A DNA stretch of 64,000 bases from contig ML769720.1 in NCBI GenBank assembly GCA_009733575.1, positions 1 to 64,000 of the forward strand, in the 5' to 3' direction. Each line of letters starts with the position of its first letter. Within the stretch, counting starts at the first letter, position 1. Both the position numbers and the translations under genes were made by a program. This stretch comes from Gymnopus androsaceus JB14. Lineage: Eukaryota; Basidiomycota; Agaricomycetes; Agaricales; Omphalotaceae. This document shows, one piece after another, positions 1-64,000 of this stretch. The notes below the pieces were generated by a model. It was not told the DNA's origin, made no database searches, and saw nothing but the letters and a program-made list of their open reading frames with translations.

Positions 1-226
1 TCCCGTTCACACCTCTCCTTCAAGATACCTTTATACAGAAAATACATTGCCGATTTTCGTTTGCACTAGCAAATACGCTGGAATTTGCAGTACGGATGAG
101 AACACCAGAGGTGGATGAAGAACGCAACAGATTAGAGAAGAAGGATCGCGAGAGGAATGTAGTTCCATTCAGAATTGACTATTCTGAACTATTCAGAAAA
201 AGAATGTAGACCTTCAGGATTTGAAT

Positions 227-298
227 ACTGGAATGGCCGAGTCGTTGAGGCGTATCTATTACTCTCTGAGTGCGTAGGCTCAAATCCTGCTTCCAGCG
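227..298 (+). pseudogene. Degenerate class II tRNA-like sequence (Leu/Ser type)
   Basis: The segment has a recognisable A box and D arm (TGGCCGAGTCGTTGAGGC), a B-box-like GGCTCAAATCC, and ends that pair as an acceptor stem (CTGGAA with TTCCAG). A TTTT run just after it could be a Pol III stop. The anticodon stem does not fold, and the whole is about 10 nt shorter than a class II tRNA, so I read it as a tRNA relic. The amino-acid identity is a guess from the class II layout. Confidence 0.4.
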
Positions 299-501
299 TT
301 CTTTTGCGACCTCTGTTCTTTAAATTCAGCAAGTACTGAGTCCAACTTTTTTCTGCAGGACAGTAAACCAATGATAGTAAATACAGATAGAAAAAATAGA
401 TATTGATTTTTTCTTGTTTAGGAGTGGGGTCTTGCTATAATTATTGTGCGACATGCTTTCTAAGTACCAAACAACAGTACTATTGAATCATGCCTCGGAT
501 T

Positions 502-2287
502 TCAGTCCTCGTCATTCCATGCATCATCCCAACCAAGCCCACTCCGATCCCAGTCATCTCTGGCCAGCTGTCCGTACGACGTCCATCCCATATAATCCAT
601 CAATATCCCAGCAGCTCGAACGAAGATTGATCCATCTAGTTTCATGGCTCCTTCATGAGTCTCCTTCGGCATTGGCGCGCCGTTAGCATTAGCACCAGTA
701 CCCTCAGACTGCTTGGAGGCACCGGGAACCAATCCAACTGGAGTGTCACCGTACTCCCTCGCAGCTAACACCAATGTACGCATTGTCTTCAGTACGTGCG
801 AATCCGGAGCATGGATGGAGGCTTCGATCAAAGCTGGCCAAGGATTGTAGTCTTCGTCATTCAAAGGACTTCCTATACTATTTTTCCCTGGTTTATAAGG
901 AGCCCCATACGGTGGACGAGGCTTATCCGTTGCTTCCATAAGGAGACGTGGTTGATAGTTGGTCTACCACGAACAAGGGATATGATGAGCAGCTGGGGTA
1001 GGAACGCTTTGATGATCTTTGCCTTCGACCCAGGGTTCTGCAATGCGTTGATATAACACCTAAGAAAGAGCGAGGATGTGACTAGATGCATGAGGAAGAA
1101 ATCCAACCTGGGTTTACGTCCATCTTTTCCGGTCGCAAACAAGATAAGAACGGAAGCCCAGATGAGTTCCTCGATCTTTGCCATCATCTCTGCGTCGCCG
1201 AGTGTTTCGTCGACGTGGAACTGAGCGCAGAGGGCCCGAATTGCCTCTACTCTTCCATCCTCGGGTTGAAGAGTAGGACGGAGAAGTGCAAGACCGAAAA
1301 GTTTGTCCCGAGCGTATGGCATGACTGGTTTGAGAGTGGGGGAGTTTTGGAAGAGAGAAAGAATTTCAAGGATCGATAGACCAGGTCCACTAGCTCTGGA
1401 GTTCTTCTCTGATCCAAACTCAAATAACTCGGGAGCGATAGGAGAAGTGACGCAAGCCATAGCAATACCTGGTTGGTAGTGAGTGAGTATTAGAACGAAT
1501 TATCAGTCGCAGAACTACATACCTGTAGCAACTAGAGCGTCGTTTCCGAATTCCAAGGCGTACTACGAAAGTTTCGAAACAGTCAGCGTTAACCAAAGGA
1601 AGTACAGTACTACTTACTCCGATGAGAATAAAAGGATGCAAGCTAAAAAGAAAAAACTATGATAAGACTTATATTTGAAGCACATTCAGTAGACTCACGC
1701 TCCGCCCATGAGACGCGAGAGCATCCATTTTCCCTTCTCGTTGGAAGCTGAAGAGAAAATGAATTCCTCTAAAGTTTCGAGTGCCCCGAAAGTGCTGACT
1801 CGGCTCTCAAAGAACTTGAAGAAGGCGCCATAAGCACTATGTCGGTGCGGTCAGGAGTCAAGACGAGCGAGTCTGAAGTCTCAACATACTGTTCATTTCC
1901 GAGATACTGGCTCCAATTTTCCTCTGTAATTTTGATCTCCTTGTCCGTTTTTTCCAACATAATCGGACGCTGATAACTGGATTCCTCATCATAGATTTTT
2001 TGAAGGAGGGCAGGGGATGCTCCGAGATCGTATGCTGCTAAGATGCTAAGGGAGAGGAGAGAGAAAAGTGGGCATGGATATACAAATCAGGATAAAAATG
2101 ATAACAGGAGTACGCACTGGTGACTGAGATGGTTATGAAAACCAGCCTCGGTGAAGTAACAATGATACTTTTCCGCATCCTTCCACAAAAGCGCTTCCGT
2201 TAGACTCTTAGATGTAGGGGAAGCTCTGGGTAGATTAAGGACGCCATTGCTATGGAGCTTGTGCGAAATGTTAACTGAACTTGACAT
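502..2287 (-). CDS. Questin-oxidase-like (DUF4243/AflY-type) protein, with an apparent frameshift
   Basis: Multi-exon gene. I chose the ATG at 2287 (MSSSVNISHKLHSNG), which opens the first exon. It is followed by FHNHL, then exons reading AYDLGASPALLQKIYDEE, NWSQYLGNE, YGAFFKFFESRVSTFGALE, a GGALHPFILIGYALEFG block, and DFFLMHLVTSSLFL near the C-terminus. These blocks are typical of the questin oxidase-like family, whose characterised members act in fungal polyketide (anthraquinone) tailoring; the substrate here is unknown. The protein ends WDDAWNDED. Introns are about 50-60 nt. Near 950 the frame of VRGRPTIN does not join LLMEATDK: one base appears to be missing within a conserved RGRP...LL block. 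This is either a disabling deletion or an assembly indel. No biosynthetic cluster partners are obvious nearby. Confidence 0.8.
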
Positions 2288-3017
2288 GGTCCTGGTTCGA
2301 TGCAGTGACACAATCGTAGAACAAACCTTTTTTATAGGATTCCTAGTCATGAGCAAGGTCCCGCTTCGAGGTGCTTGTGACCAACGTTTGAACCCAGACT
2401 AGGCTGGAAGTATATTGATGTTGGATTTGATGTTGATGTTGAGCTCCGAAGTGGTGGGAATGACAAAGCAACATTTCGCAACTACCAATTCCAACGGGAT
2501 AACGGAGAAACCTGGAGAAACGCTGCTTAGGCTATTGTATCGAATCGAATGGCTAATAGGAGGAATGACCTCGTTGAACTTGAAGGTTGCTGACTGAGAT
2601 GACAAGGCCCATGACGATAGCTTAGGTCTTGGTAACTTGAGACACGTAGACAGAATGAGTGGATTGAGCGAGCAGCGCCACGTAATGAATAAGCATAAAT
2701 AGGCGTCAGCAAATGCTGAGGGCCGGAGCATGCGGCAAAGGTAGCCCGAGCTAAAGTTTCGTCCGATAACGAGAGAAGAAATTGCGTGCGCGCTAACCAG
2801 TTCGACCTCGTTGCGTTCCGCTTTGAATCCGCTATTATATATAAAGGCAGGAAACTTTCGTCCGTTTCTCATCTTCTTCGCCGAATGGTGTCCGACTTAG
2901 TAAAGTCGAAATAAGTTTCTGTCGCAGGTTCAAATGCTTTGAGTTTTCCTCCAAGTATCGTGGCTGGCTGACTTGTGCGCTAATTATAAAAGGTTTTTAA
3001 TTTGTGTCCCCAAAATA
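2288..3017. other. Intergenic stretch, no supported gene
   Basis: Upstream flank of the questin-oxidase-like gene. Open frames here (for example 2399-2872 on the minus strand) have no recognisable domain or codon pattern, and I do not call them. Confidence 0.5.
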
Positions 3018-3799
3018 CTGTACCATTTGATCGACCGTTCAGTCATGCATCATGGGCGGCTCTGAACTGAACTAAAATCCCAGTTCGTCATGCATCATTT
3101 CCGTCTCTGAACTGAAAAATACTTTGCCATGTTTTTAGGCTTTTTTGAGGCTTTTTAGGCTCATTTTTGCGCATGGTTGCGTGCAGTCGTACTTACAGTA
3201 TCATATATGGTATCATGTACGGTATCAATAATGACATAGTGGTGTGAACCCATGTGAGCCTATATCATATTGCAGATGGCAGGCAGGAACTCGGTTTGAT
3301 ATCCAATGGCGCTGCATAAGCCTTCTGCCATGAATGTAGATATGGATGTCTGATTTTGTGCTGTATTTGGTATAGGAGCAAGGTTGAATGCAAGTAAAGC
3401 AGTAATGTTCAATGTAGGAGATGGAAGAATGATTGTTTTGATATTTTTTGGGATCGTGAAGATCTTTTGTGCAGCTTTTTGGATAGTAGGTGACACATTT
3501 GGCCACTTTTGGTTATTGAGATTGGTGAGATCGGAAGTGGTTTCCATTTTGTCAAGGAATAAAATTTTTCGGGGATCAAAGGAATGGATAAAAATGATGT
3601 ACCATTGTGATTGATACTTATTACAAGTAAACTAGTAACACATATGTAGTTCCATTGGCACTTTAGAACTGGCACTGAACTGGTGAACTGAACTCAAAAA
3701 TTGATCCATCATGCATCATTGATAGCACTAAACTAATGAACTGACAGCACCAAGGCATCATGCGCCATCCTGGATGAACAGTCAATCGAAATGGTACAG
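3018..3799. mobile_element. Non-autonomous TIR element with TA target duplication
   Basis: The ends are inverted copies of CTGTACCATTTGATCGAC (left), diverging to CTGTACCATTTCGATTGAC on the right, each flanked by TA. The subterminal parts repeat CATGCATCAT next to GAACTGAACT-like words. TA duplication and CTGTA termini suggest a Tc1/mariner-type MITE. No transposase is visible inside. Confidence 0.6.
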
Positions 3800-3816
3800 T
3801 AATACAGCTGGGTGTG

Positions 3817-4050
3817 CAAACTTTGGGCCTGCCTCCGCTTTCCTCCCCTCCCTCGCTGTGCTTGGGAAGTCGTTGGCAGGCACTCTAAAGCCTTGTTTGT
3901 GCTTATTCCAAGAGGCTGTAACCCCTGACCCTAACCCCAACCCCTAACTCCTAACCCAGCATGTTTGGCAATGCCGGACTAGCTCTCTAATGTTGGGGTT
4001 TGCCCAAAGGCTAGCCACGGCATTGCACAGAAAGAAAAAATTTTAAAAAA
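3817..4050. repeat. Dispersed repeat with telomere-like CCCTAAC words, copy 1
   Basis: It shares an ordered series of words with 26630-26870: GCAAACTT.GGGCCTG, CTTCC/CTCCCCTCCC, CACTCTAAAGCCTT, a run of degenerate CCCTAACCC-type repeats, GTTTGGCAATG, and an A-rich end. No coding capacity is seen. The family is not identified. Confidence 0.6.
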
Positions 4051-4470
4051 TTAATTGCATACACCAGTGTTTTGAATGCTCATTGCCAGTGATGTAATTT
4101 ATCACATGTATCCGATTTGGTGACCAAGAATACCGCTTTGCCATCAGGTGCATGTAATATGATGCTGTAATTTAATTATACTATGTTGCCGCTGTCAATT
4201 GTAATTCATTTGTTGACATTGATACTAATTATAATTGTAGGTGTTTGTAAACAAATCCAATGCTGTAGGTTGAGCAGTGCTTGCCACAGCATTACTGGTA
4301 GGCTTGGAGTGTAAGTTCAATCCTATAAGCAAGATTTAATGGAAAATTCCAGAGATATTCAAAGATTGTGTATGTGTTACGAACGTTCTTATCTTATCTG
4401 ACACATGGTATTATTTCCTTATCATTTTCCTTTATTTACCATTATATACCTATAAACACATGCTTGTTGA

Positions 4471-4855
4471 CATCAGAAAAAACTGTTTTGGGCCTAGGAG
4501 GATCTAAGGTCACCTAGTCCTCTTAGGCAACCTGAGGCATCCTAGTTGGCCCAGGAAAAAGGGTAAAACTTTGGACACCTCAGGTATCCTAGTCATCCTA
4601 GGTGTCCTGGGAGATCCTGGGATGTCCTGGGGCATCCTGGGGCATCCTGAGGCATCCTAGGATAAAAGTTCCATCCCAGGATGCCTCAGGATGCCCCAGG
4701 ATGCCCCAGGATCTCCCAGGACACCTAGGATGACTAGGATACCTGAGGTGTCCAAAGTTTTACCCTTTTTCCTGGGCCAACTAGGATGCCTCAGGTTGCC
4801 TAAGAGGACTAGGTGACCTTAGATCCTCCTGGGCCAAAAACAGTTTTTGCTGATG
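4471..4855. mobile_element. Foldback (hairpin) element, CATCAG family copy 1
   Basis: About 385 bp that is one nearly perfect palindrome: everything from CATCAGAAAAAACTG at the left recurs inverted up to CAGTTTTTGCTGATG at the right. The arms are built of degenerate GGCATCCTGGGG / CATCCTAGG words. Shares its terminal CATCAGCAAAA word with elements at 8618-8893 and 36966-37134. No ORF. Confidence 0.8.
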
Positions 4856-5256
4856 TTTAGATGTGCGACTATACTAATTAGGTTCTGTTGATCAGAGTAT
4901 GATTGTTTCCAATCATAACACATGCTAGCATGTCCATACTTGTATGATTGATCTATTATTACTTATTGTCATTTACTTGTTGTCTTTTGCCATTTCATGC
5001 ATTGTTACCACACAGTTAGGGTATAGGGCTCTGGGCTTAGGGTTTGTACTTTAGTAGATATAGTAGTTGTAGCTGTAGCTTAGTCCTTAGCTTCAATCTT
5101 GTCAATATCTCCTAGTTCTCAATATCATCTTCTTCTCCTTTCCTCATTGTTTGTATCTTCACCTAAATCAGAAGTTGTGATGCCTGGTACCTTGTGTTGT
5201 GGGGAACTAGTTGCTGACAGTATGTTGGATTTCCTCCTGAGCTTTGATATGTCTAA

Positions 5257-5425
5257 GAGCCTGTTCGGCAAAAGATGATGTTGAACTTTGACCGCTAAAT
5301 CTTGCCCATATATAGCAAATGACTAAAAATTGAATGGTTGGATTTTTTGGAGCAATTATTCATTTGCTATATATAGGCAAGATTTAGCAGTCAAAATTCA
5401 ATGTTATCTTTTACTGAACAAGCTC
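5257..5425. mobile_element. Tourist-like (PIF/Harbinger-type) MITE
   Basis: A 169-bp element whose two halves are inverted copies: GAGCCTGTTCGGCAAAAGAT at the left against AGCTTGTTCAGTAAAAGAT on the complementary strand at the right. It is flanked by TAA on both sides. A GAGCCTGTT-type terminus with a TAA duplication is characteristic of Tourist-like PIF/Harbinger MITEs. It contains ATATATAGCAAATGA arms and no ORF. Confidence 0.7.
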
Positions 5426-5458
5426 TAAGCTCTGTGGCTGAATATCTGTCTAGCACTA

Positions 5459-5833
5459 CTGTAATGTTTTGACCAAAAGTTCATGGTATGTGACCCATGA
5501 CATGCCTTGTTCAGAATTTTTGGTGTTCACAGATGGAAGTGAGCTGTGACATAGTTGTGAACAGTTCACTTGTGGGTGTGTAGGGGTTCACTGAGCCACT
5601 GCATGAGTGTCCAGTAACTTGTTACCTCATTTTTGGAGTCATTTCTGGCTTGTTTGCAGGTAGATGGAGCAAAATTTGAATTTCACGAGCATTTTTGGAC
5701 CATTTTTGAGGATTTTTTTCTGTTTTGGTTGTCACGATGTTCACAACTCAGAATATCCAGTGACAGCCTGCTGTGGACTGTTCAATTTAGATTGATGTGA
5801 CCCGTGACTGAACTTTTGGTTGAAACGGTACAG
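5459..5833. mobile_element. Non-autonomous TIR element with TA duplication
   Basis: The termini are CTGTAATGTTTTGACCAAAA and the inverse of CTGTACCGTTTCAACCAAAA, each flanked by TA. Subterminal GTGACCCATGAC / GTCACGGGTCAC words are also inverted. Related at the outer CTGTA to the 3018-3799 element. Non-coding. Confidence 0.65.
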
Positions 5834-6072
5834 TAGTTTATGCAGTGATAATCTAATCATAAATTTAATCAGCTGATGATTATGACACAATTCTAATCAG
5901 ATCATAATCCCAAGCCAATTATAAGCCCCAAATCAAGTTTGTGACATGGGTTTACATGGTCTCTTGCAGATCAAAAATTCCAAGGGGTGTGCAAAAATTT
6001 TTAATTATATATCACCCTGTATTTTGGCCTTAAGCTCAATGGACCCCTCCCTCCCCTCCTGTACCAGCCTTA

Positions 6073-6749
6073 CTATGGTTGTCATGGATAGGCTGAACAT
6101 TGCATAGTGGAACAACCGGCAAAGATATGAGAAATCTGAGTAGACCATTCGATTTTTAATGACTTAAAACCCCCAGAACAGAGCCCTCACATTTTTCATG
6201 AATTTTCTTGTTGCGTCGGGCATCGCCCGAGCAAAAACTGGGATAGGCTGAACTTTGATCACTGCTGTCACTCATCTGTCACGTACGGCAGAACGGCTCA
6301 GTTGCAGGCGCTTGTGGTAATCAAGGCGCTTATTGTTTGTCAAGAAGCAAGTGCCAAGTGCACAGCACAAGCGGTTGTCACGCCAGAGCTCCCTCTTTGA
6401 CCATTTTGTTTCTCAATCAACCAGTTCTTTGTATTTTTATTGTAAAACTTGGATCTAGCCCTCTATCAGCATACTTTACCATTGGAGCACCTTACCTCAG
6501 CTTTCCCAATTCATATATCCAATGTTCCTGAAGATTGATGGGTGTTTGCAACCCAAAGTTTTCATTGTCAATTTTGGTATACACTTTCAGCTTTGATTAA
6601 ACTCCTAAAAAGTACCTAGTCCCAATCATTACTATCTAATTAGTCTATAAAATAATCCTTGCAAGCGCCTGATAGCGAGAAAGGCATAAAATGAATGTTT
6701 TTTGAAAGTTCAGGCTATCCATGTTCCCGCCTATCCATGACAACCATAG
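6073..6749. mobile_element. Mariner-type MITE with TA duplication
   Basis: Terminal inverted repeat CTATGGTTGTCATGGATAGG at the left and its inverse at the right end, each bordered by TA. The interior (677 bp in total) contains only a short spurious ORF. Confidence 0.7.
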
Positions 6750-6751
6750 TA

Positions 6752-8617
6752 TAGGGGAGAAAAATCCCACAGTTACATAAGCAAATCCCCAGGGACATTG
6801 CCCCAATTGATCCCACAGATGCAATCCGCTTTGCTATGCTCCTAGTCTATCCCCCTCTTCCCCTGCTGTCAAAATTTTAGGACATTGAATTCAAATATCA
6901 CAACAGTAATTACTTCTTTTTGAGTGATCTCTGTCAAATCTCTGTTGCTTAACACTGCCTCTAATCATTACAAAGCCAGTCATATTTTGGGGTTTTGCAC
7001 AAACATATTCATTTTAGATGGTGTTACTAAAGTAGAAAATGTTTATTTGTTTGTATAATCTAAGCATTCTAGACAATAACTCATAGGAGGGTCAGAGAAC
7101 CAGAAATTTAAACTCACCTAGACAAACCGGATATCCGGGCCGGCGCACCAACAACCAGATTTTGAGCTGTAGCACTTATTTTAGGTGTATTACTTATATT
7201 ATAATAATAAGTACATGAATAATATTGACTACACTGAGGATGAATGTCAATAATTAAATTGCATGCAAGAGATTCAAGAATATTAGACATGTCAAGTATC
7301 TGCATTGCACAAGCACAGATTCAGATATCACAAAAAACTCATTTTCGGACTTCATTTTAATAACATTTACTTTTAAGTAGTACTTTTCATAGTAGTTCTT
7401 GGGATAATTCTACTGAACAACCCCCTTGGCTCAAGTCTTATTTAACAACCCAGTTGAGGTCACAACATATAAATTTGCCTCAGAGCTCAACTTTTTTGTG
7501 AATGTCAGAGATTTGCTCTTGGTGCAGTATTCCAATTATTGTAGCCTTTAGGGATCTGCACCATAGCTGTAAAGTACAGCATTACAGTGCATTTTCATAG
7601 GTAGCCATGCAACAATCTAAGTTCCTTTCTGTACTTACAACTTGCAGCTTACCATCTGTCATATTTAGTCATACAGATATGGCAATTTATGGCTGATGAT
7701 ATTAAATATCTTGGATTTAGATACCAATATGCAATGGGTAACATTGGGGATATTTTAGTATTTGAGCTGCTAAATAGGGATCCACACCGTATAAATTACA
7801 GGCATTTATGGGCCCTTTTTGAGGCCTTATGGGATGGTATACGGGATGACTTACGGCACCTGTAAGAGCTGTGGCCCCACTCTCCCCTCCCAACCCTATA
7901 TGGGTGCTTAAATTCCTGCAGACCCCTTGAAAAAATCCCTTCTGAATGGTAGCAATATTAACCAGCGCATTAGGATTGGGATTAGGTTGGCCATTGGGAC
8001 CTGGGTTGGGAAGTTGATAGATGATAGATCTCCAAACCCAGGGATCAAGTATGGGCTGGTATAACTGAGATTGGACCGGTTGGTAGACATGAGTAACGAG
8101 ATAAGAATGCCAGATGTTGGCAAGGGCAACAAGGAGAAGATGATTGCTAGCAAGTCAAGAATGAGAGTCCAACTGATCTTGATGGTGATCGAATCAAATT
8201 GTTATGAATTGGTTTTAAAAAAACAAGAATGGTGTTGATTTGACAAGGTTTGGCCATGAGTTTTACAGATTTATTAGTAAATAAGGAGTCAAATAAGGAG
8301 ATGTAAGTGGAGTAAGATTATATGCACATAGGAATTAATTCTTTGAGGTCCGACGGCTGAATGTATGCATTTGGGAGTGAAAGGGACATTGGCTGATGCA
8401 AGGGTAAGGATGAAATCCTTACAAAAAGCAAGAAAGTACAACAAAACAAAATAATGAAACTAATTATCAAGCTTTAGGATTTCATGTAAGTAGTAAGTAT
8501 TAGCCTTCTCCAAGATTTGACTTGGAACATTTAAAGGTTTGGTGAATATTTAGATCTCTTCCTAACCTTGAACCTTGAGCAGAAAATTCTTTATCATTGA
8601 ACCAGAACTGATGGTTT
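6752..8617. other. AT-rich intergenic DNA, nothing supported
   Basis: I see no exon-like ORF, RNA gene or clear terminal repeats in this stretch. Short ORFs at 7114-7305 and 7908-8153 look random. Confidence 0.4.
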
Positions 8618-8893
8618 CATCAGCAAAACATGTATGATGTGCCCAGCTCTTGCAAATGCTGGATAGTGTCTCCAGAGCTCCAGCGCTCCAGGACCCAGAT
8701 GGTCCGGCCGGCGCTGGCCAGAGCTCCCAGAGGCCTCAAAATTGCCTTATTTGGAAATTGAAATTAAATGTCATATGAGTTTATATTTTTGACAGCACCG
8801 GCCAGTTCTGACCAGCGCTGGGGGCTCTGGGAGCACTGGGAATTTTACATATTGCTGTCAAAATTAAAATGCAAAATACAGGGTTTGCTGATG
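8618..8893. mobile_element. Foldback element, CATCAG family copy 2
   Basis: Begins CATCAGCAAAACA and ends with its inverse, GGGTTTGCTGATG. The interior is imperfectly palindromic, with repeated CCAGCGCTCC / GCCGGCGCTGGCC / CAGCGCTGGGGGC words. It differs in interior sequence from copies 1 and 3 but shares their termini. Confidence 0.65.
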
Positions 8894-9169
8894 TTGACTT
8901 GAAATAATTTAGTAGAGTTTAAGTAGGTGCTTGAGGTCCATTCACTGAACTTGTGAGACCCGGTGCACGAAACGGATCTCGGACCAACGTATCCCGAATG
9001 TCTCGCACCTAGATGTAGGTGGAGACCAAATGCGACCACCCGGGGTAACCGTGCCGTAAGGTGGGTCTGGACAGTAGTATGAGTGTTGTACGGAACAGTA
9101 CAAGCCTCAGAGGTACAAGGAACAGTGTACGGGCCACCCGCTGACGTAATCAGGAGGAAGCGGGTGGTA

Positions 9170-9500
9170 TTGTGGTCCGACGACCAGAAATGAGTGGGAG
9201 CGGATGGAATATGGGTGAAGGGGTGGTCCAAAAAGGTGTAATAAGTCCAAATATGGATAATGCGGATGGAATACAGCAAATGCGGACGGAAATAGCGTGA
9301 GAGCGGGTGGAATAGGGTGAAAGCGGGCGGAAATAGCGTGGGAGCGGACGGAATAGTGCAAAAGCGGACGGAAATAGCGTGGGAGTGGATGGAATAGGGT
9401 GAAAGCGGATGGGAATAGTGTGAGAGCGGACGGAATAGCGCGAGAGCGGATGGAAATAGCGTGGGAGCGGACGGAATTGAGTGAAAGCGGACGGTCCCAG
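9170..9500. repeat. Minisatellite (about 20-bp unit, doubled to about 40 bp)
   Basis: Tandem copies of GGAAATAGCGTGGGAGCGGA and GGAATAGNGNGAAAGCGGAC alternate over roughly 300 bp. This array creates overlapping ORFs on the minus strand, with periodic phenylalanine/proline/serine peptides, that I regard as artefacts of the repeat. Confidence 0.8.
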
Positions 9501-9954
9501 AGGTTCTAGAGGTAGCAAAACCCAAATAGGAAGCTCCCGAGGAGCTTTGGTTGTAAAGTTGTAAACAGAGATAGAAGACAGTGAGCTCTGGACGTAGATT
9601 TGGTATCTACGGACAGAGCCTCGCAGTTAATGCAGATGACAGTGGGCCTTCGAACGGAGCTCGGAAGGCACAGCTGGTTAGAACAGATAGAAATAGAGAG
9701 ACAGAGACAGAGACAGAGCAAAACGGGATTGATTCGGTAACAATGGTAATAACAGACTAGGGTGCATGGACTCGGGGTGTCTACTTATATACTGTAGGGT
9801 GGCTGTGTAAGTCGTCGGGAGGGCCTGATGGATGGTTATCAAGTGCGGGAGGCACCCGGGAGGCAGGATAAGTGGTAATCACATGTAGAAAGTGCCCGGC
9901 AGGCAGGATAAATGGTAAATAAGCATGGAAAGCGCCCGCAATGTAGGTAATGAG

Positions 9955-10025
9955 TGCGGGAAGTATCCGCGGACGGTCAGGAAGCGTGGGAAGTATCCGC
10001 GGACGGCCAGGAAGCGTGGGAAACA
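9955..10025. repeat. Short tandem repeat, about 34-bp unit
   Basis: GTGGGAAGTATCCGCGGACG occurs in tandem, followed by a diverged GGGAAACATCAGCGGGTGG copy. It lies just 3' of the decayed NLR. Confidence 0.6.
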
Positions 10026-10095
10026 TCAGCGGGTGGATAGCTCATGAGAAATGAGCCAAGGCCTGACAGAACTGATAAAAGACTGCTCCCGGGCC

Positions 10096-11410
10096 TCAGG
10101 CAAACCTGTTCATTTCTTCAACTTCTTGCAGAAGCTGCAGAGCTTTATTAAGCTTTCCTTGTCTGCAGTATTTATCTGCAAGGCCTCTCATGGCACACAG
10201 TGTATCTACATGATGCTTTCCCTTTATTTGCTTATACAACAAAATTACCTGCTCTCCCAGTTTCTCAGCTGCCTCCAGGTTGCTCTGGTGTATATATCAT
10301 ATATGTAGTAGTTGCAAGGCTCCTCATGGCATGCAATGTGTCAGGGGGTTACTCTCCATTCACTTGCTTATGCAGCAAAAGCACCTCTTCTTGTAGCTGC
10401 TCAGCTATCTCTAGCTTTCCCTGTTCTCTATATGTAGCTGCAAGGTTGCTCATGGAGTGCATGGTCTCACGATGATGCTCTCCACTCACTTGCTTGCGCA
10501 GAAAAAGCACCTCCTCCTCTAGCTTCTCAGCTGCCTCTAGCTTAAATTTTCCTTTGTATGTAACTGCAAGGTTGGCCATGGCACGCAGTGTCTCAGGATG
10601 ATGCTCTCCACTCACTTGCTTGTGCAGTAAGAGCACCTCCTCTGCCAGCTTCTCAGCTACTTCTAGCTTTCCCTGGCCTCTGTATGTGACTGCAAGGTTA
10701 TCCATGGCACGCAATGTCTCAGGATGGTGCTCTCTACTTACTTGCCTACTCAACAAAAGTACCTGCTCTCCCAGTTTCTCAGCTGCCTCCAGCTTTCCCT
10801 TTTCTCCATATGTAGCTGCAAGACTGGCCATGGCATGCAATGTCTCAGGATGATGTTCTCCACTCACTTGCTTACACAGGCAAAGAGCCTCCTCTGCCAG
10901 CTTCTCAGCTGCCTCTAGCTTGCCCTGGTCTCTGTATGTAACTGCAAGGTTGACCATGGAATGCAGTGTCCCAGGATGATGCTCTCCATTCACCTGGTTG
11001 TACAGTAAGAGAACCTCCTCTTCCAGCTTCTCAGCTGACTCTAGCTTGCCTTTTCCCTTGTATGTAACTGCAAGGTTGGCCATGGCACGCAGTGTCTCAG
11101 GATGATGCTCTCCACTCACTTGCTTATGCAGTAAGAGTACATCTTCTGCAAGCCTCTCAGCTACTTCCAGCTTGCCCTGGTCTCTGTACATAACTGCAAG
11201 GTTTCCCATAGCACGCAATGTCTCAGGATGATGCTCTCCACTTAATTGCTTACACAGCAAAAGTACCTGCTCTCCCAACATCTCAGCTACCTCCAGCTTT
11301 CCCTTTTCTCCATATGTAGCTGCAAGGTTGGCCATGGCACGCAGGGTCTCAGGATGCTGTTCTCCACTGACTTGCTTCACCAGCGAAAGCACATTCTCAT
11401 CCAGTCTTTC
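10096..11410 (-). repeat. 126-bp tandem repeats encoding TPRs
   Basis: Each unit encodes 42 residues ending VSGEHHP. Units follow a four-unit order in their linker words (GEKG..LGEQ, RDQG..LAE, KGKG..LEEE, RDQG..LAE), then the order repeats, indicating block duplication of about 504 bp. Confidence 0.85.
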
Positions 11411-13281
11411 ACATTGTGCCCACAAACCTCTATCCCGAAAAACTCGTGCCAGACATAACTGCACATGGATAGTAGGCAATTTTTCTTTCTGAATATGACC
11501 AGCATGTATCAATAATTGACGTCGGAACTGATAATCCATATTTTTCTCCCCCAAAGGGGTAGCATGCCCAAGCAGTAATATTGCGGCCTGCCTAAGATCT
11601 TCCTGACATTCAATAGTTTCATGGGCACATGTATGTATTACTGGGTGAAAGTCAAGCCACCTTCTCGAGCCATTGTATGATGCCAATGATAGGTGGCATA
11701 ACTCATCAATACTGTCTTCCCATGAGTCTTACTTGTCCAACAATTTGATGGCTTCGGTTGGAGGATCCAAATCAACAGGTCCAGTATCTTTGCCAGTGAA
11801 GGCAGCTGCACGTGTGAACATCTCCATCGGAATGGCAGTGGGATGGAAATGTGCACTAATTTGCATCAGAAATTGAGATGGGTAGCTAAGTTTCTCAAAA
11901 CTGAGTTGAAATGCACTAAAAACCGTTCTTTGATAGGTGTCCAGTGACCTCATTCTGTAAGTGAGAATATCTCTCCGCTTCTTGTTAAAGCGTACCAAAT
12001 AATTGGCAAGAGTACATGTTGCAGTTGTATGGATATAGGCTCCAGCTGTGGAAACTGCTAGAGCATGATATCCAAGAGCATCAACAATTTGAATGGCCAA
12101 ATTCATGTTCATTTTATAGGTCTCAATATGTGCATGTTTCAGCAGCAGCTCAATGGCATCCTCTTTATCAAGATCCCCAAAATCAATATGCCATCCAGGA
12201 GAATCCATTTCAGATGCTTCTGATAAGCGACTTGTGATAATAATATTCCCATGGTCACAACAGGGAATATAGTCCTTGAGGTAAACTTGCTTATCATCAG
12301 CATTGTCAAAGATGCACAGCCAGTTCTGATGCATCCTTGCCAGGAAGTTGTACACATCTTTGACTTCTTCACCAACACCTGCAGCTTTTCCAAGTTGTTT
12401 GAAATCTGCAGCAAGTGTGGCATTAGAAGTTGCATCCAAGAACCAGATATTTGAGAATCTGTTTCAATTTTAGTATATGGTCACATGGACTTCAGAGGTT
12501 TCTAACCTGAAAGCATTCTTAGCAATAAACTGCAGAACCACTTGTGTTTTTCCAGATCCCCCATTTGCCACAAGAGTGATAATACGTTGGGCAGGAAGCA
12601 AGCACTTTTCAACGGAGCTCATAAGGCTACCCACTGCCTCATGATCTGCACATTCAGGTAGATGGAAAGAAAAATCAGTGCATGATGCCAAACTGGAAAT
12701 GGCTGGGCTGGTGCTCATCACGAGCATAGGTGCATCAACCTGGGAAGCTGAAATATGCTCTTCCATTACCAAAGATGAGTCTGCATTTTCCAACACTAGA
12801 AGAGATTCTGCTGAAAGCACTTGATCCTTGATTATTTCTGCATATGCCTGATCTAAGGCATGACCAGAGCTTGCATCCAGAAAAGTAGGAATGCTGCTAG
12901 ACTGAGTGACTCAAAATATTTCTCACCATGAAATTCAACTCACTATTTAAGCTTTGCTTTGACAATATCCTTGAGTACATCTGTGTTTGGACTCCAAATA
13001 GTAACAACTGGCGGAGAGAATATTTTTGAGAGTCTCCGCAGTGTGTCTTTGCGTCCAACAAAGTACTGGCTAGGAGATGGGCACTGGAGAACACTTGAAA
13101 TTGAAAGAACATGTTCTGTTGAATACAAAACAAGTCAGCATCCAAATTTCTAGGATTTATATTCCATTTAACTACCATGGTTTGCAGCTCGAGGAGTTCC
13201 ATGATATGTGACATCAATAGTACTTGCAGTTGTGAATATAGATTGCCCATTGATTTGAAAGTTTGAAGCTTGAGAAAACAT
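10096..13281 (-). pseudogene. NLR (NB-ARC plus TPR) STAND protein, decayed
   Basis: The start at 13281 reads MFSQASNFQINGQSIFTTAS, a GG-F-like N-terminal motif common in Agaricomycete NLRs. Exons: 13281-13176, 13115-12944, 12896-12507, 12458-10096; introns are 60, 47 and 48 nt with GT-AG borders. After SQYFVGRKDTLRRLSK comes a P-loop-less NTPase-like stretch (WSPNTDVLKDIVKAKLK, FLDASSGHAL, LLVLENAD). A second, complete NB-ARC follows, with Walker A GGSGKT, FLDATS, WLCIFDNADD and NIIITSR. The tail is about 11 TPRs of 42 residues (ETLRAMANLA-type). NLRs of this kind are intracellular non-self or danger sensors whose TPRs likely contact ligand. Decay: an in-frame TAA at 11729-11731 interrupts LLDK/DSWEDSIDEL, a second stop at 10349 ends a TPR, and frameshifts follow. 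The last readable codon block ends MNRFA at 10096. The TAA at 11729 overlaps a GTAAGA donor, so an intron cannot be wholly excluded. Confidence 0.85.
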
Positions 13282-13662
13282 TTGTGGTCTAAATGTTATC
13301 ATTATTAGTTAATAGCTACTACTTCTAGGTTAGTGGACCTACATCAATGCAATTGAAAACCGGACAATTTAGTGTCAAGTTTGTATTGGAGGGGAACTAA
13401 GACCGGCACCCTTATATACCCAAGCTCAGGAACTATCAGACATCTGTCATGCTTGATGAATGATATGGATACTGTAGATGAACAGCCTGGTCCACGATTC
13501 AGAACCACTGAATGCAATACTAGTCTACAGCTTACCATAACTGGGCCCAGGTCATAAAGGCTCTCTAGTAGCATATGTCCATATTTGTGGCTTTAATGAA
13601 ATTGAAATAGATGTAGAGACTACTGCATTTCGGTTCGCCACACCTTTGTGACGGTGAGACCA

Positions 13663-14001
13663 CTAGCCGCGCGACCCAAGCGAAATTTCCCCGGTGACAC
13701 TGACCCCAAATGATTGCAATTCTTGGACACTTTGGGGGAGGTCACCCTCGAACCCAATAGCACTGTTGGCTCTAGGGATCATAACGATCTTTCCAGAAGG
13801 TCGCCTTTGACCACGGGGCAAAGCACCTTCTTTTCCCTCGGGCGTCCCGTATGAAGAGGCATCGCGCTGAAGAGGAAGAGCCATTTGCTGTGAAGGACGT
13901 GGGCACGTATCGATACTTGAAAGCACGTACGAATAGCTTTTATATCTTTCCGGATCGCTAGCTATAAGAAGAGTGGTATGAACGGAGGTGTAACGGAGCA
14001 A
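13663..14001 (-). CDS. Hypothetical ORF, unsupported function
   Basis: A 112-residue frame, rich in basic and polar residues (QRRPSGKIVMIPRANSAIGF), ending GSRG. I recognise no domain, and no convincing introns link it to another exon. It lies alone between the NLR relic and histone H2A. It may be an exon of a gene I cannot resolve, or chance. Confidence 0.2.
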   Translation of the reverse strand: MLRYTSVHTTLLIASDPERYKSYSYVLSSIDTCPRPSQQMALPLQRDASSYGTPEGKEGALPRGQRRPSGKIVMIPRANSAIGFEGDLPQSVQELQSFGVSVTGEISLGSRG

Positions 14002-14862
14002 TACCTAGTCGGTTTATTCTATTGAGCAACCATTCTTTGCTAAGCTGGACGGATTGCTATACACAATTCCGGGGAATGGCAGTTCGCAAATCTGTAAAAA
14101 AAAACCAATGAAGGGCCAAGGATATACAGAGAGAGTTGTAACCTGCGGGAGGGCTTGTTTGGTCTAGGAACAAAACTGGCTCAATCGCGACATTGAACAT
14201 AGGCATCTTGATAGGGGAATACCCGGTTCCGAGTCAATAGCACCGTGACAGAGGTCTCGCTTGCAAACAACACCACCCGTTCATAGAACATCGAAATCCA
14301 GCCTAATCCAGCGAGACAGATGTCAACTAAGAAAAGCTATTGGACGATCCAATGACTTTTCAGCTGACTGTATTCCAGAATACACTCGCGTGCAGCTCAG
14401 CGGTGCTCCAAGCCCGAACCGCATTGAGTATGGAGCGAGTGAGCAGTGAGCAGTTAATATCTCATCGCCAGCAGATCGAAATACACATCCAAGCCGCGCA
14501 TTGCACTATCCTAGAGCTTACAGGCTACAATGCACTGTTAGCATTGACATGGCAAGGATAAGGAAGTAGGCCATCTCACATCGCACCTGACTACAAGGCG
14601 CATCCGACGATATCGATCTGAAATTCATAATCGTCATTGACAAGAATCGGTAGAACGTAGCCCTTATTCAAGTTATTGGCGCGAATACCCAAATTTTTCT
14701 CAGCAGCACAATCGAATTGGGTTTATATCGAAAGCCCGACCGAAGTACAACGATATCACATATCATATCATACAGTACCGTATACATATCGACAAGAAAA
14801 GGACATAAGAAACGATAGAGGAAAGGTAATAAGGATACACAGCAACAGTCTCCATTGGGCGA

Positions 14863-15615
<753 letters not shown>

Positions 15616-15736
15616 GATGTTTTATGAAGTAGATGAGTTGGGTTGGTGTAGAAAAAAGCTTGAGGAGAGAGGTAGAGCCTTGGTGGTAGTGGTCGAGGAG
15701 AAAGATGATGAAAATCTCAGAATCGACGCGCCGGAG

Positions 15737-15745
15737 CTTTATAAA
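15737..15745 (-). promoter_or_regulatory. TATA-like element of the H2A gene
   Basis: TTTATAAAG on either strand, about 120 bp upstream of the H2A start codon. Position and sequence suit a core promoter; inferred only. Confidence 0.45.
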
Positions 15746-17173
15746 GGCTAACCCTAACCCAACCCGTGAGACATCAACGAGGCATTTTGCGAGGACGTCA
15801 CGCGCTGAGAACGCGTCGCGGTCTCACGTGAGTTTGACGGATCGACGGTAGCCGGTTAGTAGTTTGTTTGCTTCATCGACAGTCGGACCTTTGTAGCCAG
15901 CAGCCATGCTCTTGCTAGATCTAATACTGCTCCAACACTCGATCCAACCAGTTTAATCTAAAGCTACCACTAGCTACCCGACTCTCGCAGCGCGTCGACC
16001 AGTCAAACGGAGGGAAACGAACGACACTACTTAGTTAGTTCTTTTCCGAATCTAAATGTTCCGCTACATATTTACTCTCTTTCCAGTGAGAAACTGGATT
16101 ATGGCCTTTAGTATAAGTAATTTGCGCTCGTTTGGAAACACTTATTTAAAACATTGGCGGCGGCAGCACCTCAGCCTAAGCGCGAATCATCAAGCTACTT
16201 AGTTCGGAGCTCAAACAAACCTGAAGACAACGTACACCGACTTTTATCATCTTCATTTCCCTTACTTGCATCTCGCATTCTCCGGACGTGGCCATGACGG
16301 TATCGAGCTTGCAATATGATGCTTGTAATAGAGCTTTGTTCGGCTATCGGGCCTTCGTCCGTGAGTGGTATTTTGCATTAGGAAGGCAAAAAGAGTGTAC
16401 GGGCCCTGGAGAGCTCGCGCGCACCCATTCCCCCGGCTCACTAGGATATATGGGTCATATCGTCTGATCGCTCATCCATTGATTACTCCCAATTCAGAGG
16501 GCTCATATCTCCTTCTCGCGTTCAATGTCTGTTAAGTATAGTCATTAAATCCATTAAATTTTCAGTTCTCCTGCTTCATGCATCAAGTTACATTGCTCTC
16601 GCGCTTTCTTGAGTCCTGCTCAGTGCTTAGTGCGCTAGCTTTTCGTCGAGTATCTAGAGCTGTCGGATGTATCTTGCGTTGAAATCCTGTTATACGTTCA
16701 TCTGCACGTTCGTTCATCGGTCTCGGAGTACTATGAACAATATCTGTGAATTCACTCTGGGTCTTGCAAGTACGTGAACCAACCCTGCGCTTTGTACGAG
16801 CCTTTGGCATTCACGGACCTGCGGGGGTTCCATGGGTATGAATAATGAGGGTGAAGAAGGGAGGTATGGGCGAAGTTCCAATAGTCTCATGAGCTGCAAC
16901 AACGAATTCCACCCTATAAGTGTTACACTCGACAGGGGAAGTAACCCCGGGATGAAACTTTGCAAATAGACGCAGATACTAGATGCTAACTATTTAACTG
17001 GACTCGCAGGTGCAGGTCTGAGGTCATTATGATGAGCCTGTAGTAGGTTCCTGTCTTGGGTCGAACTATCATCATGAAAGGCGGGATCTCCATGATCCCG
17101 CCACATTTTCCCTCGTCCTGACTCCACATAACACATTCCATGACACTCCTCGCTTTCACATTTACCACCCGGT
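15746..17173. other. Intergenic, no supported gene
   Basis: Short minus-strand ORFs at 16583-16965 have no recognisable features. A perfect 9-bp stem hairpin (GGCGGGATC, 5-nt loop, GATCCCGCC) lies near 17077-17099, just beyond the 3' end of the next minus-strand gene. Confidence 0.4.
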
Positions 17174-17814
17174 TCAGCCGTTCAACACCCTGACATCAAA
17201 GTTGGTGTAGAGCGGAAGCCATTGAGTCTGGCATAGACCTCTGAAATCAAACATCGGCGGGCCAGGTTTAAGGAGCAAACTTTCGGGTTTCGAAGCGGTT
17301 TTAATGAACGATTGTATTGCTGGTCTGAGAGCGTCTGTTTGTGTGGTGGTACATGGCGTATCGTGGATGACAACGTTGTGCATGAGATATCCCCCGTCAG
17401 CCTGGTATTGGCGGTACCTTTCGGCATTCCAGAAGGTGATGATGACTGTTGAGCGGCCCATGTCGACTTTGGTCTGATCGAGGGGTGATTTGGATGCTCC
17501 GCCCCCGGCTGGAGCTGATTTGCTTTCGACGGCTTCAGCATGCGATGGGGGCGTTTTCACGTTAGCCTCAACATGCTTTGGGATCGTCTTCTGTTTGACA
17601 GCGTCCAAGTGTTCTCCTGGTGCGCGTCGAGGGTAAATATCAGTCTGACTTCCGCCGAGGGATCGAGAAGCTGGAAGAGTACGATGAGTTCATAGCCCTT
17701 AAGATTGATTAGTTATGAAGTAAAATGGAACTTGGTTTGAGATCAATGACCTACCATGGGTAACGCGCACGCAGTCGAGACAAGGAAAACGACAGTCAAG
17801 TACTTGATATGCAT
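17174..17814 (-). CDS. Small putative secreted protein
   Basis: Starts at 17814 with MHIKYLTVVFLVSTACALPM, a clear signal peptide (basic start, hydrophobic core, A-x-A-like end). One intron, with its donor just after the signal peptide and acceptor TTCCAG, joins it to ASRSLGGSQTDIYPRRAPGE and a second exon. The mature part is polar, then contains MGRSTVIITFWNAERYRQYQ and ends NFDVRVLNG. No cysteine framework or known fold is recognised. The donor GTCATT is weak; GTAGGT four bases earlier is stronger but gives the wrong frame, so the exact junction is uncertain. Function unknown. Confidence 0.55.
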
Positions 17815-20077
17815 CGTCAATTTGTAGGCCTAAGTTACAGAATCAGCTAAGGAATGAAGTTTGAAGAGTCAAACCTACTCACTATCGCGATGGCTCGTGG
17901 TAAGTAATGAGATGGGGTCCAGAGAACTCGACCAGCGAGTTACGAGGAAACAGAACAACTGCACCAGCTTTTGTAACTCTGGCTTGCACTGCCTATATAT
18001 ATATTGTTCCTCGTAAGTACTTGAGAAGATAATGGCAATTGCAAATACCATGGCACCGTCTGTGGCCTGAGCGAAAGCACAAAAAACAGGGAAACGACAT
18101 TCACTCTAAGCGGCGACAAATATTAGTACTTGCATAATTAGTACTTGCATAGCTCCTCCGTTGAGCATTGTGAAAAGGTCGGAAGTTTGTGAAAAGGAAA
18201 AGACCCAAGACTGGTTCCAGTCGGAGAACAGGTGTCGCTCCGGAAACGGAAATCGTGAATTTCGTCCCTGCGTAGTGCCTGCCACCAAGTACATCTTCCA
18301 TACTGAACTCACGAGGCTGACATCCAGGTGATCAAGTTATGGTGAGGCGGGAGGAGGTCACTAACCGGAGATATCCAGAGGAGGTTCAGTAAGATTCACC
18401 GAAGGAACAAAGATCAAAACCCCTGAACGATTTGGATGTAATCTTGAGTCTAGAATCACAACGAATCATCGTGCAGAAATGTAACTTACTAGTACTAGTA
18501 ACTTTAAGTCTGTTCGGCAACCAGAATCTGTTACACAGATGGTAATCAAATTTTGGACAAGCGCTCTTCGTTCTTTCATTCGAACTACTCCTTCCTCTGT
18601 AGAATGAGTGCAACGACAGTAACATAGTGGTAAATCACTGCTCGCACTCTTTTGAGCCTTCTTGTGTCAAAATTAGGTTGGTGGGGACGCATTGTGCAGT
18701 GGAGAGGCAAGACGGTTGCTGCGACTACTTTAGTAAGCGCTCATAAGAAGCGCTCGGTTAAGGTTCCAACTTTCCTGCTACCGTCAGCGGCCACTCTAAA
18801 GTTTGTCGACGATCAATCGAGCCAGCATAATCTTTGGCATCACGTCAGTCGCCAAACAATGAGCTTCTAATTCCTTCTTGAAGCGATGAAGAGGGGTCCA
18901 ATCTATCCTTGAGCCATTCAAGGTACTTTGGCTCTTGTCTTCAACTTATCTTTTCCGGTTGTATTAGATCGATATACTATGTTTTCAACGCAGCGGTGCA
19001 TTCGACTCGACCGCAGCATTGGACGGGCAGCTGCTAGCACTGGTCGCAGTTCCTGTACTGACTCGGTTGGTCCAGGTTGCTTGATCATCCCAAATTGCGA
19101 CTGACAACAGAATCCAAGGCAGCTCTGTGCTTGGACCGAAATTTTGGGAATAGCATTCGGGACGCGCGCCAGTCATACCACATCGATTTTGGTGTATGTC
19201 TTTTCAAGCCTAGGAACACCGGATCCCTTATGTTTGCCGTGCCACCATCCATCATCTATTCTCCTCCCATTGACCGAGCCCAACGGATACCGGGATTCTT
19301 CCAGTATTGTGGATTTGGAAGAGAACGTCGTCGAACTTATGTGCTTGCTCTACGGGCTTTGCAATCCCATTAGCCATTCTCATATACCCTCATGCACGAT
19401 TCACTCTTCTACGCATTCACGCTTCCCCCTGTATGAGGGCCCTCGGCTCAGAGCCCGATGTCGAATACTTTCACTTTTCAACACGATCTCGACGATCCGA
19501 CTGGCTCCATAATGAAATACATAATGGCAGTGCCCGTCAATCGTTCTATTAAACCATCCAGTTGAGTACAACCAACCATCTCTTTGGCGCAGTTGCGGTG
19601 GCGCTGTCGTTTCTATCTCTGGGAAAACTTTGAAAGGAACCTCGTTCGATAAGGAATCGATGATGGAAGGAAGGAGAGAAACTTATTATCTAGTGATCGT
19701 TTCTGTATGCATTGCAAGGTCATGCGTTGTCGTGGCCATCGTCGCTCTGTCATCGACCGTTGAAGGGAAGCAGGAACGAACGAACGAAGACTCTACACTG
19801 TGCAGAGGGTCTCTTGCTGAAACGAATCTGCACAACACTGCACAACACTTTGCGTCTGCGACGCAGGAGTGACAGAAAAGCTCTACTACTGTATTCCCGC
19901 GGAAGGGCTAACTGTCAGTTGCATCTGATGCTATCACTTTCCAGCTTTACCACTGGAGTTGGGAGTTGTTCGCATCGGCATCATACTGATAAAAGCATTG
20001 CAGTGCTCAGAGTATCTCTTCGAGATGTCCTTGGACGTCTTCTCCCTCGACCGTCATCTTCCCTGTTCTCCCCAAGC
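17815..20077. other. Intergenic, no supported gene
   Basis: Several short ORFs on both strands (for example 18101-18312, 18386-18625, 19077-19552) overlap each other and lack domain signatures. I see no RNA gene or terminal repeats here. Confidence 0.4.
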
Positions 20078-23000
20078 ATGTCGCTGTTAAATCTACCCAT
20101 CCACCTCCAGCTTCTCATCTTCGCTTTCCTCTACCCAAATGTATCATATGCCAAAGCTGGACTTATGAATTTTACGATCGACGACAACGACCCTGCAATA
20201 TTATATTCTCCCGGATGGAACGTGTCAGCGTCCCAAGACCCACTAGATTATGGAGGGCTGCACCATCTCAGTGATCAATCATCTGCCTTTGCGGTATTCA
20301 ATTTCACAGGTACGAAGTTCCACATGAGAAATTTCGATAGCTGATGTAGATTGCATTCTTCAATCGTTTTTCAGGAGTTGGAATCTACTTTCTTTCCCCA
20401 CTCTGGCCTTTTCCCGTCAAAGCGCAACTGGTGCTTGACGGAAAGTCCCCTCCTGTCTTACTGGATTTGCAGGACTACTCGAGGCCTGTGAGTGCGACTG
20501 GTGGTTCGGAAAGTGTTCCTAGTACGGCTGTTTGGGGGGTGCAGGACTTGGAACTGGGAAGTCATAGTTTGCGAGTTGAGTTTGCGCAGGGGCAGGCGGA
20601 ATATGTGGCGTTGGATGCACTAGTGTGAGTGATAAATTGCTGTATGGATGAAATGTTTTATTAACCAAAAACCTCAACTTTTAGATATTCATCCATTGCC
20701 GAAACTTCTGCTTCAGATACTATGCCGGTGCCAGCATCTCCTTCCGCAGTGAGCGCATCTATCGCTCCAACTCGCACTCTGGTTCATCGTGCAACCTCCT
20801 CATCTGCAATTTCAACGCGGTCTCCAATACCAATCGTTGTCGGGGTGGTGATTGGTATCGTGGTGGCCGTTATTCTAATCGTATCCACAATCCTTTTCTT
20901 CCGTTATCGTGCACGTCTGGCGAGACGATTTCCCCGGATGTTCCCTGTCGCTGATGAAGAACAGCCAGAGTATCGTGATCAGAGTGAGCTGTTGCCTCTT
21001 GAACTGGGTAACCTTCCTCTGCCGATCGCAGAGAATTTTATGAAATCTCCTGCGGCCTCTTCAGCAGCAGGTACTTTACCGTCTGCAAGGTCTATGACCC
21101 TAGTTACAAACAGCACTTCGCCATTAGCCTCACGCCCATCACTTCCTCTAATCAACACTAAACAGCTTCCACCCATTCCGCCTGATGAAGAGGTTGTCCA
21201 ATCTGGTCTCAGATATGGCAGATCGCTCATTAGTGCGGTTAGGCGGTTTACCTCAGCTCCGCCGGGGACCCCGATGAATATAGAATCTGCGACTGGGACG
21301 AGTTCGTCTGCGACTTCCTCCTTCTTCCCTAAACCCCTCTATGATGAAGATCGTCCTCTATCGAGACAAAAGTCTCTCCCTGGGAGGTCTGGGAGGTCAA
21401 CCCCGTCCGCAGGCGTGGATGTACCGGAGATGCCTAAAATGTTTTCAAGGGCAGGGACTTTCCATGCTGTGACAGAAAGGAAATCTGAAGTTCCAGAGGC
21501 ACGCCTATTCCCTGTGAGACCCATCGCTATGACCGAGAGCTCAAATCCACGACCAGTGGTATCAGTCGATATTTCTGGCAGCAAATCGGACTCGCACCGC
21601 ATATCAACACAATCTCCTACCCCTCTGACTCCCTCTTACACAAAGAGAAAGCCTGTGAACGCATTGACAATCATCCCAGAAAACATTGGTCCTAGGCCTA
21701 GGAGTAGCGTCCATAGCGGGGTAGAAAGTATCTCGTCTGACAGAACGACGAAACGTCGTTCTGAAGGAAAGATTCGGCTGGATAAAGAGAGGCAGCGACG
21801 AAGGCGTCCCAAGACACCACCGGTTACCCCACATGGTCCTCGTCCACGCCCGCTACCCTCTATAGCAGCCTACAGCGCTGTCAGTAGTCCTTTACCATCC
21901 GCTTCGTCTGGTGGATCATCAGATGCAGCATCAGGGACACCTACTTCTCCTGGATCCCGCAGGCGCAGACGACCATTACCTCCAACCTTGCCAGAAATCC
22001 AGATGCCTCCTCTACTTTTACGCTCGCAGTCAGCGTCGGTCATTCAGACGAAGAGTCCTCTTACACCCGTAATGGATGCATCCAATCCTTTAGAGGCTCA
22101 TAGCACCGAAGCCTCTCGTACTGAATTTCAGCTTCCTCCATTAGAGTGGACTATACCAACTCTACCTCCCCTTCCTTCATTGACTCCATTCCCCGCCCCT
22201 GACGCTCCTTCCACCCCTGTGGCACTGCAATTCTTACGGCCTCGTACCGGCCAACCAGATCATTCGCTTAGTCTCCCATCCTCCTTGCCAAGTCGCGACC
22301 CAGATACACCAGGGAATAATAACACTTCCTCACGAGGACCCTTGCCTCCTACGCCTAATTCTGCCCAGTCAGCTCCCGACTCGGGCAACAAATCTCCCCG
22401 CTCTCCACGACGCTTACCGCCCAAACCTCTGCAATTGAAGAATGCGCGGACGGGAAATTCACTTTTTGAATCAAGGAATGGAGAAGACTTGGAAGCACAA
22501 TATATTACTATTCCTCCCGCTCCCCCCACAGCTCCTCCTCCGTATTCTGGTCGCAGAATTATTTCGAAGCCTCCGGCATCCTCGAAATTGCCTTCCCCCA
22601 TGCAACGTCTTCTTGCACGGGAAGGTGTTCATGTTGCAGAGAGCCCTGGAGAAGATGAGAAGGAGTTTTCAGCTTTCTCAAAGCAGTCGCCACGGAGCAT
22701 ACCGGTGACACCTTCTGAGAAATCGTGGAGGTCTAGCTCAGCCTTCCAGTCTGTTGTTTCGGGTAAAAGACCACAAGGTAGAGCTCAGGCAAACGACCAG
22801 GATGATACCGCTGCAGAAATGTTGTTTGAGCTGCTTCGTCGTGAGCCCGGCTCGCCCTCAACGCAAGCATCTTCCATCATAGGTTCGTCGATCATATCTG
22901 GGACATCCACGAGTCATAGGATATCTATGCCTCCTAGACCTCTAAGGGCCATACCGCGAGTTGAGGGGACATCTGCGGATGATGAAAGCCTCGCACGAAC

Positions 23001-23331
23001 ACTGAAAGACGAAAGTCGACCCGTTGCCCGAACTCCGAAAGTCTCAATAATACCGGAGGACGAACCACCATCATCTGCTCGAACGCCCAAATTGCCCCCA
23101 TCTCCGCGCAGCCCTCTGGTTGTCCCTCCCCATCCTACCAGCCCTCCCCCATTACCGACCACTCCACGGAGAAAAATCTGGAGTTCGGAGGGTGTTCATT
23201 ACCGCTCTTCCACTGCATTTGCTTCTACGCCGGCGTCGACTTTGAACAGAAAGAGATCCGGATCTGATTCGAATGTTATCCGTTCACAAGACAATCGTAG
23301 TAGAGATTTTGTTCCTACATCTTATTTATGA
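20078..23331 (+). CDS. Single-pass membrane protein with proline/serine-rich cytoplasmic tail
   Basis: Exons 20078-20309, 20375-20624 and 20685-23331 join in frame to 1,042 residues. The start MSLLNLPIHLQLLIFAFLYP begins a signal peptide. A roughly 190-residue ectodomain follows (IDDNDPAILYSPGW, VGIYFLSPLWPFP, WGVQDLELGSHSLRV), of the type seen in basidiomycete surface proteins with a discoidin/galactose-binding-like fold (inference). One transmembrane helix, PIVVGVVIGIVVAVILIVST, is followed by basic residues RYRARLARR. The rest is a long, low-complexity tail full of PP, SP and RRRR motifs (PPRPLRAIPR, PPSPRSPLVVPPHP), likely a disordered SH3-binding and phosphorylation platform. No enzymatic domain. 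Function unknown; a sensor or adhesion role is a guess. Confidence 0.8.
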
Positions 23332-23700
23332 GGTTAATCGATACACATTTTTATTATACAACATAAAAGCATATCGCTGCTTCACTAAGTCACAGACGAG
23401 TAAACTGGGAGGAGAAACCTTCCATTTTGGGCTAGATCAGGGTCGGATTCCCAAATCTGAACATGTTTTAGACGCTTACTTTGCAGCTTTGATCATTTCC
23501 TTCACCAAGACCCGTCTAGCCAAATGAGCTCCAAATGAGCTTACGTTCAATGAGTAGTGAGCGCTGAGCTACTATGTATGTTGAGCTGTATTGTTTCTCT
23601 CGGATCCAAGTCGGTTAACCGGAATTCGGATTTCGGATAGCGCGCGGATGGCGCGCCCTTCAACCCAAGAACGGTAAATGACGTCCATGGCGTCCATCGA

Positions 23701-23709
23701 GTATTTAAA
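23701..23709 (+). promoter_or_regulatory. TATA-like element of the FAD monooxygenase gene
   Basis: GTATTTAAA lies about 90 bp before the start codon at 23797, a suitable core-promoter position. Confidence 0.4.
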
Positions 23710-23796
23710 GAGAAACCATCCAAGTTGACCGAAAACAACCTCTCTCTCTTCCAACACATCGAACAACTTCCACTACTACTTTGAAACTACGAAACA

Positions 23797-25873
23797 ATGA
23801 CGACTACAAGCCCAAGCGTGCTGATTGTAAGCCCTTCATCCTACTTTCCAGCTTTCGCTGACAGTATCTAGGTCGGTGCCGGGCCTACTGGGCTCTTCCA
23901 CGCTCTCACACTTCTCCGCAACGGAATCCCCGTTCGTATCATCGAAAAGCAAGATGCTTTCCAGGTCGGGACCAGAGGATGTGGTCTGCAACCCAGGACC
24001 GTCGAAATATACAAGCTTCTCGGTCTCCTACCCGACCTCCTTGAAGTCAAAGCGGATCCCTTCCCCGTCTTCGAGTTTGATTCGCCTCAGGGCAGTATCG
24101 AAGACACGGAAGGTAAGGCAGTGCCTATGATAGAAGAAGTAGAAAACACCCCTTCTCGACCATTCGTGAGCGTTGCGCTTTCATCATTATCCAACTATCA
24201 TATTCATGATCTCGTCTCTTTAGAACAATGGCTTTATGCTCATGCAGGAACGTCAGGAGCACCTTCTTCGATCAGCTATCTTGAGGGACTATGGCGTTCA
24301 AGTTGAGCTTTCTACTGAACTCCGCTCGTTCGAAGAGCATGAAGACCATGTTATCGCCCACGTCGTCAAGATATCTGATGGCGAGGAGAAATCAGAGACG
24401 ATTTACGCGCACTTCCTTGTCGGTGCTGACGGTGGGAAGAGCACCATCCGGAAACAGTTGGGAATTGAATTCGTTGGAGACTCTTCTGATGCGCACAGTA
24501 TTGGCATGGTCGCTGGGGACATTGTAGGTCTTGAAGGGACGCTGGACCAAAAGGTCAGTTCAGTTGTCTACAAGATCGTCGTCGAATTTGCGGGCTGATG
24601 ATTGAGCACAGATTTGGCGTCTGTGGGGGAGCCCTCGTGACAAAAAGTAAGCTTTTTCTTCAGTCCACCTCTCTCTCTAATCCATTCTTAATTATATACT
24701 TCATTAGGTTATCTATCCGTCCATGCTGCGTCCCAGGAAAGAACTACTTGAACTTCTTCCTTGGTGGGAGGAATGTCGATTTGGACAAAGTTGTATCTAG
24801 CCGGGACGTATTGCTTTCTACGATTCATGATATCACTGGGAGGGATGACATGAAGTTTGGAGAGGTGATTACAATGAACATATGGAGGTAGGAATTTTTC
24901 ATACCCTTATCTGTTCTATTTGCTCATGGTTCTACTTCATAGACCCAACATTCGAATGGTAGGCAGCTTCGGGAAAGGAAGAGTTTTCATTGCTGGAGAT
25001 GCTGCCCATGTTCATAGTCCTACTGGGGGCCAGGTATTCAAACTTTATTATTCACGGTCTTCAACAACTTACAACCCAATCTGAACCTCTCCAGGGCATG
25101 AACTCAGGTGCTCAGGATGCTGTAAGCTTTTGACGTACCGTCTCTTGGCATATATCTGAACTACGATGCTCCAGATAAATCTCGGATGGAAGCTCGCTCT
25201 TGTCGACAAAAACCTTGCCCCGAAAAGCATCCTCGAATCCTACACCCAAGAACGTGTACCTGTCATTGCCAGCATGCTCGAAATGACGACAAAGCTCTTC
25301 AACAAGACGTTCAAACCCTCTGCGGATGAGACGACAGCTGACGGTATGAAGAGGGAATACGAACTGCGGATGTTTGGCGTTAATTATCGAAAGAGTCCTA
25401 TTGTCGTTGACGAACGGTACACCTACACGGATGAGGATACTGTGGATCCGTACCGATCTGGAGACGATGGGACTGTACGAGCAGGCGACAGAGCTCCAGA
25501 TGCTCCTCAGCTATCGCAGCTGTCACCTGTAGCGCAATCAACAACGTTCTTCGACATCTTCAGCCCCGCCTATCATACGGTCCTCATATTTACCCATCCA
25601 GGAGAAGAGACGGAGAAGATTATCCATCGTGCTAGCCGTTTTCCGAAGGATATCGTGAAGACCGTTCTTGTTCTACCTCAGTCATCGTCCACCAGCATCA
25701 CCTCCGCTGCGGATATTGTTGTCGTCGATACGGAGGGCTTTGCCTTCAAGCATTATATGATCGAGGACAAGAATCTCCCCACTTTTGTCATTGTGAGGCC
25801 GGACGGGTTCATTGGCGGTTTGGTGCATGGGGCTGAGGGGCTCAGAAAGTATTTCAACATTGTTCTTTTGTAA
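23797..25873 (+). CDS. Class A FAD-dependent aromatic monooxygenase (PheA/TfdB-like)
   Basis: Start MTTTSPSVLI, with the first intron splitting the Rossmann motif, which continues VGAGPTGLFHALTLLRNG (GxGxxG). Then come a FAD-binding GTRGCGLQPRTVEI, the central LVGADGGKSTIRKQLGI (DG motif), and GRVFIAGDAAHVHSPTGGQG with MNSGAQDAINLGWKLA, the GD FAD motif. The C-terminus (AGDRAPDAPQL, LPTFVIVRPDGFIGGL) is the thioredoxin-like domain of phenol hydroxylase-type enzymes. There are at least seven short introns. The enzyme should use NAD(P)H and O2 to hydroxylate a phenolic or other aromatic compound; the substrate is not predictable. It is not clearly clustered with other catabolic genes, and no frame breaks were seen. 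Confidence 0.9.
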
Positions 25874-26626
25874 AATGGTTCTCTCTTACTTTGTCAGCTG
25901 TACTTGTAGTCTCGAGAATCCACATTACTGATGCATGTTCCATCTGCACTTGCAATGTATGCATGAATCTGAACAGTATTTATTATAGCGTTCAGATCGT
26001 CTTTTGAAGTCCCATTGAAGTAGAAACTTGTAGACACCTTCTTTCACAATACCCAAGTGATGGAAAATCGGAAATGTGAGGATGAATCGGCCGTCCAGGG
26101 AGAGATACTATAGGCGCCCTAGAAATGCGAATGCTTCTAGAAATGCAAATCATAGAGAAATCCTTTCTCCTGCCCTCAGTTTTGAATCATTTCCCTTGAG
26201 AATTATACCGCGTACAGCTTGATCATATTTTCAAAGGACTGTCTATTCATAATTTTAAGCCATGCAGTTGAAAAAATTCAGGATTTTCAAAAGTGCTGAA
26301 AACCATGGTTGCACACAGCATGACTTTTGAAAATGAATTGATTTTGAGAGTTAAAAAAATCGGACAGCTTAGCGGTCTAGATGGTATCAAGATATGCTGG
26401 CTACTGGTAGATTGGATGGCTTGATGTGGTCAGAAAGCGCAAGGGAAGTCTTAGAGTTTACCGAGGTTCAGAAAGTCGAGGGTTTTGAGCATGCTTCGAC
26501 ATCAATGGCAGCATGACTTTACCACTCAAGTCAGGGTTTCCAGTCTGCCCAAAGTATGGCGCCATTTCATGTAAGCAGATTGTCTCACATGACCTAAAGA
26601 TGACACATGTGTTTATTACTCTAGCT
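25874..26626. other. Intergenic, nothing supported
   Basis: 3' flank of the monooxygenase and unique-looking AT-rich sequence. No gene or terminal repeat is seen. Confidence 0.4.
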
Positions 26627-26990
26627 CAATGCGCGCAAACTTCGGGCCTGTACTCTGCTTCCCTCCCCTCCCTTGCTATGCTTGGGGGGTCCCCCAGACC
26701 GGGAAGCCTCAGCACTCTAAAGCCTTATTTGCACTTTCAAACATGCCAAACCCCTAACCTCTAACCCAACCCCAAACCCTAACCTTTGGTTCCCCAGGGT
26801 TTGGCAATGTTGTGGACTTGGGCGCAACCCTAACAGTAGAGAGCAAGCCCGAGCATTGCTAAAAAAAAAATTATCAAGACAGAATAAATATTAAATGAAA
26901 AATGTACAAGGCCCCAGGTTCAAACCCAAGCCTCTATCAGTAATAGCACCAAGCCACAGCTACTAATACCATTACACCACCAATACCATT
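26627..26990. repeat. Dispersed repeat with CCCTAAC words, copy 2, plus tRNA-like segment
   Basis: 26630-26870 matches the repeat at 3817-4050 and ends in a run of ten A. Beyond it, at about 26905-26985 on the minus strand, TGGTGTAATGGTA and GGGTTTGAACC resemble Pol III A and B boxes. This suggests a tRNA-headed SINE, but the second part is not found beside copy 1. Confidence 0.45.
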
Positions 26991-27441
26991 ATGCCATTGT
27001 TCCATGTATATATTATGTTGAATCATCAATTGACTATGTCAGTAAGTGAGCGCCGTTTTAGGAAATAGGTGTTATCTATAAATCACATGGGCCAATATGC
27101 TTACATGAAATTGCGCCATACTTTGGGCAGACTTGAAAATCCTCAAGTCACTAGATGTCACGTTTGCACTTCCCTGCTATTTTGGAGGTCATCATTGGCA
27201 CCTTCTGGCAACAGCTCAACAATCAATAAATTTCTCAACCTTTCTGAGGACAGTCTTTGAGATAATAGATATGTGCTCTGAAAACCTTAGAGCTTCCGGA
27301 TAAGAATTGCAAAAGTTTTTCTACACTGACATTTTGATTTGCATTACTAGGTTAGCTATAGTAGTTGGCCTGAGGCAAAAAAAGAAAAAAAAATTCCATG
27401 CCCAGTCTGGGACTAGCATGGTCACCCCAGGTGCTGCCTGG

Positions 27442-27479
27442 GGGTGGACTTTGAAATCTGCATGGATTTCAGTCCACCC
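27442..27479. repeat. Short perfect-type hairpin
   Basis: GGGTGGACTTTGAAATC is followed after a TGCATG loop by GATTTCAGTCCACCC. It lies in otherwise featureless repeat-rich DNA. Confidence 0.5.
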
Positions 27480-28238
27480 GGGGCAATCTTCATGGTTACG
27501 GGCGACCGTGCATTGCTGTATTAGCATGCCAAAGCAGCGCACTTTGCAATGGGAGAAACTTGTAAGGTGTATGAATCACAATTGACCAGATCAGTAATGA
27601 TTTTTCAGTGGTGTTAATGGTGTAACAAGAGATTTGCCATTTGAAGGCTGCTAAATGGCTCCTGCAGTCAGCGCTGGCTGAAGAGCAAGCCGAGGCAAAG
27701 ATGACCTTGAGTTGGTGAGGGCAGTAGATATTCATCTGGTACTGTAAAAGGATTCAAATCTTGCCTTGTTTTGTAGTAATACAAAATATGTTGTTGTTTC
27801 ATTAATTAATAGTACAGGAATGCAACACAATGCATAAGTATATTGAATCATGCACTGAACCATGGTTACCTACATCCATCCAGGACGGGTGTGCTATGCA
27901 ACGGATACATGGACCAGGCAGCAGATGATTTACACATTTGGGTGTACCATAGGCAGTTTTATTGACAATGACTGGAATCTCATTGAAATGCTTGTAGACT
28001 TCAAGCCTCTTGAGGAAAAAGAGCATCAAGGACTCTTGGCAGGAAAAGCCTTCATTGAGGGCATGCATCAATGTGGTGGTCTTAATAAGATACGTGGTTT
28101 CACATGGGGCTGCACAACTTGGAGCTTACTTCCATTTTTGATGTCTACATCCTTAGCATTACAATGGACAATGCAAAGGTCAATGACATCCTATATGATA
28201 CCGTAGCTCAATGTGTTTTAGCTTGCTATATGGAGCCG

Positions 28239-28439
28239 TGTCAAGGTTATATGAATTCTATAGAGTATGTGTGTATATCTGGTATGGAGCAACGAGAGCG
28301 ATAAGTACAATATTAATGTATCGGAAAGTGTTCATACCTGGTATGGAGCAATGAGAGCAATAGGGGTTGCTCTGTCCCAGGTCGGTATGTAAGTCAAATG
28401 GAGGTATATTGGTAAGGCCGAGGTTGGTTAACTATGACA
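28239..28439 (-). repeat. Copia 3' LTR
   Basis: 201 bp, TG...CA ends on the + strand. It differs from the other LTR at about 12 sites, of which about 10 fall in CpG dinucleotides. Confidence 0.95.
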
Positions 28440-28448
28440 CCCCCCCTT
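28440..28448 (-). promoter_or_regulatory. Polypurine tract of the Copia element
   Basis: AAGGGGGGG on the minus strand directly abuts the 3' LTR, the expected plus-strand primer site. Confidence 0.8.
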
Positions 28449-29840
28449 GACTGGCATCTAGCCTAAGCATAGAGACCCATCGTGTATGTAGTGTTCTATG
28501 CAGAGGTTTAGTAAGTAAGTCTGCAATGTTTTCTTTACCTGAAACATGGATAACATCAATTTGCCGTTTAACAATGCAGTTGCAAATGAAGTGTTCTCGG
28601 ATTGAAATATGTTTCATCTTTGAATAAGCATAAGGGTCGTGAGTACAGGCGACCGTGCCCTGGTTGTCACAAAAGATTGTCATAGGGTTGTATTGGGGAA
28701 AACCAAGTTCAGCAAAGAGGTTCCGGAACCATAGGACTTCCCTCGCACAATGAGTGGATGCCAAGTATTCAGCCTCGCATGATGACAATGCGACCACGGC
28801 CTGCTGTTTCGAGCTCCACAACAGTGGTGAGTCCCCAACCATGACTAGGAATCCAGAGATGGATTTTCTCATGTCTCCCATTCCCCAGTCTGAGTCTGAA
28901 AGGGCTTGTATAATCAGATATACAATGTTCGATGAGCCCAATGTAATACCGAGCGTTTGAGTTCCCTTGAGGTAGCGTAAAAGGTGTTTAGCGGCTGCAA
29001 TATGCAAAGGACCATAGTTAGCCATAAAACGGGCTAGTTCTTGAACGGTGTAGGCAATGTCTGGCCTTGAGCAAGTGCATAAGTACATGTATTTGCCTAC
29101 AACAGCACCGTATGGGAATTTTCCAACCTTCTCGGCTTCTTCAGGTGAAAGGGGTGTTGTCTGGGGGACTAGTCTTGGTTTTGGGTCCATTGGTGTGTAT
29201 ACAGCGTTACAGTTTTTGAAGTTGAATTCTCAGAGAATGGACTGGATGTAGGTTGTTTGGCTGACCTTAATTGTTTGATTTTCGAGATCTCGTTCTATAG
29301 TGCACCCAAGGTGGAATGTTGGTTGACCATTATTGGTGATTTTGAACAAGGAACCAATTAGATTCACGACCAAATCAGATTCTTTGTCTGTGGTTTATGC
29401 AATGAGCATGTCGTCCACACTTGTTGTAACGTATGAGTGATTGTTCCCATTTATGCATATATATACGCTCCAGTCTGATTCAAGGCATTTGAACCTGATC
29501 GTCTCGAGTTTCGCGTTAAGCTCAAGGTACCATTACCTACCGGACTGCTTCAGGCCATATAGACCCTTCTTCAGTCTCCAGTACCCCGAGCCAACTATGG
29601 AGGGCCTGCGCATGTAGATTTCTTCCTTGAGAGGTCCATTAAGGAAGGCGGTTTTGACGTCTATTTGTCATAGTTTCATGTTGTGTTCCGCTACTAGCGT
29701 AAGTACCATACACATTGATTCCCATCGGGCTATGGGTGTGAATGTGTAAACAAAGTCTTGACTGGGTATCTGCATGAATCCCTTAGCTACGAGACAAGCT
29801 TTGAAACGAGATATGAGGCCATCCTAGTCTCGTTTAATGT
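28449..29840 (-). pseudogene. pol: Copia reverse transcriptase and RNase H (damaged)
   Basis: The open part 28432-29190 has KYMYLCTCSRPDIAYTVQEL, SGFLVMVGDSPLLWSSKQQA, LSSCEAEYLASTHCAREVLW and ENIADLLTKPLHR, the diagnostic RNase H and C-terminal blocks of Copia. Upstream, 29200-29840 encodes RT with VDDMLIA, but in-frame stops interrupt it repeatedly. The RT active site is normally Y/H-V-D-D; here a serine precedes VDD. Confidence 0.9.
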
Positions 29841-30575
29841 GGAGGACCCATTCAGAGCCCACTGCCTTTCTTCCGGGGGTAGTTTGTCTACTTCCTCATA
29901 GACCCCTTTCTCTTTCAGCAACTCAAGTTCCTTGTAGATTGCTGCGAGCCAGTGGGTCCAGTAGATGGAAGATTGAGCTTCGAGGATGGACTGGGGATCC
30001 TTTTCTTCTGGATCGTCAATAGGGTCTGTGAGCGCAGCACCTGCATAGGCAACTTCCGCTTGTACAAAGCTTCTAGCTAGTAGTGGGAAGTCTGCTTCGT
30101 TGCATTCAATGTCAAGATTGTCAATCTGTGCGCTAAGGACGTCTATGAGGTTGGTGTTCCCCCCCTTGTCCTGCGTACAGTGAATGTATCATGCTGGTAA
30201 TTTTCACGTGTGTCGCATGCGGCATTCAGCAATCAATGTATTGTCCATAAGCGTGTCCCCGTCAGGATCAAAGCTATGGAGGTATGTAAATGTAAGGGTA
30301 AGTAACAACATTAAGTTACTTACTTCTCTCTGGAATCATATGGCATGTCACCATGAGGTTCACAGGATTTGTTATGGTCCAGTCTGCACATCACAGATTA
30401 GGACAGGAGTACAACCATACATGGTTTTACTCACATATTCATAGGTTCCAAGTTCGCTGGCATGTCACCAGTAGAACTAGAAGTATTGTAGGAATTCAAT
30501 CTGCACATCACAGATGATTACCGTAGGGATTTTGGATTGTAAGCACATCACTTACAGATCCATTTTGCGTACAAT
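29841..30575 (-). other. Copia linker between integrase and RT, eroded
   Basis: No long frame remains. Two imperfect roughly 110-bp repeats each contain GGCATGTCACCA and TCTGCACATCACAGAT, reading as degenerate VICDVQ-type peptides on the minus strand. DPQSILEAQSSIYWTHWLAA near 29950-30010 leads into RT. Confidence 0.5.
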
Positions 30576-33295
30576 CTAGAGGAGTTTGGAACCTCCAAAT
30601 CGTTTCTCCAACTTGTAGGGTATGTCATCCCATAGAACTTCCGAAGGTGGTGGCAATAGTAAGGAAGTAGGGAAACCATGGAAGACCATGTCATGGCGAA
30701 CCTGGATTGTTTTTGAGTTTGGGAAGTAAATGAGGTAGCCTTTCAAATTACGGGCATAACCCATGAATCTACCTTCTTCCCCGCATTCTATGACTTTGTT
30801 GAGGCTATCGGAGTTTATCTTCCTCGAAGTCACTAGACATCCAAACGGGCATAAGTGTGAGAGGTCGGCGCATTTATTGAGGAAGGATTCAAAAGGAGTT
30901 TTATCGGATGGAAGAGCTGAATGAGGGATGCGATTCTTGATGTGTACACAGGCCTGGGCTGCTAGAGGCCAGAACCAATGTGGGAGGTTTCTGTCTACAA
31001 GCATTGAACGCATCATGCACTCAACAATTTGGATAGTCCTCTCAGCAACACCATTTTGCTGAGAGGCATCTGGCACCAACTGCTCATAGGAGATGCTGTT
31101 TTCTTTGCAGTAAGTTTTGAAGTAAAGGTGGACACGACTCCGGGTCCTGACCTGGTACCGGCAGGTTTACCTGTGGGAATACCGGCCGGTTTTTTAACCT
31201 GTGGGTCCCGGTACCGGTTTCCCATGGGTTATGCCCAGTTGCAGGTCGCCATTTTTGTTTTATTGTGACCGGCTGGTACCGGTAGACCCGTGGGAACAAA
31301 TGTTTGGCTTTAATATTGGTACCTATTTTACTACTTAGTGCCAATATAGTATACTAATATTATTGGTTAGTACTTACAGTATGTATTAGTTCTGCTTGGG
31401 ACTGATATTAGTGTCTAATACTAGTATACTTACACTAATAGTACTAATACTTTGCCAATAGTAGCTTAATTAATAGTAAGTAAGATAATAGAGGTAACAT
31501 TAAGATGCATATATGCAGCTATAGTAGCAGTGATAGTGCATACAGTAGCATAGAGATCTTATTTAGATCCTATCTCCATGTCAAAAGACATTATCAATAT
31601 TTTGGTATCATTACCACTGACATTGTATTGAATACTGTACCAATAATGGCTGGATACTTACCAGTCTTTGAATTTAGTACTAACATTGGTGCTAGAATCT
31701 AATACAAACATACTAGTACCAGTATAAGTACTAATGTTAGTACAAATATTATTACTGCTAGTGAGTGCCCTAGTATGGGCAGGTTACACAGGTACCGGCC
31801 GGTTTACCTGTGGCAGGTCCAGGTACCGGTTAACCGGTTTCCCACGGGTTTGGAACCGGTCGCAGGTCGCTAGTTTTGCCCTCCGGTTACCGGCATCACA
31901 GGTCCAGGTAAACCGGGACCCGGAGTCGTGTCCACCCTTATTTTGAAGACACCATGTATGAGTTCATTGGCGTTGTTGACGCGAAGGACAGCGACCGGGT
32001 AACCAAGATATTTTTTGACCGCGAGTCGAAATTCATAGAAGCATTGAACAGCTTCGGATTTGTGCTTTAGGAAATAAATAGTAATAAAACGCAAGTGGTC
32101 ATCGACAAAGATGATGAAGTAACGGAAACCACCATAACCATTGGGGAGAGTCCCACAGATATTGGTGTGGATGCGAAAGAGAGGACAGTCAGCTCGTGTA
32201 TATGATTGTTTGGGGAACTTTAGCCGCTTGATGTTGGCTCGCGCGCAAATGCGGCAGTTCTTGACCTGGACATTGTCAATGGGCAGTCCAGTGGTTGCGT
32301 GTTTCAGCCCTTTAACGTCTATGTGGCCCACTAGACGGTGGTAAAACCCACGCATTGAGCAAGTTTGGATTCAGTCCCTGGACCAAATAGTGTTGTAACA
32401 TCAGGCACCATTCCTGCAATCAGCAGTGATTGCGGGGACGTTGAGGAAGCACCTGATACTGATGATTCCAAGACCATGGCTTCAACAGGAACCACGTCCA
32501 TCCTGTAAAGGTCCCTAATAATGCTCCCTCTTGTGAATGAAGTACCTTTGGAACTGAAGTACGTGATTTTGCCGTCGCCAGTTCGTGTACTGACACCCTT
32601 CTTGTCAATTCTAGAACCTGAGATGAGATTACAGTGAGCAGATGGAATATGTAAGACATTCGAGAGAGAAAACATCCTCTTCGTTTTACCCATTGTTGCC
32701 TCTAGCATAATGGTACCCTTTCCGACTGCCACAGCCGAGAGTTTCAATCCAAAACCGTGAACTTGAAGTGGACTTTCTAGATTGTTATATTCGTGGAAGA
32801 AACGTTTCTCCCTGAAGATATGCCTGGTAGCCCCAGTGTCATGGTTGATGGAGTTGTCCTGCGGTACGTCCAAGTTTAGGGCAACGGCGTTGACATTGAC
32901 ATCTTCTCCGACCAAGATTTCATCATTGTCACTTTCTTCTGTGTCACCCATGATTTTCATCAGGAATGCCAACTCCTCTTCCAAGTTCCCTACCATCTCC
33001 TGCAATTCCTCTTCTGGTGGGTTGAACTCGGCCACTCCTGCAAATCGACTAGGACTTTGTTGACCTCTAAGCCAGTTATCTCTTCCACCAGTACCCTTAG
33101 TTGCTCCCTCGATAGAGCGTTTCCAGTGGACGGCGATTCTTTGCTCGGGCGAGAGATGGATATCTCTCATTCCTTTAAAGTCTGGTGGGTATTGTCCAAC
33201 TTTTCCACCACCATAGACAAAACATTCGGCTTTGGTGTGGCCAACTGGATAGGAGCAGTAGGTATTCTTGCAGATTATGTTGCATCCAGTTAAGG
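30576..33295 (-). pseudogene. pol: Copia protease and integrase (damaged)
   Basis: Zinc-knuckle-like CNIICKNTYCSYPVGHTKAE lies just after gag in another frame. The protease site is DTGAT at about 32826-32840. The integrase zinc region (YHRLVGHI, CRIC) leads into a catalytic core where two expected aspartates are asparagine: IHTNICG (codon 32161-32163) and RVNNANELIHG (codon 31975-31977). The glutamate region DASQQNGVAERTIQ is intact but lies beyond the 818-bp MITE. The integrase C-terminal part ends at 30576. Confidence 0.9.
31123..31940. mobile_element. hAT-type MITE inserted in the Copia integrase
   Basis: 818 bp with termini TAAAGGTGGACACGACTCCG and the inverse of TAAGGGTGGACACGACTCCG, flanked by a perfect 8-bp duplication TTTTGAAG (31115-31122 and 31941-31948). 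An 8-bp duplication is a hAT hallmark. The subterminal arms are rich in ACCGGTTTACC / GGTACCGGCCGG words; the middle is TACTA-rich. No ORF for transposase. Confidence 0.85.
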
Positions 33296-34877
33296 GTTTG
33301 CTTTCCTGTCATTTTGCTGAGGTTGCTTTGACTGACCTCTGTTCGCAGGTGATGTTGACATTCCTACAGATTCCTGGTTAGCTGCGTAAACGCCAGTGAC
33401 AGTGCGACCATCCATCCTGCGTGATTTCCCGGTAGCTACAATAGTGTTAATTGCAGCAAATGATGGATGGAGCTGCAATTGGACTTCCTCATTCTTTAGG
33501 GTTTGGATTACAAAGTTTGACAATAGTGGCTTCCCTGTGGCCTCCAATATCTTCAACCTGTTGCAGAGGTTGTCACGACAATAGCGCCAGTCAATGTCTG
33601 GGCTCATCAGGGTGATGAGGTGTTTGGCGAACTGGTCATTGGGCATCATATTTGGATCGGCATCTCGAAGTTGGTTGTAGAATTGGACCATAGACTGGAG
33701 CCAGGAGACAGGGTCACCTCCAGCTGGACAGGCATTGCCAATGATTTGCTGGTTGATATTGATAGCGGTGAGTGTATTAGCTGGTTCATATTCGCGCTTT
33801 AGTGCTAACCAAGCATCATGGGCACTAGCAGCATTCTGAACGACGTACAGCTTTGACAGCTGATTCTGCCAGCTTAATGCAAAAAATCACGATAAGTGTC
33901 GTGGGCCATTTTGCAAAAGATCCCGATAACTTTTAGCACTGATATTTTGGAAGCATTCACTGAATATTTGGAATATGTAGATTGTGTTGCAGAATATTTG
34001 GTAAATAAATAATGATAAAATCACCATAAATGCCTAAAATAGAAATGGCTATAGCGGGTGAAGGAGGGCCCGTGGGAAAAAACTGACACCCCCCCCCTAC
34101 CCTGTGGTAGTGATGGCTATCCAACCATAACCTTGTTTCATCCCTATACCCTAATTATCCTAACCCTAACCCTGTATATTTTAACAGTGGGGGCAAGCCC
34201 CCACACCCCCATATCATCCTCAACCCCTAAACCCTAACCCTAACCCTAATCCTACCATAATCATAATATTTGGCAAAATATTGCTTCAACATGCTAATTG
34301 GGACAATATACCCTAACCCTAACCCTAACCCTACCCTAACCTCACCTGACCTGATTGCATAATCTTCCAAATATGGTCTTAAAAATATTTGGTAAACATA
34401 AATATGGTTGCTAGAATATTTGGCAAATCATCTAGCCATATATTCCTATTCCAAAATCTCAGTGCTAAAAGTTATCGGGATCTTTTGCAAAAGCCTAGCA
34501 ACATCTAGTGGCTTTGAAGGGGGAACTGCTCTAGCGATTATTGCTCGGGCCTTCTTGTCGCCATTGAGCCAGTTCTTTGCCTTCTGCTGTGCAAGTTTGA
34601 CTTTGGCTTCGTTACCTGGGATGGTGAACATTGTCAGAATGCCCGATGCATCGAGACCTTTGGCACATTGCGTTACTCACAAATCTGGGATTCTCGGTGG
34701 ATCGTATTCTGTTCCACCGATATATTTCCAGTATCCGGCTGCATCGAGTTTGAGTTCCGATTTCTGCTTGAACTCGTTGTAGTTGTTTGTGCCATCTTTG
34801 TCCTCCTTGATAGGGAGTAGAGTGGGTTGTTTCCAATCCAATTTCTCTTTCTCTTTGGTAAGTTCCATAATAGGCAA
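33290..34877 (-). pseudogene. gag: Copia gag, interrupted
   Basis: N-terminal part MELTKEKEKLDWKQPTLLPI, ... YWKYIGGTEYDPPRIPD, then LDASGILTMFTIPGNEAKVK up to KPLDVARL at 34490. It is interrupted by the 33875-34493 insertion and resumes WQNQLSKLYVVQNAASAHDA, AWLALKREYEPANT, RYCRDNLCNRLKILEATGKP, ending at 33290. This is the UBN2/gag-polypeptide type of Copia elements. Its frame differs from that of the following protease by one base. Confidence 0.85.
33875..34493. mobile_element. TIR element carrying CCCTAA telomere-like arrays, inserted in gag
   Basis: A near-perfect inverted repeat of about 44 bp (TTTTGCAAAAGATCCCGATA...) occurs at 33908-33951 and 34449-34493, and a diverged extra copy of the left terminus lies outside it at about 33875. 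The interior holds several (CCCTAA)n runs, the longest near 34312-34340, with CCCCCACACCCCC sequence. Non-coding. Target duplication is unclear (imperfect TAAGCT/TAGGCT). Confidence 0.7.
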
Positions 34878-34987
34878 TTTTGACTGTACTGATAGTTCAA
34901 GGATTTAGGGAAGAGCAATTCGGAAGACATCTGTGTAGTGAGGATTTCGAAGATATAGGGGCTTTTCTGGTATGCAGTGATTAGAGC

Positions 34988-35002
34988 CTGGGGCCCATAA
35001 CC
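34988..35002 (-). promoter_or_regulatory. Primer binding site matching initiator tRNA-Met anticodon arm
   Basis: The + strand CTGGGGCCCATAACC next to the 5' LTR has the sequence of the tRNA-iMet anticodon stem-loop (CAU centre). The minus-strand RNA would pair with an internally cut tRNA-iMet, as known for Drosophila copia. Confidence 0.75.
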
Positions 35003-35203
35003 TGTCAAGGTTATATGAATTCTATAGAGTATGCGTGTATATCTGGTACGGAGCAATGAGAGCAATAAGTACAATATTAATGTATGGGAAAGTGTTCATA
35101 CCTGGTACGGAGCAACAAGAGCAATAGGGGTTGCTCCGTCCCAGGTCGGTATGTAAGTCAAACGGAAGTATATTGGTAAGGCTGAGGTTGGTTAACTATG
35201 ACA
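35003..35203 (-). repeat. Copia 5' LTR
   Basis: 201 bp, same ends as the other LTR. It is followed by the target duplication AGCCG and the continuation of the hAT relic. Confidence 0.95.
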
Positions 35204-36965
35204 AGCCGCTCCATCCCAATGGTCATGGGTGATGCACTAGTCATGTCAAAAACCTCTCTGTCCAGGATATACTGGCTGCTTTGGATGAAGCCGAGTGGTC
35301 TGACACCATAGACTACTTTGAGCTACATAAAGGCTTACCTCTACATTATGATGTGGATGAAGATGAAGATCAGAAGGAGATGGAGGCCGAGGAGTATATT
35401 GAAGATAATGATGACTCTAACAAGAATGGGGATGGTGAGATGAGGGAGGTCTCTGAGATAGTAGAAGACACTGCTGCTGAATCTATGGTCAAGGCTAGTC
35501 CACTCCGTCATGTACATCCTTTCATTCTTTTCTCCTCAAAACATTTTTATCCATCTTTCCATTTAGCTACACTTTATCATCACAAAAATTATTTCATCTC
35601 CACAACATTGTCAAAGTTTCGGGAAGATCCTTTGCTCTAAATACACCAAAGAAACCAACGTCCATAAGCAAAAGCTAATGATAGTACGCAATGTTTGTAC
35701 ACAATGGAATTACACCCATGCCATGATTAAACAGGCATTACTGCTGAAAGAGGTAAATTTGGGTGCTATGCATCTTATCGACTACTGATGTTCTCTTTCA
35801 GGCAATTAATCAGTGGACTCTCAATCATAAAGAAATGGAAAATTTGTTCCTATGTAGTAGAGATGGGCACGGATATATGCATGAATATTTAGTTGTTTGG
35901 TGAATAGCCACTGAGATTCTGGTCAGAATGAGTAAAAATAGTATGCAAATTGGTGGAGAAATAGTTGAGCTACATCCTGATCCAATTTTTATTGTACTTG
36001 GATTATTTCTCCATGCTCAGTGACCAAAATATACTTAAAAACCACGAATATATTCATTTTATGCATTTTTAGTATTCATAGAGCTTCTTTGGTGGCTGGA
36101 GCATGGGGAAATGATCCAAATGTGATAGAAATTTGATAGGGATGCAGCTTAACTACTCCTTCATTATTTGCATAACGTGGTACTCATTCTGTGCAGACTT
36201 CCCATGGCTATTCATTAAACATTGCCAGTACTCAGGTATTCAGGAATATATTCGTGCCATCTCTACTATGTAGTAGGAATGGAAATTCTTGGAAGATTTG
36301 GGGAATTACTCGAAGTATTTCTTTGTTCATTCACATTCAGATCTCTTGTTTTCTTATTCCAAAATGTAGCCATTCACTGAGGCAACTCTCCTAATGTCTC
36401 AATCTTCTCAGCCAACAATTCCATTTGTTGACCTATCATAAGCTTGACCTCCACCTCCAGAATGCCATCAACAATCCCACAACTGACCCAAAACTAGCCA
36501 CTGCAGCTCAAGCTGGCCTCAAGAAATTACGGAAGTACAAGTGCATGGCCAATATAAATCAGTTCAATATCCTAGGCACTGGTGCATCTTTTTTGATTAG
36601 TTTTTCCCCCTGCTATTCTCAATGCTCTCAATGCGAAGTTTTACACCCATCTCTTTGCTCAAAATGGTTTGAGAAACTTGGAGTACCGCCACCGAGAAGG
36701 CTCATGAATGCAGAAAGGCAGAGACCATTCTCCAACATGTTGCTCAAGAGTATTTTGATAATCGACCAAAGCTGGCAGTATCTCCTGATGCAGCACCTGT
36801 CCAGCAAGGGTTGACTTCAAGTGGGTTTCTGGGCAACATGCTTGGACGTTGAACCTGATTGAACTCCCTGAATATGCAGAGCCCTGGTCAAAGTATTGAT
36901 GAAGAAGTTTCACAGTATCTTGCATTCAGGGGAGGGCAAGGAGATATGTGGAAACCTTTAGATTG

Positions 36966-37134
36966 CATCAGCAAAACCTGTGAGATGCCATAGCAAGGCT
37001 CTGTCCAGTTCTGTGCAGAGCTGCACAGTTCTGGACAGAGCTGTACAGCAGCTGATCTGTAGAGTGATACATCAGCTGCTGTACAGCTCTGTCAGAACTG
37101 ACAGACTTGTATGCATCTCACAGGTTTGCTGATG
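36966..37134. mobile_element. Foldback element, CATCAG family copy 3
   Basis: Starts CATCAGCAAAACCTGTGAGA and ends with its inverse (TCTCACAGGTTTGCTGATG). The interior is inverted CAGAGCTGTACAGCAGCTGA words. It sits within the hAT transposase relic between DMWKPLD and the WW-coding segment, so it is a real insertion. Confidence 0.8.
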
Positions 37135-37754
37135 TGGTGGAGTTGTCATTGCTCGATGATTTTCTATCCTTGCCTAATTGCTATGATAGGAACATGAGGC
37201 ATCATTCCCAACAATCGCAAGAATGGCGCAAGATTTTCTTGCCATTCCAGCAACCAGTGTCTCGGTGGAGCGAAACATTCTCTAAGTCAAGACACCTTTG
37301 CGCTGACTTGAGAAGTTCTTTGAAGGCGGAAACAATTCGGGAGGCATTGCTGAGTAAGGCATGGATTCGGAGTGGCTTGTTGGATGTTAACGAGCCCGTC
37401 ATTCCTCGAAAAGCATGGTTCTGCTGAACTCGTGACTAAAAAGTAGAAACTGTATGTTTACTGGATATATGTAGTATATAAACACTATACTGCTGTATAC
37501 CGTATATTTACACCGTTGGCTGTATACATATACTTTACTTTACCCGTCCTGTACCCGTGGAGAAGTACCCGGTTACAGGTGGTGGATACCCGGATTCCTA
37601 AATCCATGCTAGTCCTATGCAGCCTCGCATCAGCGCACATGTCATTTCCTTTTATAGTCATATGTATGTTCCTGTATGTTCTCAGGAGCCCGGGTCAACT
37701 GAACCGGGCCTTTTGTAAAGGAAGTATGGATGGATTCTCGAGACAAGTGGTACT

Positions 37755-37781
37755 AAGCTTGAGCTTGAGCTTGAGCTTGAG
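37755..37781 (+). repeat. GAGCTT hexanucleotide microsatellite
   Basis: Four tandem AGCTTG units, upstream of the MFS gene. Confidence 0.8.
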
Positions 37782-37954
37782 TCTTCAGAGAATGCTATGA
37801 AATAATCCAAGCGCAATCCATGCGCAATCCACGATTATTCGGCGCGACTCAGACTCTGGCAGGCAAATGCGTGAACGAGCGGACCGCGGCAAAGAATGAA
37901 TTTGCTTTCTGACCAAATCATAATAGCGTTAATTCGCGTTTTCCGTCGGATGGG

Positions 37955-37960
37955 TATAAA
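37955..37960 (+). promoter_or_regulatory. TATA box of the MFS transporter gene
   Basis: TATAAA about 80 bp upstream of the probable start at 38039, inside GGGTATAAATG. Confidence 0.5.
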
Positions 37961-38038
37961 TGCTCTTGGGAATCGCTGTCGTTCTCCATCCTCGTGCTTC
38001 CTACCAGGCTTCAGCGTCTGCTTTTCTGTTTTTTCGTC

Positions 38039-40245
38039 ATGTCCGGTGATACCAAGAAAGAGGAAGCTGTCGTTGCAACAGAACAAGTCGAGGCTGCAGG
38101 TGTTACCAAAGTTCCTTCAGTCCATTCGTCCTACCACTGTCCAGCCTGAGGGATACGGTGAATCTGCGATCCCAGCGGATAGGAAGGAGGAAGAAATTGA
38201 AAATCTGCAAGACGATTGGGAGGACGATCCTGCAAATGCAAGGAATTGGTCTGCGAGGAAAAAATGGGTCTGCGTTGCGATAGTGAGTGTGCATGATTCC
38301 CTCTTTTCTTCCAAGTATAATTGGCATCTAGGTTTCTTTGTACACTTTCGTATCCCCACTATCGAGTTCAATGCTGGCTCCTGGACTGCCCGATATTGCT
38401 ATCAAGTACGGTGTAACGTCATCCACCGTGGTGTCTCTAATGCTCAGTATTTTCCTACTATCGTTTGCGCTGGGTGTAGGTTTTGTGCTTGCCTGCAGGT
38501 CATTGTATACTAATATTTACTGCAAATTCCAGCCTCTAGTCCTTGCGCCATTGTCTGAGATGTATGGACGAACCTGGGTATGCAAACTACGCTTCCCAAT
38601 TTCTCAGCATTCTGATCATTTTGCACTTCAGGTTCTTCACTTCGGAACGTTCTTTTCTCTTGCTTTCAATCTGGGTTGTGCCTTTGCTCCAAACTCTCAG
38701 TCTTTTATTGCTTTCCGATTTCTCAGTAAACATTCAGTTAGAAATCGATGTAACGAAATCTAACTTATCTCTAGGTGGACTTTCTGGGAGCGCACCCATA
38801 GCTTGTGGTGGAGGGTCTATCGGAGATTTATTTTCTGAGCATGATCGAGCATCCGCCATGGCAATCTATAGTCTTGGACCTTTGATTGGGCCCGCTGTAG
38901 GTCCTGTGGCGGGAGGATTCATCGCACAGAGCATTGGCCCAAAATATGTTTTCATCATCATCGCGGGATTGTGTGGGCTCTCTTTGGTGGTAGGCATTCC
39001 TCTACTGAAGGAAACATATGCGCCCATCATCCGTTTGCGACGAGCTCGAGCCGAAGGCGATGTAGAGAAAGCCAAACACTTCCATGGTCCAATGTCGGAG
39101 CTCAGCAAATGGCAGTATCTTTGGCTCAATTTGGCACGCCCTGCTATCCTATTGACTCGCAGCTTCATTTGCTTCATGCTGAGCTTGTATATGGCCTTGT
39201 ACGTTGTGTTCATTGCTTTATCTGTGAGCATATCTGACGTTTCAATGTCCAGTATGTACGGAATCTACTACCTGATGTTCACGACCTTCCCAGGTAATTC
39301 TTTTCTCGTATCGATTGAATCATTGTAATGATCCGGTATCCAGAACTCTTCTCTGATGTTTATGGATTCGATACGGGTATTGGAGGGTTGGTGTATCTTG
39401 GCTTGGGCGTTGGATTCCTTTTGGCCACAGTTTTCGGTTCCCAAACAGCTGATCAGATCTACCATTATGTAGGGGATTCTCTCGTATGAGTCCTTACCAG
39501 GTCCTGATTATCTTCCCTGCAGCTGGCGTCCAAGAACGGCGGTAAAGGGAAACCCGAAATGCGTATTCCGGCGCTCGCGTTTGGAAGTTTATTTGTTCCT
39601 ATTGGATTATTGTAAGGATTTCGCTTCTATTCCTCGATTAGGTGGCTGATATTTGCAACATAACAGCTGGTACGGTTGGTCTGCGGAAGCTAAAATACAT
39701 TGGATCATGCCAATCATTGGCTCTGGCATTTTTGGTTTTGGTAAGTAGTCGGAGTTCTTTTTCCAAGTATTCGCGTTAATGGCTCCTCTCTTTGGAACAT
39801 TTCTAGGCATGATGACCACATTGTAAGCGATTCAAATGATTTTGATTCTTCGTCTCATAGTCTCTTTTCTCCTTAAGCTTACCCATTCAACTTTATCTTG
39901 TGGATGCTTTTCAGTATGCCGCCTAGTGCACTCGCTGCAGCTTCAGTAAGCTATCTCTGCTGCTACCATGGTTCGTCGCCTGTATGAACTATATTCCTAA
40001 CAGGTTATGCGTTCGATGTTTGGATTTGTCTTTCCGCTTTTCGGGGAACAGATGTATGCTGCTTTAGGCAACGGGGGTGGTAATTCGCTTTTGGGCGGTG
40101 AGTAGCAATCTGGTTGAACCTACTTTTCAATTCTGAACGACGTTCATTGGTTTTAGGTCTTGCAATCGTCCTTGGTATCCCGTTTCCGATATGGATTTAT
40201 TACAAGGGGGAAGCAATGCGTGCTCGAAATCCCTTGAGTCGGTGA
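38039..40245 (+). CDS. DHA1-type MFS transporter (multidrug/polyamine-like), with frame anomalies
   Basis: A plasma-membrane proton antiporter of the major facilitator superfamily. Cytosolic N-terminus PEGYGESAIPADRKEEEIEN, then WEDDPANARNWSARKKW, the standard DHA1 lead-in, and VSLYTFVSPLSSSMLAPGLP (TM1). PLVLAPLSEMYGRTWV (motif A) and SLGPLIGPAVGPVAGGFIAQ (motif C, antiporter signature) follow; the protein ends YYKGEAMRARNPLSR. At least eight small introns. Two oddities: the MSGDTKKEEAVVATEQVEAA start frame meets the next block only through a weak GTTACC donor or an extra T near 38135; and at 39924 one extra base separates FQYAA from SALAAAS, giving TAG. An alternative 3' splice site at TTTTCAG (39914) would restore frame at the cost of part of a helix. 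A degraded second copy is at 51385-52155. Confidence 0.85.
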
Positions 40246-40811
40246 AGGAGCACGTCGGAAAATATTTAAAAAATCTCTCTCTTCCAAGCTTAACACACGC
40301 GGATTTCGAGATTTACAGATCTTAGTACCACTCTTACAGTAATGTTGCTACTCATAATGTGCTCTATACCTTAGTGATCCGGGCGGCTTGATAGTCATGC
40401 AGACTTTATACTACATACTGGATTAACGGAATGCGAATGTTTTGATCACGGTTTGAATTGTACTGAGGTAGCATTATGCATTGACGTTGAAGTCAATTAT
40501 GATTCAGTCAAAGCGTACGTACTTCTTTTTGGCAATGCAATAGTAATTATCAAATATACAAGGCAACGAGGAACCTAACATAACATATAACGCAGTAAAC
40601 TGAGTATCTAATTATCGAGTGTTAGTTCAAGTAAACAAGCCTCCGTAGAATAAGCAAGACATTGAGTCTGAGAGGTGCAATAAATCTTCGACAGAGAATA
40701 ATATAACACATGGGCATGGTGCGAAGCAGAACAACAAATGATCAAAGCAAGACGTGGGCTTTTCCCGTAGCGTAGATTCCGCAAAAACAAAAAGAGGTCT
40801 ACAGCCCTCGT

Positions 40812-41902
40812 CTACTCACGACTAGGAGCACTTGCTGCATAAAAGTTTTCCGAATAGTATGACGGGTCAAGCCGAAGACGTGGACGCGGACTGATCGAAC
40901 GGGAGGAACGACGGTGAATGCGATGGACCCTGTGAGGGCTAGAACTCGAACGTGAAAGAGAGCGACGACGGCCACGACCTTCATACCGAGGGCTTGTTGA
41001 CCGCTTTCGATATCTGTATGTACAATGTTAGAATGGGGGAGCTTGGAGAAGGTCCGTCTTACCGCAAGAGCGCATAGCGGTCGGACGACGATGTCGACGA
41101 TCTTTGGTTGTGGGAACGAGGACTGGCACTATCACTTCGTGTAGTGCAATCACTGATTCCACAAGATAAATAATCGCAATTAGAAGAGAGGTGAATGTTT
41201 CTCACGTTTCTGAACAGTGAAGCCTGGGGCAAGACCTGAAAGAGAGATAAACAACGACGAAGATTGCGAGAAATAATTGGCTAGCCTCCTTTGATGATTG
41301 CTTGAATGACAATAAGAGCAAGGTCTACAAGGAATAAAGGTGGTTGAAGCCACGACAGAAAGTGCATATCCAGGTAGCTCACTTTACTGTGGTACCTGTA
41401 ACTTGTTCAACGCACTCACTAAAAACGATTAATGTCGAAAAGGAAGAATTGAGATCAGACTTACGTAGTCCAATGCCCTGAAGGTGTGCATCGAAAATGA
41501 ATGGGAGGCGAGTGTTCGCTAGTACGACGAGCAAAGTCGGCGATGATTTCGTTGCCCTTGAACTTCATGCCATGAAGCTTGTCGATGCAGTACCTCGCGT
41601 CGTCCGGGTCGTAGTATTCCTGGTATTTAGAGTCAGATTATAAAAAGTAATTGCGGTAAGGACTCACGATAAATGCGTGCCCTTGTCTGAAAACGAGAGG
41701 TAAGAAACACGGAGAAGCACTTGCAAAGAAGATCGAACGAACCCCAGACGCGTAGAAGCAATTCGACCTGTTCCCGCACAAAGTTGAATGATTTCTTCTT
41801 GCTCGCACTCTGGGAGGCGACCCAAAAATACTGTTTCGACCTGAGGAGAGCCTTGAGCAGCACGTGGAGGGGTACTAAGCAGAGTCTTACCCGGTGAACC
41901 AT
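40812..41902 (-). CDS. RRM-zinc knuckle-RS protein (9G8/SRSF7- or RSZ-like splicing factor)
   Basis: The start at 41902 gives MVHR, then after a short intron VETVFLGRLPECEQEEIIQL (RNP2 of an RRM), GQGHAFIEYYDPDDARYCID (RNP1 region) and KLHGMKFKGNEIIADFARRT. A zinc-knuckle-like CX2C-type segment reads HFRCTPSGHWTTEC, with the first cysteine replaced by histidine. The C-terminus, RYRKRSTSPRYEGRGRRRSL then SRSSSSPHRVHRIHRRSSRS, is an RS domain. The order RRM-CCHC-RS defines 9G8/RSZ SR proteins, which act in pre-mRNA splicing and mRNA export in the nucleus. It has about eight exons; the linker exons between knuckle and RS are not fully resolved. A duplicated, damaged version lies just upstream at 42436-50517. 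Confidence 0.75.
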
Positions 41903-44216
41903 GTATATGGGAGATGATGGGAGGGAAAGAAACGTTGCAAGAGTGACAGTCACACAAGGTTTCCTTCCCCATTTTCGAGCTCGCCGTTGCTTCTTTCGCA
42001 AATCCCCAAGTTTAGAATTGGAAGATGATAGAAATGGAGCGATACGTAAAGATTAAGCGCCTAGATTTCGATGCACTCACTTCTTAACTTAAGTACCACC
42101 TTCCTGACTACAGTATGGCCTTCACCTGGGTAAACAGAGCATCGAGCCTCGACCACTACCGTTTTTCTTCCCGGAATAACGCGGCAACGCCACTGGATTC
42201 TGGAATTAGATAACTTGAATTCGGGAAAACGAGAAACATATACAGTACATATTACCCAGAAGTTGAAACACGAAAAACCAAGGTCAACGGTAGAGTAAAC
42301 ACATAGGCAAGATATTGAATGTTAATAGCTCAGTAATAATAATGATAGAAGCAGGAAACAGCAAATATATACTTGCAGCGAAAACAGGATAGCAAATGAT
42401 CAAAACAAGATGCGGCGTGGCAAACGATTCCTGAGTCAAAAACAGTTACCTCTCCTAGCTAATATGCAGATGCACGGGCAGGAACACTCGTGACATGGAA
42501 AGCTTTCTGAAGGGTAACGCGGGTCCGGATAACGACGTGGACTGATCGAGCGGGATGAGTGACGGTAAAAGTATGGGTAGAAATTTCGAGGCGAATACGA
42601 ATCTGAATGACGATCAACACTGCGAGAAATACCAAGTGAAATACTCGGAGAGCGACTGCGCAATCTACGATCGTCATAATGAACACCAATATCTCGATAT
42701 ATTGGTCGACTCAGATACTCTGCGTTCGCGTGTGTTCTGGATGCAAAGAATTAGAATAAGGAAGATTTAACAAAATCAGCCTTACTGCAAGCGAGCATAG
42801 CGATCGAAAGATGGCGGAGATAACGATGGAAGAACCTTTCGGTCGTAAGATCTTCTTTGACTAGAGTTGGAACGAGGGCTGAAATTGTCGAAGCTCTGTA
42901 TAGTACCGGAGATGTTTCTGCGGCAGAGGAAATATGAACGGTGAGTGGCAATTGGGTGTGCAGCTCGACTTGATGTAGCTCACGTTTCCGATGTGTCAAT
43001 GACTTCTCTGACATACTCGCTATAACGAAACGGAAGCTCATCAATCTGGAGAAGACGCAAGGACGAAAGGGAGGATATCAGACGTACCTAGACCGCCCTA
43101 AAGCTCTGCATCGGAAGCAAGTCACCCGCACATACGAGTGCTCTCCTGTTCTCTGATGAGAAAAACTCGCCACAATCTCCTTTCCCTTGAACATTGATTT
43201 ATGAAGCTTGTCGATGCAATACATACGCATCGTCTATATTGTAACACTCCTGGCGTTTTTAGAATGAGGGAAGCCAGAAGAAACGAGGTCGCGGCGCTAC
43301 AGCTCACAAGAAACGCGCGTCTTTCTCTGAATTAGGAAATGAGAAAGTGGCACAGAGAGTGAATAACACCGAACGAACCTCAGCAAACGTGTAGAAGCAA
43401 TCCGACGGTCTATTCCAGCCTGAAGACAGAGTCTGGAGATTTCTTCTCTGTTGCACTCTGGGAGCCGGCCTAAATATACTGTTTCGTACTGATCAAGGGA
43501 CCCACAATGGAAACACTTGGCCCTTCCATGATTAATGCCTCAATAGCAAATATAGATCGGTAACAGATCCAGGAAGCTCACCTTTCTGTTTCAGCCGGAA
43601 TCGCTGCACATTCACTACGAGGAGAAATGAGACACATGGGCTTGAAGGCGTATCATCTAGACTTACCTGGCCCGATGCCCTGGAGCGCCACATCGATAAC
43701 AGGTAACGCTTTGCGCAGCCGAGGTTTGTCGACCAAATTCAGCAACAATCTTCTTGTCCTTGAATGTACTCCTGTGAAGTTTAGCGATGCAGGCTTTCGC
43801 GTCGTCTTCATTGAAGAAGGTCTAACATTTGGGTCAACGCAGAGGATAGACAAGCAGTGGCACATGCACTTACGACAAACGCGCAATGTTGTCTGAAATG
43901 GGATGCAGTAAGTTGGCGAGATCTCGGATTAAAAGTATTGAAATAAACGAACGCCATACGTATGGACGCAGCTAGACAGGACGAGTGAGAATGCTCTCAT
44001 AGGTTGTCCCAAAAATTTCGAAATCAGACAGACCATGTCCGAACTTTGCGTGGGAACAACGCTTTGGCCCATGTCCGAATTCCCGACCTGACCTCAGAAA
44101 TTCATCGAGGTTGTCCGAACTTTACACCCAACCTATATAAGTGGATATTTAAGTCATATTTAGTCTGTAAAAGTACATTTCTCCGTTTCTACATTGATTT
44201 ATGCATAATAAATTCA

Positions 44217-47200
44217 CTGCTCGAGATCATCATCCTCCGAGTCATTCTCTGCCTCATTAGCAGTACCTCTAGCTTTCCCCCGCCTCTTGTTTAAGCTGCT
44301 GATAGCTTTTGAAATACCCTCTAGTTCCCCAGATAACTTCTCGTATATTTTCCAAACGGATTCCGATACTCTCAAGCCATTCTGGATTTCTGTGATTTCA
44401 GCATGCGACAAAAGCAAAAGGAATGCATTCGAAGGAACATGGCTGTAGCGGCGAAGGCCAATACCAACCGCTGTAGCATATTTTCGATGCACAGTATTGA
44501 AAATCCTTCCGCGACCATGCGACTCGTAAATCTGGACTGAAATAAAAGAAGGAGCACCAATGCTTTCAGCATTTGATACCCAAGAATGACCGCCGCCCTT
44601 TCCTCCTTTCTTTGCATATATTGTAATGACTATAATCCCAATTATTATGGCTGAATCGAGGTAAAATAGAATAAAAACCTACCTCGTGCAAGGAAGACAA
44701 TTTTCTTTACCCACACAAACCCATATTTACCATTCTCAACCGGATTAGACTTATCCACAAAAGCTTCTGAAATTGTGTTGGCAAGACTTGTGTTCTTCGA
44801 AAATGCAGTCCGGCGTCGTTTAATAACCTTCTCAACATGTTAGTATGTTGTACAAACAAATAACACAATGGCCTTACCTGAGATGCACGTCCTTTAGCAG
44901 CAATCTCCGCATTAGCTGTATTACCACCAGCGGTAGGAGTAGCGGATGACTCCCCAGTCCATCTAACCTTGCGATTGAGGCCGGTACTACTCCCGCGATC
45001 CTCAGCGTGGCGGAGAATTGAACCCATCTCCATCGCAAGTTTCTGCCTCTCAGAAACAATCTGCGTCTTACCAGCTACAACAAGCATAGACTTATCTGAA
45101 AGCTTTATAGCCTCGCACACCTGTCGCTGCCTGAATAGTTTGGTGAGACATCCGAATCGATATCAATGGTTCCAAATCGTTGGAGACAATTTCCTCAAGT
45201 TGATAATTAGGTGGGGATGGAAGCTGTTCCTCTGACTGCGAGGGCTGTTGCAGTGAAGAAGAGGCATGTTGTAGAATTGCAATCATTGCCTGAGGATGGG
45301 CACTGATAGCACGAGCAATTTCAGCTTGAAGTGATTTAAGTTTCTGGGGATCCTCCTCGGGAAGATTACCACTAGTAAAGGTGTGCAGATAAGTAACGAC
45401 CAAATTGAATATTATTCAAGGAGAAACATACATTTCAGCTAGCTCCTGAATTGACAATGCAAGGTTTGCGAGTTCATATGCATCGAGCTGGTTATCCTCT
45501 GATGCTGTCAGATGTGTTGTAGCATCGATCTGATCAATAACCTGCTGCAATTCCATCCGTAACCGCACATCCTCATCCTCCTTTCCCTCCTCATCCTCCA
45601 TCTCATCCTCATCATCTTCATTCTCTTCAGGATCACTTGAAGATGAAGGTGATGGAGTCGCAAGGGAAGATTCCAGAAGGTCTGGGTGATGGATTTGAAG
45701 TAGGCCCCAGATCGCATAATTTTCGTCAACTGCTGTTTTGTAAATCCGAGAAAATTCAACATCGCTGGGGATAGTTCGAAGCAGCTCATAATCAAAATTG
45801 AGCTTCTGATCATCAAGAAACACATGTGAATATCCATTCGCAGTTTTCTTGTATGTCGGTTTCGAGAATTTTGCTGAGCTTCCTGTAGTAGCTTTTGACA
45901 TCCGCCCAAGCTTGGGAATACTGAGCAGTGCTTGCTGCATGTTGAAGTCGGGGATCAACTTCCGGAGCTCAGCAAAGAAATGCTCGATGAAGTCAGGTAG
46001 AATGCTTGTGCATGATCAGCGGAAGATTTCTGGGGAGGTGATCACAGGTGGATGAACATGAGAGCAAGGAGTGAATTTGCACAAGTAACACAGATATCAT
46101 AAGCGGCGGGAGATATGAAGTGGCGATTCTTGGGATAATCCATTTTGGCAAGGAATTTTTGCCAAGTTTGGAGAAAGAGGAGCGTTCGTATGCTAATGAC
46201 AGCTTGGTCGTAATGTGCCATATCTCGACTTTGGAATGCATCAACAAATTCACCAAAGACAAACAGATAGATGATGAGTCCCATGTTGGTTATGGGATCC
46301 TGGCTGCTGTGTGCAAGAAAATGGCTGGAGAACATCCGCGCAGCTGCATTATCATCCTGTTTATCATACTTGATAACATCACGTTTGTAGAGTGGGCTGT
46401 CTGGTTGAATAGCAAGGTCATGAATCTGTTGATAGTGAATGACAAAATCTCCAAGGATAAGCAGACGAGCGCCTGTGAACGAGTTGTTACAAGCTGTTTT
46501 TCGTAGATGAAGAGAATCCTGAGCGAGGGTGAAAAACTGCCCATTGAGGCTGTAATAAGTGATAGAAAGATTGATTCTGCTACCATCTGGGTAACGGATG
46601 TACAATTTCTCCTCCTTAGCAACCCCAGAGACACTTCGACGCTGACAATCTCGCTCGACAGCAGCACCATCAGCTGCCATCGAAATAACACCGTAGCCTC
46701 GAGAAGTAAGCCCTTGCAAAAGGGTTGTCTGGTATTTGGCGAGCTCAGGTGCTTTGTACAAAGAGCTAATTGGTAAAACTGCAAGTACTATGAGGCCAGG
46801 GATACTTGGAATCGGAATTTGAAGAGCCCAGAGCCGAACCTTAGATTATTGTTAATTCAGGTGAATTCCCATTAAACGAGTACATACCTTTGTTGCGGTA
46901 TCATATTTGTGTGTATTCTCCCTGACTGTCTTCTGATAAGTCTCGAAATCTGGGATGATGAGGGAGGTTTCGCCAACAGTACCAATAAGACGCCAGGTCT
47001 TACTCTTTGAGTCAAATACAGGTGCAAGAGTAGCAAAAAGCTTGGTATCATCCACAGCAAGCGCTAATGGATACCCTTTTCGGCCAATTGTACGACTTGC
47101 AGTATTCCTCAACCAGTTCAAATGTACGATCTGCAATTCCAATTGGGAAGCGCGGCGCTTTGGAGTTGTTGAACCTATGATAAGTAAATCTTTAGCGTAA

Positions 47201-48790
47201 GTAAATTAGAATAGAAAAAGACTTACTTGATAGAACATGTTGCTGCGTGTCTTGAAATGAGTACTGAACATCCGGTAGACACGCGGGCTCATGTCATGAA
47301 GAATGTTCATAAAGTCATCATACTCAGGCATATATTTGAAGTTCTGGGTGCCCTTTCCTTTGAGTTCACGGTCGGTCCCAAGTACCATAGCCTCAACTAA
47401 ACCCTTGAAGACATTACAGCCGTCAAAATTTCCCTTAAGGACATGATGAACGTAACGGAGTAGAAGAGGCTCTGTGGTTTCCTAGTTGTTGCATGTAAGC
47501 ACTAATTGAACTTGTAATAAATGCAGAGAATGAACATTACCTCTGCCTCAGTAACCAGCGTCTCAAGGCCCTTGAACTGTTTGTACACAATTTGAAGTTT
47601 CGAGTGTACATGAGTATCAGGAATAAATTTCTTGGTTTTGGAATCTGCTCTTTTCTTGTTAAGAGCCTTTTGAAAGATCGACGAACGATGAACAAGAATG
47701 CAGTTGTTGCATGGTGCAGCAGACTTGAGCAAGTCCTCCGAGCCATCCTCAATCTCCAAAAAGCACTCACAAGGATTCTCTCCGCAAGCAAAGACAGCCT
47801 CAACGCCCTTCTCATAGTGGTTGCGCCAAGTCCAACCATGAGCAACAGCTGCACGAACTTGGTTTTGTTCAGTCTTGGTTAGAGCATTATATTCCTTGTC
47901 AAATATTTCCTTGCTGAAATACCCAACGCTCTTTGACCCACCACCATCGGATTCAACTGCCTTCAAATACTGTTCAACTCGAGGCTCGAAACATTTGGTA
48001 ATTCCGGGACAGGGCTTTCTGATCATTGGCGGTGGAGGAGCTGGAGGAGGGATATTAGAATGGCAGCCTTCAGCAGGGCCCAGAGGTTGGAAAGACTCGA
48101 AGGCTGTTAGCTTTGTGACCTTCTTCTTGGGATTGGGACCCTTGCATTTCTCTAGATGTGCTTTCCACCGTGCCGTATTGTAAGGCTCTTTCATCGCTAC
48201 ACGCGATTCACAGGTGAGGCAGAAGACACCACTGGGATCATTGATATCCAGCCTTGAACTCCCACCGAAAATCATTAATCTTGTTCGAAAAGTTCCTCCA
48301 CTTCGTTGTAGAGACCTCAAGAACACCAGCAGTAGCTAGCGCCCGTAGGTTACAGCCAGTTGTGGCCGAAGCGCTCTGGCCGCCTCCGCCCACTCTAAGT
48401 GTCTCTTTGACATAAGCCTTCTTTGCCTCCTTCTCTAACAACAACAGAGTAGACAATTTCTTCCGATTCTCTCCGTCTTTCTCTGCCTTTGCCTTCTTTA
48501 CCTTTGCAGAGGTCACTGGTTTCTTTGGCTTTCCGGATGGTGAGGATGGACGAAAGCCTTCAGGCTTTTTTGGAACGGTGGGGAAAAAGGGATGGATTTT
48601 CGATGGTTCAACTTTCTGCTTTTTTGGAGAGTTCTCGGTCTCCATGGATGTATCAGCTAAGCGCTTTTTCCCCTTTATGTGTGATGGTACGCTGGGAGGA
48701 TTGGCACTAGATATGGAAGAGAAGGATGGATTGGATGATTTAGAGGCCAAAACGGATGAAGGATTCGTGGTGGATATCAATGGCTCATAG
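44217..48790 (-). pseudogene. Transposase of the 6.4-kb element (damaged)
   Basis: N-terminal basic/serine-rich region with SPKKQKVEPSKIHPFFPTVP (NLS-like). Next a C2HC finger FCLTCESRVAMKEPYNTARW..HLEKC. The core has SLYWDD-like blocks, VISMAADGAAVERDCQRR (Asp at about 46670) and LAQDSLHLRKTACNNSFTGA (Asp at about 46517), then MHKHST and IEHFFAELRKLIPDFNMQQA. A highly acidic tail (EDDEDEMEDEEGKEDEDV) and a C-terminal EDDDLEQ at 44217 follow. D-x-x-H-x-x-K-x-x-x-N-N resembles the second catalytic block of P/THAP9-like transposases. Frames change at about 48245, 46045, 45985 and 45130, so it is probably inactive, though some breaks may be introns. Confidence 0.65.
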
Positions 48791-48807
48791 GAAAAATCCG
48801 AAGTAAC

Positions 48808-50031
48808 CTAAACATATAGTAAGTTTCCACAAAATCGAGCTGTAAAAAGCTTGCTCACCTCTCGACCCAGTAATTTCAAAAATACTTTAATTCTTGACAC
48901 TCGTGCAGTTTCAGGGACCCAAAGGTCATCACCGAATGCATCATGCTCAACAGCATTCACGGCAATGATGGGGCAAGAGTAAGAGTCATTCTGTTCACCA
49001 CAGTCCAGGTCATTCCGAACCTCGAAATTCATGGAAAATCCATCAAATAGCCATTCCAGAAGCTTCGTAACAAAAGCTTGAGGTGCAGGCTCTCGAAAAC
49101 CATCACCAAACTGAACAAACCCATTTACAAAGTCGATCGAGCACGCAATCCAATGGAATGGAGGGCTATGGACAATGAAGAGGAGCTTTTGGAGGTGAGT
49201 TCCTCCACTCTGAATTTTATCAAGCAATACGTGGTATCCAGATTCAAGCCTATGTCAATTCATGATTGCGTGAGGGAGTTCAGTCGTGGATATCACTGTG
49301 CGAGTGGAGGTTTGAAGACGTCGCGATGCAAGCTCGAGCATAGCATTGACAACTCCACCTGTGAGTGCATTATTGCCCAATACCAATGCAAGGTCGTCCA
49401 TAGATTCGGTCTGGGTAGCAGGAATCGGGCCCGTCCATGGATTAGATGCCATTGCATCGTTCACATCAACTGCAAGATCATACTCGCTCTGTGTTTCACC
49501 AGCGGGATCTAACAGCCAGTCTAAAGCGGCTGCCCATCTTGTCTGCGAGAAATATGCAACACGAACGCATGCAAAAAACGTCAACACCCAGAACGGCAAG
49601 TGTTTCTTTACTCGAAAGAAGCATAATGAGTGTTTTCCATCGAACCAGTTTTGTCCAAATTGCTCTTCCAGAAGAGCTAGCTGCCGAGAACATGGAACAG
49701 TAAGTTGGTTTAATGCTTCAGCATCCATGGTGTCAGGCTGATCTTCGGTGAAGTAGAGCTCCTTGGCATGGTCTTCTCCTGCAACTGGAGGGAGTGACCA
49801 ACCGATCAACTTCTCGAGGCTGACATTCGAGGCTGGTAGTAGGCTTTGGAACTCGATTGGTATCTGTAGAATTTGTTTTCGCTGATGTTCGATGACTGGT
49901 GGCATGATGTCAGGGAAAACTTGTCCGCAACCAATCCAGTCTGCTATGTTCCAGTTACGGCTAGCAGACTCGAGTTCATCATCATCATATAGATGAATTT
50001 GAGTAGACATGATTGATACAGCAATTTGCAA
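48808..50031 (-). pseudogene. Ulp1-like (C48) cysteine protease of the transposon, nonsense-mutated
   Basis: Start at 50031 or 50010 (MSTQIHLYDDDELESASRNW). The C-terminal half is a Ulp1/SENP-type peptidase: FIVHSPPFHWIACSIDFVNG supplies the catalytic His and Asp region, and DCGEQNDSYSCPIIAVNAVE the Cys (about 48974), preceded by the usual glutamine/asparagine stretch. Upstream GGVVNAMLELASRRLQ matches the helical lead of these domains. An in-frame TGA at 49255-49257 separates HAIMN from HRLESGYHVLLDKIQSGGTH, consistent with a CGA to TGA change. Such proteases occur in several transposon groups and may act on SUMO-modified factors. Confidence 0.75.
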
Positions 50032-50808
50032 GAGCTTTAGAGATGTTAAGAGTGTTAAGAGCGTTAGCTTGTAATAATCTGGTAATCGGTTGGTTGGTTG
50101 AAAACATTTTCATTGTTTGTAGAAAGTGGCCCTAGTGGCCCATAAGTGGAGTGTGCGTATGCATATGCGTACTATCTATTGTGTACCATGTCTGAACTCG
50201 GACCCAACTTAATTCGGTCAACAATACAATGTCCGAACTTTTGTCCCGAGCTCCTGTGGCTGTGTTTGTAATTTGTCCGAACTTTCAACCTGAGATTTTG
50301 CCCAAATCTCGGAACCTTGTCCGAACTTTTGGAACGACCTATAAGGGCATTCTCACTGGTCCTAGCTAGACCTATTCCAGAGCAAAGGTGGATAATCTCT
50401 TCTCTGCTGCACTCTGGCAGACCCCCTAAAAATACTTTTACGTTCTGTAAGAGGAGTTCGGGGGCCTTGAGTGACCGTGACGTGCTGAAGGCAAAGTACT
50501 CTTACCTGCTGAGCCATGGATGATGGAAGAGAGAAAAAAAACGCGTAAGGAGTGACGGTCGTCATGCAGAGTGCCTTTCGAGCTCTGAAAAGGAAGACGA
50601 AGCTTAAGCGCTCATCGAGCGCTCACAACTTATGTTTTTCTCTTCAACCTCCATCACCTTCCGCACAATGTTTTCGGTGCGCGCGGGGCTTGTCGTCCAG
50701 CTTGAAATGCCTTATATATGCTTCTTCTTGCCGACTTGCTGACTCATTGTCCTTACCTGGCTCACCAGAGCATCTGGCTTCGACGATATACCGTCCGATG
50801 TTTCCCGA

Positions 50809-51273
50809 ATGATGCCACTAGAACGTCGGGGTGGATCTCTGGGTACTCTTCGTGCCCGACTTGTGTATCAATCTAGAAAGCTTAGTACACTAGAGAGTGA
50901 CCTACTACTAGCCATATTTGCCAGGGACAATTTGAAGATCACGGAGGAGAAGTTGAAGGAATATGACAAGGTGAGTTGGTTAATAATCATCAGAGTAGAA
51001 TTATTTTTGAACCTTCTCGGTTTTCAGCTTCTAGATGAACCAGATCGGAATATATTTCACTGGGCAACAGGCAAACGGATGTCTCCGGAGCGTTGGACCA
51101 CGTCTGCTTTGCTCGAAAAGCTCAGGTTGCATGCGAAGAATGAGGGTAAAGTTGTACACCGTATGCCGCCGCTTTCAGGTAGATATTCACTTGTAATTGA
51201 ATGCACTTTGACTGATGAGAAGAGCAGCAATATTTTCAAGGAAAGGTACCAGTTAATTGCCATCGTGCGATAA
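50809..51273 (+). CDS. Hypothetical protein, duplicated at the right edge
   Basis: Start MMPLERRGGSLGTLRARLVY at 50809, then ESDLLLAIFARDNLKITEEK. A 57-nt GT-AG intron (50971-51027) is followed by LLDEPDRNIFHWATGKRMSP, EKLRLHAKNEGKVVHRMPPL and a terminus QLIAIVR. The intron is a multiple of three and lacks stops, so it could be retained. I recognise no domain. The first part and about 200 bp of 5' flank recur at 63690-64000, with synonymous and indel changes. Confidence 0.45.
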   Translation: MMPLERRGGSLGTLRARLVYQSRKLSTLESDLLLAIFARDNLKITEEKLKEYDKVSWLIIIRVELFLNLLGFQLLDEPDRNIFHWATGKRMSPERWTTSALLEKLRLHAKNEGKVVHRMPPLSGRYSLVIECTLTDEKSSNIFKERYQLIAIVR

Positions 51274-51384
51274 CCATCAACAATATTTAAAGGTATCGCT
51301 CTGCTACTGACCCATGTAAATGCTCGATATGCAGACATTACCGATAAAGCACGCAATGAAATCTCAAAGTTCCGCTTCTATTCC

Positions 51385-52155
51385 GATTTACACTTGGTCC
51401 TGTCGCTGAAGTCAGGAGACATGCGTGAGCCCGAAATACAATTTCATAGCGTTATGTCGACTCCCGTTGGTGGTCGGCATTCCTATCAAAGAAATATATG
51501 CAGTATTCATCCGTTTATTGTGCGCTTGAGCTGAAGGCGATGTGAAAAGTGAGGTGAAGTCATTCCTTGGACAGACGTCGGGAATAAAGATGTGATTGTC
51601 TATGTCTTAGAAATATCTTCACGATTAGCACGCATGGATCCATAGCCTGATGTTCACGACTTTCTCAGATAGGTGAGCTTTCATCAAGATTGTATCTCTT
51701 TAATGACATATTTTTCTGTCATTTATCCCTCAGCTTTAGCGATGTTTATGGGCAAGTACTCGCCTGGGCGTTAGATTTTTCTGACCCCTCTTTTCGGAGC
51801 TAAGACATCTACCATTATTTAATTGCACCTTTTTATCCTGCCCGCAATCACCAAATTCTAAGTCTCCTGTCGTGCGGCAAAAAACGGTCGTATTGGAAAG
51901 CCTGAAATGGGCATTCCTGCGCTTGCGTTTGGAAGCTTTTTCGTCTCTACTGGACATGGCAACAATCACTGAAGGCACTTGGAGACCTTTTTGTCTTTCA
52001 ATCATTTAGAGAGGATGTAATTCGGTGGAGAGCTATGTAGTCAGCGAATGGCCATGATTTAGCAGGTCGCGAGTTGCAGGCAATTCGACAATTTCGACAA
52101 CATACCTTTTATACCATTCTTGACATCTTTGGTAGTGGTTGATTTGGTACGGTGT
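51385..52155 (+). pseudogene. MFS transporter pseudogene fragment
   Basis: Ordered matches to the 38.0-40.2 kb MFS gene: GGTCCTGTCGC.. (motif C region), TGGTCGGCATTCCTATC..AAGAAATATATGC, CTGATGTTCACGACTTTCTCAG, AGCGATGTTTATGG and GGAAAGCCTGAAATGGGCAT, then TGCGCTTGCGTTTGGAAGC. Many indels and stops. It shows that this neighbourhood, and not only the RRM gene, was duplicated. Confidence 0.8.
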
Positions 52156-52638
52156 GGTTTGCATTTAGGTAGTACTAATACTATGAAGTAATAAAAAAAC
52201 TCTCCACAATTTGGCATTAGGTGGGTTTTTCGGATGCAGTCAATTTAGTAATAATAATAATAAACAACGTTAGAAAGCAGTGTGATAGCAAGATGGATTT
52301 TAGACAAAATATAGCCTTGAGAAAGCGAAAAGCATGGAGCATAGCAAGATAGCAAGAATTCAAGCCAAGACTGCTAAAGTCAGAGGAAAGTTTAACTTGA
52401 AATGGCAATATCCGAATCGTAAGAATTTTACACACCTGCGTAATGTAGGTCCACGAGCAAGGGCAATTGCTGTGTGAATTTTGTTTCTGAGTCGGGTGAT
52501 GACACGACCTGAAGGAGCGATGAATGGAGGAAAAGTTCAGAGTTGAAGGAGCGAAATCGGGCTTTGGAGGTATATGACGAACGCGTAATCCAGCCCTTAA
52601 ACAACGACCGCCCCGCCCCCTTCCCCCCCTCTCCCTCA

Positions 52639-53113
52639 CTAAATTAAGTTCTTGACCATAAGGAGCTTGATGAACAAAAATATAATTGTCCAGACAAGCA
52701 AGCCTGACATCAACACGCTTGTGAAGGGGCAACCACCATTAGGCGTCCTTTTCTTCTTGCGCCTGCAGCAGTGCTTAACTTGACTCGGAGCCTCGATAAA
52801 CCTGGCAGGTCGTTGTGGATAGGCGCCTATGGAGCGCCGTGGCCCTCCAGATACGTAGATAAATCATATGAAGAGGTTTAGATTAGTAGTAAGCTCACTG
52901 TGTGTCCGGCTGCTACCTTGAGACCGCTGCCGCTCATTATCAGGATCCAATACTATGGATTATTTATGATTAACATTCGGTAATATTTTGACGACATACT
53001 GGTATGATATGTCTGCAATCGCAGCTGTGTATGGTCATACTATTCGCAAAGTAACCGCCATTCAGGTTATTGACGGAAGCACCGAGAAGTGATCCTCCGT
53101 CGAAAAGCACCAT
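52639..53113 (-). CDS. Small GG-F-motif protein with C-terminal membrane anchor (paralogue A)
   Basis: Start at 53113: MVLFDGGSLLGASVNNLNGG then YFANSMTIHSCDC, two GG-centred repeats with an aromatic. A polar linker (LDPDNERQRSQGSSRTH) follows and a basic stretch CCRRKKKRTPNGG, ending in one hydrophobic helix, SVLMSGLLVWTIIFLFIKLL. Two small introns; the first junction is uncertain in phase. Tail-anchored layout, cytosolic N-terminus (inferred). Paralogues at 56166, 58784 and 61995 share the motif. Function unknown. Confidence 0.6.
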
Positions 53114-54700
53114 GTTGTGGGTGGCTAGATGCTTGAGAAACCCTGAAAAATTGGAGGTTGAATTCCTCGGACAGTGGGGCTGGCATTCAAATTGTAGGAA
53201 GGTTCAAGTTGGTTCAATACGACTTCTGATTTATAACCATTCCAAGTTTTTTATTTATTCTTAGAACCAGTTACTCGACAAAACCATGGGATTTCAGCGG
53301 ATTAGCTGAAGGCCCGCCGTCATGATCTGTAGTGAGCGCCACCGCCACTTGTGCCCTGTGCCAACAATCTTTGAGCGCGCGCGCTAAAACGGTCAAAGCT
53401 GCAAATATTAAAGAAATTGTAAGTACTATAACCAGCAACGGTCAAATTTAGGAAGTCGAAGGACTTCGCACTGTGCGGCTTAATTTAACACTAATTTTAA
53501 TGCTCGTTGCTCACCAGAGAAATTTACAAACCGCCGGCGTCTCGGGAGAATATCTATCTTTTCAGGAACCGCATATGATGGTCCCAAGACCTGACAGATA
53601 TCACAACCGTCAAAGATAGAGAGGCGCCCACATTGCTTTCACTTACCAACTTTAGTAAGACCCAAAGGGATGAAACACCCTAAGTTCGATTTTGATCAGT
53701 TGTAGACGTAAGTTAGACAGTCTGCTCTTCGAAGGTCAAAGGCAGTGTCTCTACTAGTGACTACGAAAGGTACCATGAACAGACGCTGGGAATTGTTAAT
53801 GTTGTTGTAAGTTGTTTTGGTGATGCAAAAGACGGTACCTAATCGAAGTATGGTTCAATAGAAAGAAATGCAACACTTCCGCGCTTCCAGGGAGGAATGG
53901 AGAGCGCAATTGTCCGTTTTGTTCATGCTGTGTTGATGTAGACTGATATACGCTGTGTACATAGTATTTAAACATGTCTTTATATTTCTCTACGGTGATG
54001 GAAATACAGGAATCGGTTTTCATTTCATCTAAATAATCAATTGATACTTTTAAATGTATTTATGTACTCTAAAACCATCTAAGAGGGCCCAAACGCCCTG
54101 GTATCCAATTTTTCACGCAGGGTCAAAGATACTCAAATCGATTCAAATGCACTCGCCAGGTGTTTTAGACTCTGCTCAGGTGGTTCAGGACCTGTGAAAG
54201 CGAAGCCAAAACTGAAGGCATTTAAATGAGAACGACTTTGATGCGTTCGAGTCCATTTTACTACAATAGATTTAAATCGATTTAAATGTAGCCCTCGGAC
54301 TCGGCAGTCGCGTTGACGTTTGTTCAGTATTCGAAACAGATTTAAATCGGTCGTATTCAAGTCACTTCTGCGAACATAAGATTTAAATTGTACCCTTCTA
54401 TGCATTTTCGGATATATCAATATTCGTTTGTCTGATCTCATACCGTTAAATTTGGGATGGAAATGACTAGAAAGATTCGTGTAGATTAAAGTAGCTTGAG
54501 AGGAAGAGGGAAAATTCGAGAAGAATCTTGGGTGCTTTACATCGGCCAAAAGAAACATTGGGTCCGACTTGCGAACTCGAGCTCGAGGTGTTGCCAGAGC
54601 CCAGAGTCAGAAAGGTCTAGACACTGCAGGAGTAGTACTGATAGAGGTGTCAAGTGTGGAGGGTATGTGTACATATCATCTATAGACATCAGTTACAGCT
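53114..54700. other. Intergenic, no supported gene
   Basis: ORFs at 53796-54023 and 54133-54558 (minus) lack signatures; the latter lies in DNA with repeated GATTTAAATCG-type words (near 54270, 54342, 54380). No RNA gene seen. Confidence 0.4.
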
Positions 54701-54749
54701 CCGATAATTACAGGAAAAAATAAAGGAACTGTAGCATCAATGTGACGAA

Positions 54750-55950
54750 GGAACCAATGGCAACGGTCAACAAAAAGAACAAAGCTAAATTTGAATAGTG
54801 CGGTTCTGAACTTCTCCTTCAGCTTTACTTCAAGCACCGGGTTCACCAGAATCGGCAATGCCTCTCTAATTGGATTGGCTCAGCTGGGCTTGGACCTCCT
54901 GCTGCTGTTTTGCTCCGAGACTTCGAGACGGGATGTCATAGCGAAGGAGTCATGGTGGAAGTTGCGAAAAAAGCAGGAATAATTTCCAGTTTCAGGCCTT
55001 GATTGCGTTGGAGGAGTCAACCGATGGTCTCCTTAAGCTTGCACATTTATGAAGTGTACCACATTGATCTGCATGGGTGGTGACGATCTGGGTTTCAATC
55101 TCGGTGGAATGATGCGAAGGCTGAGCCACTACGAGGTAGGTACAAGTTTGAAGAACGTCATTCAAATAGACTTACCAGTACCAAAGACCAATCATGGAGA
55201 CAGGACTAAAGAACAGACAATCCAAGTCAGAGAACTCGGTCAAAAATATTCTGAATAAACTCAGAGTCTCGTCTGCTGTCAAAGCAGACACCAACAAATT
55301 AGTGCAAAGAGATAGGATAGTATCCGATCTCCAGCCAGTGAACTGCAGGCGGCGATGCGGTTGAACTGTAGGACAGGAACTCGTAGCATCTTCAACTTCC
55401 AATGACCAGGTAGGTGTGGAAGTTGTCTTTCATGAGATCGACGGTAAGATATCTGGTGCGTATATGGCAATGGGTTAGGTTCTGTGTGGGGACGTCAGAA
55501 ATACCAAAGTACTTACATAGGACGCGTGTCAAGAGACTGACCAAGGACAACCATCTGTGTCAAATGATCAAACAGGTCAGAGGGTTTCACTGTGACGGGA
55601 ATTTGCACTTGATGGGCAGGGAGGAAGAAGAGAGGACAGAACGGAGTAGGAGACAGCCCGCGGAAAGTGCTAAGCTTGTAAATTGAGTCTTGTTCCTTGG
55701 AAATAACCGTTGCTTGGACAGAAATACCACAAAGAAATGAGGAAGGGAAGCTTAGACGCTTAGACGCCGCCCTCTCTGTCGGAGCATGTACTCTAGTATA
55801 CAATTGCGGACTTTTTGTCTTGAGTAAACCAAAAGAACAAAGCGAGGTAAACACGAGCTCGAAAGAAAAATCAAAAACTTGGCACCCGAACTCCAGCCTG
55901 TAACAAATGACTGAAGCGCAACGAGGTGTGACGCATAGCAGTGATAACAC
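54750..55950 (-). CDS. Hypothetical multi-exon gene, unrecognised
   Basis: A first frame starting MLSLLCVTPRCASVICYRLE (55950-55513) ends at a plausible GTAAGT donor. A TTTCTGACGTCCCCACACAG acceptor leads to NLTHCHIRTRYLTVDLMKDN, and another frame contains DTILSLCTNLLVSALTADET and FRIFLTEFSDLDCLFFSPVS up to a GTAAGTC donor. The exon chain is my best guess and the 3' end is not settled. No known domain. Confidence 0.3.
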
Positions 55951-56165
55951 AGAGTAACATTAGAAAAGACTATATTAGGCTGCATTGCTGTATATTGCTG
56001 TATACATCACATGAGAAAGTGCAGCTGAAACCACGACCGATCAATAGTATAATGGGCAGGATAATGTCTTATCAAGAAGGAAGGAACTTGGAAGTTGATT
56101 ATACGGCACGGTCCCAAGACAGGAGCGCCGGTTCAATGAACTGCCACGTCTTCACTAACACTTGG

Positions 56166-56598
56166 TTAGAGCAACAGTGCTAACAGCACCAACATCACCA
56201 ATATAATGACGATGCAGACCCACTGGCAGTCATACGGGAAGATTTCCCTACAGAAAATATCAATTCAAAAAGAGCTCAGCACATTAATGTAAGAGAAAGC
56301 TCACTCAGAGTGCGTCTGAATGCTGGGAGATTCGAGAGGATGACTCCAGGATCGATATTGTTGATGGTTTTCTGTATCTAGTAGTATGCTAGTCAGTGAA
56401 AAAAAAGTAGTTCATTATACTTCACGACGTACCGGTATGATTAAGACTATTGAGGTTGTTGGCGAAATAACCACCATATATATTATCGATGTTAGAACCA
56501 GTCAAAGTTCCGCCACTGACTATACGAAAAGTAGAATGCATTTTGGGTTTACTTTGAATCGGTTTTCTGTTGCGAGTTTGAGGGTGGGACGAAGGCAT
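56166..56598 (-). CDS. Small GG-F-motif protein with C-terminal membrane anchor (paralogue B)
   Basis: Start MPSSHPQTRNRKPIQSKPKM at 56598, then FRIVSGGTLTGSNIDNIYGG and YFANNLNSLNHTG. A phase-1 intron (GTACGT..CTAG) joins DTENHQQYRSWSHPLESPSI, then a second intron (GTGAGC..TGTAG) joins EIFPYDCQWVCIVIILVMLV and LLALLL, a terminal hydrophobic helix. About 105 residues. The first exon also has an upstream ATG at 56688. It shares motif, intron phase and tail anchor layout with paralogue A. Function unknown. Confidence 0.65.
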
Positions 56599-57290
56599 CT
56601 TCGGCGATTCTGGTGAAAGAAAACCGAAGAGCTGTATTTTATCATAGAATGAACGTGGTACTGCTGCGAGGCGAACGCGAGTATTCAAATATTCACTGTC
56701 CTTTTCGGGTTATCCGGGCGCTTTCAGCATAATACCATTAATATGATCAGACGAGTGATAATGCAGACGTATAGGATTCGTTAAAGTTTCTTCAATGATA
56801 TCCATCTGAACCTGCATGTTAAGCACAAGAAAACAAGAAACGAGAAGTGCGCACCGATGAAAATCTATAAAATACAAAGGCGAGTACATGCTTCCATAAT
56901 GTCAAGACAAACGATGTGGTCTGAGTGACAAGCAGAAGAGGATGTCGGAGAAGGTGGTCTCAAAGACAAAACCAGCCGAGATCGACGTGAAAGGAGGGTG
57001 AGCGCCATGAGCAAATGAAGATGGAGTTTAGGACAAGATGGACGACGCAATTGTCCTGAGCTACAAAAAGCTTTCGAAAGTGAGATGGACTGAGATAGAG
57101 TAGCCAAAAAAAACAGCACCGTCACGGTATGGTCCCGTGCTATTGGGATGCGACGGAAAAGAGTGCCATGGGGCTTTTAGGGTCCTACCTCGGAGCTAAT
57201 TTAGTAAACGTAGGACTTTCCTAGTACAGAGGTCTATGGACATGTTCACATTCCGGGTTCAATTCGAAGGAGGAAAGGGAGGGAGGATAT

Positions 57291-57350
57291 ACAAGGTGGA
57301 TAACACACACTGTAGGTTATTTGAAATAGAGTGTGTGTTATCCATCTTGT
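57291..57350. repeat. 21-bp inverted repeat hairpin
   Basis: ACAAGGTGGATAACACACAC(T) and its inverse, with a single mismatch, are separated by 18 nt. It is not clearly part of a transposon. Confidence 0.7.
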
Positions 57351-57598
57351 CAATCCCGAAAGGGGAGGTGAATGCAAGTCAAACACAAGTTACGCTTTAC
57401 GTCACCCTGTGAGAAAACTTTCACGGGAGAAGCCTGCCGGCAGCGGCGTAAGCGACGATTCGGACGATCTCCTCTTACAGTACTATCACTGCACAGAGGT
57501 CGAAGAGAGCGATGATGACGAGTATATTTCCCTCTTTGAAAGAGCGATGCTAGGCTGGATATAGAAACGGTGAGTACTTATAAGTACTCCCTCTGTTC

Positions 57599-58783
57599 AT
57601 CTCCATTTCCCTGACGATTGTTCTCCTTCTGGCCGATTTTCCGTCAGCGCTTTCTTCCGCATCCTCATTGTCTACGCCAAATTATTTCTTGTATTCTCTC
57701 AGCGCGATCCCTGATCCTTGTTACACGACAGTCTAACATGGCTTACAATAATAAACATAGTTCTACTTTAGCCAAAGCCTTCAAATTCTTAATTGAACAG
57801 TATGGATGAATTTTGGCAACGACGAGCTCGTTTTTTTCGGCTCTCAGGTTCTTCTCCATCATTTTGCTCATGTCGCGAACCTGTCGTTACTACTTGCGTA
57901 CTGTATTTTGCTCGATGGCGCCAATTATGCGATTCGGACAAGACATGGAAGAGGTTCAAAACAATTTACTAACTTGTTCTTCTTGTAGTCTGTATCGGAC
58001 TCGTAGCGATTTAACTCTGGAAAGCTCGACCTTTCTTCCACAACGCCCTTGCTCCATCGCCTTCTCAAGTGCTGTTCTTTATCCATCTACTTGAAACGAT
58101 GCCTACAGGATTGCTGGATATAAAGCTACCTCGATCTCGCTCTCGCGTCACCGATATCAACACCAAGAAATGAACGAAGTCATTCCTAACATCTTTGTCC
58201 TCCAGAAGTTTCCTTATCTCGACTTTCATAAGAGGAATCGTGGTATCTTGTCGATTATATGTTGACGACTGTCGTTCAAATCTCCGAATTTATTTCACCA
58301 TCCCTAGTCGAGCGATGTCGTTCCCGATTTTTTCTCCTTCCCATCCTCAGTAGTTTGCCGCATCTACGTTGAACATTTCTACTTGTCCGATGGATCTGTG
58401 TTTGGTTATATAGGTATTAATATCTGGTAAATGGAATCTAAATGGTATGAAACATTATGCAGCAAGGACGCGGAATTGGAAAGGTGCATCTTGTATTGGT
58501 TCTAAGCGACTTTCGCCGAAGCTGACTAGCTATGTATATTACTGGGCGGATCTTGAACCCGACAATTACGCCGTATAAGTAAAGAGATTGACAGAATTGG
58601 ATGGTTTAAGAGTAAAGGCTCGGACTTGGACTGGGTTAGTAGCGGGGGGGTATAAGCGCTCAAGTTCTCAAGCTACATGGAAATGAAAAGTAGGTCTTAA
58701 GGAACGTGGGTCAGACGATTTGATCCAGGGTCTCGCTGAATGAATGACATACACTAGAACTTTTACAACAGAGTAACATTCCG
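57599..58783. other. Intergenic, no supported gene
   Basis: Short overlapping plus-strand ORFs at 57618-58094 lack signatures. A small acidic ORF at 57331-57564 (EVEESDDDEYISLFERAMLG) just upstream is possible but unsupported. Confidence 0.35.
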
Positions 58784-59145
58784 TTACCGACGCCAATGTC
58801 CGGTAGGAGTGGTAGCGGTAGGACCTCGCTGCGGACCACTGCGTTGTGGCCCCGTGGAAGGATGGGCATTGGATTGAGACTGACCACTAGTACTAGTACC
58901 TGCTAGTATGCTGGTCAGTAGAATATCATTCAGTAATACTTCACCGACGTACCGGAAGGGTTGGTGTCGTGAAAGCTCATAGTAGTGGCAAAATGACCTC
59001 CACTCACAGTGTCGATAAGAGAGCCGACAAAGGATCCTCCGCTGACAGTTTGGAATGATGGGCACATTGTGGGTTGACTCGGTTGAGTACCATGTTGATG
59101 ACTTGGACTTGTGGTACTATGAACAGAGCTTGGATAGCGTTCCAT
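58784..59145 (-). CDS. Small GG-F-motif protein, soluble (paralogue C)
   Basis: Start MERYPSSVHSTTSPSHQHGT at 59145 (another in-frame ATG lies at 59187). The motif region is SFQTVSGGSFVGSLIDTVSG then GHFATTMSFHDTNPSG. A phase-1 intron with GTACGT donor and TAGCAG acceptor joins a low-complexity tail STSGQSQSNAHPSTGPQRSG ending TPTGHWRR. Unlike paralogues A and B it has no terminal hydrophobic helix, so it should be soluble. Function unknown. Confidence 0.65.
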
Positions 59146-59187
59146 CGTCGTGAGGATTTTGGGGATTTGAGATTTGAAGAACTTCAA

Positions 59188-61994
59188 GAATTCCTGTGTT
59201 ATCTTTTATACCAGACTGCTACCGCAAGGCGAGGATGAGGCAACAGATTCCAAACATTTCTTGCCACCGCTTTGAAGCCGACTGGAACACGCGACTGCAG
59301 GACGCTTCATTGGATGGCTCGCGTTAATGAGCGTAAGTCAATACAAGTTGAATGAACGTCAGCGGAAGTTCCCAAAGATGGAAAGTCGCACAGCATGAAA
59401 AGCTGTTTATCGCACCGCATGATCCTGAAACCAAAACGAGCATCTCTACACCTAGATAAATGTCTTGCTGATAATAGCCAAGTAACCGCCAGGAGGAGCT
59501 TGAAATCCGAGAGAAGCTGTATAAAATGCCTAGACGTGGGCGCCTGCTCAATCAGAATCTGCAGATTCTAGGCTTCTGGCAGAGCGTGATAAGGGAGGGA
59601 GACAAGAGCGTGGGCCTAGAATTACAAAATATTCAATTGCGTCCTTTTCGAGCAAGCGACGAACGAATCCATTTCAAGATAGGTGCTCCTAGCCAGAGCC
59701 GACTCTTTGAGGTTTGCTCGACAAGTTCCGAGCTGATTCGTTGAGAGAGATACTAGACCTAGTAGCGAAAGGCCAGACGATAAAAGGAAGGATATCGATG
59801 ATAACACCATGTCATTGGCGGAGGAGATCTGGCACTGGCAGAGATAAGACGTGGTTGAGGACGTCTCCGTGAAAGGAAGAAAAGAGGGCACCAGAAGCAA
59901 AAATCATCAATAGGAAGAGTTGAAAGGATTTTCATATATACTTTGACAACGCTCAGTGGAGTCTGAGGTATACGATACCGGTTAGCAAACTTCCAGGATA
60001 ATTTTATCCTATCCTATGTTATCCTTCCACCGCCGTGGCTGGGATTCATATTGTGGTAAATTGACCTGACGTTTGGGGCGCATTTTGGATTGGGCACGAG
60101 GCCCACAAGTCCGATTTCATGAAAAAGTCCCGTGGCTTTTGCTTTCGACATGTTGCTGCCGCAAGGCGAGGGCGAGGGAACGGGTTGAGGGAATAGACTC
60201 TAGACATGCGGCGACTGCACGCCAGTTGTGTGACAGGTGCGTTCCTTCGTTTACCCCGATTACCTTCCTATCCGAACGCAATCTAAGCGACCCAAAACTA
60301 GGATTTTCTAGGATTTCCAAATGGAATTAGAGCGAGAACATGAACAAGGGAACTTAGGGAAGGTATTAGAATGAGATGAACGAGGGAAAGAGGAGAAAAT
60401 ATGAATGGAAGAAGGGCTTACCGAGGTACGCCAACGTAAGATGTCGTGAGCCCACGACATAATCTGGTTCAGAATATTACCTGAATACCTCCCACCCCTT
60501 TCAAACGACGAATACCCTCCAATTTATCATCGAAGCGTAATTTAGTCGGCACGGGAGGTTATCGACAACGAGCGCTGTGGCCATTCCAGCGGACTAGACA
60601 GAGGCGATAAACGGAGGCGATATAGGCGCCTTGGGGGAAATCTGGGGAAATGATCAAAACAAACGGGACTCTCTCGAAAATTGATAAGATTGACGGAGAT
60701 GAAACCTCTCTTGGTCTAATGCATCATCAAAGCCCCTCTTCTGACTAGGACCTCATCGTCAATGAATGAAACCGTCAACGGCAAGATCATTGGCACTGTC
60801 AACATCGTTTCTTGTCTTCAGAGGCTGAGGGAGGGCACACGGAATCCCTCGAGTGACGATTCGAGCCGTGCGCGCCAAAGCTAATCAACGTCCTCTAGCT
60901 ATTATCTTCCCTAGGAAACAAGATAGAAGTATCAAAACAAAATCGAGGTAGCCTCTTGATACCCCTCCCACGCAAATGAACGAAGCGTTAGTGTGTAAAG
61001 TAAGTGCGAATGAAGTGCCACCAGGGCTGTCGTATTAAATGCTTTTATAGGAGCTAAGGTAAGTCACTGCTGCCAAACGGCAGTGGCACGCTAGGAATGC
61101 ATTTTCAGTAATCCCAGCCTGCTTTCTGTTCAGAAGCGAAGCCCTTGGCCACCGCAATCAGACTCAATAGTGATATTTTACTGTTTAGCTTGGAGAATGT
61201 TTCTTATATCTTTCTGTTGAGAGAAAAACAAGGAGTAAAGAAAGAGAAGGCACTGCGCAGTGGAAGCACCACGCAGTGAGCTCGCTGTAACGAAAAGGAG
61301 GGTTTGGGGTCTCTTTTACCTTTCCCCAGTCCAGACTTTTTCCCGAGGTCACAGTTTTGGTGCTGGTTTACTATTCGGAGGTGTTGTTGGTTTTACGGGT
61401 AATTTGTTTTTAGGTCTCGTTTCTTAAGGTTGTTTGGAGAGTCTCTTTCTCCGTAGTTCCCCCCCTCGGAGCCTTAGCATGACAGTGCTTGTCACCAGTC
61501 TCGTTGTGGCGAATCGATGAAAGCTCCGGAGATTGATTCAACAGATGTTAGTAGTGCATAGGCACTAAATACGTCCAGCGATTCTGCTTTTTTCTGGAAA
61601 GGTACTTCTCCCGTGATTTCTTACCGTTATATGCTCAGATCGGATATGATTTGGAGTCGAAGGTACAATGTCTTCTTGACACAGTGTCTGCCGCCTGGCT
61701 GCTCCTCTAACCCCACACCTCGTTTTTTGGATCTAAACTCCGCACGGGTCGAGGTAGGCTTCTTCGGCGATCCTTAGATGAAGAGGTGCTTTCAGTACTC
61801 GCATCAACAATTCATGCAGGAACGAAATTAAATACAGAGGTTCAAGTGCCAAGCTGGAAGAAAACCGAGTACTATTTACACAAGGAATCGTACTGGAAGT
61901 TTCTAAGTTCATGTAGTAAGCAAAGATATCGTAGGAGCAAAAACGAGTGGTCCGACGAGCATGAAGACCATGAATCAGTACTGTGGTGTAAAAC
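59188..61994. other. Intergenic, no supported gene
   Basis: Scattered short ORFs on both strands, without introns or motifs that convince. No repeats or RNA genes identified. Confidence 0.4.
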
Positions 61995-62470
61995 CTAAGC
62001 AACGCGAGGGTGGGTGTGATGTGGGATCGGAGGCGTGTGTGGAGAGAGTATACTGCCGCGGAGTAGTACTTGTTGACTGTCCTGAGAACATCCATACATG
62101 TTAAGAAATTCTTGGATGAATTAAAAATCCAGCTCACTTCTACTAGGTTGCTTCTAGGTGTAATGTCGGATTGAGACTGCGACGGCCAACCTGAGTGATA
62201 GTCAGAGGGAATTATAAGTCAATTAGAAAGGCCTGAAAACACACTGGCATGTCTGGTGCTACCATATTGTACAGTCATGGTACCAGCATCATGAAAATGA
62301 CCACCGTTAATGTTAAAACCAAAAGCACCGACAAAAAATCCTCCGGTGACAGTACCAAACGTAGGACTGTAGTCAGGATGGTGATGTTTGCGCGTTCGAC
62401 CCTTATAATTAGGCCTACGAGATCCCCGATTGTACGGATGGGTGTCTCGGGAGATCTGAGGGTTGGACAT
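61995..62470 (-). CDS. Small GG-F-motif protein (paralogue D)
   Basis: Start MSNPQISRDTHPYNRGSRRP at 62470, a basic N-terminus (GRTRKHHHPDYSPTFG), then TVTGGFFVGAFGFNINGGHF and HDAGTMTVQYGSTRHA. A phase-1 GTGTGT..CACTCAG intron is likely, giving WPSQSQSDITPRSNLVE. A further GTGAGC intron leads to a short tail ending in TAG at 61995-61997. If unspliced the ORF would end at 62219. No membrane helix. Same motif and first-intron phase as paralogues B and C. Confidence 0.5.
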
Positions 62471-63689
62471 CGGATGATGGGGGAAAGATGGTGGGAGGGA
62501 TATGGGAGGTGCAAAGGAGGGATAGTACGTTAACGAAGCGTTTTATATGATGTCTATCTATCTATCTTCTTGGCGTCTATCAACGTATATCAACACACAC
62601 AGACGCCTCGTTTGCGGTTTTTTTACATCTTTGAAGTATAGCTTTTTGTATGGGCCAAGCGCGGTAAGTAATATTTAAAAAATGCACATATTGCAATCTT
62701 GCTAAGTAATGTTGCCAATCCCCATCGTTATGAAGGCTTCAGTGCCTTTTTTCACCTTCAAATCACTTTCAACGTAATTTAAATATTGTGGGTTCGATTT
62801 TGCTACAGTTTGAGAAGCAGCTCTTGAGATTTGGGTTTGGGTTCGGAAAGCCTTTAGAAGGTTGAATCTAACCAGACCTCCGGACCTCAAGTGATTTAGT
62901 AGTGCAAATTTATATGGACCAATTTGGTGGTCAAAGCGTACATTATCCAACGCTACATTAAAGCCAAGCCAAGACTGTTTAATGGCAAGTCATGCCTTTC
63001 GAGAGGAATATAGTTCGTGGGAATGTGAGAGTAGGCATCGAGGAAATGAATCTCAAGTGTACTTTTTATCTTCTGGCACCGCGAAACATGTTGAGCATGA
63101 ATGGTGAGTAAATAAATCCTTGTAAATTCATTTGAATGCGACTCAAGCACATCTTAGCTCTAAGTAGGTTCAAAAAGGTGTCAAAAAGTTCCAGGCTCAG
63201 GTTCAAGATTCGGAAAAGTTTGCCCAAACCTGCCGCGGCAACATTGAAATTGCTGTAAAGTGTGTAAAATGCAACAGGCGCTTGCTTGACAGCTATTTTT
63301 GGCTATTGCAATGGTGTGAACTCGCACCTGTGTGAACATTCTTGGAACATTCTATCTATCCATTGGATATTCAGAATCCAAAAGAGGCTGTATGTGTCTC
63401 AGTGATGGACTAAGTAATTTTTGTTGTCTCAAATGCTCACTGTCAGGTCCAATTGAGCGCTACATCACAGCTTGATCACAGCAAGCGATAATGATAGTAC
63501 GACCATTTTTTTGGATTCTTATAGTGCAAGATACCAGTAAAGTCCAACTAAGATACCGCAGACATAGTAACCATAGACCATACCGAACTGACAAGTTGAT
63601 CACGGTATTCATAAGAACCGTCCTGGACTCCCTTACTTAGTTGACATGATTATGATTAGATGACCGCTAGAAGAGAATTTTGCATTCGG
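62471..63689. other. Intergenic, no supported gene
   Basis: Minus-strand ORFs at 62702-62950 and 62953-63150 are unrecognised. Nothing else supported. Confidence 0.4.
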
Positions 63690-64000
63690 CCCAGCAAGCG
63701 CCCATGGAGCGCTCAAGTGTCTCAACAGGCGCTCTTCTCGTCAACCTCCATCACCGTCTTCCGTACGACGTTTCAATAGACGCGGGAGTTATCTTCCAGC
63801 TTGAAATGCTTTATATGCCGACTTGCTGACCCATGGTCCGGCTCTCCGAGCATCTGACTTCGACAACTATACCGTGCGATGTTTCCCGAATGATGCCACT
63901 AGAACGTCGGAATGAATCTCTGGATACTATTCTTCGTGCCCGACTTGTGTATCAATCTAGAAAGCTTAGTACACTAGAGACTCGAGAGTGACATACTACT
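63690..64000 (+). pseudogene. Partial second copy of the 50.8-kb hypothetical gene (cut by window end)
   Basis: Matches 50620-50910, including 5' flank (CCTCCATCACC, TCCAGCTTGAAATGC) and start MMPLERRNESLDTILRARLV (ATG at 63890). A 7-nt CTCGAGA duplication shifts the frame to an early TGA after LSTLETRE. The rest lies outside the window. Confidence 0.7.

Follow-up and report, generated by a model that had tools for sequence, protein, structure and literature searches.

The cluster between positions 52639 and 62470 of the window, by which we mean the whole 64,000-nucleotide stretch of DNA analysed, raises the question of whether four short genes with a glycine-rich motif are partners of the NLR receptors that open with a similar motif, or a family with no part in signalling. 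NWD2/HET-S (HRAM) is a known system of this kind, in which a receptor has one short motif in common with a membrane-acting protein encoded apart from it.

Four paralogous genes in one cluster

The claim of the earlier note that four minus-strand genes, here called A to D, share a doubled motif proved correct; all four quoted peptides were located on the minus strand (53054-53104, 56470-56520, 58996-59046, and 62300-62350), and a six-frame scan of the window with the doubled-motif pattern gave exactly four matches, namely A to D. Gene A (52639-53113) starts with an exon at 53113-53000 carrying the motif core LLGASVNNLNGGYF and may continue through 52932-52899 and 52844-52639, giving a product of 117 aa that includes a basic stretch and has a hydrophobic helix at its C-terminus; no database protein was returned for it. 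Gene B (56166-56541; exons 56541-56433, 56377-56305, and 56247-56166; 87 aa; motif core LTGSNIDNIYGGYF) ends in CIVIILVMLVLLALLL and is identical to NCBI protein BT96DRAFT_1003756, and an in-frame ATG lies at 56598, upstream of its modelled start. Gene C (58784-59145; exons 59145-58953 and 58899-58784; 102 aa; motif core FVGSLIDTVSGGHF) had no database protein, and gene D (61995-62470; exons 62470-62245, 62190-62138, and 62081-61995; 121 aa; motif core FVGAFGFNINGGHF) is identical to NCBI protein BT96DRAFT_980885. The junctions of B and D agree with the database models P0001 and P0002. The doubled motif starts at residue 5 in B, 31 in C, and 38 in D, whereas the NLR motif opens its protein; 8 residues come before the core in A, 12 in B, 38 in C, and 45 in D. 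The phase-1 intron reported behind the motif of B to D was present in our gene models. As proof of a shared exon the phase-1 donor was nevertheless rejected, since a donor heuristic assigned phase 1 to just half of the loci (23 of 46, with 15 in phase 0 and 8 in phase 2), so that such a donor gives weak support.

The four genes are a genuine tandem paralogous family in one cluster of Gymnopus androsaceus JB14. Similarity on the contig was strongest between B and C (E 4e-7), with exon 1 and intron 1 of C alignable to B, followed by D and C (E 7.5e-5, or 0.39 with C as the query) and A and B (E 8e-5 to 1.5e-4), and was weak for A and D (E 0.02-0.42) and for B and D (E 0.12-7.9). Searches of the 83.3-Mb assembly with single motifs (E<=10) gave 3, 3, 2, and 3 matches including self among the matches listed; cross-matches had E 0.008-0.085 and all those listed were cluster members. 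No Pfam domain was found in A to D at E<=1 (A and D in earlier models), and hence no pore-forming or enzymatic effector domain of the HET-S-like kind. The suggested lineage-specific expansion holds to the reach of the searches, as no relatives outside G. androsaceus were found in a 5.8-billion-protein database, and it is compatible with a role as signalling partners too.

On another reading, the four genes and the NLR motif exon have a common origin, but the tandem family is lineage-specific and without a signalling role, consisting of duplicated motif exons with varied 3' ends, some of them decaying; this reading has a substantial chance of being correct, if somewhat short of an even one. The family is known from one species only, the tails are unlike one another, and just two of the four genes (B and D) have database models. 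Moreover, the first intron of A has switched to phase 0, with an 11-base insertion relative to C located before it, and the second intron of B and D is missing from the last exon of C. The frames of B, C, and D are nevertheless open, with possible ones for A, and pS exceeded pN in six of six pairs over the only 21 codons compared; the N-terminal extensions ahead of the motif, which differ from NLR exon 1, also speak against this reading.

Hydrophobic C-termini

Of the hydrophobic C-terminal helices claimed for A and B, that of B stood; it was already in the NCBI model, and a single-sequence AF2 model placed a helix at residues 66-86 with a pLDDT of about 96. That of A became conditional: with donors 52999 and 52898, 12 of 36 splice models reached the tail end and 24 stopped elsewhere; models with a single intron (11) never reached it. 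We dropped the statement that the tail ends every model of A, which had seemed so because that end had been demanded of the models. C and D lack a hydrophobic C-terminal helix, as the earlier note had stated, and taken as a whole its observation survives for the four genes, the motif, the intron of B to D, and the tail of B, and conditionally for the tail of A. Hydrophobic ORF ends are not unusual (23/2317). Structure prediction, which had been proposed as a check, was informative for the tail only, as AF2 on single sequences of B and D returned no structure for the motif and the tail helix of B was the only confident part; a PDB profile search gave a best E of 1.1. On the best reading, at least one of the four proteins is predicted to be membrane-tethered.

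Relation to the NLR motif

It is the latter half of the doubled motif (F-x-G-[AS]-x-x-[FI]-x-[IV]-x-G-G-x-F) that aligned without gaps to the motif standing at the start of many NLRs and of a kinase-like family in this genome; 54 motif loci were examined, comprising 35 NLR-like, 13 kinase-like, two of another type, and four unassigned. By sequence comparison D matches this NLR-type motif clearly and A to C only jointly, the core F-x-x-[AS]-x-x-[FI]-x-[IV]-x-G-[GS]-x-F being found in one register. With all registers allowed, the joint PSSM score of A to D in the second-GG register was 53.4, a value that a single one of 20000 column shuffles attained (15/20000 for the joint test of A to C without D), although column shuffling splits GG pairs and makes the match look better than deserved. 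The joint score in the first-GG register was 0.5, and this register was dropped, though B (narrowly) and C alone were best there in a 21-column profile. Both MAFFT and hhalign picked the second-GG register, the latter with P 0.00094 and a probability of only 22%. In joint tests by class profile, the numbers of shuffles out of 5000 reaching the score were 1 for NLR-only, 2 for NACHT/WD40, 0 for kinase-like, 5 for other, and 145 for TPR-type profiles; without D, the NLR-only count was 41/5000, and the TPR-only test preferred the first register (215/5000). D was the top position of the window with the combined motif profile, where it outscored the NLR start in the window at each of the three lengths used, and was first or second in the class profiles. 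Thus, the resemblance to an NLR N-terminus noted earlier is upheld as a relation and corrected in register, from the first GG to the second. The proposed search for NLR N-termini had a divided outcome; single-sequence searches of the assembly gave no NLRs among the matches listed, which came near to contradicting the relation, and a 25-motif HMM left A to C within shuffles (163, 74, and 128 of 1000, compared to 3 for D), while the profile tests support it.

From its published description, and not from published profiles, we infer that the motif class is the Agaricomycete NLR N-terminal amyloid-like meta-family NLR05/08/22/29/44, whose description (Wojciechowski et al., 2022; PMC9815663) the NLRs found here match. 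There it is described as a short motif that many Agaricomycete NLRs carry, mostly at their extreme N-terminus (NLR05/22), with a G[DN] C-terminal bigram in Gymnopus luxurians. In contrast, A to D are not NLRs, carry the motif internally and not at the very N-terminus, have an extra half-repeat ahead of it, and lack the G[DN] end, which is present in 14 of 25 genome motifs.

The missing G[DN] end in all four, as might be expected of a capping variant, and the lack of an anchor or recognised domain in C and D would suit a role as decoys, soluble or held at a membrane, that dampen the response by capping or sequestering assemblies of the NLR motif; we consider this improbable, and on the contrary side there is nothing specific, the G[DN] end being missing also from 11 of the 25 genome motifs. 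Least probable is a chance resemblance of a glycine-rich repeat family without kinship to NLR motifs, for although A, B, and C singly fall within the HMM shuffles, direct searches gave no NLR matches, and shuffles that break GG pairs flatter the match, the joint test gave 1/20000, whereas the remaining GG-x-F in these peptides scored 0.5, and NLR-only and kinase-like-only profiles gave results similar to the joint one.

Receptors and other outputs in the genome

The quoted NLR start peptide lies on the minus strand at 13234-13281, within the motif exon (FSQASNFQINGQSIF; 13176-13281, minus strand, phase-1 donor at 13175) of a TPR-type NLR at 10349-13281 on the same strand, in which a P-loop GGSGKT was recognised by eye together with TPR repeats. 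This gene looks broken in its sequence because of in-frame stops at 11731 and 10351. In tblastn searches with three NLR queries and a WD40 query, the 71-kb contig showed a single NLR-like stretch, at 11732-13113, about 39 kb from the A-D cluster, and no cognate NLR is adjacent. The profile match was weakest for the class of this receptor, to whose start the earlier note had pointed, and together with the in-frame stops this led us to reject it as the specific partner. MLKL_N (PF22215) ORFs occur at two places on contig C52 and, like A to D in our proposal, are a possible membrane-acting output of NLR pathways; no NLR-type motif was recognised in the 3.3-kb stretches around them (best 4.7 bits).

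Possible function

The step to partners or membrane-acting effectors of such NLRs, as suggested earlier, is a tentative one, as the nearest NLR is distant and looks broken, no effector domain was found, one sure and one conditional tail occur among four proteins, and relatives elsewhere are lacking. As a tentative reading of the sequences, A to D may be lineage-specific stand-alone carriers of the NLR-type motif, plausibly acting as partners of receptors with that motif or as their receivers; a family free of signalling is almost equally likely. On the partner or receiver reading, the motif would be a homotypic interaction element, probably a beta-arch; B (and A) would be tail-anchored with the motif displayed on the cytosolic side of the membrane, where activated motif-bearing receptors would recruit or template them, and C and D would be soluble variants acting as decoys or regulators, or persisting as relics. 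The idea is that of NWD2/HET-S (HRAM), where receptor and partner protein carry the same motif, and from this system A to D differ in having no HeLo/HELL/MLKL domain, in a motif that is not C-terminal, and in a receptor gene that does not adjoin. It seems unlikely, if conceivable, that B (and A) represent a new NLR output partner, a minimal tail-anchored protein with hardly anything beyond the receptor motif and a membrane helix; receptor activation would then seed assembly straight on the membrane without a HeLo/MLKL-type pore domain, and C and D would serve as soluble regulators of that assembly.

The author summary of PMC9815663 sets out the principle of motif-sharing receptors and effectors, and Table 1 of that paper lists 0 neighbours and 0 effectors for the five motifs of the largest Agaricomycete group (387, 138, 263, 60, and 24 NLRs). 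For Moniliophthora roreri and Fibularhizoctonia the same source puts forward a small number of genome-wide pairings with MLKL-like proteins, and for two species HeLo proteins bearing HET-s motifs, so the partner question has already been touched upon. The literature titles and abstract openings listed named no stand-alone or tail-anchored carriers of an NLR-type motif. Since A to D have the motif in common with receptor starts, they are testable candidates for the receptors' partners, and as small stand-alone motif proteins, at least one with a predicted membrane anchor, they would be cheap to test. In conclusion, A to D suggest that short orphan genes, of the kind overlooked by domain searches, are a place to look for NLR partners.

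Genomic Organization of the Four Genes

Genes A (53113-52639, exon structure uncertain), B (56541-56166, three exons as in the NCBI model), C (59145-58784, two exons), and D (62470-61995, three exons as in the NCBI protein) all lie on the minus strand of the window, which comprises positions 1-64000 of a contig of 71,197 bases in an 83.3-Mb assembly, and every peptide quoted in the earlier note was present on that strand. Protein database searches showed that the product of B is identical to 'hypothetical protein BT96DRAFT_1003756 [Gymnopus androsaceus JB14]' and that of D to NCBI protein BT96DRAFT_980885, and gave no matching protein for C. B, C, and D share a phase-1 first intron, as had been described; that of A is in phase 0. 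A TATA-like site precedes the ATG of A by 122 bases, that of C by 65, and that of D by 77, and no site of the same form was found upstream of B.

The view of A-D as a tandem family was confirmed. Searched against the assembly at E ≤ 10, each motif matched only cluster members (3, 3, 2, and 3 matches). DNA alignments could be made across members; that of B and C runs through the first exon and its intron (61% over 187 bases), and that of A and C shows 67% over 73 bases. On the contig, a four-member profile gave 59-74 bits for A-D, the same four sequences that built it, and at most 4.2 bits for every other ORF of the 2339. Over the 21 motif codons, pS (0.44-0.73) exceeded pN (0.29-0.39) in 6/6 pairs; each pair has about 16 synonymous sites, so the result is no more than a hint of constraint. 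No relatives outside the G. androsaceus genome were found in a 5.8-billion-protein database; distant ones could be missed, because the search needs shared 5-residue words.

The NLR-Type Motif in G. androsaceus

Four NLR-type N-terminus queries listed 8, 28, 32, and 19 overlapping places at E ≤ 10, from which 54 loci (L021-L074) were counted; places from the 32-match query entered only where another query also gave them, L027 and L056 are one place, and L023 is two. Local tblastn (E ≤ 1e-4), using queries taken from some of the same loci and from the window, placed NLR-like sequence beside the motif in 35 loci, a kinase-like family in 13, a third type in 2, and none in 4. Pfam identified WD40 in L024 and L069, and WD40 together with NACHT in L025 and L026. 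The kinase-like, non-NLR family behind the same N-terminal motif (L022, L023, L027, L056-L065; 13/54 loci) has a kinase-N-lobe-like pattern, its best PDB match being roco4 kinase (E 0.1, query assembled by eye), with no convincing Pfam match in the stretches tried. At L023 (contig C247:79500-89000), one motif gene is present twice, the copies inverted and facing each other about 6 kb apart. L071 and L073 are paralogous, carrying the motif in an apparent internal exon with an acidic exon before and a Pro-rich stretch after it.

For five amyloid-like motifs found at the N-termini of Agaricomycete NLRs, Table 1 of Wojciechowski et al. (2022; PMC9815663) gives 0 neighbours and 0 effectors. The paper also names the motif end G[DN], presents effector-side motifs as seemingly rarer, and suggests, within individual genomes, a small number of pairings with MLKL-like proteins. 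The G. androsaceus motif may be one of the five. A-D differ from the published motifs in lacking the G[DN] end, as do 11/25 motifs of this genome.

Relation of A-D to the NLR-Type Motif

Direct sequence searches gave no connection between A-D and the NLR-type motif. With an HMM of 25 genome motifs, A (163/1000), B (74/1000), and C (128/1000) stayed within their shuffles, and D (3/1000) lay beyond them. When the A-D profile was run on the 25 motifs, L021, L064, and L071 exceeded all 500 shuffles, none of them a recognised NLR; L071 was among the top matches (10.6 bits). The top match (13.3 bits) was the L021 motif FHGANGFEINGGAFSNAGRD (contig C64:91430-91522), near which local tblastn recognised no NLR or kinase-like sequence; no in-frame ATG was seen just upstream, pointing to a relic or inner exon. 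The second half of the doubled motif was set on the NLR-type motif both by a MAFFT alignment of 16 sequences and by hhalign (probability 22%, P 0.00094).

Gap-free profiles of 17 motifs (6 NLR, 8 kinase-like, 3 other loci) were scored at 63,272 window positions. With 14 columns, D ranked 1 (0/5000 shuffles) and the window's own NLR start 2, followed by B at 5 (50/5000), A at 10 (36/5000), and C at 11 (140/5000). The ranks of A, B, C, and D were 8, 4, 20, and 1 with 17 columns and 42, 6, 12, and 1 with 21, where B and C scored best in the first-GG register, that is, with the first half set on the motif. With all registers allowed, the joint A-D score was reached by 1/20000 column shuffles (15/20000 without D). 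It was 53.4 in the second-GG and 0.5 in the first-GG register, the latter serving as a built-in control against the notion that any GG-x-F would do. Because the profile mixed NLR, kinase-like, and other loci, the joint test was rerun by class, giving 1/5000 (41/5000 without D) for an NLR-only profile of 11 motifs, 2/5000 (28/5000) for NACHT/WD40, 0/5000 (11/5000) for kinase-like, and 5/5000 (47/5000) for other loci. The profile of TPR-type NLRs gave 145/5000, and 215/5000 without D, in the first register. From the joint and class-wise tests, the family most likely bears the NLR-type motif; for D this is clear, for A-C it follows from their membership of the family, and the form is most likely not that of the window's own TPR-type NLR in particular. 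The earlier note's link to the NLR N-terminus is thus supported in the second-GG register, although the register had to be corrected.

Hydrophobic Tails and Possible Role

A and B had been described as tail-anchored. In single-sequence AF2 models, B ends in a 21-residue helix (pLDDT about 96) with most of the remaining protein <70, and D is <70 throughout. For A the tail is conditional: with donors 52999 and 52898, which resemble those of B, 12/36 GT-AG models run into a basic stretch and then a hydrophobic helix lying four residues before the stop at 52639, and the remaining 24 end at other stops. When every donor is allowed, the tail is reached in 23/60 two-intron, 0/11 one-intron, and 0/1 unspliced models. 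Hydrophobic ORF ends occur in the window at a rate of 0.18 per kb of strand (23/2317 ORFs). An out-of-frame hydrophobic run with a stop (61909-61971, minus strand), just 3' of the D stop, is possibly a lost tail anchor, possibly chance.

That A-D are a family without a signalling role is a plausible reading. Several features speak against a HET-S-like effector: A-D have no Pfam domain, their motif is not C-terminal and lacks the G[DN] end, and no NLR is neighbouring, the sole NLR-like stretch on the contig, that of the TPR-type NLR, being about 39 kb off. The Pfam searches covered 30/59 window ORFs of at least 120 aa and 6/23 ORFs of at least 80 aa beyond the window. That A-D are partners or receivers of motif-bearing receptors is a tentative proposal, rated almost as likely as the family without a signalling role; a tail-anchored stand-alone carrier, its motif cytosolic and its helix in a membrane, would be the simplest receiver. 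The TPR-type NLR (10349-13281, minus strand; motif exon 13176-13281) carries TAA stop codons in frame at 11731 and 10351 and, from its sequence, looks like a pseudogene. Between it and the A-D cluster lie Copia-type retrotransposon pieces (30576-33886, minus strand), namely gag, integrase, Pol_BBD, and SH3, with gag and integrase under Pfam's cut-off.

MLKL_N domains were found at two places on contig C52, in the neighbouring ORFs L076 and L077, with no NLR-type motif in the surrounding stretches examined. These two ORFs are candidates for a classical output arm in this genome.
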